From NCBI RefSeq assembly GCF_009617875.1, contig NZ_BLAV01000001.1:3100001-3164000 (forward strand): a DNA stretch of 64,000 nucleotides, in the 5' to 3' direction. The position numbers and the translations under genes are program-made. This stretch comes from Prolixibacter sp. NT017. GTDB taxonomy: Bacteria > Bacteroidota > Bacteroidia > Bacteroidales > Prolixibacteraceae. Positions 1 to 64,000 of the stretch are shown here, piece after piece. Each line of letters starts with the position of its first letter. The stretch's first letter is position 1. The notes under the pieces are model-generated. The model was not told where the DNA came from. It saw only the letters and a program-made list of their open reading frames with translations, and ran no database searches.

Positions 1-1
1 T

Positions 2-2785
2 CCTACCGAGAAGAAACTGGTCAGCCTAATGGAGAAATACAGCAACGAAAACTTGCTGGAACGATTCGGTAACCGAGGCGGACTGAATGATTTCTTCAAA
101 CACATCGACCTGGATACGTTCACCAAACAGGTGGTTCCGTACATCGAAAAGCAAATTCTCAAGTGCCTCGATTTGCTGAAAGAGGATTCCATCCCCTTGT
201 ATCGGAAGGAGTCCAAATACAGCAATCTATATGAAGAGGATCGTATAGAGCTTTGCTACCGCGACACCAGTGCTGTTTTCAATTTCGAACGGCTTGAGCA
301 CGAAACCCGCTATTATTTGACCATCCGGTACCACGATCAGGAAATTTCGCTGCAACACCGCAACGTGATTCTGCTGACTAACCATCCTTGCCGGTTGCTT
401 TACCAGGGGAAGCTGTATTTTTTCGACAACCTGGCCGGAAATAAGCTGCTTCCTTTCTTCGAGAAAAACTACGTCAGCATTCCGCGCAGTGTGGAAGACA
501 AGTACTACCGAACGTTTGTCCTCAGCACCATTCGTCATCACCAGGTTCACGCCAAGGGTTTTGACATTGTGGAAGGAAATCCGGAAAAGAAAGCCATACT
601 TTCGTTAGAGGAAGACCAGCGAAAGAATCCGCGCCTGATGCTTAAATTCAGGTATAATCAGCGCGATTTTCCTTATATAGACAAGGAGATGCAGGCTGTT
701 TATCTGCGTAAGCAGAACGGGAATTACACTTTTTACAAATTCGAGAGAGACAAGAGTTGGGAGAAAGATTTACTGAAGTCGCTCCGGAAAATGGGATTGG
801 TCAAGACGTCTTCCGGACTTCATCCAGAAGGAATTTCGGATGTTACGAGTAGCGAGTACTTCTACTCATTGATCAACTGGCTGAATAATCATCAGCAGGA
901 GCTGGAAGAAGCGGGTATTGAACTGGAACAGCACAACCTCGACCGTAAATACTACACCGGAAGTCATACTCTCAACATCGAGATAAGTGACGAAAGCGAC
1001 TGGTTCGACATTTACGCTTATGTCAATTTTGGTGAGTTTCGTTTCCCTTTTGTCCGACTGAAAAAGAATATCCTCAACGGGGTCCGGGAATTTCAATTGC
1101 CTAACGGCGAAATTGCTGTTCTTCCGGAAGAGTGGTTCGCCCGCTACCGCGATATTTTCACTCTTTCGGAAGCGGACACAGAACATCTGAAGCTGAGAAA
1201 ACACCATTTCCCGGTACTGGAAAACAACCTGAACGGCGTCCATAAAAAATACCTGAAGAAGTTTGAAACACTGACTCAGGAACAACCGGAAGCTCCGGAG
1301 GTGCCACAAAAGCTCAATGCCCTGCTTCGCTCATACCAGGAAGAAGGTTTCGGTTGGATGTACCATCTTCATCAGCACCATTTTGGCGGTTGCCTGGCGG
1401 ATGATATGGGATTGGGAAAAACGGTGCAGACGCTGGCATTGCTCGTAAAAACACAACGCAAAGTCAACGGATATCCTACGCTATTCGACCAGGTTGAAGA
1501 TGACAACAACGGAAAAAACCGGCAGTTTTCGAAGCATCATCAACCAGCCAGTTTGATTGTGCTGCCGACTTCCCTTGTTCATAACTGGGAAGATGAGATT
1601 TTGAAGTTTGCACCAACGCTCAGGTACTATAAATATATAGGTGCGCGCCGCCGGCATAAAATCAACATGCAGGATCTTATTCACCAGCATGACGTGATTC
1701 TGACCACCTACGGAACAGTGCGCAACGATCGGGAATTCCTGAAGCAATACCAGTTTTATTACCTCATTCTCGACGAAGGGCAATACATTAAAAATTCGGG
1801 CTCGAAAACCTACCGGGCCATTAATGACATGAATGCTTCGCACCGGTTAGTGCTGACCGGGACGCCCATCGAGAATTCGCTTTCCGATTTATGGTCGCAA
1901 ATCAATTTTCTGAATAGAGGACTACTCGGAAGCCTGGCCTGGTTTAAACGCGAATTCATCTCTCCTATTGAGCGGAAAAACGATGAAGAAGCACAAAAAA
2001 AACTACAGCAACTCATTCAACCTTTCATCCTGCGGCGAACGAAAGAGCAAGTAGCCCGTGATCTTCCGCCTTTAAGCGAATTAATCCGGTATGTAGATAT
2101 GACGCCGGAGCAGAAAAAAGCGTATGAGGCTGAAAAGTCTTCCATCCGGAACAACATCCTTTCGAATATCGAGGAAATCAGCCTCGAAAAGTCGGCTTTT
2201 GTGGTGCTACAGGGCCTCATCCGATTGCGACAACTGGCCAATCATCCGGCGATGATTGAGGACAACCAGCACATCGAATCGGAAAAATTCAACGAAATTT
2301 TGCGTATGCTCAGCATCTTGGTTGCGGAGAAACACAAAATTCTCATCTTCTCCTCCTTCGTCAGACAATTGAAATTGCTGTCCAAAGAATTTGAAACGAA
2401 TGGCTGGAACTACAGCCTGCTGACAGGGCAAACCCGCGACCGCAAAAAGGTGATCGACGATTTCCAAAATAACCCAGACAACAATATCTTTCTTATTTCA
2501 CTAAAAGCAGGCGGCGTTGGCCTGAATCTGACCTCAGCGGATTATGTTTTCATTGTCGACCCGTGGTGGAACCCGGCAGCTGAAATGCAGGCTGTGAATC
2601 GCGCTCACCGCATCGGACAGGACAAGAAAGTATTTGTGTACCGCTTTATCACCGAAGGAACCATTGAAGAGAAGATTCAAAAGCTGAAAGAAAAGAAATC
2701 GTCGCTGGCCGAGAAATTCATCAATTCCAACAACCCGTTCCGTTCTGTCTCCAAAGACGAACTCATGCACCTCTTCGAAGACTAA
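2..2785 (+). CDS. SNF2-family DEAD/DEAH helicase (5' end outside window)
   Basis: Superfamily 2 DNA translocase of the bacterial SNF2/RapA-like class, expected to remodel protein-DNA or RNA polymerase complexes with ATP. The first ATG is at 29, but the frame is open to the window edge with plausible protein sequence (PTEKKLVSL) before it, so the true start is probably upstream. Counting from 29, an N-terminal region of about 430 residues without a motif I recognise is followed by Walker A DDMGLGKT (about residue 457), the DEAH-box variant DEGQ (about 581), LTGTP (about 608), and the helicase C-terminal lobe with SLKAGGVGLNL and the arginine finger motif NRAHRIGQ (about 860). The family call is firm; the cellular role is not known from sequence. 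The stop codon abuts an inverted-repeat element at 2784. Confidence 0.93.
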   Translation, partial: PTEKKLVSLMEKYSNENLLERFGNRGGLNDFFKHIDLDTFTKQVVPYIEKQILKCLDLLKEDSIPLYRKESKYSNLYEEDRIELCYRDTSAVFNFERLEHETRYYLTIRYHDQEISLQHRNVILLTNHPCRLLYQGKLYFFDNLAGNKLLPFFEKNYVSIPRSVEDKYYRTFVLSTIRHHQVHAKGFDIVEGNPEKKAILSLEEDQRKNPRLMLKFRYNQRDFPYIDKEMQAVYLRKQNGNYTFYKFERDKSWEKDLLKSLRKMGLVKTSSGLHPEGISDVTSSEYFYSLINWLNNHQQELEEAGIELEQHNLDRKYYTGSHTLNIEISDESDWFDIYAYVNFGEFRFPFVRLKKNILNGVREFQLPNGEIAVLPEEWFARYRDIFTLSEADTEHLKLRKHHFPVLENNLNGVHKKYLKKFETLTQEQPEAPEVPQKLNALLRSYQEEGFGWMYHLHQHHFGGCLADDMGLGKTVQTLALLVKTQRKVNGYPTLFDQVEDDNNGKNRQFSKHHQPASLIVLPTSLVHNWEDEILKFAPTLRYYKYIGARRRHKINMQDLIHQHDVILTTYGTVRNDREFLKQYQFYYLILDEGQYIKNSGSKTYRAINDMNASHRLVLTGTPIENSLSDLWSQINFLNRGLLGSLAWFKREFISPIERKNDEEAQKKLQQLIQPFILRRTKEQVARDLPPLSELIRYVDMTPEQKKAYEAEKSSIRNNILSNIEEISLEKSAFVVLQGLIRLRQLANHPAMIEDNQHIESEKFNEILRMLSILVAEKHKILIFSSFVRQLKLLSKEFETNGWNYSLLTGQTRDRKKVIDDFQNNPDNNIFLISLKAGGVGLNLTSADYVFIVDPWWNPAAEMQAVNRAHRIGQDKKVFVYRFITEGTIEEKIQKLKEKKSSLAEKFINSNNPFRSVSKDELMHLFED

Positions 2786-2869
2786 AAAAAGAAAAGGACA
2801 GACCGGGCGGCCTATCCTTTTACTAAACTAACCAAACTAACTAACCTAACTAAACCTAAACTTATGAAA
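2784..2869 (-). ncRNA. Putative small RNA, copy 1 (hairpin element)
   Basis: Candidate minus-strand RNA of about 85 nt. Seen: a -7 box TATTTTTG at 2876-2883 on the minus strand, then a C-poor tract rich in GGTTTAGTTAGG-like words, then a GC-rich hairpin with AAAAGGA/TCCTTTT outer arms (2792-2798, 2815-2821) and a minus-strand T tract (2784-2790). The block is repeated almost exactly at 2984-3069. Read on the plus strand it would instead be a hairpin followed by CTAAC repeats and a six-codon ORF MKSLQK (2864-2884). The T tract favours the minus-strand reading. No RNA family is recognised. Confidence 0.45.
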
Positions 2870-2983
2870 TCATTGCAAAAATAATTCGCAACACTTCAAA
2901 TAATATTAACTAAAGATTAAATAAACGTTTTCTTCATTTCAATGCTCTTTTCAACAGAGCCTCATCAGACCTTTTTAAAAGTT

Positions 2984-3075
2984 AAAAAAGAAAAGGACGG
3001 ACCGGGCGGTCCATCCTTTTACTAAAACTAACCAAACTAACTAACCTAACTAAACCTAAACTTATGAAAAAAAAT
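2984..3075 (-). ncRNA. Putative small RNA, copy 2 (hairpin element)
   Basis: Second copy of the element at 2784-2869, differing by a few substitutions and one added A. The hairpin here is better paired: GGACGGACCG opposite CGGTCCATCC (arms 2991-2997 and 3014-3020). The minus-strand -7 box TATCTTTG at 3082-3089 is a perfect TAnnTTTG match, and the terminator T tract is 2985-2990. The predicted RNA is about 90 nt. The plus-strand alternative is an eight-codon ORF MKKNVPQR at 3064-3090. Duplication with conserved promoter-like and terminator-like ends supports a real transcription unit; this is inference. Confidence 0.48.
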
Positions 3076-3081
3076 GTACCA

Positions 3082-3089
3082 CAAAGATA
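3082..3089 (-). promoter_or_regulatory. Bacteroidota -7 box for putative sRNA copy 2
   Basis: TATCTTTG on the minus strand matches the Bacteroidota consensus TAnnTTTG. It lies about 7 nt before the expected first base of the putative small RNA. The equivalent box of copy 1 is TATTTTTG at 2876-2883. Confidence 0.45.
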
Positions 3090-3267
3090 ACCGCGCACCC
3101 ATGGGTTCGACGAATTATTTCTGTTAAAAATTGTAAAGATTTATCTAAAAAACCTTAACAAACGTAAAGTCTGTAAAGGCTTTCATTGACTGGGGACAGG
3201 CCATTTCCGGTCGCAAAATTGAATAATGTTAAAAATGTGAACTCCCGCCACTTGAAAATTGAACGCA

Positions 3268-3301
3268 CAAAAAAGGAGCTCCTTTTTCAAGAAACTCCTT
3301 T
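3268..3301 (-). terminator. Terminator of first tRNA-Arg
   Basis: On the minus strand, AAAGGAG directly after the tRNA pairs with CTCCTTT and is followed by a T run. The arms are 3295-3301 and 3272-3278 in plus coordinates. Confidence 0.6.
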
Positions 3302-3302
3302 G

Positions 3303-3376
3303 TGAACCCGGAGGGATTCGAACCCCCAACCTCCTGATCCGTAGTCAAGTGCTCTATCCAGTTAAGCTACGGGTCC
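3303..3376 (-). tRNA. tRNA-Arg(ACG), copy 1
   Basis: A 74-nt cloverleaf reads cleanly on the minus strand: acceptor GGACCCG/CGGGTTC with A discriminator, D arm GCTTAACTGGATAGAGC, anticodon loop CTACGGA giving anticodon ACG, and T loop TTCGAAT. CCA is not encoded. The anticodon stem carries T at position 28, giving a U-G wobble; the second copy has C-G there. The ACG anticodon would be deaminated to ICG by TadA to read CGN codons. Confidence 0.95.
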
Positions 3377-3400
3377 ATATAATGCAGTGATAAAAACTTT

Positions 3401-3436
3401 CAAAAAAATAGAAGCTCCTCACTGCAAGAAGCTTCT
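3401..3436 (-). terminator. Terminator between the two tRNA-Arg genes
   Basis: On the minus strand AGAAGCT pairs with AGCTTCT (3430-3436 and 3410-3416), followed by a T-rich run at 3403-3409. Each tRNA therefore seems to have its own terminator, so the pair may be two transcription units. Confidence 0.6.
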
Positions 3437-3439
3437 CTG

Positions 3440-3513
3440 TGAACCCGGAGGGATTCGAACCCCCAACCTCCTGATCCGTAGTCAGGTGCTCTATCCAGTT
3501 AAGCTACGGGTCC
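3440..3513 (-). tRNA. tRNA-Arg(ACG), copy 2
   Basis: Identical in length and structure to the copy at 3303-3376 except C28 instead of T28, restoring a Watson-Crick pair in the anticodon stem. Anticodon ACG, A discriminator, no encoded CCA. The copies lie in tandem on the minus strand, 63 bp apart. Confidence 0.95.
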
Positions 3514-3628
3514 TTTTGTTTTTGAAAGCGGTGCAAATATAAAGAGTTTTCAATAAACACCGTTACTTTCGGAAGGCTTTTTTCGAAAAAAAAGCACGAA
3601 TTCCGGTAGCCTTCCGAGGCTCAAAACT

Positions 3629-3931
3629 TTATGCACCGTCGTATTTGGCCATTTTGTCTTCTATCGTGACCGGTGTTTCGGCGTTGCTTTGGATTTTCAC
3701 GTACGCGAGCATATTTTCCGCGCCAGCGGCATAGCAAGCCTCATGCACTTTTTTAACGACATCCATCAATTGGTCGAAATCACCCTCCATAACCGTTTCG
3801 AAGGGACAAACACGGTATTTTACACCCGATTCTTCAATAATCTTTATCGCTTCGTCCACCAGCGCGTAAGTATCTTTGTCCTCTGCCCGCGGCAATACCT
3901 GCAGAGCTAAGTTAATCTGCTTGTTCATCAT
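3629..3931 (-). CDS. MTH1187/YqgV-family thiamine-binding-type protein
   Basis: A 100-residue protein of the UPF0045/MTH1187 family, small ferredoxin-like folds reported to bind thiamine or its pyrimidine. Visible family traits are the start MNKQINLALQVLP, the segment DEAIKIIEESGVKYRVCPFETVMEG and the C-terminal AENMLAYVKIQ. Whether it acts as carrier, sensor or enzyme subunit is unknown. Two adjacent Met codons start the ORF (3931 and 3928). The first 20 bp overlap the end of the upstream gene, so the two are probably co-transcribed and translationally coupled. No other thiamine gene lies nearby. Confidence 0.82.
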   Translation of the reverse strand: MMNKQINLALQVLPRAEDKDTYALVDEAIKIIEESGVKYRVCPFETVMEGDFDQLMDVVKKVHEACYAAGAENMLAYVKIQSNAETPVTIEDKMAKYDGA

Positions 3932-4661
3932 CTTCTTCTTTAAGAATTTTATTTTCCAGAATATCCCTCAACTCATCGGGGCTAAATTGCTTGACATTGG
4001 TGATAAGCATATCGGTCCGGAGGAAACCGCCAATTTGGTTGCACTCCATGATGATATCGCGAAAGATATTTCGCAGCGGTTCCCGAATCGGAATCATCGC
4101 CGTAAGGGCAACAAATCCTGTATGAAATTCGATTGATTCGAGTTCCGAGTCATAATGATTGAGCGCAAACAAAATTTCCTTTTTCAGCAGCTCTTTCTGC
4201 CAGTCGGTAAAAGGTTGATCTTCCAAAGCGAACAATGCACCAAAATAACGGAACTTGTGTCCCCTTCCTCCCAAACCAGAGGAAATAAAGACCGGGCGTT
4301 CGCCCAGCAACGAGCTTTCGAGCCGGATGCGACTTTCCTGGAAAGCCAGTTCGGTCCAATCGGTCAAAACGGTTTTATTCTCCTCCTTAAAGCGCTCGAT
4401 CAATCGCAATGCGTCAATTCGCTCAAGAGAAGCCAGCTGTACCAACAACTTTTGCTTTTGGTCAACCGGTGTCGTATCAGCAAATAAATTTTCAGCCTGG
4501 TCCAATACTTCAGTCGCATCGAGTCCTTCCTTCGCTTCCCGCGATTGGCGGAAATATTCCTTCTGAAGTTCTATATCGATTTTCTTTTCCAGAATTCGGA
4601 TATTATCCGGCACCTGGTGAAGTGCGTCCTGAATTTTTTCATAAAAACTCTCAAATTCCAT
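3912..4661 (-). CDS. Conserved hypothetical protein, helical N-terminus
   Basis: Soluble protein of about 249 residues if started at MEFESFYEKIQ (4661). An in-frame ATG at 4733 would add 24 residues of atypical sequence close to the divergent feoAB promoter, so I prefer 4661. The first half is charged and helical; the second half has a glycine patch (SSGLGGRGHKFRYFG) and mixed alpha/beta sequence. The C-terminus is acidic (LKEEDDEQAD). I recognise no enzyme motif and do not assign a function. Overlap with the downstream MTH1187-family gene suggests a shared pathway or complex. Confidence 0.7.
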   Translation of the reverse strand: MEFESFYEKIQDALHQVPDNIRILEKKIDIELQKEYFRQSREAKEGLDATEVLDQAENLFADTTPVDQKQKLLVQLASLERIDALRLIERFKEENKTVLTDWTELAFQESRIRLESSLLGERPVFISSGLGGRGHKFRYFGALFALEDQPFTDWQKELLKKEILFALNHYDSELESIEFHTGFVALTAMIPIREPLRNIFRDIIMECNQIGGFLRTDMLITNVKQFSPDELRDILENKILKEEDDEQAD

Positions 4662-4756
4662 TAGTCGACGATTCAGGTTCGGCGCGAAGTTGCAAAATAT
4701 TCGCATATCCACCTCGAATATTACCGTTCTCATTCAGCTTTTTAACAAATAAGAAA

Positions 4757-4764
4757 TATCTTTG
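4757..4764 (+). promoter_or_regulatory. -7 box of the feoAB operon
   Basis: TATCTTTG matches TAnnTTTG about 57 bp before the feoAB start codon. I did not find a clear Fur or DtxR operator by eye. Confidence 0.5.
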
Positions 4765-4820
4765 CCATTATTTTTATTTGTACTAATTACAAAGTAACCG
4801 CGTAAAAATTAGCATCTTAC

Positions 4821-7325
4821 ATGCGTCTCTCAGAAGTCAGTGAAAACCATACTGTCGTTATTTCCAAGGTGATGGGCCACGGCGCTTTCCGCCGCAGGAT
4901 AACGGAGATGGGTTTCGTGCGTGGAAAAGAGGTAAAAGTTTTAAAAAATGCTCCTCTTCGCGATCCGGTTGAATACGAAGTTATGGGGTACCATGTTTCG
5001 CTTCGGCGTGAAGAAGCGCGGTTGATCGAAGTGGTGTCTCGCGAAGAAGCACTCCATTATATTGAACCGACCTATGATGGTACCATTGATTTGGAAACCC
5101 TGAAAACATCGGCTGGCGTCAAAGGGAAGGAAATCAACATTGCCTTAGCAGGAAATCCCAATTGCGGAAAAACATCGCTTTTCAACCGGGCTTCAGGAGC
5201 CAAAGAACACGTTGGAAACTACAGCGGAGTAACCATCGATGCAGCCAAGGCCAACCTCCACTGGAAAGGTTATTCACTTACACTGATTGACCTTCCGGGA
5301 ACCTATTCGCTGACCGCTTACACACCGGAAGAACTATATTCCCGAAAATACATCATCGACGAAACGCCGGACATCGTCGTTAACGTGGTGGACGCTTCCA
5401 ACCTGGAACGCAATCTCTATCTCACCACCCAGCTCATCGATATGGATATCAAAGTCGTGCTGGCATTGAACATGTACGACGAGTTGGAAGCCGGGGGCGC
5501 CAAACTGAAAATAGAAAAACTGGGCAAACTTCTGGGAATCCCCATTATTCCGACCATGGCCAACAAAGGTATCGGGATTGACAAGTTGCTCAACAAGGTG
5601 ATTGACGTTTACGAAGAACGCGATCCAATTGTGCGGCATATCCATATTAATTATGGTGCTGAAATGGAGAAATCCATCAAAGCGTTGCAAAAGGTCATTC
5701 GTGAAGGGAAACCGGCACCGGCGCGGGTATCGTCACGCTATTTGTCGTTGCGGCTTCTCGACAAAGATCCGGAAACCGCCAAAATCATCGACGATTTTCC
5801 GAATGCTGAACAAATCAATACTACCGCGAAGAAAGAAATTGATCGACTGGAAGAACGCCTGGACGATGACAGCTCGCATTTGATTACCGATGCCAAATAC
5901 GGTTTCATTGCCGGCGCTTTGAAAGAGAGTTACAGTGAAGGGGTACGTAGGCGTCATGCCATTACGGAACAGATAGACAAACTGGTTACACACAAATTCT
6001 ACGGCTTTCCGCTTTTCATGCTGTTCATGCTCGCCACTTTTACAGCTACCTTTACTCTCGGTGCTTATCCAATGGACTGGATTGACGCAGGCGTTTCGTG
6101 GCTTGGCGACCTGATTAGAAACGGGATGGCCAATGGAATGCTGAAAGATTTGCTCATCAACGGAATTATCAATGGTGTGGGCAGCGTGGTTGTCTTTCTG
6201 CCGAACATCCTTATTCTGTTCTTTTTTCTTTCCTTCATGGAAGACACGGGCTACATGGCCCGGGCAGCTTTCATCATGGACAAGCTGATGCACAAAATAG
6301 GCCTGCATGGACGTTCTTTCATTCCCATGGTCATGGGATTCGGCTGTAATGTTCCGGCCATTATGGCTACCCGAACGCTTCGTAACCGGAACGACCGCTT
6401 GCTCACGATGCTGATCATTCCGTTCATGTCATGCTCGGCCAGGTTGCCGGTTTATATTGTACTGATCTCTGCCTTCTTTGGAAAATATCCGGGACTGGTC
6501 CTGATGGGACTTTATTTCCTGGGAATTCTGTTGGCAGTTGGAACAGCGAAACTTTTCAACCGGACCATTTTCAAACGAAAGGAAACGCCTTTTGTGATGG
6601 AACTTCCTCCCTACCGGATGCCCACGCTAAAAAATACGTTGTTGCACATGTGGGAAAAGGGAAGTCAGTACCTGCGAAAAATCGGGGGCACCATTCTGGT
6701 CGCAGTGATCGCCATCTGGGCACTGGAATACTTTCCCCGAACAAGTCCGCAGGCGGAACACTTCAACCAGCAAAAACAAGAGGCCAATCAGCTATACCAA
6801 TCAAGGGTTGAAGCTCATCCCGAACAGAGAGATTTGCTGCTGAATGAACGAGACTCGGTTTTGCATCACCTTAGTTTGGCCGAAGAATCATCGCGCATCG
6901 AAAACTCTTACATCGGTAGAATGGGAAAAGCCATCGAGCCGGCTATCCGGCCGCTGGGTTTTGACTGGCGAATGGGCGTGAGCTTACTGGCCGGACTTCC
7001 TGCTAAAGAAATTGTGGTGAGTACCATGGCCATCCTGTTCCAGGTAAACGATGATCCGGAGAATACGCACCTTTTACAGGAAAAACTGCAGACGGAAAGG
7101 TATACTTCTGGTCCAATGACAGGAAAGCCTTTATTTACACCTCTTGTCGCACTTTCGTTCCTGGTTTTTGTGCTGATTTATTTCCCCTGCATTGCCGTTA
7201 TTGCAACCATTCGGAGAGAATCGGGAAGCTGGAAGTGGGCTATTCTTACCGTTGTCTACACAACAGGTGTGGCATGGTTTATGGCATTTATCGTTTACCA
7301 GTTGGGAACATTAATCACAGGATAA
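4821..7325 (+). CDS. feoB: FeoA-FeoB fusion ferrous iron transporter
   Basis: Inner-membrane Fe(II) uptake GTPase with FeoA fused at its N-terminus. Residues 1-75 form the SH3-like FeoA domain (MRLSEV...GYHVSLRREEA). The G domain carries G1 GNPNCGKTS (about 111), G3 DLPG (about 157) and G4 NMYD (about 217). The membrane part starts near residue 390 and contains the Gate motifs, including GFGCNVPAIMATR and a second half ending FPCIAVIATI. The 834-residue length fits a full FeoAB. The GTPase, transmembrane path and FeoA regulator are thus one polypeptide, which is common in Bacteroidota. It is followed after 9 bp by the Cys-rich FeoB partner. Confidence 0.96.
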   Translation: MRLSEVSENHTVVISKVMGHGAFRRRITEMGFVRGKEVKVLKNAPLRDPVEYEVMGYHVSLRREEARLIEVVSREEALHYIEPTYDGTIDLETLKTSAGVKGKEINIALAGNPNCGKTSLFNRASGAKEHVGNYSGVTIDAAKANLHWKGYSLTLIDLPGTYSLTAYTPEELYSRKYIIDETPDIVVNVVDASNLERNLYLTTQLIDMDIKVVLALNMYDELEAGGAKLKIEKLGKLLGIPIIPTMANKGIGIDKLLNKVIDVYEERDPIVRHIHINYGAEMEKSIKALQKVIREGKPAPARVSSRYLSLRLLDKDPETAKIIDDFPNAEQINTTAKKEIDRLEERLDDDSSHLITDAKYGFIAGALKESYSEGVRRRHAITEQIDKLVTHKFYGFPLFMLFMLATFTATFTLGAYPMDWIDAGVSWLGDLIRNGMANGMLKDLLINGIINGVGSVVVFLPNILILFFFLSFMEDTGYMARAAFIMDKLMHKIGLHGRSFIPMVMGFGCNVPAIMATRTLRNRNDRLLTMLIIPFMSCSARLPVYIVLISAFFGKYPGLVLMGLYFLGILLAVGTAKLFNRTIFKRKETPFVMELPPYRMPTLKNTLLHMWEKGSQYLRKIGGTILVAVIAIWALEYFPRTSPQAEHFNQQKQEANQLYQSRVEAHPEQRDLLLNERDSVLHHLSLAEESSRIENSYIGRMGKAIEPAIRPLGFDWRMGVSLLAGLPAKEIVVSTMAILFQVNDDPENTHLLQEKLQTERYTSGPMTGKPLFTPLVALSFLVFVLIYFPCIAVIATIRRESGSWKWAILTVVYTTGVAWFMAFIVYQLGTLITG

Positions 7326-7334
7326 ACAACACGT

Positions 7335-7538
7335 ATGGCTCAAACACTGATAACCATCGTCATTATTGCAATTGCGGCTTATTTCATCATTAAAAAAGCA
7401 ATTGAGACCATCCGCTATTTCCGAAAGCCGGCTCCTTGCAGGGGATGCAGTGGCTCCTGTAAAACCTGTCCTATTACCGAATTTCCACATTCAGGCCACA
7501 CTAAGAAGTCGTCATCAAAAACAGCGAAGAAAAAGTAA
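7335..7538 (+). CDS. FeoB-associated Cys-rich membrane protein
   Basis: A 67-residue single-pass membrane protein: N-terminal helix (residues 3-25), then CRGCSGSCKTC (CxxCxxxCxxC) and a basic Lys/Ser-rich tail. This is the FeoB_associated family found directly after feoB; it is thought to assist Fe(II) transport, perhaps by metal handling at the membrane in the manner of FeoC, but its mechanism is not established. The 9-bp spacing from feoB indicates one operon. Confidence 0.88.
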   Translation: MAQTLITIVIIAIAAYFIIKKAIETIRYFRKPAPCRGCSGSCKTCPITEFPHSGHTKKSSSKTAKKK

Positions 7539-7593
7539 AGCCGGAAACACAACTGCTCCCGGCCCTAAATATTTTGAAGAAATAATCGTCTTT

Positions 7594-8757
7594 CTACAAC
7601 TGGTGTTCCAGAATCTCAGCAACCTGGTCAGGTGAAATATCACCGTGCTCACCGATTCCCACCATTCCTCGATGCAAAAAACGGGTTTTCACTTTCGTGA
7701 TGAAACTGGCGTCAATATCGTAATCGCTCAAGCGAGTTTTGATACCTACCGATTCGAAAAACTTAACCGTTGCCGAAATGATTTGGTCGATCCGTTCGTC
7801 TTCGGTTCCTTCCGTAATGTTCCAAACACGGGCACCGTACTGAAGAATTTTATCCTTCTTGTTACTTCGCTTGATGTGCATCAATCCCGGTAGGACAACC
7901 GCCAAGGTGCGGGCATGATCGACTCCGTGGAACGCGGTAATTTCGTGTCCAATAGCATGTGTCGCCCAATCCTGGGGAACGCCGGCGCCAATCAGTCCGT
8001 TCAGCGCCATGGTTGCCGCCCACATGAAATTGGCTGCTGTGTTGTAGTCGTTACGGTTCGCCAACACTTTCGGACCTTCTTCAATTAATGTCGTCAAAAT
8101 AGATTCTGCAAAACGATCCTGAATCGGAGCATCGACCGGATAAGTCAGGTATTGCTCCATCACATGCACAAACGCATCGACAACACCGTTAGCCACCTGC
8201 CTGTCAGGCAATGAGAAAACAACGGTCGGATCGAGGATGGAGAATTGGGGCATCACCAACGGCGAACCAAATGCCAGTTTTTCCTGCGTCTCAACTCTTG
8301 TCACAACCGAGTTTCCGTTCATTTCGGAACCGGTTGCCGGAAGCGTCAGAACAGAACCCAATGGCAAAGCCTTTAACAGCGGGAAGTCCGTTTTTCCTGT
8401 TAAGATTTCCCATGGATCTTCTCCCGGCCAAAGTGCACCGGCAGCAATGAACTTGGTTCCATCGAGAACAGAACCACCGCCAACAGCCAGCAGAAAATCA
8501 ACTTTCTCCTTCTGCACAATTTCGATGGCTTTCATCAAAGTCTCGTAGTGCGGATTGGGCTCAATTCCGCCAAATTCAATCACGTCCACTCCCTGAAGAG
8601 CTTCCTTTACCTGATCGTATACGCCATTCTTTTTAATGCTGCCTCCGCCATATGTGAGCATCACCTTTTTGTCTTTGGGGACCAGTCCTTTGAGAGCACT
8701 TATCTCACCTTTTCCAAAGACAATCCTCACCGGATTATAGAATTCAAAATTGTTCAT
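7594..8757 (-). CDS. Iron-containing alcohol dehydrogenase (YqhD/BdhA-like)
   Basis: Group III Fe-dependent dehydrogenase of 387 residues, likely an NAD(P)H-linked alcohol/aldehyde oxidoreductase in the cytoplasm. The nucleotide site is seen at YGGGSIKKNG and VGGGSVLDGTK. Metal ligands are expected in DAFVHVMEQYL and in GHEITAFHGVDHA, where His residues are in place. The N-terminus (MNNFEFYNPVRIVFG) resembles YqhD and butanol dehydrogenases, so NADPH-dependent aldehyde detoxification or fermentative alcohol production are both possible. It is transcribed convergently to feoB and stands alone. Confidence 0.9.
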   Translation of the reverse strand: MNNFEFYNPVRIVFGKGEISALKGLVPKDKKVMLTYGGGSIKKNGVYDQVKEALQGVDVIEFGGIEPNPHYETLMKAIEIVQKEKVDFLLAVGGGSVLDGTKFIAAGALWPGEDPWEILTGKTDFPLLKALPLGSVLTLPATGSEMNGNSVVTRVETQEKLAFGSPLVMPQFSILDPTVVFSLPDRQVANGVVDAFVHVMEQYLTYPVDAPIQDRFAESILTTLIEEGPKVLANRNDYNTAANFMWAATMALNGLIGAGVPQDWATHAIGHEITAFHGVDHARTLAVVLPGLMHIKRSNKKDKILQYGARVWNITEGTEDERIDQIISATVKFFESVGIKTRLSDYDIDASFITKVKTRFLHRGMVGIGEHGDISPDQVAEILEHQL

Positions 8758-8977
8758 AGTAATTTATTTAGTATTCGATATACTTATACATTGATTCGCG
8801 TAAGCGCAACAAAATTAATAATTGTGGGAAATCCATATAAGCAATTATTGCTTTCCCATAGAAGTTTGATAAAAGAAGAACGAAGCTTTCTTTATCATTG
8901 CACTGTTTTTGATGTAAATTGCAAAACAGAATGCTAGTAGAACAGTAACAAAAAACATCACATCATAAAGAAAGTTT
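8758..8977. other. Divergent intergenic region with interleaved inverted repeats
   Basis: AT-rich spacer between the divergent dehydrogenase and membrane-protein genes. AATAATTG (8817-8824) is complementary to CAATTATT (8842-8849), and TGGGAAA (8825-8831) to TTTCCCA (8852-8858). The two pairings are interleaved and mutually exclusive as simple hairpins. No clear TAnnTTTG box on either strand. Confidence 0.35.
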
Positions 8978-9589
8978 ATGCTGAAAACTGATAAAGTATT
9001 TGATCCCGAAAAAGTTGATTTCACTGAAAAAATGGCCGGATTGTCCGACCACGACCTGATTATTGCTTTGCGTAAGAGGAGTGATTATCATCCCAAAGCA
9101 GCAAAAGCAGCCATCGCTGAAGCCATACAACGCGGGATTATAGAAAGTGAAGATGATTTGGAAAGCGAAGAGTTCAAACCCATTCCTTTTAAGCGTTTGG
9201 GATTATTCGTGCGTGCTGAAAGCCAGAAGCAGGCAAGAGGAATCTTATCAAGCCTGATTTTAATTTTATACGTTTTTTCACTGATTCCTTTTTTGTACGG
9301 CGGAATCGATATTGCTTCAGGCGACTACCTGATGGCTGCCAAGAGTGCCATTCTGGGCGCTTTTACGTTGCATTTCGCATACCGGACCTCGAAGACAGAA
9401 CAACCGGCCGATGCGGTGAAGTTGATCATTGCGTCGACACTAACAGCACTTTTCAGCGTTTACCACTTCTGGTCGCAGCTGAGTGCTTTTGGCTACATGG
9501 AAATACTGGTCATTGTCGTGATTCTCGGACTCGTGCTATTTACGTCCATCAATGTCTGGCAGCTAACCAAACGACTTCGTTCTATATAA
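8978..9589 (+). CDS. Hypothetical four-helix membrane protein
   Basis: A 203-residue protein with a soluble N-terminal part of about 80 residues, partly helical and acidic (ESEDDLESEEFKPIPFK), then four predicted membrane segments (about 88-108, 115-132, 145-165, 172-192) and a short basic tail. The segment KAAKAAIAEAIQRGII resembles a short helical repeat seen in other Bacteroidota membrane proteins, but I do not recognise a named family. No operon partner: the next gene begins about 75 bp downstream and has its own signal peptide. Confidence 0.72.
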   Translation: MLKTDKVFDPEKVDFTEKMAGLSDHDLIIALRKRSDYHPKAAKAAIAEAIQRGIIESEDDLESEEFKPIPFKRLGLFVRAESQKQARGILSSLILILYVFSLIPFLYGGIDIASGDYLMAAKSAILGAFTLHFAYRTSKTEQPADAVKLIIASTLTALFSVYHFWSQLSAFGYMEILVIVVILGLVLFTSINVWQLTKRLRSI

Positions 9590-9665
9590 ATAGAAATTTG
9601 ATTTTTCGGTCACCCGAAAAAGTCTATTTGACAGGCTATATATGAAACCACAAAAAACCAGACCA

Positions 9666-10400
9666 ATGAAAAAAGAACTATTGTTTTTTCTCTTCCTGAT
9701 CTTTTCACTCGCGTTTACCACCTCTTGCAGCGCAGGTAAGCATGATAAAAACCCGGAGGACGGGAAAACACTCAACGTACAGGAGTTCAACTCCATTTCA
9801 CTTAGAGGAGGTTTTACCGTAAGCCTTTCTCAGGGTGATAAGTCTGGCATTTCAGTTGAAGCGCCCAACGCCCTGATGAACGAATTAAGAGTGTCAGTCG
9901 ATGATGGAGAACTGAAAATTGTCGACACCCGTTTTGAGCGCGGTGAACACCACGACGACTGGGAAAACATGGCCAGAAGAATTCATCTTAACATCACCAT
10001 AAAAAGTCTGAAAGATTTAAGAATCAGCGGCTACGTCAGTCTCAAAACAAAAGAGCCACTGATGACAGACAATCTGAACATTGATATTGAAGGCGGTGGC
10101 CGGTTAAGAATGGACCTGGTAACCGAAAAACTGGGAATTAATATTGAAGGTGGCGTAAGCATGGAACTGGGAGGACAGGTGCGGTACCTGACAAGTCACA
10201 TTGAAGGAGCCGGCAAGATTTCGGCCTATGATATGAAAGTGAACCGGGCAGACATTTCGATTAACGGAGCCGGTTATGCTTCGGTGAATGTAAGTGACCA
10301 CTTGAAAGTAGACATGGATGGCGTTGGATGGGTTCGGTACAAAGGAGACCCAATGGTCGAAAAAAATGTAGACGGTGTAGGATTTGTCTCTAAAGAATAA
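9666..10400 (+). CDS. Lipoprotein with GIN domain (DUF2807)
   Basis: Secreted 244-residue protein with a lipoprotein-type signal (MKKELLFFLFLIF...TTSC). An in-frame ATG at 9642 would put a basic extension before the signal, so 9666 is preferred. The rest is a right-handed beta-helix-like repeat with glycine-rich turns (IEGGGRLRMDL, IEGGVSMELGG, IEGAGKISAYD, INGAGYASVNV, MDGVGWVRYKG), typical of the putative auto-transporter adhesin head GIN domain. The role is unknown; surface or periplasmic location is inferred from the signal. Confidence 0.87.
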   Translation: MKKELLFFLFLIFSLAFTTSCSAGKHDKNPEDGKTLNVQEFNSISLRGGFTVSLSQGDKSGISVEAPNALMNELRVSVDDGELKIVDTRFERGEHHDDWENMARRIHLNITIKSLKDLRISGYVSLKTKEPLMTDNLNIDIEGGGRLRMDLVTEKLGINIEGGVSMELGGQVRYLTSHIEGAGKISAYDMKVNRADISINGAGYASVNVSDHLKVDMDGVGWVRYKGDPMVEKNVDGVGFVSKE

Positions 10401-10402
10401 AA

Positions 10403-10426
10403 AAAGCCGGGAAATATCCCGGCTTT
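10403..10426 (-). terminator. Terminator of arcB (bidirectional hairpin)
   Basis: Stem AAAGCCGGGA/TCCCGGCTTT with a four-base loop. The T run on the minus strand (GGCTTTTTTT) is strong; on the plus strand it is weak, so it mainly serves the minus-strand gene. Confidence 0.8.
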
Positions 10427-10450
10427 CACTTTTAGCTTTCCACAAACATA

Positions 10451-11452
10451 TTACTGACCCAGCGTTGCAACCATTATGGCTTTAATGGTATGCATCCGGT
10501 TTTCAGCCTCATCAAATACAATGGAAGCAGAACTTTCGAAAACGTCCTCGGTTACTTCCATTGCTTCTAATCCGAATTTCTGATAAATATCTTCACCTAC
10601 TTTGGTGTCGCGGTTATGGAATGCAGGCAGACAGTGCAGGAATTTCACATTCGGGTTACCGGTCATTTTCAGCACCTCGCTGTTTACCTGATAAGGTTTC
10701 AACAATTCAATCCGCTCTGCCCAAACTTCTTCGGGCTCACCCATCGATACCCAAACATCGGTGTACAGGAAGTCGCAATCTTTTACCGCTTCGGCAACAT
10801 TGTCGGTTACGGTAATTTTCGCTCCTGTTTCCTTCGCTATTTCGCGGCAAACATTCTGCAATTCCTCCGACGGTTGACTTGCTGCAGGTGCTGCTGCGCG
10901 GAAATCCATTCCCATTTTGGCAGCTCCTACCATCAGTGAGTTCCCCATATTGTTGCGGGCATCGCCCAGGTAGGCAAACTTCACTTTCGAAAGGGGCTTA
11001 TCGGTATGCTCCATCATGGTCAGGAAATCAGCCAAAATCTGCGTCGGGTGAAATTCATTGGTCAAACCGTTCCAAACCGGTACGCCGGCGTATTTTCCCA
11101 ACTCCTCAACGATATCCTGTCCGAAACCACGGTATTCAATTCCGTCATACATGCGTCCCAACACACGGGCAGTATCTTTCATCGATTCTTTGTGACCAAT
11201 CTGTGAGCCACTCGGGCCTAAATAGGTAACATTGGCTCCCTGATCGTGTGCAGCCACCTCGAAAGCACACCGCGTGCGGGTTGACGATTTTTCAAAAATG
11301 AGCGCAATGTTTTTCCCTTTCATGCGAGGCTGTTCGGTACCTGCATACTTGGCAGCTTTCAAGTCAGCCGACAATTTCAACAGATGCTTTATTTCTTCCG
11401 GAGTGAAATCGAGTAATTTCAGAAAATTCCGGTTACGTAAATTGAATGCCAT
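10451..11452 (-). CDS. arcB: Ornithine carbamoyltransferase, probably catabolic
   Basis: Converts ornithine plus carbamoyl phosphate to citrulline, or the reverse. The carbamoyl-phosphate motif STRTRCAFE (about residue 56), HPTQ (about 134) and the ornithine-binding HCLPAFH (about 270) are present, marking a true ornithine enzyme rather than the N-acetyl- or N-succinyl-ornithine transcarbamylase used for arginine synthesis in many Bacteroidota. Length 333 fits. It lies 97 bp after carbamate kinase on the same strand, so the likely direction is citrulline phosphorolysis feeding ATP synthesis. No arginine deiminase gene is in the window. Confidence 0.93.
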
Positions 11453-11549
11453 TTTTTTGATGTTTTTATGATGCTATTAAATGATTTACAAAATTGATAA
11501 TTCTCCGCCGGTCCACCTAACTTTTATTTCCCGGTTAACCGGAAAAAGG

Positions 11550-12506
11550 TTAATCATCGTAGTGCATGGTAATTTTTGAACCGTATGATTTATCGGCCAA
11601 TTTCTTTGCTTCCGTAATCACCGATTTCTTTCCGCCATTCTCCACAAAATTCAATGCAGCTCTGATTTTCGGAGCCATATTTCCTTCGCCAAAGGTACCG
11701 GCTTCGAGATATTTCATGGTATCGGCGTGATCCAGAAATTCCAGTTTTTCCTGCGTAGGCAACCCGAAATCTTTGTATATGAAAGAAACATCGGTCAAAA
11801 TGTACAACTCATCGGCACCAATACTGGAAGCCAGTGTAGCTGAAGCCAAATCTTTATCTACGACGGCATCAACCGTACGGCAATCCTTGTTCTCATCGAA
11901 ATAAACCGGGATACCGCCACCACCGGCTGCAATCACAATATTTCCCTGTCGTGCCAGTGATTCGATCACCTCCTTATTCATTACCTGCTTGGGAAACGGC
12001 GATGATACCACACGGCGCCAACCGCCTTCTTTTTTCGGGCTCGGTTTGAATGCCCAACCTTTTTCTTCCTGCAGTTTTTTCGCCTGCTCTTCAGTATAAA
12101 TCATGCCAACCCGCTTGGTTGGATCCTGGAACGCCGGATCATCCTTGTCCACTTCCACCATGCTAATCATGGAAATAATATTTCGCTGTATTCCATGTTT
12201 ATTCAGCAAGTTTCTGAACATCCTTTCAATCATGTAACCTATTCCGCCCTGCGAATCTGCCACGCATACGTCCAATGGCATGGGAGCAACACCATACATT
12301 TGCTCTCCGGCGTCGTTCCGCAACAGGATATTTCCCACCTGCGGTCCGTTACCATGGGAAATTACCAGGTCGTACCCTTCCTTTAACAGGAAAACAAGAT
12401 TCTCCAGCGTATCCATCGTATTGGATTCCTGCTGCTCGATGGTACCTTTTTCATCTCCGCGAAGTAAGGCATTGCCACCCAGGGCCACCACTGCCAATTT
12501 ATTCAT
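11550..12506 (-). CDS. arcC: Carbamate kinase
   Basis: Transfers phosphate from carbamoyl phosphate to ADP, giving ATP, CO2 and ammonia. This 318-residue member of the amino-acid kinase fold has the nucleotide and substrate motifs ALGGNALL (residue 8), SHGNGPQVG (about 50), DSQGGIGYM (about 84) and AAGGGGIPV (about 190). It is first in a two-gene minus-strand unit with arcB. A CCGGTTAACCGG palindrome (11531-11542) in the 97-bp gap may be a weak terminator or operator. Confidence 0.95.
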   Translation of the reverse strand: MNKLAVVALGGNALLRGDEKGTIEQQESNTMDTLENLVFLLKEGYDLVISHGNGPQVGNILLRNDAGEQMYGVAPMPLDVCVADSQGGIGYMIERMFRNLLNKHGIQRNIISMISMVEVDKDDPAFQDPTKRVGMIYTEEQAKKLQEEKGWAFKPSPKKEGGWRRVVSSPFPKQVMNKEVIESLARQGNIVIAAGGGGIPVYFDENKDCRTVDAVVDKDLASATLASSIGADELYILTDVSFIYKDFGLPTQEKLEFLDHADTMKYLEAGTFGEGNMAPKIRAALNFVENGGKKSVITEAKKLADKSYGSKITMHYDD

Positions 12507-12818
12507 AGTTTTATGTTATTAATTTTTCTGAATTTTGCCCTAAATTAGCGAGTTGAAGCTCCTGTTCTCTCTACTAAGTTCATGCTTTGCAGCAACATTT
12601 GATAGTTTGAACAATTAAGAATCAGGTAAGCTACAAATCACAACATTCGGCACTGTAATTGCTTGCAAAAAGAAAGAAATTCGAACCGTGGGGAAAGATG
12701 ATTTTCGTCACACTCCTTATTTGATGTTCCGCTCAAGGCACATCACGCGTTAAAAATTTGGTTAAATTTGCAGAGCATTAGCATATTTTTCATTCAGATT
12801 TAAACCTTTATCAGGTAA
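12507..12818. other. Divergent intergenic region arcC/ftsK
   Basis: 312 bp between divergent genes. The only element I can support is the TAAATTTG box before ftsK. No hairpin, riboswitch or repeat seen. Confidence 0.4.
12763..12770 (+). promoter_or_regulatory. Candidate -7 box of ftsK
   Basis: TAAATTTG fits TAnnTTTG, about 49 bp before the ftsK start codon. Confidence 0.4.
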
Positions 12819-15263
12819 ATGGCCAGGAAAAAGACCTCAAATACTTCCAGAAAAAAAAATCAAAAATCCAACCTCAGGAACCGTCTGAGCAAACTCAGTA
12901 ACTGGGAACGAGTCGGTGGAGTTCTTTCCATCGGACTGTTTTTCTTTGCTCTCTATTTGTTCATTTCACTCATTTCCTTTCTCCTTTCGGGAGGAGCTGA
13001 CCAAAGTCAGCTGAGCCTTACGGCACGCGAGATTTTGACCAATCCCAATTTGAAAATTGAGAACGTAGGTGGAAAATGGGGAGCCAACATGGCCGACTGG
13101 TTCATTAACCGGGGTATTGGTCTCGCCTCCTTTGGCGTTGTATATCTGTTGTTGATACTCGCCATCAAATTGGGACGAATCCATAAAGTTTCGCTGTCGA
13201 GAAACTTTGGCTACGGAATATTTCTCATCATATGGACATCGGTAGCTCTGGGTTATTTTATGGCGCCGCTTTATGAACAATCATACCTGTACCCGGGTGG
13301 TGCTTACGGTTTTTTCATCAGTCAATGGTTTAATTCCGTTATCGGGAATGTGGGAACCTTCTTCCTGTTGATGGCTACCATGTTAATCTGCATTATCATT
13401 GCCTTCGAGAATGCCTGGCCGGTGATGCGCAAGTGGATGACCCGTGCGAAGAAGCAGCCGGCAACCGACGCCCCGCTCTCCGATGAGGAAGTTTATTCAG
13501 AGCCCAAGGCTCCCGTTATCAACGAAAAAGACGATGCTTTTGCTAAAGTTGTTGAAGAAGACGACGAGGTGGAAGTGGTGTATGCCGACGACAAAAACAA
13601 AAAAGAAGATATTGAAATAGAGCTCGAACCTGAACCGGAAGAAGATTCTACTCAGAAGAAAACGGATGACAAGAAAGAAGAAGGTCCAAAAGATCCGGAA
13701 CTGGAAGTGGAGAAACGAAAAGAAGACGATATTGTGGATTCCATTCAGCAGGATCTGTCAGAAGATTACGACCCAACACTTGATCTTTCCAGGTATGAGT
13801 TCCCTTCACTCGATTTACTGAAAGAGTGGTCGACCGGAAACCCGCAGGTAACCAACGAAGAGTTGATTGCAAACAAAAACCGGATCGTCGAGACGCTGAA
13901 AAATTACAACATCGAGATCGTCAAAATTAAGGCGACTTCCGGTCCCACTATTACGTTGTACGAGATTGTTCCGGCGCCGGGAATCCGTATTTCCAAAATC
14001 AAAAACCTGGAGGATGACATTGCTCTGAGTCTGGCAGCTTTGGGAATCCGGATTATTGCACCAATTCCCGGAAAGGGAACCGTTGGTATTGAAGTTCCGA
14101 ACCGGAAACCGGAAATTGTTTCCATGCGCTCCATTATTGCTTCACGCACTTTCCAGGAATCGGAATACGAACTGCCGATTGCTTTGGGAAAAACCATCTC
14201 GAACGAAACGTACGCCGTCGATTTGACCAAAATGCCGCATATTCTGGTTGCCGGTGCTACCGGTCAGGGTAAATCGGTTGGTTTGAATGCCATCATTACT
14301 TCGTTGGTATACAAAAAACATCCGTCGCAGTTGAAGTTTGTTTTTGTTGACCCGAAAAAGGTGGAATTGAATCTGTACTCGGTGATGGAAAAACATTTCC
14401 TGGCCAAAATGCCCGGGGAAGACGACCCGATTATCACGGATGTGCAGAAAGTAAAAAACACGCTGAACTCCCTGAACCTGGAAATGGATAACCGGTACGA
14501 TTTGCTGAAAAAAGCCCATGCCCGGAACATCAAGGAGTACAACCAGAAATTTATTTCAAGAAGATTAAATCCGGAAAAAGGTTTCCGGTACCTGCCCTAT
14601 ATTGTGGTCGTTATCGATGAGTTTGCCGACCTGATTATGACGGCCGGCAAAGAAATTGAATTGCCCATCGCCCGGATTGCCCAATTGGCCCGGGCCGTTG
14701 GTATTCATATGATCATCGCAACGCAGCGTCCTTCGACCAATATTATTACCGGTGTCATCAAAGCCAACTTCCCGGCAAGGATTGCTTTCCGCGTGGCCTC
14801 GATGGTTGACTCCAGAACTATTCTTGATTCGCCCGGAGCCAACCAGTTGATCGGAAAAGGTGATATGCTGGTTTCCACCGGAAGCAGCCTCACACGTGTG
14901 CAGTGTGCTTTCGTCGATACCCCGGAAGTAGAATCGATTGTACACTTCATTGGCGAGCAACCAGGTTATCCTACTGCTTTCTTGCTGCCAGAATACATGG
15001 ATGAAAATTCGGATGAGCCTGGTGCTGTTGATTTGAAAAATCGCGATGATTTATTTGATGAAGCGGCAAGGTTGGTCGTTTTAAACCAGACAGGTTCCAC
15101 TTCAGCCATCCAACGGAAATTTTCTATCGGTTACAACCGGGCAGGCCGAATTATGGACCAACTGGAGGCTGCCGGCGTAGTAGGTCCCAACGAAGGAAGC
15201 AAAGCACGACAGGTATTATTACAGGATGAATATTCTTTGGAACAATTATTGAATAACCTTTAA
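12819..15263 (+). CDS. ftsK: DNA translocase FtsK/SpoIIIE
   Basis: Septal DNA pump that moves chromosome termini and coordinates XerCD dimer resolution. A basic N-terminus is followed by about four membrane helices (residues 30-200), a long acidic Glu/Asp/Lys-rich linker (about 215-310), then the alpha/beta motor with Walker A GATGQGKS (about 478) and Walker B VVVIDEFADL (about 595). The C-terminal winged-helix gamma domain ends QVLLQDEYSLEQLLNNL. Length 814 is normal for Bacteroidota. It precedes lolA by 34 bp, a pairing likely to be co-transcribed. A xerD gene lies 3 kb downstream. Confidence 0.96.
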   Translation: MARKKTSNTSRKKNQKSNLRNRLSKLSNWERVGGVLSIGLFFFALYLFISLISFLLSGGADQSQLSLTAREILTNPNLKIENVGGKWGANMADWFINRGIGLASFGVVYLLLILAIKLGRIHKVSLSRNFGYGIFLIIWTSVALGYFMAPLYEQSYLYPGGAYGFFISQWFNSVIGNVGTFFLLMATMLICIIIAFENAWPVMRKWMTRAKKQPATDAPLSDEEVYSEPKAPVINEKDDAFAKVVEEDDEVEVVYADDKNKKEDIEIELEPEPEEDSTQKKTDDKKEEGPKDPELEVEKRKEDDIVDSIQQDLSEDYDPTLDLSRYEFPSLDLLKEWSTGNPQVTNEELIANKNRIVETLKNYNIEIVKIKATSGPTITLYEIVPAPGIRISKIKNLEDDIALSLAALGIRIIAPIPGKGTVGIEVPNRKPEIVSMRSIIASRTFQESEYELPIALGKTISNETYAVDLTKMPHILVAGATGQGKSVGLNAIITSLVYKKHPSQLKFVFVDPKKVELNLYSVMEKHFLAKMPGEDDPIITDVQKVKNTLNSLNLEMDNRYDLLKKAHARNIKEYNQKFISRRLNPEKGFRYLPYIVVVIDEFADLIMTAGKEIELPIARIAQLARAVGIHMIIATQRPSTNIITGVIKANFPARIAFRVASMVDSRTILDSPGANQLIGKGDMLVSTGSSLTRVQCAFVDTPEVESIVHFIGEQPGYPTAFLLPEYMDENSDEPGAVDLKNRDDLFDEAARLVVLNQTGSTSAIQRKFSIGYNRAGRIMDQLEAAGVVGPNEGSKARQVLLQDEYSLEQLLNNL

Positions 15264-15297
15264 AAAAACAAAGCCCTTGTTAAGCGGGAGTACAAAC

Positions 15298-15957
15298 ATG
15301 AGTAGAATGAAGAATTTTACATTAACCGTCTTGCTCGTCATGACAACCAGTCTGCTGTTTGCTCAGCAGGATAACAAAGCGAAAGAAATCCTCGATAAGC
15401 TTTCGGCAACAACAAAAAGCTATAAGACCATTCAGATCGATTTTTCCTTTACCCTGGAAAACCAGCAGGAAGACATCAAAGAAACAAACAGTGGCTGGGT
15501 AGCTTTGAAAGGTGACAAATACCGGTTGCATATGCCGGCTTTAGGTATGGATGTTTACTCAGATGGAAAGACCAACTGGAGTTATCTTCCGGATGCCGGT
15601 GAAGTAAATGTAACGGACAATACGCCCGGACAGGACAACTCACTTAATCCGGCCAACCTTTTCACTATGTATGAAAAAGGTTTCAAATACCGGTACATTG
15701 GAGAAGAAAAAGTGGATGGCAAAAATGCATATGTGATTGACCTTTATCCGAAAGATCTGAAAAAAGATTTCACTAGGGTTAAGCTCTATGTTGACGCAGC
15801 CAAATACCATATCATTAAGGCAATTACCTACAGTAAGGATGGCAACATTTACACGGTTGCATTGAAGAATATGAAAACCAACAAGGATTTACCCGACAGT
15901 TATTTCAAATTCGATACTTCGAAACATCCGGACGTCGATGTTATTGATATGCGGTAA
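15298..15957 (+). CDS. lolA: LolA-like outer-membrane lipoprotein carrier
   Basis: Periplasmic chaperone that carries lipoproteins from the LolCDE exporter to the outer membrane. The signal peptide MKNFTLTVLLVMTTSLLFAQ is followed by a LolA-type unclosed beta barrel (AKEILDKLSATTKSYKTIQIDFSF and later KDFTRVKLYVDAAKYHII). ATG codons at 15298 and 15307 both keep the signal; GGGAG sits 8 bp before 15298. It directly follows ftsK. Distant LolA paralogues such as LolA-like polyketide-cluster proteins exist, but the context favours the housekeeping carrier. Confidence 0.88.
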   Translation: MSRMKNFTLTVLLVMTTSLLFAQQDNKAKEILDKLSATTKSYKTIQIDFSFTLENQQEDIKETNSGWVALKGDKYRLHMPALGMDVYSDGKTNWSYLPDAGEVNVTDNTPGQDNSLNPANLFTMYEKGFKYRYIGEEKVDGKNAYVIDLYPKDLKKDFTRVKLYVDAAKYHIIKAITYSKDGNIYTVALKNMKTNKDLPDSYFKFDTSKHPDVDVIDMR

Positions 15958-15979
15958 TCAAAAAAATTAAAGACATAAG

Positions 15980-16010
15980 AAAGCTGACTCGAAAACGGGT
16001 CAGCTTTTTA
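15980..16010 (+). terminator. Terminator of ftsK-lolA
   Basis: Stem AAAGCTGACTCG/CGGGTCAGCTTT with an AAAA loop and T tail on the plus strand. It may also stop the convergent pyk transcript. Confidence 0.85.
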
Positions 16011-16031
16011 TATCGAGATTTCCTGTATTTC

Positions 16032-17477
16032 TCATTTATTCTTGGCGCCGGAATCTGATTTATTCTTCCGGGTCAACTGTCCTACTTCGGCAATCTCCAT
16101 AAACGACGTTCCGCCGCCAACACCAAAGCTTCCGCCGACATAAACTACTTTGTCTTCCTCGGCCAGGCAACCTTCTTCCACCAAACCGCGAAGTGCGTGT
16201 TTAACCAGCTTATCTTTGTTCTTTTTCACCACAATTTCACTGGCGTGAATACCATACGAAAGTGCAAGCTCCCTCTTCACTTGTCCGGTGTGACACTTAG
16301 CATATACCGGACGACCACTACGGAATGCGGCCAGGTAACGTGCTGTTCTTCCCGTTAGGGTATCAGTAACAATGGCTTTTACATCCAGTTCTTCAGCGGC
16401 CATCACAGCAGCTTCCGACAAGAATGCAGGTACTTCACCATCGAGACGTGGTACCGGCAGGTCGTTTCGCTTATCCTTGCTTTTTTCGACTTCCATGGCA
16501 ATGCGGGTCATGGTTTCAACCGCTTCAATCGGATAACTTCCGTAAGCTGTTTCACCCGAAAGCATAATCGCATCCGTGCGGGCATAAATGGCATTGGCCA
16601 CATCACTTACCTCGGCACGGGTTGGCCTTGGATTCTGAATCATAGTATGCAACATCTGCGTAGCGATAATTACCGGCTTTTTCCGTTGTACGCATCGGCG
16701 GATAATGTGTCGCTGAACTCCCGGAATTTTCTCGGCAGGAATTTCAATTCCCAAATCACCGCGGGCAACCATAATACCATAAGCGTAATCCAAAATCTCG
16801 TCGACATTATTGACACCGTCCAGATTCTCAATTTTTGCTATGATTTTGATTTTACTACCCTTGCGGTCGAGAATTTCCTGAACAGCCAGTACATCCTCTT
16901 TATTACGCACAAATGAGTGAGCAATGAAATCCAAACCATTATCTACAGCCCATTCGATGAACATTTCATCTTTCGGTGAAATAGCCGGCAGCGAGAATGA
17001 AACTCCCGGAACATTGATACTCTTCCGGTTTTTGATTTCGCCGTCGTTGACAACTACCGCCTCTAGCGCGTCGTCTTTTAAGGCTTCCACCTTCAGCTCC
17101 AGTTCTCCGTCGTCAATCAAGACCGAACGGTCAACTGACACGTCTTTGGCAAAACCAGGATAATCAACGTAAAGAACTTCTTTACTGGATTCTCCTTCAC
17201 CTCCTTTAATCAAAAGGCGATCGCCCTTCTTCACAACGATGGGCTCAGCAATATTTTTAGTCCTGACTTCAGGTCCTTTGGTATCGAGTAAAATAGCCAG
17301 AGAATCGGATACAGCCCGGACATCCTTTACCAGTTGCAAAGCAGTTTCGGGAGTTTGGTGCGCCGTATTGATTCGGACAACATTCATCCCAGCATTGTAC
17401 AATTTTGAAATAAATTCCGGATTACTGGTTTTGTCGGAAAGCGTCGCGACAATTTTGGTGTGCTTGTTTCGATTCAT
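16032..17477 (-). CDS. pyk: Pyruvate kinase
   Basis: PEP plus ADP to pyruvate plus ATP. Seen: LLDTKGPEVRT near residue 65, KIIAKIENLDGVNN (catalytic Lys/Glu), MVARGDLGIEIP and the signature region RAEVSDVANAI. The usual NFSHG near residue 35 reads INTAHQTPE, a divergence seen in this phylum's enzymes as far as I recall. The 481-residue length covers the A, B and C domains; the tail KNKSDSGAKNK is basic. It stands alone and converges on lolA. Confidence 0.95.
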   Translation of the reverse strand: MNRNKHTKIVATLSDKTSNPEFISKLYNAGMNVVRINTAHQTPETALQLVKDVRAVSDSLAILLDTKGPEVRTKNIAEPIVVKKGDRLLIKGGEGESSKEVLYVDYPGFAKDVSVDRSVLIDDGELELKVEALKDDALEAVVVNDGEIKNRKSINVPGVSFSLPAISPKDEMFIEWAVDNGLDFIAHSFVRNKEDVLAVQEILDRKGSKIKIIAKIENLDGVNNVDEILDYAYGIMVARGDLGIEIPAEKIPGVQRHIIRRCVQRKKPVIIATQMLHTMIQNPRPTRAEVSDVANAIYARTDAIMLSGETAYGSYPIEAVETMTRIAMEVEKSKDKRNDLPVPRLDGEVPAFLSEAAVMAAEELDVKAIVTDTLTGRTARYLAAFRSGRPVYAKCHTGQVKRELALSYGIHASEIVVKKNKDKLVKHALRGLVEEGCLAEEDKVVYVGGSFGVGGGTSFMEIAEVGQLTRKNKSDSGAKNK

Positions 17478-17682
17478 CTTGATAGAAAGATATTTTAATA
17501 TAGTAATTGGCCGCGAAATTAAGTGATTTCAGCAAATGCCAGCTCTTTTCACCTCTCTAACAGCAGGAAATAAGATTTGTTTAATATGCCGGGAGTGCAG
17601 AACACATATAACCCACTGATTTTATTTCAGATAAATAAAAACTTAATCTATCGGGGCGCCATAACATTAAAATTACATTCCG

Positions 17683-18099
17683 TCAGGCAAGAAAACTTTC
17701 CACCGCCAACCGGTATGAATCGAGACCAAACCCCATGATACTTCCTTTGCAAACCGGGCCAATCAGCGATTCATGCCGGAAACTCTCGCGCGTCAGAATA
17801 TTGGAAATGTGAACTTCGATCACCGTTGAATTAATTCCGGAAATCGCATCGCGAATGGCAACGGACGTATGCGTGTACGCTCCGGCATTGATAATTATTC
17901 CCTCAGCCGAAAAACCAACTTCATGCAACTTGTTGACAATCTCTCCTTCTACATTCGATTGAAAATAATCAAACTCGATTTGAGGAAACCGTTCTCTCAA
18001 TTTTACGTAATATTCATCAAAGGACTGATTTCCATAGATGGTCTTCTCTCTAATGCCCAAAAGATTAAGGTTTGGGCCATTTATTAAAATAATTTTCAT
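17683..18099 (-). CDS. aroQ: Type II 3-dehydroquinate dehydratase
   Basis: Shikimate-pathway enzyme, 138 residues, forming dodecamers in the family. All key parts are present: INGPNLNLLG (residue 4), the lid segment IREKTIYGN with the catalytic Tyr, QSNVEGE, NAGAYTHTS and the catalytic-His motif EVHISN followed by RESFRHES. Divergent from xerD, an arrangement found repeatedly in Bacteroidota. Confidence 0.96.
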   Translation of the reverse strand: MKIILINGPNLNLLGIREKTIYGNQSFDEYYVKLRERFPQIEFDYFQSNVEGEIVNKLHEVGFSAEGIIINAGAYTHTSVAIRDAISGINSTVIEVHISNILTRESFRHESLIGPVCKGSIMGFGLDSYRLAVESFLA

Positions 18100-18263
18100 T
18101 TAACTCAGATAATTCTTATATTTAACTAGATGTCAAAAAGAAAACATCATATTATTTCAAAACCTTTTCTTCCATCCCCCCTGGCATTTTTAACAATAAT
18201 AAATGTTTTCTTAAACCAAATTTATTTAAAATTGTTACAAGTTAAAACTAAAATTGCTTCATT

Positions 18264-19163
18264 ATGAATTGGGTTGAGAGCAAAAAGGGATACGAATCGT
18301 TTTTGAGACTTGAGAAATCGCTTTCTCAAAACTCAATTAGCGCCTACATTAATGATATCAATAAATTGATTTCGTTTTTGGAGGGTAAATTTAAAGAACT
18401 TCCGCCAGACAAGGTAAAACTCCAGCATCTTCGTGAATTTGTTGAATGGATGAACCAGAAAGGTGTAAGTCCGCGTACGCAAGCCCGGACCATTTCGGGT
18501 ATTAAGTCGTTCTACAAGTACTTACTCATGGAAGGTGTAATTGAAAACGACCCGACAACTTTGCTCGAATCGCCCAAAATCGGTAGGAAGTTGCCGGACA
18601 TACTCAGTGACCAGGAAATTAACGAACTGATTAATGCGATCGATTTAAGTAAACCGGAAGGACAGCGGAATAAAGCCATGATTGAAACCCTTTACAGTTG
18701 CGGTCTCCGTGTCTCCGAACTGGTTAACCTGAAATTGAGCAATCTGCATTTCGATCAGGAATTCATAAAAATTGAAGGAAAAGGTGACAAAGAACGTCTG
18801 GTCCCAATCAGCAAGCAAGCAATTGAAGATATCAACAAATATTTGATTGGTTACCGCAAACGTCTGAAAGTGGATAAGGACAGTGAAAATATCCTCTTCC
18901 TGAACCGTCGGGGTAAGCAGCTCAGCCGTGTGATGATTTTTACCATCATTAAAAACCTCGCACAAAAAATCAATCTGAAGAAGAACATTAGTCCTCATAC
19001 ATTCCGCCATTCATTTGCCTCGCAGTTGATTGATGGCGGCGCCGATTTAAGGGCTGTGCAGGAAATGCTGGGACATGAATCCATTCTTACGACTGAGATT
19101 TATACCCACCTCGATAAAGACTATCTGAAGGATACGGTTAATCGCCATCATCCCAGATCCTGA
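18264..19163 (+). CDS. xerD: Tyrosine recombinase XerD
   Basis: Site-specific recombinase that resolves chromosome dimers at dif with XerC under FtsK control. A SAM-like core-binding domain (residues 1-90) precedes the catalytic domain with Arg in CGLRVSEL (about 147), the H-x-x-R box HTFRHSFA (about 246), His in LGHES and the nucleophile Tyr in EIYTHLD (about 279). Length 299 is exactly the core XerC/D size. Divergence from aroQ and absence of att-like repeats argue against a mobile-element integrase. Confidence 0.94.
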   Translation: MNWVESKKGYESFLRLEKSLSQNSISAYINDINKLISFLEGKFKELPPDKVKLQHLREFVEWMNQKGVSPRTQARTISGIKSFYKYLLMEGVIENDPTTLLESPKIGRKLPDILSDQEINELINAIDLSKPEGQRNKAMIETLYSCGLRVSELVNLKLSNLHFDQEFIKIEGKGDKERLVPISKQAIEDINKYLIGYRKRLKVDKDSENILFLNRRGKQLSRVMIFTIIKNLAQKINLKKNISPHTFRHSFASQLIDGGADLRAVQEMLGHESILTTEIYTHLDKDYLKDTVNRHHPRS

Positions 19164-19200
19164 TAGGAAATTTTTATTTAAATTAAATAACAATATCACT

Positions 19201-19250
19201 AGAGAAGGTAGGCAAATTCTATGATTTATTAATACCTTCTCTTATTTTTT
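19201..19250 (+). terminator. Terminator of xerD
   Basis: A perfect 10-bp stem AGAGAAGGTA/TACCTTCTCT (19201-19210, 19233-19242) with a 22-nt loop, followed by TATTTTTTAT. Confidence 0.75.
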
Positions 19251-19381
19251 ATCATTTTATCACACCTCTCTATTACAGACCATTACACACGCCACAAGAC
19301 CATATCGGAAGCTTCTTTTTAGAATCAATATGCTTTACAGCAATAATATGTTTTAGAGCATAGAATTTTCAATTATTCGTT

Positions 19382-19389
19382 TATCTTTG
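19382..19389 (+). promoter_or_regulatory. -7 box of pckA
   Basis: TATCTTTG, a perfect match to TAnnTTTG. It covers the first codon of an upstream in-frame ATG at 19387, showing that the start at 19438 is the real one, with a leader of about 42 nt. Confidence 0.7.
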
Positions 19390-19437
19390 ACCACTGCGAA
19401 ACTACGAGCATTAAAACCTTTATCAAATTATCTCATT

Positions 19438-21057
19438 ATGAAAAATTTAGATTTGTCTGTTTACGGAATTGACAACGTAACAGAGATCGTCTACAACCCT
19501 TCTTATGAGCAGCTGTTCGAAGAAGAAACTAAACCTGGTCTGGATGGTTATGAGAAAGGTGTTGTAACTGAATTAGGTGCAGTGAATGTAATGACAGGTG
19601 TTTTCACCGGACGTTCGCCTAAGGACAAGTACATCGTCAAGGATGAAACCACCGAAAATACGATGTGGTGGACAACTGCACACTCTCCTAACGACAATAA
19701 ACCGATTTCACCCAATGTATGGAAGCAACTGAAAGAAGTTGTTACTGACCAGCTTTCAGGTAAGCGTCTCTTCGTAATGGATACCTACAGCGGAGCCAAC
19801 GAAGATACCCGCATGAAAATTCGTTTCATTACGGAAGTTGCGTGGCAGGCACATTTTGTTAAAAATATGTTCATCCGCCCCACAGAGGAAGAACTGGCCA
19901 ACTACGGTGAACCTGACTTTGTCGTATTAAACGGCTCAAAAGCGACCAACCCCAACTGGAAAGAGCAGGGATTGAACTCTGATGTATTCACCGTATTCAA
20001 CCTGACTGAAAAAATGCAGGTGATTGGTGGTACCTGGTACGGTGGTGAAATGAAGAAAGGTATGTTCGCCATGATGAATTACTACCTGCCTCTCCGTGGT
20101 ATTGCAGCAATGCACTGCTCGGCAAACGTTGGTAAAGATGGCGATACAGCTATTTTCTTTGGTCTTTCCGGAACCGGTAAAACCACATTGTCGACAGATC
20201 CGAAACGCCAGCTGATTGGCGACGATGAGCACGGATGGGACGATCAGGGCGTATTCAACTTCGAAGGCGGTTGCTATGCAAAAACTATCCGCTTGGATAA
20301 AGATAGCGAGCCTGATATTTTCAATGCCATCAGACGCGATGCGCTTCTCGAAAACGTTACGGTTGACGAAAATGGCAAAGTTGATTTCAACGATGGTTCG
20401 GTAACTGAAAACACCCGTGTTTCTTACCCGATCTACCACATCGAAAATATCGTAAAACCCGTATCGAAAGCAGGTCACGCGAAGAAAGTTATCTTCCTGA
20501 CGGCTGATGCATTTGGTGTATTGCCTCCTGTCTCTAAATTGACAAAAGAGCAAACCAAATATCACTTCCTTTCGGGATTTACGGCAAAACTGGCCGGAAC
20601 CGAGCGTGGTGTCACTTCACCGCAGCCTACATTCTCTGCTTGTTTTGGTGAGGCTTTCCTGTCTCTTCACCCGACCAAATACGGTCAGGAGTTGGTAAAA
20701 CGGATGGAAGCTGCCGGTGCTGAAGCTTACCTGGTAAATACCGGATGGAACGGAACCGGAAAACGTATCTCGATCAAAGATACACGCGCTATCATCGACC
20801 GCATTTTGGACGGCTCGATTGAAAAAGCAGAAACTAAAATGGTTCCGATCTTCAATCTGGAAGTTCCGACTGCACTCGAAAATGTTGACACCAACATCCT
20901 CGATCCGCGTAACACCTACGCTGATGCAGCAGAATGGGAAAACAAAGCCAAAGACCTGGCTGAACGTTTCATCAAGAACTTCGAGAAATATACCGACAAC
21001 GAAGAAGGAAAAGCATTGGTTGCTGCCGGTCCACAACTCGAACATTCGAAAATTTAA
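19438..21057 (+). CDS. pckA: Phosphoenolpyruvate carboxykinase (ATP)
   Basis: Interconverts oxaloacetate and PEP with ATP/ADP; in fermenting Bacteroidota it often runs toward oxaloacetate, fixing CO2. The 539-residue product starts [10 protein letters not shown]. Seen: RSPKDKYIV, the kinase-1a loop [11 protein letters not shown] (about 242), the metal and kinase-2 region [21 protein letters not shown], and the C-terminal [13 protein letters not shown]. The promoter position excludes the longer ORF. Strong terminator downstream. Confidence 0.97.
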
Positions 21058-21077
21058 TATCCACTTCTTTACATACA

Positions 21078-21112
21078 AATCCCGGGAAATTGAGTTTCCC
21101 GGGATTTTTTAT
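21078..21112 (+). terminator. Terminator of pckA
   Basis: Stem AATCCCGGGAAA/TTTCCCGGGATT with a five-base loop and a T6 tail. It overlaps the stop codon of the convergent epimerase gene. Confidence 0.88.
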
Positions 21113-21975
21113 GGCTTAATTAAATCATCAAGTGCCGAATCGATATCCGGAAATTGGAACTTGTAGCCGGCTTCCGATAATTTCCGGGGTAAAACAGTAG
21201 GTCCATGACTGAGCGCTGTTGCTCCTTCTGAGAACACTAATTTTAGCGCAAATGCGGGAACCGCCATAAACGAAGGTCTTCCCAGTTTTTTTGCCAGCTT
21301 CCTCGTGAAAGTTTCGTTATTCACCGGATAAGGAGCTGTAAAATTGAACACACCTTTTAATTCTTTTTTGGCCAAAAGAAACTGAACGGCGCCCACCACA
21401 TCATCCAGATGGATAAAGGAAAAGCCTTGTTTTCCACTGGCCACAGTGCCGCCAAGTCCCATTCTGAAAATGGGCAATAATCTTCCAAACATGCCGCCAT
21501 CTTTTCCAAGAACGAGCCCCATCCGCATAATCACCAACCGAACACCCAACGCTTCCACTTCCGATGCCGCACCTTCCCATCGCGTAGCTACTTCTCCCAG
21601 AAAATCGTGTCCGTATTCAAACACCTCTTCATCGTGCGTGCCCGAGTTAGCGTAGATACCGATAGCCGAAGCCGATAAGAACATCTCCGGCCGATCATCA
21701 GTAGACATCGCTTTTAATGCGCCAACCAGCTGACGGGTCACCTTAATCCGGCTCTCCATAATTTCCTGCTTGTAGGACTGTGTCCAGCGCTTCACGATGG
21801 GAGCACCAGCCAGGTTGATAATTCCGTCGACGCCGGTTAAAAGCTGAACAAGGTAGTTCTCGCCGCGCTTAAAATCAGCTCTTAGCAACGGAACCACTTC
21901 AATGCCGGAGCTAACAAATGCCTCGCGCAATGCTCCGCCAATGAATCCTGTACTTCCTGATATGGCAATCTTCAT
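21109..21975 (-). CDS. TIGR01777-family NAD(P)-dependent epimerase (YfcH-like)
   Basis: Extended short-chain dehydrogenase of 288 residues. Rossmann motif SGSTGFIGGAL at residue 6, the INLAGAPI strand, and the C-terminal DUF1731-type segment (VPAFALKLVFSEGATALSHGPTVLPRKL) mark the TIGR01777 family, related to cell-division inhibitor SulA-like annotations and to YfcH. The substrate is unknown. Its stop codon lies in the pckA terminator. Confidence 0.9.
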   Translation of the reverse strand: MKIAISGSTGFIGGALREAFVSSGIEVVPLLRADFKRGENYLVQLLTGVDGIINLAGAPIVKRWTQSYKQEIMESRIKVTRQLVGALKAMSTDDRPEMFLSASAIGIYANSGTHDEEVFEYGHDFLGEVATRWEGAASEVEALGVRLVIMRMGLVLGKDGGMFGRLLPIFRMGLGGTVASGKQGFSFIHLDDVVGAVQFLLAKKELKGVFNFTAPYPVNNETFTRKLAKKLGRPSFMAVPAFALKLVFSEGATALSHGPTVLPRKLSEAGYKFQFPDIDSALDDLIKP

Positions 21976-22209
21976 TCTGATGTATTTTTTCTGTTTAGGT
22001 TTCTAATATTTATTTTGTTTCGGTGACAGCCTGCTTCATGGGTAGCGCCGATATCACTTTTCGCTAAAAAGGTTCGAAAGAAAATAATTCCGAAAACCGG
22101 AAAGAATCGCGTCATTTTAAATCTGTCCGGGTATAGAGAAAACTCTTTACAATAAAATTACCTGTTTTCGCTAAAACAACTTTATTTTGTATCGGACAAA
22201 GACAGATTT

Positions 22210-24651
22210 ATGGTCAAGAAAAAGAATACATCCTCCACACGCGGAAAAAGAAAACGTACACCTGTTAAAAAGAACAGTAAATTTCATATTCCCAAACAAA
22301 TTACAAAGCAAAGAGTTTGGCGATGGGCGCTCAATATCTCGCTGTTTGGAATCTTTCTGCTGGGAGCCCTTTTTGTTTTGGTTTACATCGGTGCTTTCGG
22401 GCCACTACCGACGACACAGGAGTTAAAAGACGTCAAAAATCCGGTAGCTTCGGAAGTATATTCTTCTGATGGACATCTCCTTGGACGCTATTACATCCAG
22501 AACCGGAGCAATGTAACCTTTGACCAGATTTCACCGAACGTTATTCACGCACTGGTTGCCACCGAAGATGCCCGATTTTATGAACATCGCGGAATCGACG
22601 AATGGGCTCTGCTGCGTGTCTTTATCAAGTCCATTTTGTTGCAGGACAGAAGTGCTGGCGGCGGCTCCACCCTTTCGCAGCAAATCGCCAAAAATATTTT
22701 CGGTCGCGATAACTACGGACCGCTTTCCATGCCGGTCAACAAATTGCGGGAAGCCATCATTGCTTACCGTTTGGAGAAGATTTACACCAAAAACGAAATT
22801 CTGACGCTATACCTCAATACCGTTCCGTTCAGTGAAAATACGTACGGAATCGAAACTGCATCGGAACGTTTCTTCGATAAAAAGCCGGCAGACCTAACAG
22901 TTCCGGAAGCAGCCACGTTGGTAGGAACACTGAAAGCCAGCAACGCTTATAATCCACGTCTCCATCCTGAAAGGTCGAAAGAGCGCCGCAATCTCGTCAT
23001 CAGCCTGATGGTGAAAAACAATTACCTGTCGGAAGCTGAAGGCAAAGAATATCAGGAAACACCGCTGACCCTTCACTACAATTATCTGGTATACAACACC
23101 GGGCCGGCAGCGTATCTCCGCGAACGCATTCGGTTAGAGATGGAAGATTGGTGCAGCCATGTGACCAAACCCAACGGCGACCCGTATGATTTATATACCG
23201 ATGGTCTGAAGATTTATACAACCGTCAATTACAAGATGCAGGAATATGCGGAAAAGGCGATGCAGGAACAGATGAAGAGTCTGCAGGACATATTCGACAA
23301 GCATTGGCATAACCGGCAGCCCTGGGAACATGACGAGGATGTGTTAAAAAGAGCGGTGCAACGCTCCGACCGATATATCCGGATGAAAGATGCCGGAAAA
23401 ACGGAAAAAGAAATCAGTGCAGCCTTTCATGAATTAATACCGATGAAAGTGTTTAGCTGGGGCGATATTAAAACGGTTGAAATGACGCCTATCGACTCGG
23501 TGAAACATTCACTGCGTACCCTGCGGAGTGCTTTTCTGGCCCTTTCGCCGAAAGACGGAGCCGTTAAGGTATGGATAGGCGGCAACGACTTCCGCTTTTA
23601 CCAGTACGACCAGGTGACCGCCAGCCGGCAGGTAGGCTCTACCTTCAAGCCGATTGTGTATGCTGCGGCGTTGGAAAACGGAGTTGAGCCGGATAAATAC
23701 TACGCCAACGAAGAGGTTACCTATCCGGAATATGATGACTGGACACCGCACAATGCCGAGGATGAATACGGCGGTTATTATTCGCTCGAAGGAGCGTTGA
23801 GCGAATCCATCAATACCGTATCGGTACAGGTATTGCTCGATGCCGGCATGGCAAATGCAGTGCGACTGGCACACCGGATGGGCATCGATGTCGATCTGCC
23901 CGAAGTTCCTTCGCTCGCTTTGGGTGTGGCCGACATTCCCCTTGAAGAGATGGTTACTGCTTACGCACCATTTGCCAATGGCGGGAAAAGCGTGAAACCG
24001 TACTATCTCCTCCGCGTGGAGGATTCAAAAGGGCATGTGCTGAAAACATTCCACCAGGATGAAGATTCCGATGAGGAACAAGTTATTTCCGCGCAGACGG
24101 CTCATATCATGACCCATTACCTGGAAGCGGTGGTTGACAGCGGAACCGGCCGCGCCATTCGTACCCGGTTTGGCATCCGTAGCGACTTTGCCGGAAAGAC
24201 CGGAACAACGCAAAACCACGCCGATGGCTGGTTCATTGGTTACACGCCCGATTTGGTGACTGGCTGCTGGGTTGGCGCCGAAGATCCGGCGGTTCATTTC
24301 CGCACGCTCTATTACGGACAGGGAGCACGGATGGCCTTGCCCGTTGTCGGAGATTTCTTCCATAAACTCTATGCCGACCGCTCTTTTGCTTCACTCCGTT
24401 ATCACAGTTTCGATATGGGGGACGACCAGCGTTTACTAGCCTCGTTAGATATTCCTCACTACCGTGATGAGCTTCCGCGTAAGAAATTCATCGACTTTGG
24501 TTGGTTATTCGGTCGCCATAAAGACAAGGCTGAAAAAGATAAGGAACAACTGCAACAACAAGAAGACAGTACGCAGTCGCCCGGCAATCAGGAGAAAAAA
24601 CATTCCAGCATCTGGGAAAAGATCCGGAATGCTTTCCGCAAGAAAAATTAA
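22210..24651 (+). CDS. Bifunctional penicillin-binding protein 1A
   Basis: Class A PBP that polymerises and cross-links peptidoglycan in the periplasm. A basic cytoplasmic tail (residues 1-37) and one membrane anchor (about 38-62) are followed by the GT51 glycosyltransferase with EDARFYEHRG (about 118) and GGSTLSQQIAKN, then the transpeptidase with SxxK GSTFKP (about 478), SxN SESIN (about 535) and KTGTT (about 662). The C-terminus is Lys/Glu-rich. Length 813. A 42-bp triplicate starts just after the stop. Confidence 0.95.
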   Translation: MVKKKNTSSTRGKRKRTPVKKNSKFHIPKQITKQRVWRWALNISLFGIFLLGALFVLVYIGAFGPLPTTQELKDVKNPVASEVYSSDGHLLGRYYIQNRSNVTFDQISPNVIHALVATEDARFYEHRGIDEWALLRVFIKSILLQDRSAGGGSTLSQQIAKNIFGRDNYGPLSMPVNKLREAIIAYRLEKIYTKNEILTLYLNTVPFSENTYGIETASERFFDKKPADLTVPEAATLVGTLKASNAYNPRLHPERSKERRNLVISLMVKNNYLSEAEGKEYQETPLTLHYNYLVYNTGPAAYLRERIRLEMEDWCSHVTKPNGDPYDLYTDGLKIYTTVNYKMQEYAEKAMQEQMKSLQDIFDKHWHNRQPWEHDEDVLKRAVQRSDRYIRMKDAGKTEKEISAAFHELIPMKVFSWGDIKTVEMTPIDSVKHSLRTLRSAFLALSPKDGAVKVWIGGNDFRFYQYDQVTASRQVGSTFKPIVYAAALENGVEPDKYYANEEVTYPEYDDWTPHNAEDEYGGYYSLEGALSESINTVSVQVLLDAGMANAVRLAHRMGIDVDLPEVPSLALGVADIPLEEMVTAYAPFANGGKSVKPYYLLRVEDSKGHVLKTFHQDEDSDEEQVISAQTAHIMTHYLEAVVDSGTGRAIRTRFGIRSDFAGKTGTTQNHADGWFIGYTPDLVTGCWVGAEDPAVHFRTLYYGQGARMALPVVGDFFHKLYADRSFASLRYHSFDMGDDQRLLASLDIPHYRDELPRKKFIDFGWLFGRHKDKAEKDKEQLQQQEDSTQSPGNQEKKHSSIWEKIRNAFRKKN

Positions 24652-24670
24652 AGCTGTAACACAGCACTGC

Positions 24671-24797
24671 GGAAAGAAAAATATTCGGGTATTTCTCATG
24701 CCGGCGCTTCAGGGGAAGGAAAAATCACGCAACATTTTAATGTCCGGCTCCCAGGAGAAGGAAAAGTCACGCAACATTTTGGTGCCATGCTAAACTT
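24671..24797. repeat. Degenerate 42-43-bp tandem triplicate
   Basis: Three adjoining units starting at about 24671, 24714 and 24756. Units 2 and 3 share GAAGGAAAARTCACGCAAC and CATTTT; unit 1 is more diverged but keeps GAAAAAT, ATTT, ATG and CCGGC in register. It lies between the ends of convergent genes, straight after the PBP1A stop. Not coding as far as I can tell. Confidence 0.6.
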
Positions 24798-24816
24798 TCC
24801 GAATAAAAACAAAAAC

Positions 24817-24856
24817 GAAAAAAGGATGCCGCCCGGTCACCGGATGACATCCTTTT
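24817..24856 (-). terminator. Bidirectional terminator PBP1A/GH125
   Basis: AAAAGGATG/CATCCTTTT stem (24820-24828, 24848-24856) with extra inner pairing. T-rich on the minus strand, weaker on the plus. Confidence 0.75.
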
Positions 24857-24880
24857 AAAACTCTTCCATCAAGCCTCCAA

Positions 24881-26314
24881 TCAGGCATAATTTCGTTTGA
24901 GCAACTCCGGATGTTCTTTATCGACTTTCATCAGTAGCTCACCAAATAGTGTGTTAGCCCAGGCAAACCACTTACGTGTGAAATCTTCCGGATTGTCTTT
25001 GTTGAAGCTTTCATGCATAAAGCCGGTGCCGGCATCGGTGTTGCGCAGCATTTTAATACAATGCGCAATCTCTTCTTTATCGTTGCTGGTCATAGCCCGC
25101 ATGATAATCGCCATTGGCCAAACGTAGTGCAAGCCCACGTGCGGTCCGCCAATGCCTTCGGCCGCTTTCCCCTTCCAGAACCACGGATTGTCCTCGCTCA
25201 GCACAAAATTCCGGGTACGGTGATACAATGGATCATCCGGTTTGAAAGCTTCCAGGTAAGGAAGCGCCAGCAAACTCGGCACATTGGCGTCATCCATAAA
25301 GTTGGTATTACCGAAACCATCTACTTCGAACGACAAAATTTTGCCGTGTTTTTCGTGCTCGAATACAGCATGCTCTTTCAATGCCTGCTCCACTTCATCC
25401 GCGAAAGCGTTGCACTTTTCAGCAAAAGCGTTATCGTGATAAATCGCTTTGCTCATTTCGGCCAGCTGACGAAGCGAAACCATCGCGAAATAGTTGGATG
25501 GTACCAGGAAAAGGTAGGTCGTCGCATCATCGGACGGACGAAAGCCGGAACAAATCAATCCGTTGGGACGAATGGGATTTCCCCAGCCGCGTCCGGGCAT
25601 GGTATCGGTCGAGATAAATGTTTCGCGCATGAAATAGTATGGACCACGTCCCTCTTTTCGCTGCTGAACCCGGAAAGTCTTCACCACCAGCTCCATCGCC
25701 TTCTTCCATTCGTTGCCAAAGGGCGATGAATCATCGGAGTGTTTCCAGTAATGGTAACTGAGCCGGATGGGGTAGCAGAGCGAATCAATTTCCCATTTGC
25801 GCTCGTGCAACTCCGGTTTCATGTCTGTTTTGTCAGTCATCCACTCGCTGTGACCTTTCCCGTCGTTAAATGCATTGGCGTACGGGTCAATCAGGATACA
25901 CCCGGCCTGACGGTTAATCAGCCCTGCCACCATGTTTTTCAGCTTCTTGTCTTCGTTAATCAACGGAAGATAAGGCCACACCTGTGCTGACGAATCGCGC
26001 AGCCACATGGCGTGAATATCTCCGGTAATCACGAAGGTATCCGGCTTGCCGTTTTTTTCCCGGTAGGTAACCGTGGTATCGATGGTATTCGGGAAACAGT
26101 TGGAAAACATCCAGGCCAGTTTCGGATCTTTGATTTTCCTGTTCATCTCTTGGATGACCCGCTCAACAGCTTCGCTGGTAAAATTCCGCTCAGCCGGCGT
26201 CGGACGCTTCGAAGGATATTCAGCGACAGCTGTATTCCCAAAGGAGATGGACGGTGCGGTGAGTCCTACCCCGATGGCTCCGCATGTTTTCACAAATTCG
26301 CGACGATTTTTCAT
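24881..26314 (-). CDS. Glycoside hydrolase family 125, exo-alpha-1,6-mannosidase-like
   Basis: Metal-independent inverting exo-alpha-mannosidase family (former DUF1237). About 477 residues from the preferred start at 26314, which gives MKNRREFVKTCGAIGVG, a twin-arginine signal (RREFVK); the longer ATG at 26371 adds 19 residues before it. Family segments include GDIHAMWLRDSSAQVWPY, NDGKGHSEWMTD, WEIDSLCYPI, GFRPSDDATTY and GLHYVWPMAI. It should act outside the cytoplasm on alpha-1,6-mannosides. No SusC/D pair or other glycosidase is adjacent. It follows the folP-cdaA-mscS genes on the same strand and may be co-transcribed. Confidence 0.9.
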   Translation of the reverse strand: MKNRREFVKTCGAIGVGLTAPSISFGNTAVAEYPSKRPTPAERNFTSEAVERVIQEMNRKIKDPKLAWMFSNCFPNTIDTTVTYREKNGKPDTFVITGDIHAMWLRDSSAQVWPYLPLINEDKKLKNMVAGLINRQAGCILIDPYANAFNDGKGHSEWMTDKTDMKPELHERKWEIDSLCYPIRLSYHYWKHSDDSSPFGNEWKKAMELVVKTFRVQQRKEGRGPYYFMRETFISTDTMPGRGWGNPIRPNGLICSGFRPSDDATTYLFLVPSNYFAMVSLRQLAEMSKAIYHDNAFAEKCNAFADEVEQALKEHAVFEHEKHGKILSFEVDGFGNTNFMDDANVPSLLALPYLEAFKPDDPLYHRTRNFVLSEDNPWFWKGKAAEGIGGPHVGLHYVWPMAIIMRAMTSNDKEEIAHCIKMLRNTDAGTGFMHESFNKDNPEDFTRKWFAWANTLFGELLMKVDKEHPELLKRNYA

Positions 26315-26412
26315 TCTTCTGATATTTGGTTTACGGTTCCTAAAATATTCAAGAACTGCCCATATCTCCAAAATTTTGTGAAAGGAATGCTGAAAAATGT
26401 CAGGAAAGTGAT

Positions 26413-27537
26413 CTATTCCGAACCTTCGTTACGGATAATGATAGGATTCTTGAAATGTACGTCACGTTGCGGGAAAGGAATTTCAACTTTATTCTGACGA
26501 AATAAATCGTCGATGGCAAAGCGCAGTTCACTCTTCAGGTTTTCAACGTAAAAACTGTTAGCCGTCCAGAAATAGAGCTGAAAATCGAGCGATGAGTTGC
26601 CAAAATCGTTGAAACGGACAAAAGGTTTGGGATTAGCACTGATATCGTCGTGTCCGTTGGCCGCTTCGAGCAGGAGTCTTTCCACCAACCTAACGTCGGA
26701 ACCGTAAGCCACCCCCACACTCACCTGGAAACGGGTGTTGGCTTCATTGTGGCTCCAGTTGACAATGATATCGTGGGTAAACTTTGAGTTGGGCACAATC
26801 AGCACCTGGTTATTACGGGTTAAAATTTTCGACGCACGAAGATTGATTTCGAGCACCTGCCCCACTGTTCCGTCTGTCAACTCAACGATATCATAAACTT
26901 CCAGTGAGCGATCGAACAAAATGATGAGCCCGGATACGAAATCGCTGAAGATATTTTGCAGACCAAATCCAATACCTGCCAGAAACGCCGCCGAAGAGGC
27001 GACAACAAACGTCAATTTCAATCCGAGTGCCTGAAGTGAAAGCAGGATGGCCATGAACCAGACAAGGTACTGAACGATGGTGTAAATCGATCGCCCACGC
27101 CCCCGGTCGAACCGCTTCTGTTTTATCTTGTTGTCGAAATGGTACTCTATCAGGTTCAGTATAAACCGGGTGATAAACAGAATTGCAAGAACAATCAGCA
27201 GATGAGTAACGGTAAATTTAATCTTGTCGGTCTCGAAAAGCTGAAAGGCCAGTACCTGTTTAATCCTGAAGCCCAGCATACTCAGCGACCCCAAGATGGC
27301 TCCAAGGAAAAAGATCAAACGAATGATGCGAAGAAAAGAACGCCACCGTTTCATCCCCAGCTTTTCAGCAATCGACAAATGCATCATCCATTTGCGGAAA
27401 AACCGGAAAATGAAATAAGCACCGGCCAGAATCAACACGACAATGGCGATGCGCAGGATGGAAATCTTCAAACTACCATAAGTGAAGATGGAGTAATTGA
27501 GCAACTCCCATAAGTTCAGTTTGTGGTCAGGCTGCAT
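26413..27537 (-). CDS. MscS-family mechanosensitive channel
   Basis: Small-conductance mechanosensitive channel relative, 374 residues. About four membrane helices fill residues 20-190; the pore helix is the Gly/Ala-rich AFLAGIGFGLQNIFSDFVSG (about 185-205), followed by the beta domain (DIVELTDGTVGQVLEINLRAS, VPNSKFTHDIIVNWS) and the cytoplasmic cage. It likely vents solutes on hypo-osmotic shock. The first 11 bp overlap cdaA, linking it to c-di-AMP, a nucleotide that governs osmotic balance in other bacteria. Confidence 0.92.
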   Translation of the reverse strand: MQPDHKLNLWELLNYSIFTYGSLKISILRIAIVVLILAGAYFIFRFFRKWMMHLSIAEKLGMKRWRSFLRIIRLIFFLGAILGSLSMLGFRIKQVLAFQLFETDKIKFTVTHLLIVLAILFITRFILNLIEYHFDNKIKQKRFDRGRGRSIYTIVQYLVWFMAILLSLQALGLKLTFVVASSAAFLAGIGFGLQNIFSDFVSGLIILFDRSLEVYDIVELTDGTVGQVLEINLRASKILTRNNQVLIVPNSKFTHDIIVNWSHNEANTRFQVSVGVAYGSDVRLVERLLLEAANGHDDISANPKPFVRFNDFGNSSLDFQLYFWTANSFYVENLKSELRFAIDDLFRQNKVEIPFPQRDVHFKNPIIIRNEGSE

Positions 27538-28309
27538 GATTTTCCTCCAATTTTTTGAAGAGATTATCGACGGTCAGGTTTTCTTCCAGCTGTCCGTTGT
27601 GTGCCACCGAAATACGGCCGGTTTCTTCGCTCACCGTTACCACATAAGCATCGGTTTGTTCCGACATTCCCATCGCGGCCCGGTGCCTCAACCCCAGCGA
27701 CGGACGCAGGTTCTTCTTCGCCGAAACCGGTAATATACACCGGGCTGCCCGAATCCGGTTTCCAACAATAATAACGGCTCCGTCATGCAAAGGCGCGTTC
27801 TTATAAAAGATACTCTTCAGCAGTTCAGCTGTGATGCCGGCATCGATAATCTCTCCCGTCTCGGCAAATTCTCGCAACTCCGTACTGCGCGCTATGACAA
27901 TCAAAGCTCCTGTCTTTGTCCGCGACATATCCTGGCAGGCATCCACGATGGCACGAAGGCTCGACTCGGTGGTCGATTTGAAATGTTGCGGGAAAAGATT
28001 TTCGAACGAGAATTTATTATTCGCCCGGTAACGACTTCCCAACAACAGCAAGAATTTACGAATTTCCTGCTGAAACACCACAATCAAAGCCAGCACTCCA
28101 ACGCCGAACAACTGTCCCAGGATGGTACTGACCAGCTCCATATTCAGCGCCTTCACCACGAGCCAAACGAGGTAAACAATGAATATTCCCATGAAAATGT
28201 TGAAAGCTACCGTCCCCCTTATCAACATGTACAGTTGATAAAGCAAATAGGCTACCAGCAACACATCCAGAAAATCAAGAAATCGTATGGTAATGAATAA
28301 CTCCGTCAT
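27527..28309 (-). CDS. cdaA: Diadenylate cyclase CdaA
   Basis: Makes cyclic di-AMP from two ATP. Three N-terminal membrane helices (about 10-28, 34-54, 62-80) precede the DAC domain, which has the DGA motif LHDGAVIIVG (about 175) and the RHR motif GLRHRAAMGMSE (about 206; many relatives have GTRHRA). Length 260 fits the CdaA class. It overlaps folP by 4 bp upstream and the MscS gene by 11 bp downstream, so the three form a tight operon. Confidence 0.95.
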   Translation of the reverse strand: MTELFITIRFLDFLDVLLVAYLLYQLYMLIRGTVAFNIFMGIFIVYLVWLVVKALNMELVSTILGQLFGVGVLALIVVFQQEIRKFLLLLGSRYRANNKFSFENLFPQHFKSTTESSLRAIVDACQDMSRTKTGALIVIARSTELREFAETGEIIDAGITAELLKSIFYKNAPLHDGAVIIVGNRIRAARCILPVSAKKNLRPSLGLRHRAAMGMSEQTDAYVVTVSEETGRISVAHNGQLEENLTVDNLFKKLEENHAA

Positions 28310-29184
28310 TTGACCATGCTTTTCAGCTTGCTGTAAATTTTTATGGTTTCCACTGCTTCCTTCACATCGTGTACCCGCAGGATATCAGCTCCACCCATCA
28401 GCGCCAGGGTATTTAACACCGTCGTCGCATTCAGGCTTTCTTCCGCGGATGTTCCGAGATATTTCCAAATCATCGACTTACGCGAAACTCCTACCAAAAG
28501 CGGAAACTGAAACAATCCAAAAGAATCGAGCCGGTTCATCAGATCAAAATTATGATCGATCGATTTTCCGAAGCCAAATCCGGGATCTAATATAACGTCT
28601 TTTACTCCCAGTAGTTTTAGTTGCTGAACCCTTTCGGCAAAAAACATCAGGATTTCCTGTACCACATCGTCGTATTGCGGATTCTTCTGCATGGTTTGCG
28701 GAGTACCCTGAATGTGCATCATGATGTACGGAACGCCCAGCTCGGCTACCGTTTCAAACATCTTGTCATCCATGGTTCCGCCGGAAATATCGTTGATAAT
28801 GCATGGCCCTTCTTCAGCGATAACTTCGCGGGCCACCGAAGCCCTAAAGGTATCGATGGAAATGATGGCGTCCGGAAATTCTTTACGAACCAGGCCGACG
28901 GCTGATTTCAGCTTGCTGGCTTCTTCGGGCGCTGGTATATCCATCGCTCCGGGACGCGTCGAATAAGCGCCAATGTCGATAATTTCGCCTTCTTCTTCCA
29001 GTATCTTTTCCGCCCTTTTCAGGATAGCCTTGTGACTTACATATTTCCCGCCATCGAAAAAAGAATCGGGCGTTACGTTCAGGATGCCCATGACCATCGG
29101 ATGATCGATTTCAATCAACCGTCCATCGAGTGTGATGGTTTTCTTCCGGGAATAGAAAGGTTCTTTTTTACGCGTAAACAGCAT
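28306..29184 (-). CDS. folP: Dihydropteroate synthase
   Basis: Condenses p-aminobenzoate with the pterin pyrophosphate in folate synthesis; the sulfonamide target. TIM-barrel motifs: MGILNVTPDSFFDGG, INDISGG, DPGFGFGKS and LVGVSRKSM, with RVHDVKE near the end. The frame extends to a TTG at 29226, but the ATG at 29184 (MLFTRKKEPF) is preferred. It is first in the folP-cdaA-mscS operon, an order conserved in Bacteroidota. Confidence 0.95.
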   Translation of the reverse strand: MLFTRKKEPFYSRKKTITLDGRLIEIDHPMVMGILNVTPDSFFDGGKYVSHKAILKRAEKILEEEGEIIDIGAYSTRPGAMDIPAPEEASKLKSAVGLVRKEFPDAIISIDTFRASVAREVIAEEGPCIINDISGGTMDDKMFETVAELGVPYIMMHIQGTPQTMQKNPQYDDVVQEILMFFAERVQQLKLLGVKDVILDPGFGFGKSIDHNFDLMNRLDSFGLFQFPLLVGVSRKSMIWKYLGTSAEESLNATTVLNTLALMGGADILRVHDVKEAVETIKIYSKLKSMVK

Positions 29185-29256
29185 AGAATTTCTTTTCAAA
29201 CGGCGTTTCCAAAACGCGTTCCACAAAAGCAGACGCAGGTCCGGAGCACCTTTCTA

Positions 29257-29264
29257 CAAAAGTA
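29257..29264 (-). promoter_or_regulatory. -7 box of the folP-cdaA-mscS operon
   Basis: TACTTTTG on the minus strand matches TAnnTTTG, giving a leader of about 66 nt to the 29184 ATG. Confidence 0.55.
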
Positions 29265-29328
29265 AAAATAAATTGGCACGCCGATTTTCATATTTTTATA
29301 CTTTTATGGTTCATTTCAACAGGAAACT

Positions 29329-29871
29329 ATGGAGAAGACGGCTCAGCAATTCGATCATATTATCAGCATTTGCCACGATTTGTTTGTCAACAAGATGCGC
29401 GATTACGGAACCGCGTGGCGTATCCTGCGTCCCCGTTCTATGACGGACCAGATTTACATTAAGGCGCAACGCATCCGTAGCATTGAGGAGAAAGGAGTTT
29501 CCAAAATAAATGAAGACGAACGGGCCGAGTTCATTGGCATCATCAACTACTGCTCCATGGCGCTTATCCAGCTCGAGCTGGGCCCCTCGGAAGAAGAACT
29601 GCCGGCCGATATTACTGAACGGATGTTTTTGGAAAACCTGGAAAAAGCCAAAACGCTGATGCTTGACAAAAATCACGATTATGGTGAAGCCTGGCGACAG
29701 ATGCGCATCAGTTCGTTTACCGATCTCATCCTGATGAAACTGAAACGAACCAAACAGATTGAAGACAACCAGGGGAAAACTCTGGTATCGGAAGGCATTG
29801 AAGCCAACTACCTCGACATTATTAACTACGCCATTTTTGCGATGGTGAAACTCGAATTTGGCGAAGAATGA
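29329..29871 (+). CDS. DUF1599 protein with internal duplication
   Basis: A 180-residue soluble, helical protein made of two related halves: KMRDYGTAWRILRPRSMTDQI (about 22-42) matches KNHDYGEAWRQMRISSFTDLI (about 112-132), and IGIINYCSMALIQLELG matches LDIINYAIFAMVKLEFG. DUF1599 is linked in the literature with nucleotide-modification-associated domains, but no reaction is established to my knowledge. The stop overlaps the next gene by 4 bp (ATGA). The order DUF1599, BT_3928, tpiA recurs in this phylum. Confidence 0.85.
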   Translation: MEKTAQQFDHIISICHDLFVNKMRDYGTAWRILRPRSMTDQIYIKAQRIRSIEEKGVSKINEDERAEFIGIINYCSMALIQLELGPSEEELPADITERMFLENLEKAKTLMLDKNHDYGEAWRQMRISSFTDLILMKLKRTKQIEDNQGKTLVSEGIEANYLDIINYAIFAMVKLEFGEE

Positions 29872-31028
29872 TGAAGTGGCTCCGCAATATCAGTAGAATC
29901 CTGGTCGGCCTGGTTTTTATTTTTTCAGGCTTCGTTAAAGGAATCGATCCGTGGGGCGGAACGTATAAAATCACCGATTACTTCTACGCTTTCCATCTCG
30001 ATTTCCTGGTTCCACTTGCACTGCCACTTTCTTTTATTCTTTCATTTGCTGAATTTGCCATCGGGGTTGGACTTCTGAGCGGAAGATTTCTCCGCTTTTT
30101 CTCCTGGCTGGCGCTTATCTTTATGAGCTTTTTCACGCCGCTGACCCTTTATCTGGCGTTAACCAACCCGGTAACCGATTGCGGCTGCTTCGGCGACGCA
30201 CTCGTGATAACCAACTGGCAAACGTTTTATAAAAATATTATCCTTATCACCCTGGCGATTATTCTCTTCGACGGAAGGCGGAAAGCTGACCACCCGGTAA
30301 AAAGAAAACCGGGCCGGGTAATTTTCTCCGGGCTTATCCTTACTTATATCGTTTTGGTCACCTGGTCGTACAATCACTTGCCGATTATCGATTTCAGACC
30401 GTACAAGGTGGGTGTAAATATTTCAAAAGCCATGGAAATTCCGCCGGATGCGCCGCACGATGTTTACGAAAACAACTTCTACTACAAGAATAAGAAGACC
30501 GGTGAAGTCAAAAAGTTCTCGGAGAAAAATATTCCGTGGCGCGATTCACTTACGTGGGAATTTCAATCAATGGACCAACCGGTTCTGGTGAAAAGAGGAT
30601 ACGTTCCGCCCATTCACGACTTTTCGATTCAAACACCACAGGGCGACGACGTAACCGATTACTTTCTGAAAGACGACAACTACACTTTTATGCTGGTAGC
30701 ATACGACCTGCAAAAATCGTCGACCAAAAATCAGGAACGCATCAATGTATTGGCGAAATGGGCAGAAGCAAAAGGATACAACTTTATTTGCCTTACCGCT
30801 TCGCTGGAAAGCGAACAACAGGCTTTTATCGGAAAAACCCAGGCTCCCTATCCGTTCCTCTCAACCGATGAAATTACCCTCAAAACCATGATTCGTTCCA
30901 ACCCGGGACTCATCCTGACGTACAAAGGAACCATTCTGGGCAAGTGGCATTACAACGACATCCCCGATTCTGTTGCCTTCAGGAAAGATATTCTACCGGA
31001 AATGAATAAAAAGTTAAATAAGAACTAA
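29868..31028 (+). CDS. BT_3928-family DoxX/MauE-like membrane protein
   Basis: A 386-residue inner-membrane protein. The first 150 residues form a DoxX/MauE-like four-helix unit with the Cys motif TDCGCFGD (about 103). After another helix (about 150-170) comes a periplasmic or cytoplasmic tail of about 210 residues with a fold that could be thioredoxin-like (YTFMLVAYDLQKSS), but without a CxxC. A role in thiol redox is suggested by MauE relatives only. Translationally coupled to the DUF1599 gene; tpiA follows after its own promoter. Confidence 0.85.
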   Translation: MMKWLRNISRILVGLVFIFSGFVKGIDPWGGTYKITDYFYAFHLDFLVPLALPLSFILSFAEFAIGVGLLSGRFLRFFSWLALIFMSFFTPLTLYLALTNPVTDCGCFGDALVITNWQTFYKNIILITLAIILFDGRRKADHPVKRKPGRVIFSGLILTYIVLVTWSYNHLPIIDFRPYKVGVNISKAMEIPPDAPHDVYENNFYYKNKKTGEVKKFSEKNIPWRDSLTWEFQSMDQPVLVKRGYVPPIHDFSIQTPQGDDVTDYFLKDDNYTFMLVAYDLQKSSTKNQERINVLAKWAEAKGYNFICLTASLESEQQAFIGKTQAPYPFLSTDEITLKTMIRSNPGLILTYKGTILGKWHYNDIPDSVAFRKDILPEMNKKLNKN

Positions 31029-31065
31029 GCCGTTTCAGGTATTTTCAACTTCGACGGGATGTTTT

Positions 31066-31073
31066 TATCTTTG
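31066..31073 (+). promoter_or_regulatory. -7 box of tpiA
   Basis: TATCTTTG, a perfect TAnnTTTG match, with a leader of about 48 nt to the tpiA ATG. Confidence 0.65.
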
Positions 31074-31127
31074 TCGTCAGTTTAATAAACTGAATAGCAA
31101 CCATTCATCATTTTAAATAAAACCACA

Positions 31128-31886
31128 ATGAGAAAGAAGATTGTAGCCGGAAACTGGAAATGTAATACCAACCTGCAAGAAGGTGTTGAACTGGCCAAAG
31201 CCGTTAACGAACTGGTCGTTAGCAAAGGCGATAAAGATGTAGTAGTTGTATTGGGAACTCCCTTTACCCATCTTACCAAAGTTGTTGAAAGTGTTGATGC
31301 CAGCCGCGTTGGCGTTTCTGCACAAAACTGCGCAGCCGAAGCCAAAGGTGCCTTCACGGGAGAGGTTTCTGCAGAAATGGTAAAATCAACCGGTGCAACT
31401 TACGTGATTCTCGGACACTCCGAGCGTCGTGAATATTACAACGAAACCAGTGAAATTCTCAACAAAAAAGTAGCGCTGACACTGGAAAATGGTTTGACTC
31501 CGATTTATTGCTGCGGTGAGCCGCTGGAAATCCGCGAAGCTGAAAAGGAGAACGATTTCGTGAAAAAACAGCTGGATGAAACCGTCTTCCAACTTCCGGT
31601 TGACGAATTCAAAAAACTGGTTATCGCTTACGAACCTATCTGGGCTATCGGTACCGGAAAAACGGCTTCAACCGAGCAGGCACAGGATATGCTGGCTTAT
31701 ATTCGCAGCCTTATTGCTGACAAATTCGGTAAAGATGTTGCTGAAGAAATTTCTATCCTTTACGGTGGTTCATGCAAAGCAAGCAACGCTCCTGAACTCT
31801 TCTCTCAGCCTGACATCGACGGTGGTTTGATTGGCGGTGCTTCGCTGAAAGCTGAAGAATTCCTCGGAATTATCAATGCATATTAA
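31128..31886 (+). CDS. tpiA: Triosephosphate isomerase
   Basis: Interconverts dihydroxyacetone phosphate and glyceraldehyde 3-phosphate. Complete TIM barrel of 252 residues: AGNWKCN (Asn/Lys, residue 6), the catalytic His in VILGHSERR (about 98), the catalytic Glu in [15 protein letters not shown] (about 168) and the phosphate loop GGLIGGASL. Confidence 0.98.
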
Positions 31887-31937
31887 GAAATAACAGCTGC
31901 GATAATTGTCGTAACTGATTTTTCTTCAGGATATAAC

Positions 31938-31971
31938 GGTGATTGAAACATATGTTTCGGTCGCCTTTTTT
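31938..31971 (+). terminator. Terminator of tpiA
   Basis: A 12-bp stem GGTGATTGAAAC/GTTTCGGTCGCC with wobble pairs, ATAT loop and T6 tail. Confidence 0.85.
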
Positions 31972-32052
31972 ATTTTATGAGCATTTTGGCTAATGAATTG
32001 TTATTATTCAACGAATAGCTATTAAATTGCATCTAAGTAGATATATGAGCTT

Positions 32053-34770
32053 ATGAGCAAACCTGTTTTCATACCAACATTTATTCGTCTGCTTCTGTTC
32101 TCGGTTATTCTTTTTCTGCCAGATATAGCTAATTCACAACAACTGAAAGGAAAAATCACCGACGAGAAAGGAGCGCCTATTCCCTATGCTACCGTTTTTA
32201 TCAAGGAGCTTTCGCAGGGAACGACCAGCAATGTCAATGGGAAATACGGCATCGATGTGCCGGAAGGAACCTATACCGTTATATACCGAAGCCTGGGATA
32301 TGCGCCACAAAATATCAAAGTGAAGGTCAACACGAAGCCGGTTACAAAAGATATCACCATGGTCGACCAGGTTCATCAACTCCGAGAAATCAGGGTTTAT
32401 GGTAATGGCGAAGACCCGGCTTATTCGATTATGCGACATGTTATCGGGCTGTCCAACTTCCACAAAAACCAGGTCGAATCGTACAAAGCCGATGTTTACC
32501 TGAGAGGTACTGTCCATTTTCAAAAGGTATCGCGAATTATCCGTAATCAACTGCGCAAACAAAAAGTGGAAGTGAAGTCGGGCGACACGTTCGTCGACGA
32601 AACATACAGCACCATTACCTTCGATGCACCCGACCATTACAAACAGGTGATTAAGTCGGTCAACTCGACCTTTCCGGACATTGTCGATTTTCCGGTCATG
32701 AAATTTTTTGCTGCCAGCCTGTACGATGACAATATCGATATCCTGATTTCGCCATTGGGACGCAACGCCTTTAACCACTACAAATACGTTTACGAAGGAT
32801 TTAGTTACGAAGGCGATTATACCATCGACAAAATTAAAGTCATTCCGCGCCGGCGTAGTAAGCAACTTTTTTCAGGGTACATCTACATCATCGATGGCTT
32901 GTGGTGCCTTCACAGCGCCGATTTGAATTTCGATACGCCTTTCGGTGAAGTGAATGTCCGTCAGGTTTTCGACGAGGTAAAACCGGGTGTATGGATGCCG
33001 GTAGGTCACAATTATGCTTTCGAAGGCGGCGTTTTGGGTGTAAAAGGCAGTGTTCATTTCGGCGGTTCGGTAAAATACCGCGACGTTGTTTTGAATCCGC
33101 GGCTCATTGCTGTCAACCCGATAAATACGATGCCGCAGTTCGCTGGAAAAGCTAAAGCTGAAGCCGAAAACAAAACGGAAGCCAAACCCGAAACGGACAA
33201 AGAAGATTCGGTCGAGGAAGCGACGAATGAACCGTTGGGACACGAGGTGAAAGACGGAAAGCGTGTGGCAAAAATGGCAGAAATCCTCAACAAGGAGAAT
33301 ATCACCAACCGCGACATGAACAAGCTTTCACGCCTGATGTCACGAGAGGCGAAAATTGCCAATGACGATGAAGAACAATCGCTCGAGCTAAAAGATAAAA
33401 ACCAGAAGGTAATCGTTTCAGGAGCCGCCGATAAAGATTCGTCGTACTGGAACGAAATCAGGCCGATTCCGTTGACCGAAAACGAAAAAGAGAGTTTTGA
33501 GAAACGTGACTCACTGGAAAATTCTCCCCGGAAAAAATTATTTGGGTCATCAAAAAAAGGGAATAAGTTGCTTTCGGGATATCTCGGCCCGCTTTTCACC
33601 GGCAAACGATGGACGAACCGCGATACCAGCTTTCATGTCTCCTATCCGGGAATCCTCAACCTAAAATCGGTTGGTTTCAACGCAGTCGACGGATGGAAAA
33701 TTCATCAGGAAATTACATTTAATAAAACCGGACGTCCCGGTCATGCATTTTGGTTTACTCCATGGGGAACGTGGGCCATCAACCGAAAAGCTGTTTTATG
33801 GGGTGGAAAAACGGCCCTGACCTATGCCCCTATGCGCCGCGCCATTGCCAATCTCGATTTTGGCCGGAAAACCAAAGATTTCAACAGTCTTTATGCAGTC
33901 GATCCGTTTATCAACGCGGTAGCTTCACTTTTTGCCAAAGAAAACTATGCCCGCTATTACGAAAACCGTTTTGTCAATTTTCGTAACCGGATAGATCTAG
34001 CCAATGGCTTGGTCTTTTACACCGGATTTAGTTGGAATGACCGGCGCCGGTTGGAGAACTCGACCAATTATTCCTTTTTCAGAACGGATGTTGATTACAT
34101 GAATAATCTTCCGCACAATCACGTGGTAACCGATGCAAATCTGAATAGCCAAATCAACACAGTACTGAAACTAAAAGTCGAGTACACGCCACGCTATTAT
34201 TACCGGGTAAAAGATGGCGTGAAAGAGATGGCCCATTCCGATTTCCCAACATTCTGGTTCCAGTACAATAAGGGTATCAAAGGGTTGTTCAACAGCACGG
34301 CCGATTTCGATTACCTGGAGGCAGGACTTACGCAAGGCATCCACCTAAATTCGGCGACCAGCTTCACGTATGAAATACGGGGTGGTTGGTTCCCGAATAA
34401 CGAGCACATCCATTTCGCCGATTTCTCGCAAACCAACAGCCAGCCCTCGCCGGTATTATTCGAGGAATTCAGGCACGGATTCTTTACTCCGGGCTATTAC
34501 GAACTGAGGACCGATGATCGATTTGTCGAAGCACACGTTTCGTACAAAGCACCCTATATTTTACTGAAGTACCTACCGGGAATCAGTAATACACTTTGGC
34601 GCGAACTGGTATGGGCAGGCTATTACAAGATGCCTAATCACCCTCAGTATACCGAAGTTGGTTACTCGTTAATTGAAGTATTATTCAACGGAAATATAGG
34701 CGTGTTTGCCGGATTCGACGACTGGCATTACAGCCGCATCGGCATGAACCTGGTGATTCGCATTTATTAA
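32053..34770 (+). CDS. DUF5686 outer-membrane protein with carboxypeptidase-like regulatory domain
   Basis: A 905-residue exported protein. After a signal peptide (to about residue 28, ending ANSQQ) comes a CarboxypepD_reg-like beta sandwich (about 29-110, KGKITDEKGAPIPYATVFI). The remainder is DUF5686, with an acidic Lys/Glu-rich insert (about 360-410) and a C-terminal half rich in aromatic strands ending MNLVIRIY, as in outer-membrane beta barrels. The architecture resembles TonB-dependent proteins but has no plug domain. Function unknown. It stands alone between tpiA and prmA. Confidence 0.88.
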   Translation: MSKPVFIPTFIRLLLFSVILFLPDIANSQQLKGKITDEKGAPIPYATVFIKELSQGTTSNVNGKYGIDVPEGTYTVIYRSLGYAPQNIKVKVNTKPVTKDITMVDQVHQLREIRVYGNGEDPAYSIMRHVIGLSNFHKNQVESYKADVYLRGTVHFQKVSRIIRNQLRKQKVEVKSGDTFVDETYSTITFDAPDHYKQVIKSVNSTFPDIVDFPVMKFFAASLYDDNIDILISPLGRNAFNHYKYVYEGFSYEGDYTIDKIKVIPRRRSKQLFSGYIYIIDGLWCLHSADLNFDTPFGEVNVRQVFDEVKPGVWMPVGHNYAFEGGVLGVKGSVHFGGSVKYRDVVLNPRLIAVNPINTMPQFAGKAKAEAENKTEAKPETDKEDSVEEATNEPLGHEVKDGKRVAKMAEILNKENITNRDMNKLSRLMSREAKIANDDEEQSLELKDKNQKVIVSGAADKDSSYWNEIRPIPLTENEKESFEKRDSLENSPRKKLFGSSKKGNKLLSGYLGPLFTGKRWTNRDTSFHVSYPGILNLKSVGFNAVDGWKIHQEITFNKTGRPGHAFWFTPWGTWAINRKAVLWGGKTALTYAPMRRAIANLDFGRKTKDFNSLYAVDPFINAVASLFAKENYARYYENRFVNFRNRIDLANGLVFYTGFSWNDRRRLENSTNYSFFRTDVDYMNNLPHNHVVTDANLNSQINTVLKLKVEYTPRYYYRVKDGVKEMAHSDFPTFWFQYNKGIKGLFNSTADFDYLEAGLTQGIHLNSATSFTYEIRGGWFPNNEHIHFADFSQTNSQPSPVLFEEFRHGFFTPGYYELRTDDRFVEAHVSYKAPYILLKYLPGISNTLWRELVWAGYYKMPNHPQYTEVGYSLIEVLFNGNIGVFAGFDDWHYSRIGMNLVIRIY

Positions 34771-34793
34771 TACCGTTATTCCAACGAAATTCG

Positions 34794-34801
34794 CATCTTT
34801 G
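34794..34801 (+). promoter_or_regulatory. Near-match -7 box of prmA
   Basis: CATCTTTG departs from TAnnTTTG at one base, 20 bp before the prmA ATG. Confidence 0.3.
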
Positions 34802-34820
34802 ACAGCTAAATTTTATTGCA

Positions 34821-35657
34821 ATGGAATACACCAAAGTCAGTTGTTTTCCGGAACCGGATTCCGAAACCAACCGTGAAATATTAACGGCTCTATTGGGCGA
34901 GCTGGGCTTCGAAAGTTTCAGCGAAACAGAAGAGGCCGTTGAAGCATTCATCCCTTCCTCGGCCTACCGTGAAGAGTTGCTGCAAGATGAGAGTCTGATC
35001 AACAATCCATTGTTTAAAGTGCGGTTTCAAACCGAAATTATCCCCGACCAAAACTGGAATGAGGTGTGGGAGAAAAACTATTTCCAACCCTTGCTGGTAG
35101 AAAACCGTTGTCTGATCAGAGCTCCATTCCATAAAGATACACCGAGGGCTGAATATGAAATTGTGATTGACCCGCGCATGGCATTTGGTACCGGTAATCA
35201 TGAGACCACTTACCTCATGATTTCGGCTATTCTGCAACAGGATTTACAAGGCAAACAAGTGCTTGATATGGGATGTGGAACCGGCATTCTGGGCATTTTG
35301 GCCTCCATGCGAGGCGCTGACATGGTGAAAGCCATCGATATCGATGAGTGGTCTTACAAAAACACGCTCGAGAATGCCGAGATCAACAACATCACGAATA
35401 TCGATGTGGCGCAGGGCGATGCGAGCCTGTTGGGAAAACTCAAATTCGATGTGATTTACGCGAACATTCAGCGGAATATTCTGCTTCAGGATTTACCGGT
35501 ATATGCCTCTGTAATGTGCAAAGATGCTGAAATCATCATGAGCGGATTTTATCGGGAAGACTTGCCGGCCATTTCCGCGAAAGCGGAAGAAGTAGGGCTA
35601 AAACCTGCCGGATACGAGGAACGGAACAACTGGGTGGCTGCCCGATTTATTCGCTAA
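34821..35657 (+). CDS. prmA: Ribosomal protein L11 methyltransferase
   Basis: SAM-dependent trimethylation of ribosomal protein L11. The N-terminal substrate-recognition domain (residues 1-75) precedes the Rossmann methyltransferase with AFGTGNHETT (about 118), VLDMGCGTGILG (about 150) and VIYANIQRNIL, where the family usually has N-x-L. Length 278 is standard. The last 11 bp overlap the convergent phosphodiesterase gene. Confidence 0.94.
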   Translation: MEYTKVSCFPEPDSETNREILTALLGELGFESFSETEEAVEAFIPSSAYREELLQDESLINNPLFKVRFQTEIIPDQNWNEVWEKNYFQPLLVENRCLIRAPFHKDTPRAEYEIVIDPRMAFGTGNHETTYLMISAILQQDLQGKQVLDMGCGTGILGILASMRGADMVKAIDIDEWSYKNTLENAEINNITNIDVAQGDASLLGKLKFDVIYANIQRNILLQDLPVYASVMCKDAEIIMSGFYREDLPAISAKAEEVGLKPAGYEERNNWVAARFIR

Positions 35658-36156
35658 AATTTCCGCGACGTCCCATTTCCACTACTTCCAAATCGAAAAT
35701 ACGGGAACCTTCGATGGAAAAGCGCACCAGGGTTCGCACCTGGTGAAATCCCTGCACTCCTGCTGCCCCGGGATTGATGTGCAACAAACCGAGCTTGGGA
35801 TCATTTATCACTTTCAATATATGGGAATGACCGGAGATGAATAATTTGGGAGGATGGTGGTAGATTTCTGGTGTCACGTATCGCTCGTACCTTCCGGGAT
35901 AACCGCCGATGTGCGTCATCCAGACATCCACTTCTTCGCACATAAACCGCTGGTGCAACGGGTATTCCTGCCTGATTTGGTTCCCATCGATATTTCCGTA
36001 GACCGCCCGCAATGGCTTTAAACCAGCTAGCCTATCAACCACTTCCAGGTTACCGATGTCGCCGGCGTGCCAAATTTCATCACATTCCGAAAAGTGATTC
36101 AGAATGGCATCATCCATATATCCATGCGTATCCGATAGCAGACCGATTCGTTTCAT
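35647..36156 (-). CDS. YfcE-family metallophosphoesterase
   Basis: Small calcineurin-like phosphodiesterase, 169 residues. Metal-ligand motifs are all present: LSDTHG (residue 7), WHAGDIGN, YGNIDG, WMTHIG, SGHSH (about 110) and HINPGA. Family members hydrolyse simple phosphodiesters or cyclic nucleotides; the natural substrate is not predictable. Convergent overlap with prmA. Confidence 0.9.
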   Translation of the reverse strand: MKRIGLLSDTHGYMDDAILNHFSECDEIWHAGDIGNLEVVDRLAGLKPLRAVYGNIDGNQIRQEYPLHQRFMCEEVDVWMTHIGGYPGRYERYVTPEIYHHPPKLFISGHSHILKVINDPKLGLLHINPGAAGVQGFHQVRTLVRFSIEGSRIFDLEVVEMGRRGNFSE

Positions 36157-36189
36157 GAGAAAAATTTGCCCGTAAAGATAGTGCGGGAT

Positions 36190-36606
36190 TTATGGCTTTG
36201 AAAATGAAGAAGGCGTTATATTGGGGCCGGCAGTAAGTTGTTGTCCCTGATAGTACGCGACCACGAAGATGAATTTATCTACCCCCTTATTGATAAGATA
36301 AGCGCGATACTGCATGGCATCTTCGAAGCTAAAAAACCGGCCAACAGCATAGCGGTTAAATCCATCGCTACGACTGATATAGAAAGGGCCCGGCACTTTG
36401 GTTCTCCGTGTTAAGATACGTGCATCCTTTACCGGTTTTCGCAGGGCACAAATCTGAATCCGGTACATGATCCCGTTGTCTAAGTTTCCCGAAGCTTTCA
36501 GAGTCACACCCTTTGCTGTTTCGCCCGGCGATGCCTGCGTGGTTGCATCTGAAGGGGCGGCGAAAGCAACACAGATACCGATAAAAAGGATTAGTAAACG
36601 TATCAA
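36190..36606 (-). CDS. Secreted SPOR-like protein (TTG start)
   Basis: A 138-residue exported protein: hydrophobic signal MIRLLILFIGICVAFA, a short linker, then a domain (YRIQICALRKPV...GFNRYAVGRFFSFEDAMQYRAYL) that looks like a SPOR/sporulation-related repeat, which in other proteins binds denuded glycan. The start codon is TTG, with an in-frame TAA immediately upstream and no ATG before the domain, so translation from TTG is the only way to keep the signal. Function in envelope biology is inferred. Confidence 0.7.
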   Translation of the reverse strand: MIRLLILFIGICVAFAAPSDATTQASPGETAKGVTLKASGNLDNGIMYRIQICALRKPVKDARILTRRTKVPGPFYISRSDGFNRYAVGRFFSFEDAMQYRAYLINKGVDKFIFVVAYYQGQQLTAGPNITPSSFSKP

Positions 36607-36870
36607 TTAGCTGCAAGCTTTGGTTTTCACTAATTTAACTTATTATTGAAATTTCCGCAAAATTCCATTAGTCAAATTATCAGCCGGTTAACTTTCCGCA
36701 GATATGCAGCAGGTCCTATTCACGACTTATTGTGCACTAAACGAGGATAATCCGGCAACCGTTTATTCCGCAGGAGAAATTTCTTTTCCTGATTAAATTA
36801 AAAAACACCGGTCCAGAAAGAAACGGCTGCTGCACTGTTTCGCTACGCCCTAACGGGAATAAACCACATT
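36607..36870. other. Upstream flank of the 41-bp array
   Basis: 264 bp between the SPOR-like gene and the tandem array. No gene, hairpin or clear promoter box seen. Confidence 0.3.
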
Positions 36871-37140
36871 TTGTAGTTGTTTCCCGTAACGTAAAGAGAA
36901 CGAAATACAATTTGTAGTTGCTTCCCTGAACGTAAAATGAACGAAATACAGATTGTACTTGCTCCCTGCAACGTAAAGTGAACGAAGTACAGATTGTAGT
37001 TGTTCCCCGGAAAATAAAGCGGACGAAATACAGATTGTAGTTGCTCCCTTCAACGCAAAGTGAACGAACTACAGATTGTAGCTGCTCCCTCCAACGTAAA
37101 ATGAACCAAATACAGATTGTAGTTTTCTCCCGCGCCCGGT
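36871..37140. repeat. 41-bp tandem minisatellite, six full units plus a partial
   Basis: Units start at 36871, 36912, 36953, 36994, 37035, 37076 and 37117 (partial), each exactly 41 bp apart with no spacers. Each unit begins TTGTAGTTGCTCCCT, contains AACGTAAARTGAACGAA and ends ATACAGA, with a few substitutions per copy and no indels. Read on the minus strand, GTTGCAGGGAGCAAC forms a small inverted repeat. 41 is not a multiple of three, and the lack of stops in the minus-strand frames creates a false long ORF (36737-37228). Confidence 0.95.
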
Positions 37141-37337
37141 CTGGAGCCATCTGCCGTTCGCAGAAGCTTCCCGCAAGGGTAAAAGACGTCGTCGCAGCCG
37201 GCGGTTGCTCTGTAAGCGGGGCCAACAATCTTCTCTAACACTTGAATTCCTCCCGGTTTTCCCTTATTATTGGTGAAAACATCAGAGAAATATCCCGCTG
37301 AACGGAATATTATGCTTCTCATTAAAAATGATATCTC
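37141..37337. other. Leader region before sixA
   Basis: About 200 bp after the array. The partial seventh unit decays into GC-rich sequence. I see no conserved structure or perfect -7 box. Confidence 0.3.
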
Positions 37338-37835
37338 ATGAAATTAGTTGTTCTTGTCCGTCACGGAAAAGCCGAACATACCGATGAGCCAAAGCCCGAT
37401 TATCGACGCGATTTAACTACCCGGGGCGAAGTGGATGCCACCAGAATCGCTGAAGAAATCAAACCGATGCTCCCGCAGCCACTTCATTTTATATCGAGCC
37501 CGGCGAACAGAGCGAAACAAACGGCCACTTTCTTTGCTTCCGTTTTGGGATATCCCGAGGAAGCTATCCGGGAGGAAGAAGATTTGTATGATGGATTAAC
37601 CACGACCGAATTTTTGGAGATGCTGGCGAAAGTACCGGAAACATCCGATTGTGTTTTGGTTTTCGGTCACAACCCGACGCAAACGATTCTGGCCGACCGG
37701 ATGCTCGAATATTTTGGCCGCATTCTTCCTACCGCCGGTGCTGTTGCCATTCGCTTTGAGGTACAATCGTGGGCAGATATCGAACCCCGCAGCGGAGAAC
37801 AGGCTTTCTATAAATATCCAAAAATGTTTCGTTAA
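37338..37835 (+). CDS. SixA-like phosphohistidine phosphatase
   Basis: Histidine phosphatase superfamily protein of 165 residues. Catalytic RHG at VLVRHGKAE (residues 5-13), SSPANRAKQTA (about 53) and the second His in VFGHNPTQT (about 113) are intact. SixA relatives dephosphorylate phosphohistidine on Hpt or PTS proteins. It is first in a plus-strand run with rsmE and the DUF4159 gene. Confidence 0.88.
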   Translation: MKLVVLVRHGKAEHTDEPKPDYRRDLTTRGEVDATRIAEEIKPMLPQPLHFISSPANRAKQTATFFASVLGYPEEAIREEEDLYDGLTTTEFLEMLAKVPETSDCVLVFGHNPTQTILADRMLEYFGRILPTAGAVAIRFEVQSWADIEPRSGEQAFYKYPKMFR

Positions 37836-37866
37836 GTTTGTCGCAGAATAACAATTCCGCGTGATT

Positions 37867-38574
37867 ATGCATCTTTTCTATACCCCCGATATCAAGGGGA
37901 ATCAATATACATTGGATGAAACGGAGTCGAAGCATTGTATTCGGGTTCTTCGTCTGAAAGAGGGCGATAAAATCCAGCTGGTGGATGGCAAGGGAAGTTT
38001 CTATGAAGCAGTTATCAGTCATGCGCATCCCAAAGCTTGCCAGGTTGAAGTGACCGAGCCACAGCACGAAGTGGGCAAACGCGAATTTCGGTTACACATC
38101 GCCATCGGCCCAACCAAAAGTATCGACCGTTTTGAGTGGTTCCTGGAAAAATCGACAGAGATTGGAATTGATGAAATCACACCGCTTTTGTGCCGCTATT
38201 CCGAACGGAAAAGCATTAAGCCGGCGAGACTGGAGAACATTATCACTTCGGCCATGAAGCAATCGCTGAAAGCTTACCGTCCGGTTTTGAATGAAATGAC
38301 CAGCTTCAAGGATTTTATTTCACAGAAATTTGATGGAGAGAAGTACATTGCCCACTGTGAGCCGACCGAACGAAAACTGTTCAGCCATATTCTCCCGAAA
38401 GGGAAAGATGCATTGATCCTGATTGGTCCGGAAGGTGATTTTTCTCCAGAAGAAATAAAGCTAGCGCTGGATAACGGTTTTCAGCCTGTTTCGCTGGGAG
38501 AATCGAGATTGCGGACCGAAACGGCAGGAGTAGTGGCCTGCCATACCGTTAACCTCATCAACGAGTTGAAATAA
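37867..38574 (+). CDS. rsmE: 16S rRNA (uracil1498-N3)-methyltransferase
   Basis: SPOUT-class methyltransferase acting on the small ribosomal subunit. The N-terminal PUA-like domain (MHLFYTPDIKGN..., HCIRVLRLKEGDKI) precedes the knot with LILIGPEGDFSPEEI (about 182) and SLGESRLRTETA (about 208). I start at the ATG at 37867; a GTG at 37861 would add two residues. The next gene follows by 2 bp, indicating coupling. Confidence 0.94.
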   Translation: MHLFYTPDIKGNQYTLDETESKHCIRVLRLKEGDKIQLVDGKGSFYEAVISHAHPKACQVEVTEPQHEVGKREFRLHIAIGPTKSIDRFEWFLEKSTEIGIDEITPLLCRYSERKSIKPARLENIITSAMKQSLKAYRPVLNEMTSFKDFISQKFDGEKYIAHCEPTERKLFSHILPKGKDALILIGPEGDFSPEEIKLALDNGFQPVSLGESRLRTETAGVVACHTVNLINELK

Positions 38575-38576
38575 CC

Positions 38577-39257
38577 ATGAAGTGGCAAAGAATATACAGA
38601 AGCATTGGGGGGCTCATGGTGTTTATCACGTTGGTCGTTTCTGCCAATGCGCAATCGAAAACATCGGTGAAGATTGCCTTGCTGAAGTATGGCGGTGGCG
38701 GCGACTGGTATGCCAATCCAACCTCGCTGGGGGATCTCATTCAATATTGCAATAAAAACATTGGCACTAATATCGATCCGGAGCCTGCAACTGTTGACGT
38801 GGGAAGTCCGGAGATTTTCAATTACCCGTTTTTGGATATGACGGGACACGGGAACGTTTTTTTTACAGATGCCGAAGTCAAAAACCTGAGAAAATATTTG
38901 GAGGCAGGAGGTTTCCTTCATGCAGACGACAATTACGGAATGGATAAATATATCCGCAGAGAAATAAAGAAAGTTCTTCCGGAAAGCGAACTGGTCGAGC
39001 TGCCGTTTTCACATCCTATTTACCATCAGAAATACGATTTCCCAAATGGATTACCAAAAATTCATGAGCACGACGGAAAACCGCCGCAGGGATTTGGTAT
39101 TTTCTACAAAGGAAGGCTTGTTTTCTTCTATACGTACGAATGTGATTTAGGAGATGGTTGGGAAAATCCGGCTGTTCATCACGATCCTTGGTCGCTTCGT
39201 GAAAAAGCGTTGCAAATGGGCGCCAATATCATTTCCTACGTATTCGACCATCCGTAA
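38577..39257 (+). CDS. DUF4159 exported protein
   Basis: A 226-residue protein with a signal peptide (cleavage likely after VSANAQ) and a DUF4159 domain: VKIALLKYGGGGDWYANPTS, FLDMTGHGN, LEAGGFLHADDNYG and a C-terminal WSLREKALQMGANIISYVF. The fold looks like a class I glutamine-amidotransferase-like alpha/beta domain without the catalytic Cys; DUF4159 domains occur at the C-terminus of aerotolerance-type operon proteins elsewhere. It is translationally coupled to rsmE. Confidence 0.86.
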   Translation: MKWQRIYRSIGGLMVFITLVVSANAQSKTSVKIALLKYGGGGDWYANPTSLGDLIQYCNKNIGTNIDPEPATVDVGSPEIFNYPFLDMTGHGNVFFTDAEVKNLRKYLEAGGFLHADDNYGMDKYIRREIKKVLPESELVELPFSHPIYHQKYDFPNGLPKIHEHDGKPPQGFGIFYKGRLVFFYTYECDLGDGWENPAVHHDPWSLREKALQMGANIISYVFDHP

Positions 39258-39284
39258 ATAAAAAAGCCAGACGGGGAGCCTGGC
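39257..39284 (-). terminator. Terminator of the quinone reductase gene
   Basis: Minus-strand GCCAG/CTGGC stem (39280-39284, 39266-39270) followed by a T6 run. Confidence 0.65.
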
Positions 39285-39292
39285 GATGATTT

Positions 39293-39895
39293 TTAAAACG
39301 TTGCCTCGACCGGCAGATGCTTCGATATGGTTTTCCGGACTTCTTCGATGTAACCTATTCGCACCGTCTTGTCACGGGTTGTCGCATTTCCAAAAAGCAA
39401 ATGCTCCACTGTTTCAATCCCGCAAAATCCAAACACGCCGGAACGAATGAAATTCATAATGGAGTCGGTCATGCCACTGGCATCGGCATGTTTACGCGAG
39501 TCTCCCATATTATTTATAACCAGCGCTTTTTTGCCTTCCAGCAATTTTAACAACCCTTTTTCAGGATGATAATCGAATGCAAAACCACGGGTAAATACGC
39601 GATCGAAATACCCCTTCATAATGGCCGGCATGCTCCCCCACCAAACCGGATAAATCAAGCTAATCAAGTCAGCTTTTCGCAAGTATTCCTGCTCGGTTAA
39701 AATCTCTTCCGGGTACTCACCTTTGCGCGATTTTTCAAAATCGGCAGCATAATCAACCGGTTTGAAGTGCATTTGGTATAAATCTCTGACAATGACATCG
39801 TGGTGGTTCGCCCTGGTCTGTTCCTTCATTACTTCCAGGTAAGCATGGCTCAGCGAATTTGGATTGGGGTGGGCATATATAATTAAATGATTCAT
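39293..39895 (-). CDS. NAD(P)H quinone reductase, flavodoxin-2 fold
   Basis: A 200-residue FMN or FAD enzyme of the KefF/MdaB/NQO family that reduces quinones by two electrons. Seen: IIYAHPNPNSLSHAYLE for the flavin phosphate, YPVWWGSMPAIMKGYFDRV (about 83), and the dimer segment GFAFDYHPEKGLLKLLEGKKA. The physiological acceptor is unknown. It stands alone. Confidence 0.9.
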   Translation of the reverse strand: MNHLIIYAHPNPNSLSHAYLEVMKEQTRANHHDVIVRDLYQMHFKPVDYAADFEKSRKGEYPEEILTEQEYLRKADLISLIYPVWWGSMPAIMKGYFDRVFTRGFAFDYHPEKGLLKLLEGKKALVINNMGDSRKHADASGMTDSIMNFIRSGVFGFCGIETVEHLLFGNATTRDKTVRIGYIEEVRKTISKHLPVEATF

Positions 39896-39999
39896 TACGT
39901 GAACTATCGATTCTATTTTTATTTATTCTAATTAACTGTCAAAAGTAACGAATGCCCTGCACGCATCCAAGCTGGACCGCGAAAGGTAAATTTGAGTTA

Positions 40000-40036
40000 A
40001 CAAACAAGAAAGGCTGCAACCTCACGGTGCAGCCTT
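40000..40036 (-). terminator. Terminator of the W-rich repeat protein gene
   Basis: Stem AAGGCTGCA/TGCAGCCTT (40010-40018, 40028-40036), T-rich on the minus strand. Beside it (40062-40080, plus strand) is AACTAAACCTAATTATGAA, close to the CTAACTAAACCTAAACTTATGAAA-like edge of the 2784-3075 elements. Confidence 0.7.
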
Positions 40037-40102
40037 CACTCGGAAAAACTATGCATAATGCAACTAAACCTAATTATGAACTATTTGCGTTGGAAATTCT
40101 CG

Positions 40103-40558
40103 TTATTTAACTCCCCAGTATTCGTTCGATGCCATCCAGCTTTCAACCGACAGGGTATCGTCTTTTTCTCGGTGCCCACCGATCCAGAAGATATCGGATG
40201 ACATCCACTTCTCTACTGTCAGCGGGCTGTCCGAAAAATCGGCTTGTTCCTTAACTCCCCAATAATTTTCACTGCTCATCCAATCTTCTACTGGCAGCTG
40301 TTCGTCCTGTTCATTTACTCTCCAGTAGTTATTGCTGCTCATCCAGTCTTCTACTTTCAGTTCGCTATCGTTCATCTCATTGTTGACCAGGGCAGTCATT
40401 TTTTCAACACCTGCACCTGTCATGGCATTGACTGGCGAAAGCATGGCGGTGAAACCAGAAATTCCCTGAGCATTGGCAATGTTCATTACACTTACTGTCA
40501 GAACTATCATGAAGGTTACGATAACCTTTTTTGCTGTGTTTGTAACTTGTGTTTTCAT
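40103..40558 (-). CDS. Secreted protein with four VEDWMSSxxYW repeats
   Basis: A 151-residue protein I do not recognise as a named family. A signal peptide (residues 1-31, ending NIANAQ) and a linker of 35 residues precede four repeats at 67, 88, 113 and 136: LKVEDWMSSNNYW, LPVEDWMSSENYW, LTVEKWMSSDIFW and LSVESWMASNEYW. Spacers of 8-12 residues are acidic or polar, three with GVK or RVN after the Trp. The mature protein is acidic, tryptophan-rich and has no Cys. A good Shine-Dalgarno (AGGAG, 11 bp before ATG) is unusual for this phylum and suggests strong expression. It lies alone with its own terminator. Confidence 0.75.
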   Translation of the reverse strand: MKTQVTNTAKKVIVTFMIVLTVSVMNIANAQGISGFTAMLSPVNAMTGAGVEKMTALVNNEMNDSELKVEDWMSSNNYWRVNEQDEQLPVEDWMSSENYWGVKEQADFSDSPLTVEKWMSSDIFWIGGHREKDDTLSVESWMASNEYWGVK

Positions 40559-40840
40559 GACGCTATCTCCTATTTTTTAATCTTTTTTTTGTCCGTTTGA
40601 CCAGCTTTAAACAGGAAACATGCCAAAAACTACATAAATCTAAAAACAAGATACTTACAATACAAAATCATCAAGTATTGGAATAACGGAGGGTTAAAAA
40701 ATTGAACGGTAAAGAACAAGGCGTGTTCGATTTCGTACACTATTAAAGGAAATAACCTTAGAAGACAAAACTTCTGAAATAACGCCCCCCAAAAACATGT
40801 TATAATTCCAAGTTTATCAGACTCTTAATTTTATTCAAGC
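40559..40840. other. AT-rich upstream region of the repeat protein
   Basis: About 280 bp without a gene. Minus-strand near-matches to the -7 box (TAGATTTA near 40634-40645) are the only signals; confidence in a promoter is low. Confidence 0.3.
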
Positions 40841-40875
40841 AAAAAAAGAGGCTGTCCGGATTTGGGACAGCCTCT
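40841..40875 (-). terminator. Terminator of pfp
   Basis: An 11-bp perfect stem AGAGGCTGTCC/GGACAGCCTCT with a T7 run on the minus strand. Confidence 0.88.
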
Positions 40876-40895
40876 GCAGAATATTCTGTTTTCGA

Positions 40896-42554
40896 TTATT
40901 TACTTTGCTCGAGCTCCAGCGTTTTGGTGGTAGAATCGCAAACTTCAGTCGGACCGAAATACTGGATAGGACCCGGATAAACGTAGCTGGTTTCAACAGC
41001 CCATTTTTCGCGGTTTTCCGCCAGTTTCAGGAACGGGGCAGCATCCAGTTCAACCAGCGCTTTCTGAATTACCGGCTTCATGTGTCCGTGACGACGCTCC
41101 ATGTTCATCATCATGGTAATCGGGACTCCGCCAGCAATCCACTCATCGGCCGGCTTGGTTGTATTCCGTACGGAAGACATGTAACCGGTCTTACCGTTTC
41201 CAATCAGAACGGATGCGGTTGAACCGAGTGAGTAGCAATAATCAGCGTCGAAATTTGACGGTGCTGCGCAACGGCCTTCGTAACCGAAGAAGTGGTTTTG
41301 AGCAGAGAAACTGCCTCTATAGGAACCTTCTTTCTTCATTTCCGCCAGACGAACATCTACCATCTCAATCAACAGCTTTTCCGTCTCAATTTTCGAAACC
41401 TGTACGTTTCCGTGCGGGTCACGATCGAGTGTCAGCTGCTTGGCAATTCCTTCCGGAAGTGAGGCAAACACTTTCGATGAAACTTCACTCAGTTTACCAA
41501 TAACGTACTCGCGTTTTTCTGCGTCGATAGCCAGCGCTTTGAAATCGTTGGCCGACTGCTGTCCTTCGGCGAGCAAATCATTCAGTTCGGTAATCAGGGT
41601 TTTCATTTCCGGAATGAATTCAATCAATCCTTCCGGAACCAGTACAACACCGAAATTGTGATCGTCTTCAGCCCGACGGGCAATCACTTTGGCAATGTAA
41701 TCAACGATTTCGGCCAGGGTCTGCTCTTTTTCTGCCACCTCTTCCGAAACCAGTGCAATATTAGGCTGTGTCTGCAGAGCACACTCTAATGCGATGTGTG
41801 AAGCAGAACGTCCCATCAATTTAATAAAGTGCCAGTATTTTTTTGCCGAATTGGCATCGCGCATGATGTTACCGATGAGCTCGGAATACACTTTAACGGC
41901 CGTATCGAAACCAAACGAGGTCTCAATCATCTCGTTTTTCAGGTCACCATCAATGGTTTTCGGACAACCAATCACCTGGATTCCGGTTTCTTTCTGCAAG
42001 TAATATTCAGCCAATACACATGCGTTGGTGTTGGAGTCATCGCCACCAATTACAACCAGCGCGTTAATGTTCAATTGCTTGCAAACCTCAACACCTTTAT
42101 CGAACTGAGACTCTTCTTCAAGCTTGGTACGACCTGAGCCAATGATGTCGAAACCTCCGGTGTTACGATACTCGTCGATAATTTCGTCGGTCAGTTCCAT
42201 GTATTTGTGGTCGACCAATCCGCCTGGACCACCCAGAAAACCATATAATTTGTTTTCAGGATTCAGTTTCTTCAAACCGTCATAAAGACCAGAGATTACA
42301 TTATGTCCACCTGGAGCCTGACCACCGGAAAGAATCACTCCGACGTTCATCACCGGAAGAGAACCGGCGTCACCACCTTCTTCGAAGGTAATAAGCGGCA
42401 TACCGTATGTATTCGGGAAGAGCTTCTGAATTTCTTCCTGATCGGCAACCGATTCGGTTTTCTTTCCTTCGACCACTTTTACAGGTCCTTGTAAAGCTTT
42501 GGGTAACTTGGGAGCGTATTTTGATCGCTCAAATTGTAAAGCACTTATAGCCAT
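40896..42554 (-). CDS. pfp: Pyrophosphate-dependent 6-phosphofructokinase (long PFP)
   Basis: Reversible PPi-linked phosphorylation of fructose 6-phosphate. The 552-residue length matches the long, plant-beta-like PFP clade. Seen: [12 protein letters not shown] (about 73), GGDDSNTNA (about 170), where Asp in place of the Gly of GGDGS marks PPi use, [10 protein letters not shown] (about 196) and [11 protein letters not shown] (about 245). This makes upper glycolysis reversible and ATP-sparing. Single gene with a strong terminator. Confidence 0.95.
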
Positions 42555-42681
42555 CCTACTTGATTATTTAGTAACAGGTTAAAACTATCCAAAAAAGCAG
42601 CGTAAAATTAACGGATTATCGCTAGTACACCAAAGTCTAAGCCTGAATTGTAGGAAATTTAAAGTTTAGTTTTCATACCAA

Positions 42682-42712
42682 ACAAAGCAAGAGGCCTGCA
42701 CCAGACCTCTTG
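42682..42712 (-). terminator. Terminator of the SPFH operon
   Basis: Inverted repeat CAAGAGG/CCTCTTG with inner pairing (42688-42694, 42706-42712), after the zinc-ribbon gene; the T tract is short. Confidence 0.55.
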
Positions 42713-42741
42713 TTTAGAATCACTATTTTTTATCTGAAAAA

Positions 42742-42951
42742 TTAGTTGGTAAAGAAATCGAAAACGTTCCCTAATTTACTGCTGGAAACACCATAAAATT
42801 CGGTGTAAGAACATTTGGTACAGGTAACCGAAGTAAACTTCCGGCCTTGTACATCAAATATTTTTGACCAGAAACCGCCAGCCACACGAATTTCGCCAAC
42901 ATCGTAGTAACGGTTTCCACATTTTGGGCATACATATTTATTCCTGCTCAT
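42742..42951 (-). CDS. Small zinc-ribbon protein (DUF2082-like)
   Basis: A 69-residue protein with two Cys knuckles, [10 protein letters not shown] (residues 8-17) and [11 protein letters not shown] (about 44-54), typical of the GTF2I-type nucleic-acid zinc-ribbon family. The central segment [18 protein letters not shown] is characteristic. Its target is unknown. The start overlaps the upstream ribbon-helix-helix gene by 14 bp, so it is the third gene of the SPFH operon. Confidence 0.85.
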
Positions 42952-43141
42952 TATTTTTTTGATTATCGGTTAATGTTTGATTATTCTTTTTGGCTGGGCT
43001 TCTGCCCGCCTTTCTCAACTCGTGATGTAAGAGGTATTCGATCTGTGCGTTGGTGCTACGAAATTCATCCGATGCCCATTTTTCCAACGCATCGTAAGTC
43101 TCCGGATCAATCCTGAGCACGAATGATTTTTTCTTAGCCAT
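42938..43141 (-). CDS. Arc-like ribbon-helix-helix DNA-binding protein
   Basis: A 67-residue protein: basic [31 protein letters not shown]... gives a beta strand (KSFVLRI) and two helices of an Arc/MetJ fold, followed by a disordered Asn/Gln/Lys-rich tail. It probably binds DNA as a dimer and may autoregulate this operon. There is no toxin partner; its neighbours are an SPFH membrane protein and a zinc ribbon. Starts 9 bp after the SPFH stop. Confidence 0.85.
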
Positions 43142-43150
43142 ACAAATTTT

Positions 43151-43996
43151 TTAATACAACGAGCCAGCATTCAGTACCGGCTGCGCTGCCTCATCTGAAC
43201 AGAGCACAACCATCAGGTTACTCACCATACTCGCCTTTCGTTCGTCATCCAATTCAATAATGTCCTTTTCCTTTAGCTCATCCAATGCCAGCTTCACCAT
43301 CCCTACGGCGCCCTCAACTACCTTGGTCCGTGCAGCGACAATTGCTGTTGCCTGTTGGCGACGCAACATGGCACCAGCAATTTCGGAAGCATAAGCCAGG
43401 TAATTAATCCGTGCTTCATGGATTTTAATTCCGGCAATGGAAAGACGTTCCATCAATTCTTGCTCCAACAAATCATTCACTTCTTCGCCTCCTCCTCTCA
43501 GGGTGATTTCAGCATCCTCATCTTCGAAGTTGTCGTACGGATAATATCCGGCCAGTTTTCGTATGGCGGCCTCACTCTGAATGTCGACAAACTGCTCATA
43601 ATTATCGACTTCAAAAGCAGCTTTGTAGGTATTTTCAACCTTCCAAACCACGACCACACCAATCATCACCGGATTCCCAATTTTATCATTCACTTTTATC
43701 GGATCCGAATCAATATTTCTCGCCCTCAGCGAAATCTTCTCTTTCGTAAAAAACGGATTTGTCCACCAAAAGCCATTCGCTTTGACCGTTCCTTTATAAG
43801 CACCAAAAAGTACAAGAACAGCGCTCTCGTTGGGAGCAACAATCAGGAAGCCGGGCATTATCAGAATAAACAACACAATACCAATAATTCCGGGAACCAG
43901 CATCAGTCTCGTAAAAGAGAAAACCGACAACGCTAGTATAACCAGGGCGAGTAAGAGATAAAGGTACCCCGACATGGGCTTAAATGATTTTTCCAT
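43151..43996 (-). CDS. SPFH-domain (band 7/stomatin-like) membrane protein
   Basis: A 281-residue membrane scaffold protein. Two close hydrophobic segments (about 10-29 and 33-52) anchor the SPFH domain (NESAVLVLFGAYKGTVKANGFWWTNPF to about 190), followed by a helical region (MLRRQQATAIVAARTKVVEGAVGMVKLAL) that drives oligomers in relatives. It lacks an NfeD partner; instead it is followed by Arc-like and zinc-ribbon genes, an association I recall from other bacteria. The function is unknown; membrane microdomain or protease regulation is the usual inference. Confidence 0.88.
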   Translation of the reverse strand: MEKSFKPMSGYLYLLLALVILALSVFSFTRLMLVPGIIGIVLFILIMPGFLIVAPNESAVLVLFGAYKGTVKANGFWWTNPFFTKEKISLRARNIDSDPIKVNDKIGNPVMIGVVVVWKVENTYKAAFEVDNYEQFVDIQSEAAIRKLAGYYPYDNFEDEDAEITLRGGGEEVNDLLEQELMERLSIAGIKIHEARINYLAYASEIAGAMLRRQQATAIVAARTKVVEGAVGMVKLALDELKEKDIIELDDERKASMVSNLMVVLCSDEAAQPVLNAGSLY

Positions 43997-44064
43997 GATT
44001 TTAAGATTTGATTTATGATATCATAAAAATATCACTTTTATTTCATTTTAAATATGGAAAGGGC

Positions 44065-44089
44065 AAAAAAAAGTCCGCCGAAGCGGACT
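44065..44089 (-). terminator. Terminator of the small acidic protein gene
   Basis: Stem AGTCCGC/GCGGACT with a TTCG-type loop on the minus strand and a T8 run. Confidence 0.85.
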
Positions 44090-44111
44090 CTTAAATCGTT
44101 TAAAGCGAGAT

Positions 44112-44348
44112 TTAATTAAGGTTGAGTTCTACCTGCTTATCACCTGAACTCAAAACTGTGTATTGCTTAGCAAAGCTTAAAATATTGTCGACGGTTTCCT
44201 GGGAAGGGCTGTACTTACAAGATTCTTCTTCGCTTTTTAGATTTTCTTGTTTCATTTCCTTATGCCCTTCAACCTCCGTTTTTTCCTTTGATTCACTTAA
44301 ATCTGTTTCAAAAAGGAAATCAAAATAAAGAGTAAAAATTTCGTTCAT
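44112..44348 (-). CDS. Small acidic protein downstream of ECF sigma factor
   Basis: A 78-residue protein starting at the ATG 44348 (MNEIFTLYFDF); the TTG at 44354 is less likely. The middle is charged and probably disordered (DLSESKEKTEVEGHKEMKQEN), and the C-terminus (PSQETVDNILSFAKQYTVLSSG...VELNLN) is helix plus strand and seems to be the conserved part. Small proteins with this ending occur after sigma factor genes in Bacteroidota as far as I recall; no function is known. It lies 106 bp after the sigma gene across a terminator hairpin. Confidence 0.65.
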   Translation of the reverse strand: MNEIFTLYFDFLFETDLSESKEKTEVEGHKEMKQENLKSEEESCKYSPSQETVDNILSFAKQYTVLSSGDKQVELNLN

Positions 44349-44396
44349 AGGCAAGTTAAAAGTGTTTAATATTATGATTGCTTTGTCTTTAAAACG

Positions 44397-44428
44397 AAAA
44401 GGGATGACATTTTATTGTCATCCCTTTT
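44397..44428. terminator. Hairpin between sigma factor and small acidic protein
   Basis: A 12-13-bp stem AAAAGGGATGACA/TGTCATCCCTTTT. It may partly terminate or attenuate the sigma factor transcript before the downstream small gene. Confidence 0.75.
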
Positions 44429-44454
44429 GAATTTTTTTCTTCTTTTTTTAATCA

Positions 44455-45048
44455 TTACGAAAGCGTCAAATTCAACTGCCGTTCTTCAATCAGTTTTCTC
44501 AGGTTAATCAAAGCGTAGCGCATTCTTCCAAGTGCCGTATTTATTGACACTCCACTGTGCTCCGCAATTTCCCGGAAACTGAATCCAAGATAGTGACGCA
44601 TGATGACAACCTGCCGCTGATCGTCAGGCAATTCATCGATCAAGTGACGAACTTCGCGAAAAATTTGTTCGCTTACCAGGTCATCCTCAATGTTCATGTC
44701 GGAGAATTTCGGACTATTAAAGATATCCACTTCTGACTCGTCATTCGATACAGTACTCAGGTGCTTCTCTTTCCTGAAGTAATCGATAATCAAATTGTGA
44801 GCAATACGGATAGCCCAGGATACGAATTTACCGTTTTCGGTATACCGTCCTTTTTTTAGCGATTGAATAACTTTGATGAAAGTGTCCTGGAAGATGTCTT
44901 CAGCAACCGCATGATTCTTCACGATCATAAAAATGTACGTGTAAATCCGGTTCTTGTGACGTGTAATCAGGATTTCGAGACATTCGTGTTCGCCTTCTAC
45001 AAATTTTTGAACGAGCGCATGGTCGTCCAATTGCTTTATTTCTACCAT
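44455..45048 (-). CDS. ECF-family RNA polymerase sigma-70 factor
   Basis: A 197-residue sigma factor with region 2 (ILITRHKNRIYTYIF, AEDIFQDTFIKVIQSL, FVSWAIRIAHNLIIDYFRK) and region 4 (LPDDQRQVVIMRHYLGFSFREIAEHSGVS...ALGRMRYA). No anti-sigma factor gene is adjacent; the only downstream gene is the small acidic protein. The target regulon cannot be read here. Divergent from uvrA. Confidence 0.93.
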   Translation of the reverse strand: MVEIKQLDDHALVQKFVEGEHECLEILITRHKNRIYTYIFMIVKNHAVAEDIFQDTFIKVIQSLKKGRYTENGKFVSWAIRIAHNLIIDYFRKEKHLSTVSNDESEVDIFNSPKFSDMNIEDDLVSEQIFREVRHLIDELPDDQRQVVIMRHYLGFSFREIAEHSGVSINTALGRMRYALINLRKLIEERQLNLTLS

Positions 45049-45128
45049 AACAATATAGGGTTGGTTCTCAGGGTAGAAATATTTCTATAGGCGTGTCTCC
45101 TTTTTTAAATTGGTTAATGACTAATTAT

Positions 45129-45136
45129 TAACTTTG
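45129..45136 (+). promoter_or_regulatory. -7 box of uvrA
   Basis: TAACTTTG fits TAnnTTTG, with a leader of about 67 nt to the uvrA ATG. No SOS-type box is evident. Confidence 0.5.
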
Positions 45137-45209
45137 CAGACGTCAAATATAAATTATTTTTTTACAAATATTAACATTAGGCAAAAAAATTTCACTTTTT
45201 TTCATTCCA

Positions 45210-48014
45210 ATGATCTCAGAACCTACTGAATACATCGAAATAAAAGGCGCTCGCGTCCATAATTTAAAGAACATAGATTTAAAAATTCCTCGCGGTCGGT
45301 TCATTGTCATCACCGGACTTTCCGGTTCCGGGAAATCGTCGCTGGCATTCGACACGCTGTACGCAGAAGGACAGCGAAGGTATGTTGAGAGCCTCTCCAG
45401 TTACGCACGGCAATTCCTGGGACGTATCGATAAACCTGAGGTTGATTACATCAAAGGAATACCACCGGCCATTGCCATCGAGCAGAAAGTTAATACGCGA
45501 AATCCACGTTCCACAGTCGGTACCTCTACCGAGATATACGATTACCTGAAACTACTCTTTGCCCGTGTAGGAAAAACCATTTCACCCGTTTCCGGAAAAG
45601 AAGTTTCGAGGCATCAGGTCACCGATGTAGTCGATTTTATTTTATCGTACCCAGAAAAAACCCGCGTACTGATATTGTCGCCGCTTCACGTTAAAAAGGA
45701 TAGATCACTGGAGACTGAGGCAGACCTACTTCGGCAACAAGGATTCACCCGCCTGGAAATTGACGGCGAAATTATCCGGATTGATGACCTCCTGAATGAT
45801 CCGAAAAAGCTAAAAACAAAAAGCGATATTCATATTGTGATTGACAGGATTGCCGTTTCGCGAGGCGAAGACACACAAAGTCGAGCCGCCGACTCGGTCC
45901 AAACAGCTTTTTACGAAGGGAAAGGAGAATGTGTAATCAAAGTTATGGCCGATGCAGAAACCGCTACCGAACGCTTCTCGAACCGGTTCGAGGCTGATGA
46001 GATTGAATTTGAAGAGCCGTCGATGCACATGTTCAGCTTCAACAATCCCATCGGTGCATGCCCGACCTGCGAGGGATACGGCAAAATTATTGGTATCGAT
46101 GAGGATTTGGTGATTCCGAACAAGTCGCTGTCCATCTACAACGATGCCATTGCCTGCTGGAAAGGCGAGAAAATGAGTGAATGGAAAGAACAGCTGCTCT
46201 TCAATGCTGAGAAATTTGATTTCCCCGTTCACAAACCTTACTACGAATTAACCGAAGAACAGCGACATCTGCTCTGGACCGGCAATCGCCATTTTCATGG
46301 CTTAAACCAGTTCTTTAAATACCTCGAAGAAAAATCATACAAAATACAGTACCGGGTCATGTTGTCGCGCTACCGCGGAAAAACAATCTGCCCCGATTGC
46401 CGCGGGACCCGCTTGAAAAAGGAAGCGTCTTACGTAAAAGTCGCCGGAAAATCCATCCAGGAATTAGTGGTTATGCCGGCTACTGAACTGCAAAAATATT
46501 TTTCCGGCATCAAGCTGAAAAAACACGAACAAAATATCGCGGGCCGGTTGCTTACCGAGATTAATAACCGCCTGGCATTTCTTTGCGATGTTGGCTTGGG
46601 CTACCTTACGTTAAACCGCTTATCCTCTACCCTTTCGGGTGGAGAATCGCAACGGATTAACCTCGCGACATCATTGGGTAGCAGCCTGGTTGGCTCTATG
46701 TACATTTTGGATGAGCCGTCTATCGGTCTGCACTCGCGTGACACGACACGTCTTATCAATGTCCTCAAAAAATTGGAGGAACTGGGAAATACGGTGATTG
46801 TGGTCGAACACGATGAAGAAATCATTCGTGCCGCCGACGAGATCGTCGATATCGGTCCGTTGGCCGGAATGCACGGAGGTGAAATTGTTTTCCAGGGAAA
46901 CCACAAAAAACTGGCCCAAGAAGGAACCAGCCTCACAGCAAAATATCTCACAGGGGAAGAAGAAATTACGATTCCGGCCAAACGACGCTCCTGGAATAAT
47001 TTCATCGAAATAACCGGTGCCCGCGAAAATAACCTGAAAGGTATTGATGTGAAATTTCCATTGAATACCATGACAGTGGTAACCGGCGTTAGTGGGTCAG
47101 GAAAATCTTCACTCGTGAAAAATATTCTTTTCCCGGCCCTCGTAAAATATTACGGAGGTTACGGCGAACGAACCGGGGCACACCAAAAGGTTGACGGCGA
47201 CATGCACTTGCTAACGGGAATTGAGTTTGTCGACCAAAATCCTATCGGGAAGTCGTCACGTTCAAATCCGGTTACGTATTTGAAAGCCTACGATGAAATC
47301 CGGAAACTTTTCGCCGACCAACAGGCGTCAAAAATCAACGGATTCAAAGCATCGCACTTCTCTTTTAACATCGATGGCGGACGCTGCGAGGAATGCCAGG
47401 GTGAAGGTGTCATCAAGGTGGAAATGCAGTTCATGGCCGACATCTCACTGACCTGCGAAAGTTGTGGTGGAAAACGTTTTAAACAGGATATTCTGGAAGT
47501 TCACTACCGTGACAAGAGTATTTACGATATTCTGGAAATGACCGTTAATCAGGCGATCGACTTTTTCAGTGAAAAAGCAAAAACGGCAGAGAAACGTATC
47601 GTGAAAAAGCTGCGCCCGCTTCAGGATGTTGGACTCGGCTACCTGAAACTGGGACAATCGTCCAGCACGCTGTCGGGAGGTGAAAGTCAGCGTATCAAGT
47701 TGGCCTCTTTCCTGGCAAAAGAAAAAGACACACCCACCCTTTTTGTATTCGATGAGCCGACAACCGGACTTCATTTTCATGATATCCGCAAGTTACTTGA
47801 CGCATTTAATGCACTGATATCAAGAGGACACAGTATTATTGTTATCGAACACAATTTGGATGTCATCAAGTCGGCTGACTGGATCATCGATTTGGGACCC
47901 GAAGGCGGCGACAAAGGTGGAAACATCGTTTTCGAGGGAACTCCGGAAAAACTGGTCGACTGCAAAGAATCGTACACCGGCGAGTACCTGAAACCGAAAC
48001 TTCATTTGAAGTAA
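45210..48014 (+). CDS. uvrA: Excinuclease ABC subunit A
   Basis: Damage-sensing ATPase of nucleotide excision repair. Two ABC modules: Walker [11 protein letters not shown] (about 34) and [10 protein letters not shown] (about 628); signatures [12 protein letters not shown] (about 477) and [12 protein letters not shown] (about 823). Zinc modules CPTCEGYGK (about 281), CPDCRGTR (about 393) and the C-terminal [17 protein letters not shown] are intact. Length 934 is normal for UvrA1. Confidence 0.98.
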
Positions 48015-48024
48015 CGATAAATCC

Positions 48025-48062
48025 AACCGGTCATTGAGCAAATTCACTGACCGGTTTTTTCT
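48025..48062 (+). terminator. Terminator of uvrA
   Basis: AACCGGTCA/TGACCGGTT stem with a T6 tail. It overlaps the last codons of the convergent MATE gene, whose stop codon lies in the hairpin arm. Confidence 0.85.
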
Positions 48063-49428
48063 TTTCCTCCGCTTCCTCTTTCTGATGTTTGTTCAATAGC
48101 TTTACTTCCCGTAAGGTTACGACAAGCACAATACAAGCCGACACAAAATCGGATACCGGACCAGCCATCCAAACGCCAGTCAAATCGAAAAACTTTGGCA
48201 AGATGAAAAGCAACGGCGTAAGCACAATGACCTGCCTCAACAGGGTCAGAAACATCGCTATTCCGGCTTTCCCGATGCTCTGGAAATAACTGGACACAAT
48301 CACCTGGTAACCGACTACTGGAAGCATCAGAGTAAAGATACGAAGTCCTTTTACCCCGATTTGGAAGAGCTCCTTGTTCTCATTGTTAAATAAACGAATG
48401 ATTTCGCCCGGGAAAACCTGAACAAAAACAAAGGATATCACCGCTACCCAAGTGGCCGATTTCATCGCCAGAAACCAGGCTTCTTTCACGCGGTGGAACT
48501 GTTTGGCTCCGTAGTTAAATCCAACAATGGGTTGCAAAGCCATATTGATGGCAATCATCGACATGATAATCATGATAACCACGGAGTTGATGATTCCCAT
48601 CGCCCCGACAGCAACATCCGAACCGAAACGAATCAACTGTGTATTGAAAGTTGCCTGCACCAGACTGGCTGCCAACTGCATGGCAAATGGCGCCATCCCG
48701 ATGGACAAAATCCGGAAAATAATAACCGGTTCCAGTTTGAGATTCGGAAGGTGGAATTTGACAATTGATTTCGAACCTGTGAAATGTCGAAGGACCCATA
48801 TTGTCAACAGAATCTGCGAAATCACCGTGGCAATCGCAGCACCCTGAACTCCCATTTTCAAACCAAAAATAAAAATGGGATCCAATACCAGATTCGTGCC
48901 GGCACTCAAAAGCATGGAATACATGGCTATTTTCGCGTTGCCTTCAGAGCGGATAATATTATTCAGCGAAAAGCCTACGACCTGGAAGATGGTTCCTAAC
49001 AGGATAATATTCAGGTAATCGTTTGCGTAGCCGATGGTTTCACCGGTTGCCCCGAACAGATGCAACAACGGATTCTTTACGATAAAACCAAGAACTGAAA
49101 CCAGCACCGAGACAATTACCATCAGCGAAAGGCCATTGCCCAGCACTTTTTCCGCTTGTCGATAATCTTTTTTACCAAGATTAATGGAAATTCGGACGCC
49201 TGCGCCTACGCCAATCAGCATACCAAATGCTGCTATCAAAATCATAATCGGGAAAATAACGGAAAGCCCCGATAGTGCCAGAGCTCCTACTCCCCGACCG
49301 ATAAAAACCCGATCGACAATATTGTACAAGGCGTTCATCATTACCCCGATGAAAGCCGGCACGAAATATTGCCACATCAAACGGCCAATCTTTTGTTGCT
49401 CAAGGTCTCTTGTTGCTTTTTCGGGCAT
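48031..49428 (-). CDS. MATE-family efflux transporter
   Basis: A 465-residue multidrug/toxin antiporter with about 12 membrane helices in two related halves (LMWQYFVPAFIGVMMNALYNIVDRVFIG and the second-half repeat PFAMQLAASLVQATFNTQLI). Such pumps use Na+ or H+ gradients; substrate unknown. The charged tail (HQKEEAEEKKKP) is cytoplasmic. Convergent to uvrA. Confidence 0.93.
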   Translation of the reverse strand: MPEKATRDLEQQKIGRLMWQYFVPAFIGVMMNALYNIVDRVFIGRGVGALALSGLSVIFPIMILIAAFGMLIGVGAGVRISINLGKKDYRQAEKVLGNGLSLMVIVSVLVSVLGFIVKNPLLHLFGATGETIGYANDYLNIILLGTIFQVVGFSLNNIIRSEGNAKIAMYSMLLSAGTNLVLDPIFIFGLKMGVQGAAIATVISQILLTIWVLRHFTGSKSIVKFHLPNLKLEPVIIFRILSIGMAPFAMQLAASLVQATFNTQLIRFGSDVAVGAMGIINSVVIMIIMSMIAINMALQPIVGFNYGAKQFHRVKEAWFLAMKSATWVAVISFVFVQVFPGEIIRLFNNENKELFQIGVKGLRIFTLMLPVVGYQVIVSSYFQSIGKAGIAMFLTLLRQVIVLTPLLFILPKFFDLTGVWMAGPVSDFVSACIVLVVTLREVKLLNKHQKEEAEEKKKPVSEFAQ

Positions 49429-49567
49429 TGGGTCTTGTACCGGTTTAGTTTGATTACCTTAATATGCTTCTATTTTGAAAGCGCAAATTTAGGGATTATA
49501 TCCTGTAAATTCGGTTAATGAAAATTCTCTTTCACCCGAACACCTGTTTCCACTTTTGTAAAAGTTA

Positions 49568-49575
49568 TATCTTTG
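49568..49575 (+). promoter_or_regulatory. -7 box of the HEAT-repeat gene
   Basis: TATCTTTG, a perfect match. It falls inside an upstream in-frame extension from 49518, so translation must start after it, at 49590 or 49599. Confidence 0.65.
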
Positions 49576-49589
49576 TCGACGAAGAAGAG

Positions 49590-50135
49590 ATGTTAACCAT
49601 GGGAAAAGATCCGCAACAAAAGAAGGTACTGAACAATCTTCAATCAGAAGACTCGCTGCTCGTTATTAAAACCATTAAGGAGCTGAGGGAAACCGGAAAC
49701 AGCAGTTACATTCCGGTGCTGATTGAGTTGCTTCATTCAACCGATAATCCGGAAATCAGGCAAAAAATCATCCGGTTACTGGGCGAACTGAAATACAGCG
49801 ATGCCATTCCACGCATTGTTGACGCCATCCAGGACAAAAAGTATGCATCCGAACTTAAAGAACTGGTATCGGTGTGCTGGGAGAACGGCCTTGATTTTAG
49901 CCAGTATCTCTCGCTGTTCGTTGACTTAGTCATCGAGTCGGAATTTATGGTGGCATTCGAAGCGTTTACCGTTATTGAGAACATGAGCGGTAAAATTGAT
50001 GACGCCTACAAAGCCGAACAGGTGGAGAAAATACGAGCAGCGATGGAAACAGCGTCCGCCGAGAAAATGTCGTTACTGGAGGATTTGGAAAAAATTATTC
50101 CGGAGATACGAGAACAGACCGAACAACAATTCTAA
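49590..50135 (+). CDS. HEAT-repeat protein
   Basis: A soluble helical protein of about 181 residues from the ATG at 49590 (MLTMGKDPQQ); an ATG nine bases later is equally possible. Paired helices such as SSYIPVLIELLHSTDNPEIRQKIIRLLGELKYSDAIPRIVDAI form two to three HEAT-like repeats. The C-terminal part is acidic and helical. Such proteins are scaffolds; no partner is indicated by context. Single gene with promoter and terminator. Confidence 0.8.
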   Translation: MLTMGKDPQQKKVLNNLQSEDSLLVIKTIKELRETGNSSYIPVLIELLHSTDNPEIRQKIIRLLGELKYSDAIPRIVDAIQDKKYASELKELVSVCWENGLDFSQYLSLFVDLVIESEFMVAFEAFTVIENMSGKIDDAYKAEQVEKIRAAMETASAEKMSLLEDLEKIIPEIREQTEQQF

Positions 50136-50158
50136 GAAAGCAATATCCCCAAATAAAA

Positions 50159-50190
50159 AGAAGCTGCCCGGATTGGACAGCTTCTTTTGT
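50159..50190. terminator. Bidirectional terminator HEAT gene/DHOD-like gene
   Basis: AGAAGCTG/CAGCTTCT stem extended by inner pairs, T-rich on both sides. Confidence 0.8.
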
Positions 50191-50207
50191 TTTATGTCGG
50201 ATGACAA

Positions 50208-51203
50208 TTATTCATTCACATTATTGGAGAAATACTTCATGAACTGAGCCCGTTCGTAAAGTACCGGATTCGGCAAATTGGAATAACTCAACCGGCCACG
50301 GAATTCGTCCAGATTCTTGAAATTCCACTTTTTCATAAATTTCTCGAGGTAATCCACCATCTCTTTCACTACCGGAATACCATTTACATACATTGCCGAG
50401 CAAACTTGTCCAACGGTAGCACCAGCCAGCAATTGTTTTACCAAGCCTTCGCCGTCGTGAATACCCGTAGATGCAGCAATGTCGATTCGTTTCAGGGTAC
50501 CGGAAATAATTCCAACCCAACGGAGCGACTGTCGAATATCAGCAGGAGAACTGAATACCTCCGCTGCAGAAATGGCGAGTTTGTCGAGGTTAATGTCCGG
50601 TTCGTAAAAACGGTTAAACATCACCACACCGGCTGCACCGTGCGCGTACAACCGATCGACCATGCTCACCAGGTTGGAGAATTGCGGACCTATTTTCATC
50701 GCTACCGGAATGTCAACCACTTTTTTCACTTCGGTCAGGATTTCGAGATAGCGCTCTTCAATCTCCTCCGATTTCACCTTGCGGTCGGTCGGAACGATAA
50801 ACGCATTCACTTCCAATGCATCGGCACCGGCCTTTTCAATCTCGCGGGCAAATCCCATCCACTCATTCCCCGATACGCAGTTGATACTGGCGATAATCGG
50901 AACGGAAGTTGCCTCTTTCGCGGCTTTCACCAGCTCGATATAGTGATGCAGTGTATTGTCGTGCAGATAAGTACGGATGTAATCCTCCGCCTCGGGATAG
51001 GCCGTATTCTGTAAATCCTTGCTCAGCAAGACATTTACTTCATTGTTGATTTGCTCTTCGAACAAAGATTTCAGGACCACAGCTCCCACACCATTTTTCT
51101 CCATTTCCACAATTTTCTCAACGGAGTTGGTGAGTCCCGAACTTCCGGCTACCAGAGGATTCTTCAGGTTTAGCCCTAAATAGGTTGTTGTAAGATTTGC
51201 CAT
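50208..51203 (-). CDS. Dihydroorotate dehydrogenase-like flavoprotein
   Basis: A 331-residue TIM-barrel protein related to PyrD class 1/Pre-A. Seen: TTYLGLNLKNPLVAGSSGLT, ASINCVSGNEW, ALEVNAFIVP, VAMKIGPQFSN, a phosphate-site region GIISGTLKRIDIAASTGIHDG. The usual catalytic Cys or Ser loop is not obvious to me, and this subgroup is annotated as DHOD-like with unknown substrate. It follows the YggS gene by about 38 bp on the same strand and may be co-transcribed. Confidence 0.85.
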   Translation of the reverse strand: MANLTTTYLGLNLKNPLVAGSSGLTNSVEKIVEMEKNGVGAVVLKSLFEEQINNEVNVLLSKDLQNTAYPEAEDYIRTYLHDNTLHHYIELVKAAKEATSVPIIASINCVSGNEWMGFAREIEKAGADALEVNAFIVPTDRKVKSEEIEERYLEILTEVKKVVDIPVAMKIGPQFSNLVSMVDRLYAHGAAGVVMFNRFYEPDINLDKLAISAAEVFSSPADIRQSLRWVGIISGTLKRIDIAASTGIHDGEGLVKQLLAGATVGQVCSAMYVNGIPVVKEMVDYLEKFMKKWNFKNLDEFRGRLSYSNLPNPVLYERAQFMKYFSNNVNE

Positions 51204-51241
51204 TCGGAAAATTTTTATAAATCGATTTTTTGGTTTAAGAT

Positions 51242-51919
51242 TCAGTTATTCTGATAATTTCGTTCGCCGAAAATATTGCTTCCAATACGCACCATGGTAC
51301 TGCCCTCCTCAACGGCTAACTTGTAATCGCCCGACATTCCCATCGAAATTTCACTGAAATTTGGCGCATCATTGAAATACGTTTTTTTCAGATGTCCAAA
51401 GATAGTCGAAAGGCTCTTAAATTCGCGGCGAACCTGATCTATATCCTCGGTAAAAGTAGCCATTCCCATCACACCGTCTATCCTCACAAATTGTAGATTT
51501 TTAAACTCCTGTGAGTTCAACATCTCTTCGGTTTCTTTCAGGTCTAAACCGAACTTGGTTTCTTCTTCGGCAATGTGAAACTGAAGAAGGACACGAAGCA
51601 CTCGATCCGCTTTCCGGCCTTCCTTATCGATAGCTTTCAATAACCGAAAGCTGTCGACACCATGGATGAGCGACACGAAAGGCGCAATGTATTTTACTTT
51701 GTTGCGCTGCAGATGCCCTATCATGTGCCATTCAATATCTTTGGGAAGTGATTCGTATTTCGCTACAAGTTCCTGTACTTTATTCTCTCCAAACATCCGT
51801 TGTCCCGTCTGGTAGGCCTCCATTATGTCTTCGTTCGGTTTGGTTTTGGAAACAGCCACCAGTTTGACATTTTCCGGCAACGATTTTCGAATTTCAGTCA
51901 GCTGCTCAGCAATACTCAT
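51242..51919 (-). CDS. YggS-family PLP-binding protein (PLP homeostasis)
   Basis: Single-domain alanine-racemase-like barrel, 225 residues from the ATG at 51919 (MSIAEQLTEI). The PLP lysine lies in VKLVAVSKTKPNED (about 30), and the C-terminal EISMGMSGDYKLAVEEGSTMVRIGSNIFG binds the phosphate. Relatives (YggS/PLPBP) control pyridoxal phosphate and amino-acid balance without a known enzymatic activity. The ORF could extend to 51940 but the extension is not family-like. Confidence 0.93.
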   Translation of the reverse strand: MSIAEQLTEIRKSLPENVKLVAVSKTKPNEDIMEAYQTGQRMFGENKVQELVAKYESLPKDIEWHMIGHLQRNKVKYIAPFVSLIHGVDSFRLLKAIDKEGRKADRVLRVLLQFHIAEEETKFGLDLKETEEMLNSQEFKNLQFVRIDGVMGMATFTEDIDQVRREFKSLSTIFGHLKKTYFNDAPNFSEISMGMSGDYKLAVEEGSTMVRIGSNIFGERNYQNN

Positions 51920-52088
51920 GCAAACAAATTTTTCCTTCAAAGTAAGAAAAAATAATCGTCCCTTCGGGGATATCTTTTCTAAAACAGCCGGCTACTTTGC
52001 CCATCCGGCTTAACGATAATTGACGTGTGCAATTTTTTTTAACTTTACCACACCCAAATCGGGCATAATTAAAAGCCGCAGGCAATTT

Positions 52089-52760
52089 ATGAAAAAGCTG
52101 ATTCTCCTGATTTTGAGTGCGTTTTTTGTGATTCAACTTCAGGCTCAACCCAATAATTACCCGAATGAAGTTTACCTCGGTGTGAAAGGTGGTACTACCT
52201 TTTCGCGCGTACGGTTTTACCCTACCGTGAAACAGGTGATGCTGGAAGGTTATTCCGGTGGTATTGTTTTTCGTGATATTTCGGAGCCTCATGTCGGGCT
52301 TCAGGTGGAGCTGAACTATTCGCAGCGTGGTTGGAAAGAACATACCGATGCCGGTGTCGATTACGAGCGACAGCTTGATTATTTTGTGTTGCCCATGATG
52401 ACTCACGTGAATATTGGCAACAAAGGCTTCCGTTTTTTTATCAACCTCGGTCCATCGGTTTCCTATTTGTACACTGACAAAGAGACATTCAATCCGCCTG
52501 CTGATGCCACTTACACTCCGAACGATTACTACGGAAAGCCCGTCGATACCGGCTTCGACTTTCAGTTTGTCGGTGGACTTGGATTCGAATGGCGGTTTAA
52601 AAACGGCAACGGCCTGATGCTGGACAGCCGTTTGTATTACAGTTTACCGAGTTTGTTCGATCCGAAAAAATCGGCTTACGATGCATCGCAATTGCAGACC
52701 ATTGAAGTAACCATGGCTTACCTTTTCCGGTTAAACAAGCACAAGAAAAAGAAGGAATAA
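52089..52760 (+). CDS. Outer-membrane beta-barrel protein (PorT-like)
   Basis: A 223-residue exported protein: signal MKKLILLILSAFFVIQLQAQ and alternating strands (YLGVKGGTTFSRVRFYP, GLQVELNYSQRGWK, FFINLGPSVSYLY, FVGGLGFEWRF) that fit an eight-stranded barrel of the PorT/outer-membrane-beta-barrel family. The frame extends to 52020 but the signal peptide fixes the start at 52089; a box TAACTTTA (52040-52047, one mismatch) precedes it. PorT itself supports type IX secretion; this protein's membership of that subgroup is unproven. Confidence 0.83.
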   Translation: MKKLILLILSAFFVIQLQAQPNNYPNEVYLGVKGGTTFSRVRFYPTVKQVMLEGYSGGIVFRDISEPHVGLQVELNYSQRGWKEHTDAGVDYERQLDYFVLPMMTHVNIGNKGFRFFINLGPSVSYLYTDKETFNPPADATYTPNDYYGKPVDTGFDFQFVGGLGFEWRFKNGNGLMLDSRLYYSLPSLFDPKKSAYDASQLQTIEVTMAYLFRLNKHKKKKE

Positions 52761-52779
52761 GAAATTAAATAGCACAAAA

Positions 52780-52810
52780 AAAGGTGGCCTAAATGGTCAC
52801 CTTTCTTTTT
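52780..52810. terminator. Bidirectional terminator barrel gene/DUF1015 gene
   Basis: AAAGGTGGCC/GGTCACCTTT stem, TAAAT loop, T-rich in both directions. Confidence 0.8.
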
Positions 52811-52829
52811 ATATGCTCGTTTGAGATTT

Positions 52830-54077
52830 TTAATCCAGCTCGTGAATTACCAGGCCTGAACGCAGCTTCGGTTCGAACCAGGTTGTCTTCGGAGGCATGA
52901 TATTTCCGGTATCAGCAATATCAATCAACTGCTGCATGGAAACCGGATACAGGGCAAAAGCCGCTTTCATTTCGCCCGAATCAACGCGACGTTTCAGCTC
53001 ACCTAATCCACGAATTCCGCCGACAAAATCGATGCGCTTATCGGTACGCAGATCTTTAATTCCCAAAATCTTGTCGAGAACCAAATCCGACAAAATGGTA
53101 ACGTCCAGCACACCAATCGGATCATTGTCGTCATAGCGTCCGGAACGAGCTACCAGTTTATACCATTTTCCATCCAAATACATACTGAAAGTATGCAGTT
53201 CTTCCGGTTTGAAAATATCAGTTCCCATTTCTGCCACCTCGAAATCTTCTTTCAGTTTCGCCAGCAATTCCGCTTCCGTCAAGCCATTCAGATCTTTCAC
53301 GACACGGTTGTAGTCGATAATCTGAAGTTGATTGTCGGGGAAATGAACGGCCAGGAAAAAGTTATACTCTTCATTACCGGTATGGTTCGGATTATTCTGC
53401 CGTTTTTCGTTTCCTACCAGCGCTGCAGCTGCCGTCCGGTGGTGACCGTCGGCTACATAAGTTGCCGGAATTTCAGCAAATAGCTCTACAATCCGGTTGA
53501 TGGTTGCTTCATCATCAATCACCCAGAAATGGTGTCCGAATCCGTCTTCTGCCACGAAATCGTACTCAGGCTCGTTTTCCTTAACAATTTTGGCTACGAT
53601 ATCATCCAGTTCCTGAACGGCCGTGAAGGTAAAGAATACCGGTTCCACGTTGGCGTTAGTGTTGCGAACGTGCTTCATCCGGTCTTCTTCTTTGTCTTTC
53701 CGCGTAAGCTCGTGTTTCTTGATAACACCATTCATGTAATCATCAACCGACGCCGCACCAACAATTCCGTATTGCGTACGGCCATTCATGGTCTGCGCAT
53801 AGATGTACAGCTTATCTTTTTCGTCTTGTACCAGCCATCCTTTTTCTTTAAAAAGATGGAAGTTTTCGACAGCTTTATCGTAAACCGGCTCCGTATGTTC
53901 ATCGGTTCCTGCCGGAAAATCAATCTCAGGTTTAATGATGTGCAACAGCGACTGAGGATTTCCCTCGGCTTCTTTTCGGGCTTCTTCCGAATTCAACACA
54001 TCGTACGGACGGGAAGCTACTTTTTGAGCCAGTTCCCGGGGCGGACGCAGTCCTTTAAAAGGTTTTAAAACAGCCAT
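52830..54077 (-). CDS. DUF1015 protein
   Basis: A 415-residue soluble protein of the DUF1015 family. Seen: FKGLRPPRELAQKVASRPYDVLNSEEA (residues 6-32), KHELTRKDKEEDRMKH, the conserved YVADGHHRTAAAALV (about 211) and the C-terminal PVSMQQLIDIADTGNIMPPKTTWFEPK. Activity unknown; the DGHHR motif suggests a catalytic or metal site. It follows serA by 55 bp, and the serC-serA-DUF1015 order recurs in this phylum, linking it to serine metabolism. Confidence 0.88.
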   Translation of the reverse strand: MAVLKPFKGLRPPRELAQKVASRPYDVLNSEEARKEAEGNPQSLLHIIKPEIDFPAGTDEHTEPVYDKAVENFHLFKEKGWLVQDEKDKLYIYAQTMNGRTQYGIVGAASVDDYMNGVIKKHELTRKDKEEDRMKHVRNTNANVEPVFFTFTAVQELDDIVAKIVKENEPEYDFVAEDGFGHHFWVIDDEATINRIVELFAEIPATYVADGHHRTAAAALVGNEKRQNNPNHTGNEEYNFFLAVHFPDNQLQIIDYNRVVKDLNGLTEAELLAKLKEDFEVAEMGTDIFKPEELHTFSMYLDGKWYKLVARSGRYDDNDPIGVLDVTILSDLVLDKILGIKDLRTDKRIDFVGGIRGLGELKRRVDSGEMKAAFALYPVSMQQLIDIADTGNIMPPKTTWFEPKLRSGLVIHELD

Positions 54078-54132
54078 ATCGTTTATAATTCGAACTAATA
54101 ATTATTCCACTTCATATCTTTCGACACAACTG

Positions 54133-55053
54133 TCAGTTCACCTTGAAAGTTGTATCTCCTTTTTGAAAAAAGCCTACAATCTGCGATGCAGCAGCTGTCC
54201 CGGCATTGATGTTAGCTTCGGCCGTTTGCGCACCCATTTTTTTGGCTGTGAACAACACCCTTCCGGGGAAACGTTGTTCCAATATGTTCCGATTATCCGG
54301 GGCTACATCGGCAGCATAACAGAAGTCTTCGCGCTCTTCCAAAACTTTCTCCAAATCATCTTCTTTGATGATCTCTTTCCGCGCCGTGTTGACCAGAAGA
54401 GCTCCTTTAGGCATCATCATCATCAAATGATGATTAATAATTCCACGTGTTTCGTGATTGCTGGGAATATTCAGCGAAATGATTTGGGACGAAGAAAACA
54501 AATCTATCGGCCCATCAGCGTAATGGATGCCTTGTTCTTTAGCTTGTTCCGGGCTCAAGGTCGGGCTGCAGCCTGTCACATCCATACCAAAACCTTTGGC
54601 GATGCGGTGCAAATGCAGCCCTATATTACCGTATCCCATGATACCAAATGTCTTTCCAAAAAGCTCGGTGCCGGCTGTTCCGTTAAAACCGTTCCTGACC
54701 AGATTCAGCAACAGACCAAATGTAAGCTCGGCTACTGCATTTGAATTCTGTCCGGGAGTATTCATCACAACAACTCCCTTTTGGCTTGCCGCTTCAATAT
54801 CGATGTTATCATAACCGGCTCCGGCACGAACCACAATCTCCAACCCGGAAGCAGCATTCAGCACCTCTGCGTCGCACTTGTCACTCCTGACGATTAAAGC
54901 GTTCGCATCAGCCACTGCCGCTAAAAGTTCTGCTTTATCCGAATATTTTTCCAGCAACTGCCATTCAAACCCTGCTGCTTCAACAATCGCCTTCATCTGA
55001 TCAATCGCCTCACTGGCAAAGGGTTTAACAGTTGCTACCAATACTTTTTTCAT
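54133..55053 (-). CDS. serA: D-3-phosphoglycerate dehydrogenase, short Lys-type
   Basis: First step of serine synthesis, oxidising 3-phosphoglycerate. A 306-residue NAD-dependent 2-hydroxyacid dehydrogenase without an ACT domain, so no serine feedback module. The Rossmann motif GYGNIGLHLHRI (about 141) and the substrate Arg in NTARKE (about 222) are present. The usual catalytic His in a TPHxG motif is missing: the same position reads FTAKKMGAQTAEAN, with Lys. A Lys-type subgroup of this enzyme is described from other organisms, so I still call it SerA given its place after serC. Confidence 0.9.
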   Translation of the reverse strand: MKKVLVATVKPFASEAIDQMKAIVEAAGFEWQLLEKYSDKAELLAAVADANALIVRSDKCDAEVLNAASGLEIVVRAGAGYDNIDIEAASQKGVVVMNTPGQNSNAVAELTFGLLLNLVRNGFNGTAGTELFGKTFGIMGYGNIGLHLHRIAKGFGMDVTGCSPTLSPEQAKEQGIHYADGPIDLFSSSQIISLNIPSNHETRGIINHHLMMMMPKGALLVNTARKEIIKEDDLEKVLEEREDFCYAADVAPDNRNILEQRFPGRVLFTAKKMGAQTAEANINAGTAAASQIVGFFQKGDTTFKVN

Positions 55054-55140
55054 GTTTGAGTCAGTTTTTTATAATCACACGAAAAGGTACGGCTACCGGC
55101 GGAGGGAATCAATGATCGAAATCAATGATTCAGATCACGA

Positions 55141-55168
55141 AAAAGGCGTGAAAGATTCACGCCTTTTT
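55141..55168. terminator. Hairpin after serC
   Basis: A 12-bp stem AAAAGGCGTGAA/TTCACGCCTTTT with AGA loop. In the minus direction it would end or reduce serC transcripts before serA, which then needs its own promoter. Confidence 0.85.
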
Positions 55169-55178
55169 CAGTTTTTTA

Positions 55179-56249
55179 TCAGTGTTTGGCTTCAAATTCT
55201 TTCATCGCCTCAACCAATACTCCCACGCTTTCAATCGGCATGGCATTGTATATCGAAGCTCTGAATCCACCAACACTACGGTGGCCTTTGATACCAACAA
55301 TATTGTGAGCTGCTGCAATTTCAAGAAATTCCTTCTCAAATTCCTCATATCCGGGTGCCATCACGAAGGTCACGTTCATACGAGAACGGTCTTCCGGATT
55401 TGGAATATTCGGAACAAACATCTTGTTGCGATCCAATTCATCGTACAGCAACTTGGCTTTCGCGATGTTTTTCTTCTCCATTTCCTTAATGCCACCATTT
55501 TCTTTCAGCCAGCGAAGCGTCATCAATGCTGCAAATACCGGAACTGTCGGAGGCGTATTGAACATCGATTCCTTGTCGATGTGCGTACGATAATCGATCA
55601 TCGTAGGAATCGGACGATCAACTTTACCCAGAATATCTTTCTTGATAATCACCAGGGTAACTCCGGACGGAGCCAGGTTTTTCTGCGCACCGGCGTAAAT
55701 CACATCGTATTTCTTGATGTCAATCGGACGGCTGAAAATATCTGAAGACATGTCGGCAACAATACGAGCCGGAACATCGAGGTCTTCCAAAATTTCGGTA
55801 CCGAAAATGGTGTTATTGGTGGTAATATGGAGATAATCAACATCCGAAGGCACTTCGTAACCGCGAGGGATGTAGTTGAAATTCTTGTCTTTTGACGATG
55901 CTACTTCAATAACCTCTCCGTAAAGTTTCGCCTCTTTGATGGCTTTGGAAGCCCAGGTTCCGGTATTCAGATAAGCAGCTTTGGTTTTCATCAGGTTAAA
56001 CGGAACCATGTAAAACTGCGTGCTGGCTCCTCCCTGAAGGAACAAAACTTCGTAATCTGCCGGCACCTCCAGAAGTTCTTTCACGAGGTCCCTTGCTTCA
56101 TCCATTACCGCAACGAACTCTTTGCTACGGTGCGAGACTTCCATTACCGATAATCCGGTTCCGGCAAAATTCATTACGGCTTCGGCTGTCCGTTCTTTTG
56201 TGAATTCGGGCAGGATGGAAGGTCCTGCGTAAAAATTATGCGTTTTCAT
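55179..56249 (-). CDS. serC: Phosphoserine aminotransferase
   Basis: Second step of serine synthesis, also used in pyridoxine synthesis. 356 residues; [11 protein letters not shown] at the start, [14 protein letters not shown] (about 74), the PLP lysine in [12 protein letters not shown] (about 191) and the C-terminal [15 protein letters not shown] (about 325) with substrate arginines. First of the serC-serA-DUF1015 run on the minus strand. Confidence 0.96.
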
Positions 56250-56482
56250 AGTAGAGGAATATTGAATTGTATTTTGAAACTAAAAATTGAGTATTGTCAT
56301 TCAAGGCGATGCGACCCGTTCTCCATTTCATTAAAAATCAAATATTCAAGCAATTATAAAATAGTAAAGAACACATTCCAGGTCGCTTTACTTAAAGACT
56401 GTAAAATTATAACAAATATGAATTTCCTGACAATTATCAGGATAAATGATCTTAAAATTTACAGTATTTTAAATCAATCAAT

Positions 56483-57565
56483 TTAAATAAATGGCAATTT
56501 GACCACTTTTGCTTTCAATTTCTTATTCCGCACCCGGATAAAAATCTCCGTTCCGAATTTGGTATAACCGGTTTTTACGTATCCCATACCGATACCGATG
56601 CCACGAACCGGCGACATACTTCCGGAAGTGACTTCACCAATTACTTCGTCGTCTTCATTCACGATTTCGTAACCATGCCGGGGAATACCGCGATCGATCA
56701 TTTCAAATCCGCGCAAACGACGGGTCACACCTTCTTCTTTCTGGCGGATCAACACATCTTTATCGATGAAATTCTTCTCGTCGGTGAATTTCGTAATCCA
56801 GCCTAATCCTGCTTCGATAGGCGATGTGGTATCGTCGATGTCGTTTCCGTATAAGCAGTATCCCATTTCCAGACGAAGCGTATCGCGTGCGCCCAGACCG
56901 ATGGGTTTGATACCTTCTTCTTTACCGGCCTCGAAAATAGCGTTCCAGATAGCTTCAGCATCCTTGTTATTGAAATAAAGCTCGAAACCTCCGGCCCCGG
57001 TATAACCGGTTGCGGAAATAATCACATCAGGAACTCCGGCAAATTCGCCTACCGTGAAGGTGTAAAATTTGATGGATGATAAATCAACGTTTGTCAGTTT
57101 CTGGAGAATACCGGTTGCTTTCGGTCCCTGGATAGCCAACTGACTAATTTCGTCGGACGCATTCAGCATCTCTGCCTCTTCTGTGTTTTGGCTAACCAAC
57201 CACTGCCAGTCCTTGTCGATGTTGGCTGCGTTAACTACCAGCAGGTATTTCTCCGGCTCGAAACAATAAACCAGTAAATCGTCCACAATGCCGCCTTTCC
57301 CGTTAGGTAAACAAGAATACTGTGCCTGTCCGGGTGCTAATTTCGATGCATCGTTGGAGGTTACCTTCTGGATAAAAGCCAACGCCTGTGGACCGGTTAC
57401 CCAAAATTCGCCCATGTGCGACACGTCGAAAACGCCCACGCCATTGCGCACGGTCATGTGTTCGTCCTTAATTCCGGAATATTCAATTGGCATTTCGAAA
57501 CCAGCAAACTCAACTATTTTAGCCCCGTTGCTGTTATGAATGTCGAAAAAAGCGGTTCTTTTCAT
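56483..57565 (-). CDS. gcvT: Glycine cleavage system T protein (aminomethyltransferase)
   Basis: Transfers the aminomethyl carbon from lipoyl-GcvH to tetrahydrofolate. 360 residues: [31 protein letters not shown] (about 24-54), [20 protein letters not shown] and the Asp-containing [16 protein letters not shown] (about 193) are family features. No gcvH or gcvP is in the window. It is upstream of serC with 233 bp of AT-rich, feature-poor DNA between, so they are probably separate units. Confidence 0.95.
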
Positions 57566-57676
57566 TTCGCTGCTATTTTACATTTGCCCGAAGAAACGAT
57601 GGAAAGAACTTATTATGTGAACCTTGCATCGCACTTCTATTTTTGTTTTTACAATATCGTCTTGCTGTGATGTAGA

Positions 57677-57684
57677 CAAAGCTA
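57677..57684 (-). promoter_or_regulatory. Candidate -7 box of gcvT
   Basis: TAGCTTTG on the minus strand matches TAnnTTTG; the leader would be about 105 nt. I see no glycine-riboswitch-like fold in it. Confidence 0.4.
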
Positions 57685-57744
57685 AGCATTTTTCCTGCCG
57701 GGAAAGCTGAAAATTGTCAACTTGACATAAGGTTCTTTTCATTG

Positions 57745-57752
57745 TATATTTG
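57745..57752 (+). promoter_or_regulatory. -7 box of the Hpt gene
   Basis: TATATTTG, a perfect TAnnTTTG match, 17 bp before the ATG at 57769 and 47 bp before that at 57799. Confidence 0.55.
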
Positions 57753-57768
57753 ATTAACTAATTTACAC

Positions 57769-58143
57769 ATGGTAGAATATTCCCGTAAAAGAGAAAACAT
57801 GGCATATACAGACCTGAATTACCTGCGTAATGTGACGGGTGGAGAACCCGAAATTATCCGAGAAATGATAGAATTATTTATCAGCCAGATTCCGGAGTTT
57901 TCCGAAAACCTGAATAACTATCTGGCTGAGAAAAAATATCTTGAATTGGGGAAAGAAGCTCACAAAGCCAAGTCTTCCGTTCTGGTGGTCGGAATGGAGC
58001 AGCTCGGAAAAGACCTGAAGACACTTCAGCTTCTGACACTTGACGGCAAAGGCGAAGAAACCTATGCTGACTACGTTAAAGAGTTCGACAAGCAATGCAA
58101 CGCTGCCGTCGAGGAATTAAAACTGGAACTGGAAAAACTATAA
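57769..58143 (+). CDS. Orphan Hpt (histidine phosphotransfer) domain protein
   Basis: A 124-residue four-helix phosphotransfer protein. The phosphorylatable His is in KEAHKAKSSVLVVGM (about residue 65), with the usual HxxKSS pattern and the following Gly-Met-x-x-Leu helix. The ATG at 57799 (MAYTDLNYLRNVTGG) gives the compact domain; the ATG at 57769 adds ten residues and would leave only a short leader after the promoter. No hybrid kinase is adjacent, but a protein with an intact receiver domain lies 1.4 kb away (59579-62563). Confidence 0.88.
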   Translation: MVEYSRKRENMAYTDLNYLRNVTGGEPEIIREMIELFISQIPEFSENLNNYLAEKKYLELGKEAHKAKSSVLVVGMEQLGKDLKTLQLLTLDGKGEETYADYVKEFDKQCNAAVEELKLELEKL

Positions 58144-58150
58144 CCAAAAG

Positions 58151-59161
58151 CTACGGATGAACCGGCGTCATGTGTAATACATCGTCGGCAAAATGCCATG
58201 TTGCTTGCTCAACCTGCGGAACAGCTCCCGAGGTGAGTTTGCATGCAATGGTGTGCACGCCGGCTTCCGGAAATGCTTTCTTCACTTTCTCACCGGATGA
58301 TGTTCCGATTTCGGAAAACATTTTCAGCTCAGCTCCTACATCAACCGTTGGGTCCTGGTGTTCCTCATCTTTGTAATAATAGCCCAGAAAAACCGGACAT
58401 TTTACCTTAGCAAATGTCGATTTTTTCATCCCGGCATCGAGCAGCTGCTGAAGATAAACGGTTGCCTCTGCCCGGTAACTCGTGTACCAGTATTGACCAA
58501 TTTTACTATGCGGATCATCTCCGGTAACGCGGTATTTTCCACCATAAACCAGACGTGCAATCTGCAGTCCCCATGGTTTCGATAAGATGAGGCCGGCTGA
58601 TTTCTGGCGTATTTTAATATTCGGCGAATAGAGAATCAGCGCATCGATCATTTTGGGAAAGTTAGCATCCAGCATTAAACTCAAGGTTCCGCCGGTAGAT
58701 GTGCTCATGATAATAACCTTCTTTCCCAGCCGACTGGCAATAACCAAAGCTTCTTTCGCTGTTTCGTACAGGTTGTCTGGCGTCATATCCAGAAGCGGCT
58801 CTTTTGTTACCAGCCCATGTCCCGCCAATCGGGCAAAATAGGCATTGCAACCATATCGCTTCGCGAAATCGGCGTTCACCGGATAACCTTCGTAATAACT
58901 GGCCGAAAATCCCGGAAGATAAAGCAGTACATAGTCCGTTTTTTGATGTACCGAATCGCTGGCCCAAATGATGCGGGCTTCGTTGTCGGGCTTCGTCTTT
59001 ACCGACGATTCCTTTTTATTCACATACCATGCGACAGAATCCAGCGAAACCGGAATCTTCGGCAAGGTATTATCCAATACCGGTTTCGGCATCACCGGCC
59101 CCAACAAATACACAATCACCAGAGCGGCGATAACCAAAAACGGAATGTATCTTTTCTTCAT
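58151..59161 (-). CDS. Membrane-anchored alpha/beta hydrolase
   Basis: A 336-residue protein from the ATG at 59161 (MKKRYIPFLVIAALVIVYLLG), which gives an N-terminal signal anchor. The frame runs on to 59299, but those 46 codons lie in the degenerate palindromic array and are not credible. Alpha/beta hydrolase features: oxyanion region YLPGFSASYYEG, nucleophile elbow IIMSTSTGGTLSL (SxSxG rather than GxSxG), and His in AGVHTIACKLTSG near the end. Lipase, esterase or acyl-transfer activity is possible; substrate unknown. Convergent with the Hpt gene, with 7 bp between. Confidence 0.82.
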   Translation of the reverse strand: MKKRYIPFLVIAALVIVYLLGPVMPKPVLDNTLPKIPVSLDSVAWYVNKKESSVKTKPDNEARIIWASDSVHQKTDYVLLYLPGFSASYYEGYPVNADFAKRYGCNAYFARLAGHGLVTKEPLLDMTPDNLYETAKEALVIASRLGKKVIIMSTSTGGTLSLMLDANFPKMIDALILYSPNIKIRQKSAGLILSKPWGLQIARLVYGGKYRVTGDDPHSKIGQYWYTSYRAEATVYLQQLLDAGMKKSTFAKVKCPVFLGYYYKDEEHQDPTVDVGAELKMFSEIGTSSGEKVKKAFPEAGVHTIACKLTSGAVPQVEQATWHFADDVLHMTPVHP

Positions 59162-59229
59162 CCTTTGCGTGATTCTTAATTCAACAGCAATAATAATCAA
59201 ATACCTGTTACATTGCCTAATGAACGTAA

Positions 59230-59583
59230 AAATAGGGGTTACATAACCCCATTTACCCCGTAGGACAACCCCGTCGACGGAGTGAATTACTGCGTGCACG
59301 CGATGAATTACCCCGACAAAAGGGTCGTTCTACTTCGTTGACGGGGTCTTTTACTTCGTGAATGGGGTTATGATACCCCGCCTACGAGGTAATTTACCGC
59401 GCCAACGAGGTCCGGTCACTGCTTCTCCGGAGTATTTATCCCCACCGACGTGGTTATAAATCCCGCCAAAGGAGTAATTTACTGTACCGGCCCTATAAAC
59501 AATCCCGATACCACGTGTAAAACGAAAGTATAACCAGTCACGTTACTATTCCGGACTGACGTTTACTCCACCGGAGTTCTATT
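59230..59583. repeat. Degenerate ~21-bp palindromic tandem array (about 16 units)
   Basis: Units recur every 20-22 bp, marked by TTAC-like words at 59287, 59308, 59330, 59351, 59373, 59394, 59416, 59436, 59458, 59479, 59500 and on to 59563. The approximate unit is TTACCCCGNCNACGGGGTA, itself an imperfect palindrome; inter-unit palindromes also occur, such as GGGGTTA-ca-TAACCCC at 59235-59250. Copies are much diverged. The array fills the gap between the start of the hydrolase gene and the end of the receiver-PPDK_N gene and touches the latter's stop. Confidence 0.75.
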
Positions 59584-62563
59584 CCTTGAACCGGATGATG
59601 GCCGTTCGTTCCCGGCCGTTCATCAGGATTTCCAACTCATTTTTAAAACGAACGTGTTTGACGAAATTACTTTCCCAAATCACTTCCTGCTTTTTCAGAA
59701 TATCAAGATTCAAAAAGTTCTCCTTTGTTTTATGGGGAACCGAGAAATAGCCCACATTCATTGAGGTAACATTGTGGAAAAAATGCGAGCCCAATGAAGC
59801 ATCCAGCGGGAAATCGGGCAATCCCATTTCGATTATTACCCGCGCATTGTTGATGTTGGCCCAAATGACCGGAATACCCGTGTAAGGGTCGCGTGTTCCC
59901 CAGCGGCCTGGACCAATCAGGACAAACTTCTTCCCTTCTTTTCCCAAACGGTTATTCACTTCCTGAATTTCTTTGGCTATCGCTCTCGTTTCCGTCCGGT
60001 CGAAAGTATCGGTATCGACGTAAACCACGTCATGTATCTCTTCAATCCGGCCGTGTCCCATCCCCCTGTGGGAAACCATCAACGTATTCTCTTCATCCAT
60101 GGCTCCCAAATCGATCGTGATTTCTTCCTCCTGACGAATGAGCGGTTTTATTTGCAGCAAATAGAAAGTTGGCAGACCATATTCACCATTCTCCAGTTCC
60201 ATGGAATATTCCAGCTCGACCGGTGACCCCATGGCCTGTTTAAAAAGATTAAGCAGCAGCTGAAGTGTATCGGAAAGCGGGAGGTGATCGTACTTCAAAA
60301 TATTGGCGAAATCGATCACCCGCGGTCCTTTTTGATCAATCCCCGGAATCAGGTAATCATTTTCCATGTCATACGTCGAAGCACAGTGCGTCAAAACGCC
60401 ATCTTTTTCAGCTTCCACCATTCTATACTGCGTAATCGCCGCGTCTTCGCCGTCCCGGGTCAGATCAAATGAGTCGCGGGTCATATCGATGGCGTAGAAC
60501 TCGCGCTGCGAATCCCGGACCATGTCATGAACCGAACTGTTATTCAGGTTTGGATATTTTGGACAAAACCGGAAGGCTTTCTCCCCTCCGACGACCAGCA
60601 TTCCCAAACCAATACCAGCTACCGCGAAACCATCCTCCGGCTCCATGTAAGAGTAAGGATAGTAATTAAACGATTGAGCCACTCCACTGATGGTCGGGTA
60701 AAACTTTTCATTGCGCTCGTGCCCCACCACTTCCTGGATGATAACCGCCATTTTCTCCTCTTCGATTTTGTAATTGATGGCTTCGAAGTATGAAATCGCA
60801 TCGGGTGTGAAGATGGATGAATAGACCAGCTTCACAGCTGTCATCAGTTGCTCAAAACGAACATCCACATCCGGATGATTATTCGGAATCAGGTAAGTGG
60901 AATAAACTCCCGAAAACGGCCGCAACAATGAGTCCTCGAATAAGCCGCTGGAACGGATGGCTAACGGCCGGTCCATTCGTTTGATGTACTGGAACAGCCG
61001 CTCTTTCAATGTCATGCTCAATTCGGCTTCCAGGAACTTTTCCCGAATGACATTGTAATCGTGATGATGGTACGCTACATGATATAGATTGTTCAATTCC
61101 AGAAACTTGTCAAACTCGATTGCGCCAATTATCGCGGTAGCGGGAAGACGGATATTGATTCCCGGAATCAGCTTTTTCAAATCGAGGTTTTCGATCAGGT
61201 TGCTGATGAAAGCCAAACCACGTCCCTTGCCTCCAAGAGAACCTCTTCCGAGCCGAACGATATAACGGTTGCCTTTTACCAGTTGCGGATCGAAATTGAC
61301 AATTCGTCCCCTGTTTTTCTTTTCCCTGACTTTAGCAAATACATTCAGGCACAAATCGCGAATGCGGCTCGGATCATCAAAATCTTCCACGCGATAGGGC
61401 AACAACTCTTCAGCCATATTAATCTCACCGCGTGCCATCAGCCAGGTTGAAAATGCATTCTGCTTTGCATGATAAACCAACGACTCAACCGGAACCTTGA
61501 TAATCAGCTCTTCAAATTCGTGAAGATTTCGTGCGACAGCAATTTTTTCACCTTTCCCGTTACGGAAGACAAAATCACCGAATCCCAATTTATAGTTGAT
61601 GAATTCACTGATATCCAATGCCAGACTGTCAGAGTTTTTATTGATGAAGTCGGCTCCGATATCTTTCGCCCGTTCTGCATTGGTTATATCGTGCGACTGT
61701 AACAAAATGGGAATGGGGAACCGGAGCGTCCGTTTCACATACTTCAACAGCTCCACTCCCGCATCTTCATCATCTACCCCATTCTTCGCAAATTTCACAT
61801 CCGAAATAACGCAAAGCAGGTATTCACGGTAGTTATTAATGATTTCCAAAGCATCTTCGTAGGTGCTCACCAGCAATAACTTCGGGCGAGCACGCATTTT
61901 CAGAATCATGTGCAATTCATCTGTCGATTCATCCGATACCAGGCTTTGCGTTTGCGTCATCACACTGGTATAGAGCAATGGCAGGTACCGCGAATAATAC
62001 TTCACCGAATCTTCCACCAGCAAGATGATACGGACATTACCCAGTTGCGTGTCGCGCGCCACATTCTTCTTGTCCTCGATATATTTAATCATGGCCATAA
62101 AGACGTTGGTGTTCCCGTTCCACACGAAAACCCGGTCGATAGCGGGGACACCCTCAGCAGCCGAATAGAAATAGGCCAAATCGCTGTTGTTGTTAACCAA
62201 AAGAAGAATCGGAATGCGGGCCTTCACGAAGTGGATATCCTCGGCTGTGCGCAACGGAGCTTCCTTGTCTACTCCCGCCATGATAATCACCATATCGAAG
62301 TGGCGCGTGTTCAGCACCTTCAATGCCTCCTCTGAATTGCTAACACTAGTAAAACGGGGTGCTGCGTACAAATTCAACTGAAGGTATTCACCAAAGATTT
62401 TATCAGAAAATTGTCCTTCACGAACAATCGAATATGCATCGTAATGCGTAGCCACCAGAAGAATCTCCTTCACTTTGGTTGGCATTAATTCCTGAAAAAT
62501 GTCCCGGTCGGTTTTCCTTCTTTTGTAAATGGAAGAGAGTGAAATATTATCGAACTTACTCAT
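59579..62563 (-). CDS. Receiver domain / PEP-synthase-like ATP-grasp fusion
   Basis: A 994-residue protein. Residues 30-170 look like a degenerate receiver (VKEILLVATHYDAY, FDMVIIMAG). Residues 178-325 form a receiver with the expected residues: LLVEDS (acidic pair), VISDVKF (phosphoacceptor Asp), LLQSHD (Ser) and FINKNS (Lys). Residues about 440-830 are a PPDK_N ATP-grasp domain (GRGSLGGKGRGLAFISNL; IRSSGLFEDSLLRPFSGVY; QEVVGHERN). The end has GPGRWGTRDPYTGIPVIW and LGSHFFHNVTS but I see no swivelling-His motif (TSHAAI type) and no PEP-binding barrel, so it is not an ordinary PEP synthase. Possibly a phosphorylation-controlled ATP-dependent phosphotransferase. Confidence 0.83.
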   Translation of the reverse strand: MSKFDNISLSSIYKRRKTDRDIFQELMPTKVKEILLVATHYDAYSIVREGQFSDKIFGEYLQLNLYAAPRFTSVSNSEEALKVLNTRHFDMVIIMAGVDKEAPLRTAEDIHFVKARIPILLLVNNNSDLAYFYSAAEGVPAIDRVFVWNGNTNVFMAMIKYIEDKKNVARDTQLGNVRIILLVEDSVKYYSRYLPLLYTSVMTQTQSLVSDESTDELHMILKMRARPKLLLVSTYEDALEIINNYREYLLCVISDVKFAKNGVDDEDAGVELLKYVKRTLRFPIPILLQSHDITNAERAKDIGADFINKNSDSLALDISEFINYKLGFGDFVFRNGKGEKIAVARNLHEFEELIIKVPVESLVYHAKQNAFSTWLMARGEINMAEELLPYRVEDFDDPSRIRDLCLNVFAKVREKKNRGRIVNFDPQLVKGNRYIVRLGRGSLGGKGRGLAFISNLIENLDLKKLIPGINIRLPATAIIGAIEFDKFLELNNLYHVAYHHHDYNVIREKFLEAELSMTLKERLFQYIKRMDRPLAIRSSGLFEDSLLRPFSGVYSTYLIPNNHPDVDVRFEQLMTAVKLVYSSIFTPDAISYFEAINYKIEEEKMAVIIQEVVGHERNEKFYPTISGVAQSFNYYPYSYMEPEDGFAVAGIGLGMLVVGGEKAFRFCPKYPNLNNSSVHDMVRDSQREFYAIDMTRDSFDLTRDGEDAAITQYRMVEAEKDGVLTHCASTYDMENDYLIPGIDQKGPRVIDFANILKYDHLPLSDTLQLLLNLFKQAMGSPVELEYSMELENGEYGLPTFYLLQIKPLIRQEEEITIDLGAMDEENTLMVSHRGMGHGRIEEIHDVVYVDTDTFDRTETRAIAKEIQEVNNRLGKEGKKFVLIGPGRWGTRDPYTGIPVIWANINNARVIIEMGLPDFPLDASLGSHFFHNVTSMNVGYFSVPHKTKENFLNLDILKKQEVIWESNFVKHVRFKNELEILMNGRERTAIIRFKE

Positions 62564-62708
62564 TCGCCATAGGTTAGATTTACCAACAATTATTGGTAAC
62601 TCGATTCAACAATGAACAACTCCGTCCCTTCCACGAAAGTGTTGCTTCGCTTCATGGTTCCGGAATTGATTTGGTTGAAAATAGCGAAATTTTTACCCTT
62701 ATAAAACA

Positions 62709-62732
62709 AAAAAGGAGGCCGAAGCCTCCTTT
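62709..62732 (-). terminator. Terminator of korAB
   Basis: AAAGGAGGC/GCCTCCTTT stem with a tight four-base loop and T6 run on the minus strand. Confidence 0.88.
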
Positions 62733-62754
62733 TCAATGGTATGTTGTTGATACT

Positions 62755-63771
62755 TTATTCAACCACCCATGTGTTTCCACTGGTCAATAGGTCGTCAACG
62801 CATTTAATCTTTGCTGTCGACTTCACCTCTTCAATCTGGGCTACCATGGCCTCATCATAAGAAGGACCTGGCACGGCACGGATGACTCCCATAGCTACCG
62901 GGAAATCGGGAAGTGCCATGTTAATCAGCAGTTGATGAACGAATCCGTTGGGTTCTGTTACATCGTGAACCAGAATATCGTCGCGGGTAACACCGTCTTC
63001 ACCGATTTTTACCACTTTCAGACGACCACACTCCAGGACCAGACCTTTGTCTTCGTTCTCACCGAAAATCATCGGCTCACCATGCTTCAGCATCAACTGG
63101 TGTTCCTTTTTCATCTTCGGATCGGTGATGGCTGCATGAATTCCATTGTTGTAAATCATACAGTTCTGGAGAACTTCTACGACCGATGCACCTTTGTGTT
63201 TGGCCGCTTCTTCAAAAATTTCCTGGCTCAGTTTGATGTTATTATCCACCGAGCGGGCAAAGAAAGTTCCACGGGCACCCAACACCAACTGTCCCGGAAC
63301 AAACGGGTCTTCCACTGTTCCGTAAGGCGAAGTTTTGGTTACAAAACCTCTGTCGGAAGTTGGTGAATACTGTCCTTTCGTCAAACCGTAAATCTTGTTG
63401 TTAAACAAGATGACATTGATGTCGATGTTACGGCGAATCAGGTGAATGAAATGGTTTCCACCGATGGCCAACGCATCACCGTCGCCGGTAATTTCCCAAA
63501 CACAAAGATCCGGATTGGCACATTTTACACCGGATGCCACTGCAGCAGCACGTCCGTGGATGGTATGAAAACCATAGGTACTCATATAGTACGGAAACCT
63601 GGAAGAACATCCGATTCCCGAAATGACTGCATAGTCTTTATGCGCAATGTTTAGTGAAGCCATTGCTTTTTGAATGGCATTCAAGATGGCATGATCGCCA
63701 CATCCCGGACACCAGCGAACTTCATTATCGCTTTTGAAGTCTTTTATTGTTAATGCTAATTCTTCGGCCAT
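62755..63771 (-). CDS. korB: 2-oxoglutarate:ferredoxin oxidoreductase subunit beta
   Basis: TPP-binding subunit that, with KorA, interconverts 2-oxoglutarate and succinyl-CoA using ferredoxin. 338 residues. CPGCGDHAIL (about 21) with a further Cys at SGIGCSSRFP supplies cluster ligands; the TPP motif is GDGDALAIGGNH (about 95) with NNKIYGLTKGQ (about 124). Family members include pyruvate and branched-chain enzymes, but the KorA tail upstream supports the 2-oxoacid group. Starts 2 bp after the korA stop. Confidence 0.93.
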   Translation of the reverse strand: MAEELALTIKDFKSDNEVRWCPGCGDHAILNAIQKAMASLNIAHKDYAVISGIGCSSRFPYYMSTYGFHTIHGRAAAVASGVKCANPDLCVWEITGDGDALAIGGNHFIHLIRRNIDINVILFNNKIYGLTKGQYSPTSDRGFVTKTSPYGTVEDPFVPGQLVLGARGTFFARSVDNNIKLSQEIFEEAAKHKGASVVEVLQNCMIYNNGIHAAITDPKMKKEHQLMLKHGEPMIFGENEDKGLVLECGRLKVVKIGEDGVTRDDILVHDVTEPNGFVHQLLINMALPDFPVAMGVIRAVPGPSYDEAMVAQIEEVKSTAKIKCVDDLLTSGNTWVVE

Positions 63772-63773
63772 TG

Positions 63774-64000
63774 TTATTCCTCCAATAATTGTTCAAACTT
63801 CTCGCACAATTCATGAACCGTAAACGGAAGTCCTTTGACCTTATTGAATTGTTCGTATTTGAAATCGGGTTCTTTATCACGGAGATATGCTGCAAACTGT
63901 CCCATGTTCAACTCGCAGACTACAATCTTCTTAAACCGGCTAAATACCTCATGAACGTTGGCCGGCAGCGGATTGATGTAATTGAAGTGTGCCAGACCAA
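63774..64000 (-). CDS. korA: 2-oxoglutarate:ferredoxin oxidoreductase subunit alpha (C-terminal part)
   Basis: Only the last 75 codons are in the window. The translation includes GLAHFNYINPLPANV, then HEVFSRFKKIVVCELNMGQ and LRDKEPDFKYEQFNKVKG, and ends with EQLLEE before TAA at 63774-63776. This is the C-terminal end of the alpha subunit's pyrimidine/coA-binding part, where NxxPLP and VCELNMGQ are typical. GGAGGAATAAC across the stop supplies a Shine-Dalgarno for korB, so the genes are coupled. Confidence 0.9.
   Translation of the reverse strand, partial: GLAHFNYINPLPANVHEVFSRFKKIVVCELNMGQFAAYLRDKEPDFKYEQFNKVKGLPFTVHELCEKFEQLLEE

Follow-up and report, generated by a model that had tools for sequence, protein, structure and literature searches.

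Architecture of the locus

The locus examined here raises the question of what is encoded by two nearly identical blocks in a 64,000-nt stretch of Prolixibacter sp. NT017 DNA (hereafter the window), and on which messages the products may act if, as a reading of the sequence alone had proposed, they are small RNAs. The features are listed below.

29..2785, plus strand: SNF2-type helicase gene, convergent neighbour (PF00176, E 9e-78)
2786..2870, minus strand: putative small-RNA gene A2, ~85 nt, with the 5' end placed near 2870
2792..2821, minus strand: intrinsic terminator of A2, whose T tail shares bases with the helicase stop codon
2858..2869, minus strand: predicted anti-start seed of A2, UUUCAUAAGUUU, with a short U run
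2876..2883, minus strand: predicted promoter -7 box of A2, TATTTTTG
2985..3075, minus strand: putative small-RNA gene A1, ~91 nt, with the 5' end placed near 3075 from the promoter box
2991..3020, minus strand: intrinsic terminator of A1 with a 13-bp stem, the T tail reaching ~2985; compensatory changes in the family helix
3021..3060, minus strand: GGUUUAGUUAG-type tract of A1 that lacks C and is left unpaired by the centroid fold
3058..3074, minus strand: predicted anti-start seed of A1, UUUUUUUUCAUAAGUUU, with the CATA core
3082..3089, minus strand: predicted promoter -7 box of A1, TATCTTTG
3302..3376, minus strand: tRNA-Arg (ACG), upstream neighbour
3439..3513, minus strand: second tRNA-Arg (ACG)

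The tandem arrangement described in the sequence-only reading, with blocks about 199 bp apart, was borne out, as a 45-nt core, AAACTAACC...CTTATGAAA, is 100% identical between the copies (2825-2869 and 3025-3069) and the 50 nt of the hairpin side show 88% identity at a copy spacing of 199-200 bp. The minus-strand boxes were found where that reading had placed them (plus-strand CAAAAATA and CAAAGATA), as was the T run after each hairpin, both terminators consisting of a 13-bp stem and a T tail; a terminator scan of 2600-3700 returned four terminator-like sites in total versus 1.2 (sd 1.0) expected from shuffles. In the downstream copy, G-U pairs keep the minus-strand stem, and the plus strand is mismatched at those positions. 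The 5' part, described earlier as lacking C and single-stranded, contains the C of CATAAG as its sole exception and is unpaired in the centroid fold. Each block appears from these elements to be a complete minus-strand small-RNA gene with a box, a U-rich CAUAAG start, a near-C-free unpaired tract and a 13-bp terminator.

A further neighbour of the pair is a gene for a thiamine-binding protein, and the search for SusC genes listed none inside the 64-kb window. Rfam at the gathering score matched the two tRNAs and nothing else in the window, and for six loci searched at E up to 10 it gave, besides tRNAs, just sub-threshold matches to unrelated families.

Copies and conservation of the family

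Model R1, whose own alignment includes both window copies, scored 98.9 bits on A1 (2983-3076, minus) and 92.4 bits on A2 (2784-2876, minus). The host genome holds 10 R1 matches at E <= 0.001 and one weak copy at 54.1 kb, about 11 genes, among which at least three seed classes can be distinguished, namely the window class A and the sister classes B and C. Of the earlier proposal of orphan trans-acting relatives, the trans-acting pairing stands as the likely mode, but the two genes are not orphans, being members of this multicopy group. Two other places in the window (40000-40088, minus, and 44336-44435, plus; E 0.04) matched R1 weakly and were left out of the count because the bases before them lack a TAnnTTTG box.

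The search of the block across genomes, a check proposed with the earlier reading, gave matches in 36 of the 37 genomes searched within the family (the host included) and in one of 24 others in the same draw, together with a covarying terminator helix. Over 33 aligned copies, pairing holds in 97.5% of the 396 helix cells. Neither the covariation score nor the number of cells changed on both sides (41) was reached by any of 500 shuffles, while the number of pairs with double-sided change (7 of 12) was reached by 48 of 500; sliding the alignment by one column lowers pairing to 59-61%. The CATA core is invariant in the A1 and A2 alignments. Of the 74 extracted copies, 62 have a TAnnTTTG box in the 40 nt preceding CATA, compared with 4% of shuffled promoters, and in 57 of them the box lies 15-17 nt before CATA; these 74 leave out six candidates lacking a script-scored terminator, one of which runs off a contig end (L008) and five of which look like true copies.

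The same data bear on whether the blocks might be the plus-strand leader of a decayed gene, which had been named earlier as a possible refutation. The plus strand does resemble a start region, CCTAAACTTATGAAA; however, the frame after ATGAAA, traced over at most 25 codons in 71 copies, has a median length of 10 codons (with no stop in that stretch in 6 of the copies), and the conserved promoter box, the terminator with its T tail and the tolerance of G-U pairs all indicate the minus strand, so that we regard this explanation as very improbable. The likeness to a start region, which the earlier reading had stressed, holds for how the strand reads but not for its frequency, as CTAAACCTAAACTTATGAAA is not a common gene start here: with up to three mismatches the genome gave four matches (the two copies, the weak relative at 54 kb and one other) and the reversed control one.

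One genome (G003) carries a single hybrid copy with the A1 promoter side and the A2 downstream side, for which reason the repeats seem to recombine. Such recombination and the tandem copies would suit repeat or mobile-element debris without function, an origin that is scarcely credible in view of the family-wide retention, the covariation and the fixed promoter spacing.

Beyond the family, an order scan with stricter filters, in which weak matches may be lost, found 16 genomes with a match; inspection by eye of the match in all but L111 and L114 recognised a T-run/CATA core in 11 and no clear core in three (L118, L122 and L124). The core UUCAUA..UU...UUU is invariant in 16 rows over eight families, the rows having been chosen for showing it. 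Phage origin was considered and rejected. At E up to 10, 30 phage records matched, the best being LR756501 (a 735-kb record) with a 23-nt match at E 0.007, and the same stretch occurs in LR756503. It reads CTAAATCCAAACCT-ATGAAAAAA behind TATCTTTG and opens a frame to the end of a 70-codon ORF, and it looks like a start region that the window RNA could pair with rather than a small-RNA gene. Plasmids gave zero matches with the class A query.

Start regions and predicted targets

The analysis supports small-RNA genes on the minus strand whose products would likely pair in trans with translation start regions, and we consider it probable that the two blocks are tandem genes for trans-acting RNAs resembling FopS of Bacteroides, pairing over start codons. 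According to this model, which draws on the observed gene anatomy, copy number, conservation, covariation and complementarity statistics, each block would have a TAnnTTTG promoter of its own, from which minus-strand transcription proceeds to a strong intrinsic terminator; the unpaired 5' end of the RNA, a U-run followed by CAUAAGUUUAGGUUUAG, would be antisense to a generic start region (...CUAAACCUAAACUUAUGAAAAAA), and pairing in the cell over the start codon and the adjacent leader would block ribosome loading and repress the message. The predicted targets are messages of exported and envelope proteins, including SusC-like transporters. The work would be shared by about nine more copies whose seeds differ and belong to classes B and C, the better SusC matches.

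The SusC start consensus in the host genome is UUCAAAUCU-AUG-AAAAAA, with C at -2 in 57% of 44 SusC starts versus 22% of 348 other genes. The word AAAYCTATGAAAAA occurs at 13 places genome-wide (0 for the reversed control), which by coordinates are nine SusC starts, the start of one other protein (291 aa) and three sites at which frames of 9-20 codons begin. A1 gave a mean duplex energy of -16.5 with the 44 SusC start regions and of -13.8 with other genes; shuffled RNA gave -12.8 (sd 1.0). Among the best 20 of 392 start regions, the number of SusC genes was 9 and 11 for classes B and C, and 3 (A1, p 0.39) and 1 (A2, p 0.91) for class A; against 16 other MKK-starting genes the window class paired no better with SusC (p 0.76 and 0.75). 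The link to susC-like starts drawn earlier is thus well founded for the sister classes and weaker for the window class. A same-genome scan for complementary sites, also proposed earlier, turned up no long target that matches the window seed exactly. As an exact-target word, AAACTTATGAAA was rejected: it occurs at five places, versus two in the reversed control, namely two small-RNA copies, the start of one 125-aa frame and two sites opening frames of 6 and 3 codons. The match to SusC is predicted to be good for classes B and C and modest for class A, which would fit CUAACUAACC-AUG leaders better.

It is quite possible, if somewhat short of an even chance, that class A regulates mRNAs with CUAACUAACC-type leaders for predicted envelope or exported proteins, a set other than SusC; this is a sub-case of the FopS-like explanation and compatible with it. 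The eight best predicted A1 partners among the 392 start regions are all non-SusC, for example GCAAACTAACTAACCAACCG-ATG at -27 kcal/mol, and of seven predicted-partner proteins that were inspected, three start with MKK followed immediately by a hydrophobic stretch and two have the word FNGKDL(T/S)GW in common. In the leaders of 348 genes, CTAACC was counted 7 times versus 0 for the reverse and CTAAC 17 versus 7, small counts from about 9% of the genome, but other leader words show no such excess (ACTAA, 39 versus 46 for the reverse).

Possible co-evolution of seeds and start regions

The idea that seeds and SusC starts change together came from two genomes (G000 and G031) and was then tested on six others, using a subset of SusC genes picked by their order of listing. 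The ratio of CT to TT at -2,-1 of the SusC starts stood at 14:14 in genomes with the CATAGG class B seed and at 11:40 in those with the CATAAG seed (one-sided Fisher p 0.010, the genes not being independent). Co-evolution is suggestive at this strength, because the matrix of cognate versus non-cognate energies over seven genomes gave p 0.09.

A broader proposal, which is speculative and well short of an even chance, is that of an order-wide Bacteroidales class of anti-start-codon RNAs, whose 5' end would be antisense to the exported/SusC start consensus of each lineage and co-evolve with it, with several seed classes per genome splitting the targets, a common UUAG-rich tract serving RRM-1 proteins, and FopS as the Bacteroides branch. 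If the seed is the antisense of the start-region consensus, sharp predictions follow: the leaders should reveal which genes are targets, and a change in the seed should go with one in the leader.

Comparison with known systems

The FopS report (PMC11697453) describes a family of paralogous small RNAs in Bacteroides thetaiotaomicron and other Bacteroidaceae, within which its conservation is reported, with 12-15 copies per Bacteroides genome, each having a canonical sigma-ABfr-type promoter, a single-stranded 5' stretch and then a Rho-independent terminator. Through a shared R1/R1' seed complementary to them, FopS binds susC start regions and represses SusC translation, and the RRM-1 protein RbpB, which FopS binds via its 5' part, opposes this repression (PMC11697453).

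That binding, the presence of three RRM-1 genes in the host genome, and the C-poor, UUAG-rich tract would agree with small RNAs that serve RRM-1 proteins mainly as sponges or docking platforms, with RbpB-like proteins bound by the tract and the start-like 5' end doing no more than compete for them. The tract has 5.0 UUAG per linker versus 0.5 when shuffled, an excess inflated because copies were picked with a UUAG-rich probe. However, across families the chosen rows vary least at CATA and its flanks, and SusC starts are matched by two sister classes more closely than composition would explain, so we hold docking as the main role to be unlikely. RRM-1 proteins may exert some control over the putative FopS-like RNAs.

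A 12-copy family in B. xylanisolvens has the same layout as the window RNAs, and from copy number and anatomy we infer it to be FopS; its 5' end is a U-run with CAUAG, then UUAGAUUU. When 800 kb of Bacteroides xylanisolvens was searched with model R2, built without Bacteroides, the five hits included 4 of the 4 presumed FopS copies present (each E 0.14-0.18), while model R1 at E up to 10 listed none of the canonical copies and one variant at E 6.7. A guessed FopS seed searched in B. xylanisolvens matched only its own source, and the guess was wrong.

The sequence-only reading had related the blocks to cis-antisense repressors of polysaccharide loci; the closest known system is instead the trans-acting FopS, and the DonS type does not apply. 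DonS of Bacteroides fragilis is likewise a small RNA, and it represses a PUL to which it is encoded divergently, whereas the window pair adjoins a helicase gene, tRNA-Arg genes and the gene for a thiamine-binding protein, with no SusC match in the window. GibS (PMC7366714) shares an unpaired 5' seed that pairs with start regions but has two seeds and middle hairpins within its 145 nt and uses promoter motif 2, while the window RNAs would be ~90 nt with one hairpin and the canonical TAnnTTTG box.

Like FopS, the window RNAs are multicopy, have a canonical-type promoter as judged by the TAnnTTTG box of both window copies and most others, and are predicted to carry a single-stranded 5' seed followed by one terminator. 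They differ in that the seed diverges after CAUA, in that the host genome has at least three seed classes, close tandem clusters and a UUAG-rich tract, and in the better fit to non-SusC leaders that is predicted for the window class. Putative FopS-like RNAs are now found in another family than Bacteroidaceae, with divergent, multiple seeds. Because the FopS layout recurs in a family other than its own, where the seeds differ, and is seen in outline elsewhere in the order, the comparison suggests that post-transcriptional control of sugar uptake by start-codon antisense RNAs may be old and general in bacteria without the classical small-RNA chaperones and Shine-Dalgarno signals.

Structure of the window pair and its relatives in the genome

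The sequence-only reading had proposed two tandem small RNA genes on the minus strand, and its two blocks, their coordinates, their TAnnTTTG boxes (the -7 promoter element) and the minus-strand hairpins were all found as it had described them:

2985..3075, minus strand, small RNA gene A1 (class A)
2786..2870, minus strand, small RNA gene A2 (class A)

The 45-nt core shows no difference between the two copies, and the fold energy was -19.5 and -21.1 kcal/mol for the minus strand in comparison to -10.6 and -17.6 kcal/mol for the plus strand; in the downstream copy the minus-strand stem is preserved through G-U pairs. Using R1, a model whose alignment includes both window copies, ten copies were identified in the genome at E <= 0.001.

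Table. Copies of the small RNA in the Prolixibacter sp. NT017 genome
Location; copies; search result; class
Window pair; 2; R1, E <= 0.001; class A, CATAAGTTTAGG
570.3-571.4 kb; 5; R1, E <= 0.001; class B, CATAGGTTTGGATTTAG
4521 kb; 1; R1, E <= 0.001; class C, CATAGGAATCTTTAAG
53-54 kb; 2; R1, E <= 0.001; loosely class C-like
54.1 kb; 1, weaker; besides the ten at E <= 0.001

In several relatives, too, different classes occur side by side in one genome, and tandem clusters are found there as well. Two weak R1 matches (24 bits) elsewhere in the window, at 40000-40088 (minus strand) and 44336-44435 (plus strand), lie at gene ends and contain the word TTCATA together with a terminator hairpin; they may be distant relatives or chance matches. 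A TGTT..AACA-like palindrome (e.g., ATGTTTTAAAACAT) just 5' of the -7 box was observed in 20 of 34 class B promoters (loci L035, L037, L040-L045 and L047) in comparison to 2 of 28 class A promoters, a count inflated by same-genus copies; the palindrome resembles a regulator's operator.

Distribution and conservation of the family

In a DNA search at E <= 0.001, 37 of the 61 genomes were matched, comprising 36 of the 37 from the same family (own genome included, G021 being the sole miss) and 1 of the 24 outside it, over 31 nt only. An order-level scan gave matches in 21 of 344 genomes, 5 of those in the family, and the core was visible by eye in 11 of the 16 out-of-family matches. Sixteen hand-picked 5' ends from 8 families aligned to the consensus TTTTTTTTCATAGGTTTAGGTTTAGTTA, with CATA invariant.

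Among the fetched copies the 5' part, which in class A reads TTTCATAAGTTTAGGTTTAGTTAG, is almost constant and the hairpin is variable. In an alignment of 33 class A and class B copies, helix pairing was 97.5% of 396 cells, and it fell to about 60% when the helix partner was shifted by one column. The covariation score of the helix and its 41 cells changed on both sides were reached by none of 500 shuffles, and as many pairs with both-side change (7 of 12) by 48 of 500, these change counts being inflated by kinship of the aligned sequences. Script extraction yielded 74 distinct copies from 46 loci, and the box was found within 40 nt before CATA in 62 of them (at 15-17 nt in 57), in comparison to 4% for shuffled promoters; a TTAAC word lies farther upstream in 57 of the 74, which is a raw count with no control set. 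A close relative, G003, has one hybrid copy (L004, match 1501-1606) with the A1 promoter side and the A2 downstream side, the expected outcome of tandem-repeat recombination.

Complementarity to SusC start regions

The U run and CAUA of the seed, which is the unpaired 5' end, are the antisense of U-AUG-AAA, and the 5' end thus complements the start codon and the next lysine codons, then the leader. About 45 genes for SusC-type sugar-uptake transporters are present in the genome, and their start regions, defined by the longest ATG frame, have the common pattern UUCAAAUCU-AUG-AAAAAA. The word AAAYCTATGAAAAA occurs at 13 places in the 5.1 Mb genome (0 for the reversed control); by coordinates, nine of these are SusC starts, another begins a protein of 291 aa, and the last three lead into frames of 9-20 codons. 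Read against the consensus UUCAAAUCUAUG, the class B seed CAUAGGUUUGGA shows zero mismatches when G-U is counted as a pair. A SusC gene with stops at the contig end (C1, 680-3385) has a start region identical to that of the intact SusC gene at 5119670-5122636, close to the opposite end, and the ends of C1 may represent contig self-overlap or a duplicate. In the phage record LR756501 (735 kb; L172, 194989-196211), a start region CTAAATCCAAACCT-ATGAAAAAA behind TATCTTTG is complementary to the class B seed.

Duplex energies were calculated for 44 SusC and 348 other start regions, with automatic starts, covering about 9% of the genome. The energy was lower for SusC than for other genes with class B (p 8e-9) and A1 (p 1e-7), in both cases also below that of their own shuffles, and the preference was weaker with A2, which has a short U run (p 0.002). 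Against 66 non-SusC genes starting with MK, the p values were 4e-5 (B), 0.002 (A1) and 0.09 (A2); against 16 non-SusC genes starting with MKK, there was no SusC advantage for A1 (p 0.76) or A2 (p 0.75) and only a slight one for class B (p 0.02-0.05). Of the best 20 of the 392 start regions, SusC accounted for 9 with B, 11 with C, 3 with A1 and 1 with A2. The strongest pairing predicted for A1 is with leaders of the type GCAAACTAACTAACCAACCG-ATGAAAAAA (-27 kcal/mol), and several of the top ones precede proteins whose N-terminus is hydrophobic. Most likely, the window RNAs have a mechanism in common with the sister classes and, from the energy statistics and the best A1 partners, a target set leaning elsewhere. 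Of the four top-ranking predicted partners of the window RNA, two (C1, 2182518 and 2612064) start with MKK and share FNGKDL(T/S)GW, and on this likeness could possibly be one protein family.

The percentage of SusC starts with C at -2 was 36% to 57% in genomes with the CATAGG class B seed in comparison to 0% to 30% in those with the CATAAG seed. This pattern was first noticed in the own genome and G031 and then checked in six other genomes, which gave 14:14 (CATAGG) in comparison to 11:40 (CATAAG), p 0.010; the energy matrix of seeds and SusC starts showed no significant effect (p 0.09). The results are no more than suggestive of co-evolution between seed and SusC start.

Comparison with FopS

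In the accessible part of PMC11697453, FopS of B. theta is described as a trans-acting family of 14 members, each with a promoter of the canonical type, a seed at the unpaired 5' end and a terminator; it binds the susC mRNA start region, blocks translation in vitro and is counteracted by the RRM-1 protein RbpB; 15 copies are reported for B. xylanisolvens. In PMC12119571, citing Adams 2021, the binding target of RbpB is given as GUAGGAUA. Three RRM-1 genes are present in the own genome, and the product of one matched the P. gingivalis protein 7JLY among 315 RRM-type sequences from PDB; it is a guess that the UUAG-rich tract takes part in binding of an RRM-1-type protein. No such RNAs outside Bacteroidaceae were found in the partly accessible literature on FopS/GibS, Bacteroidota/Bacteroidales and Prolixibacteraceae sRNA, with subscription papers mostly uncovered; Prolixibacteraceae with sRNA gave only work on E. 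coli vesicles, and FopS/GibS with Bacteroidales no further relevant work among the matches listed.

With no published sequence at hand in the accessible text, FopS was sought in 800 kb of B. xylanisolvens XB1A by its layout (box, TTCAT and terminator), which returned seven candidates; four of these RNAs are almost the same. The whole XB1A genome has 12 copies of this RNA (11 exact over 31 nt and one with a mismatch; 0 for the reversed control), all with box, hairpin and T run by eye and the layout TATCTTTG-N7-TTTTTCATAGTATTAGATTTAAGGTTAACAAAGG. R2, the model built from the 16 non-Bacteroides 5' ends, was run over these 800 kb at E <= 10 and gave five hits, the best being something else and the other four being all four copies there, although R2 and the candidate criterion overlap in TTCAT and are not fully independent. 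R1 found only one variant copy in B. xylanisolvens (E 6.7). We infer that the 12-copy XB1A family is FopS, and family f30 has an intermediate form, CATAGATTTAGATTTGGTTAACAAAG, with one half in common with FopS and the other with the R1-type RNAs.
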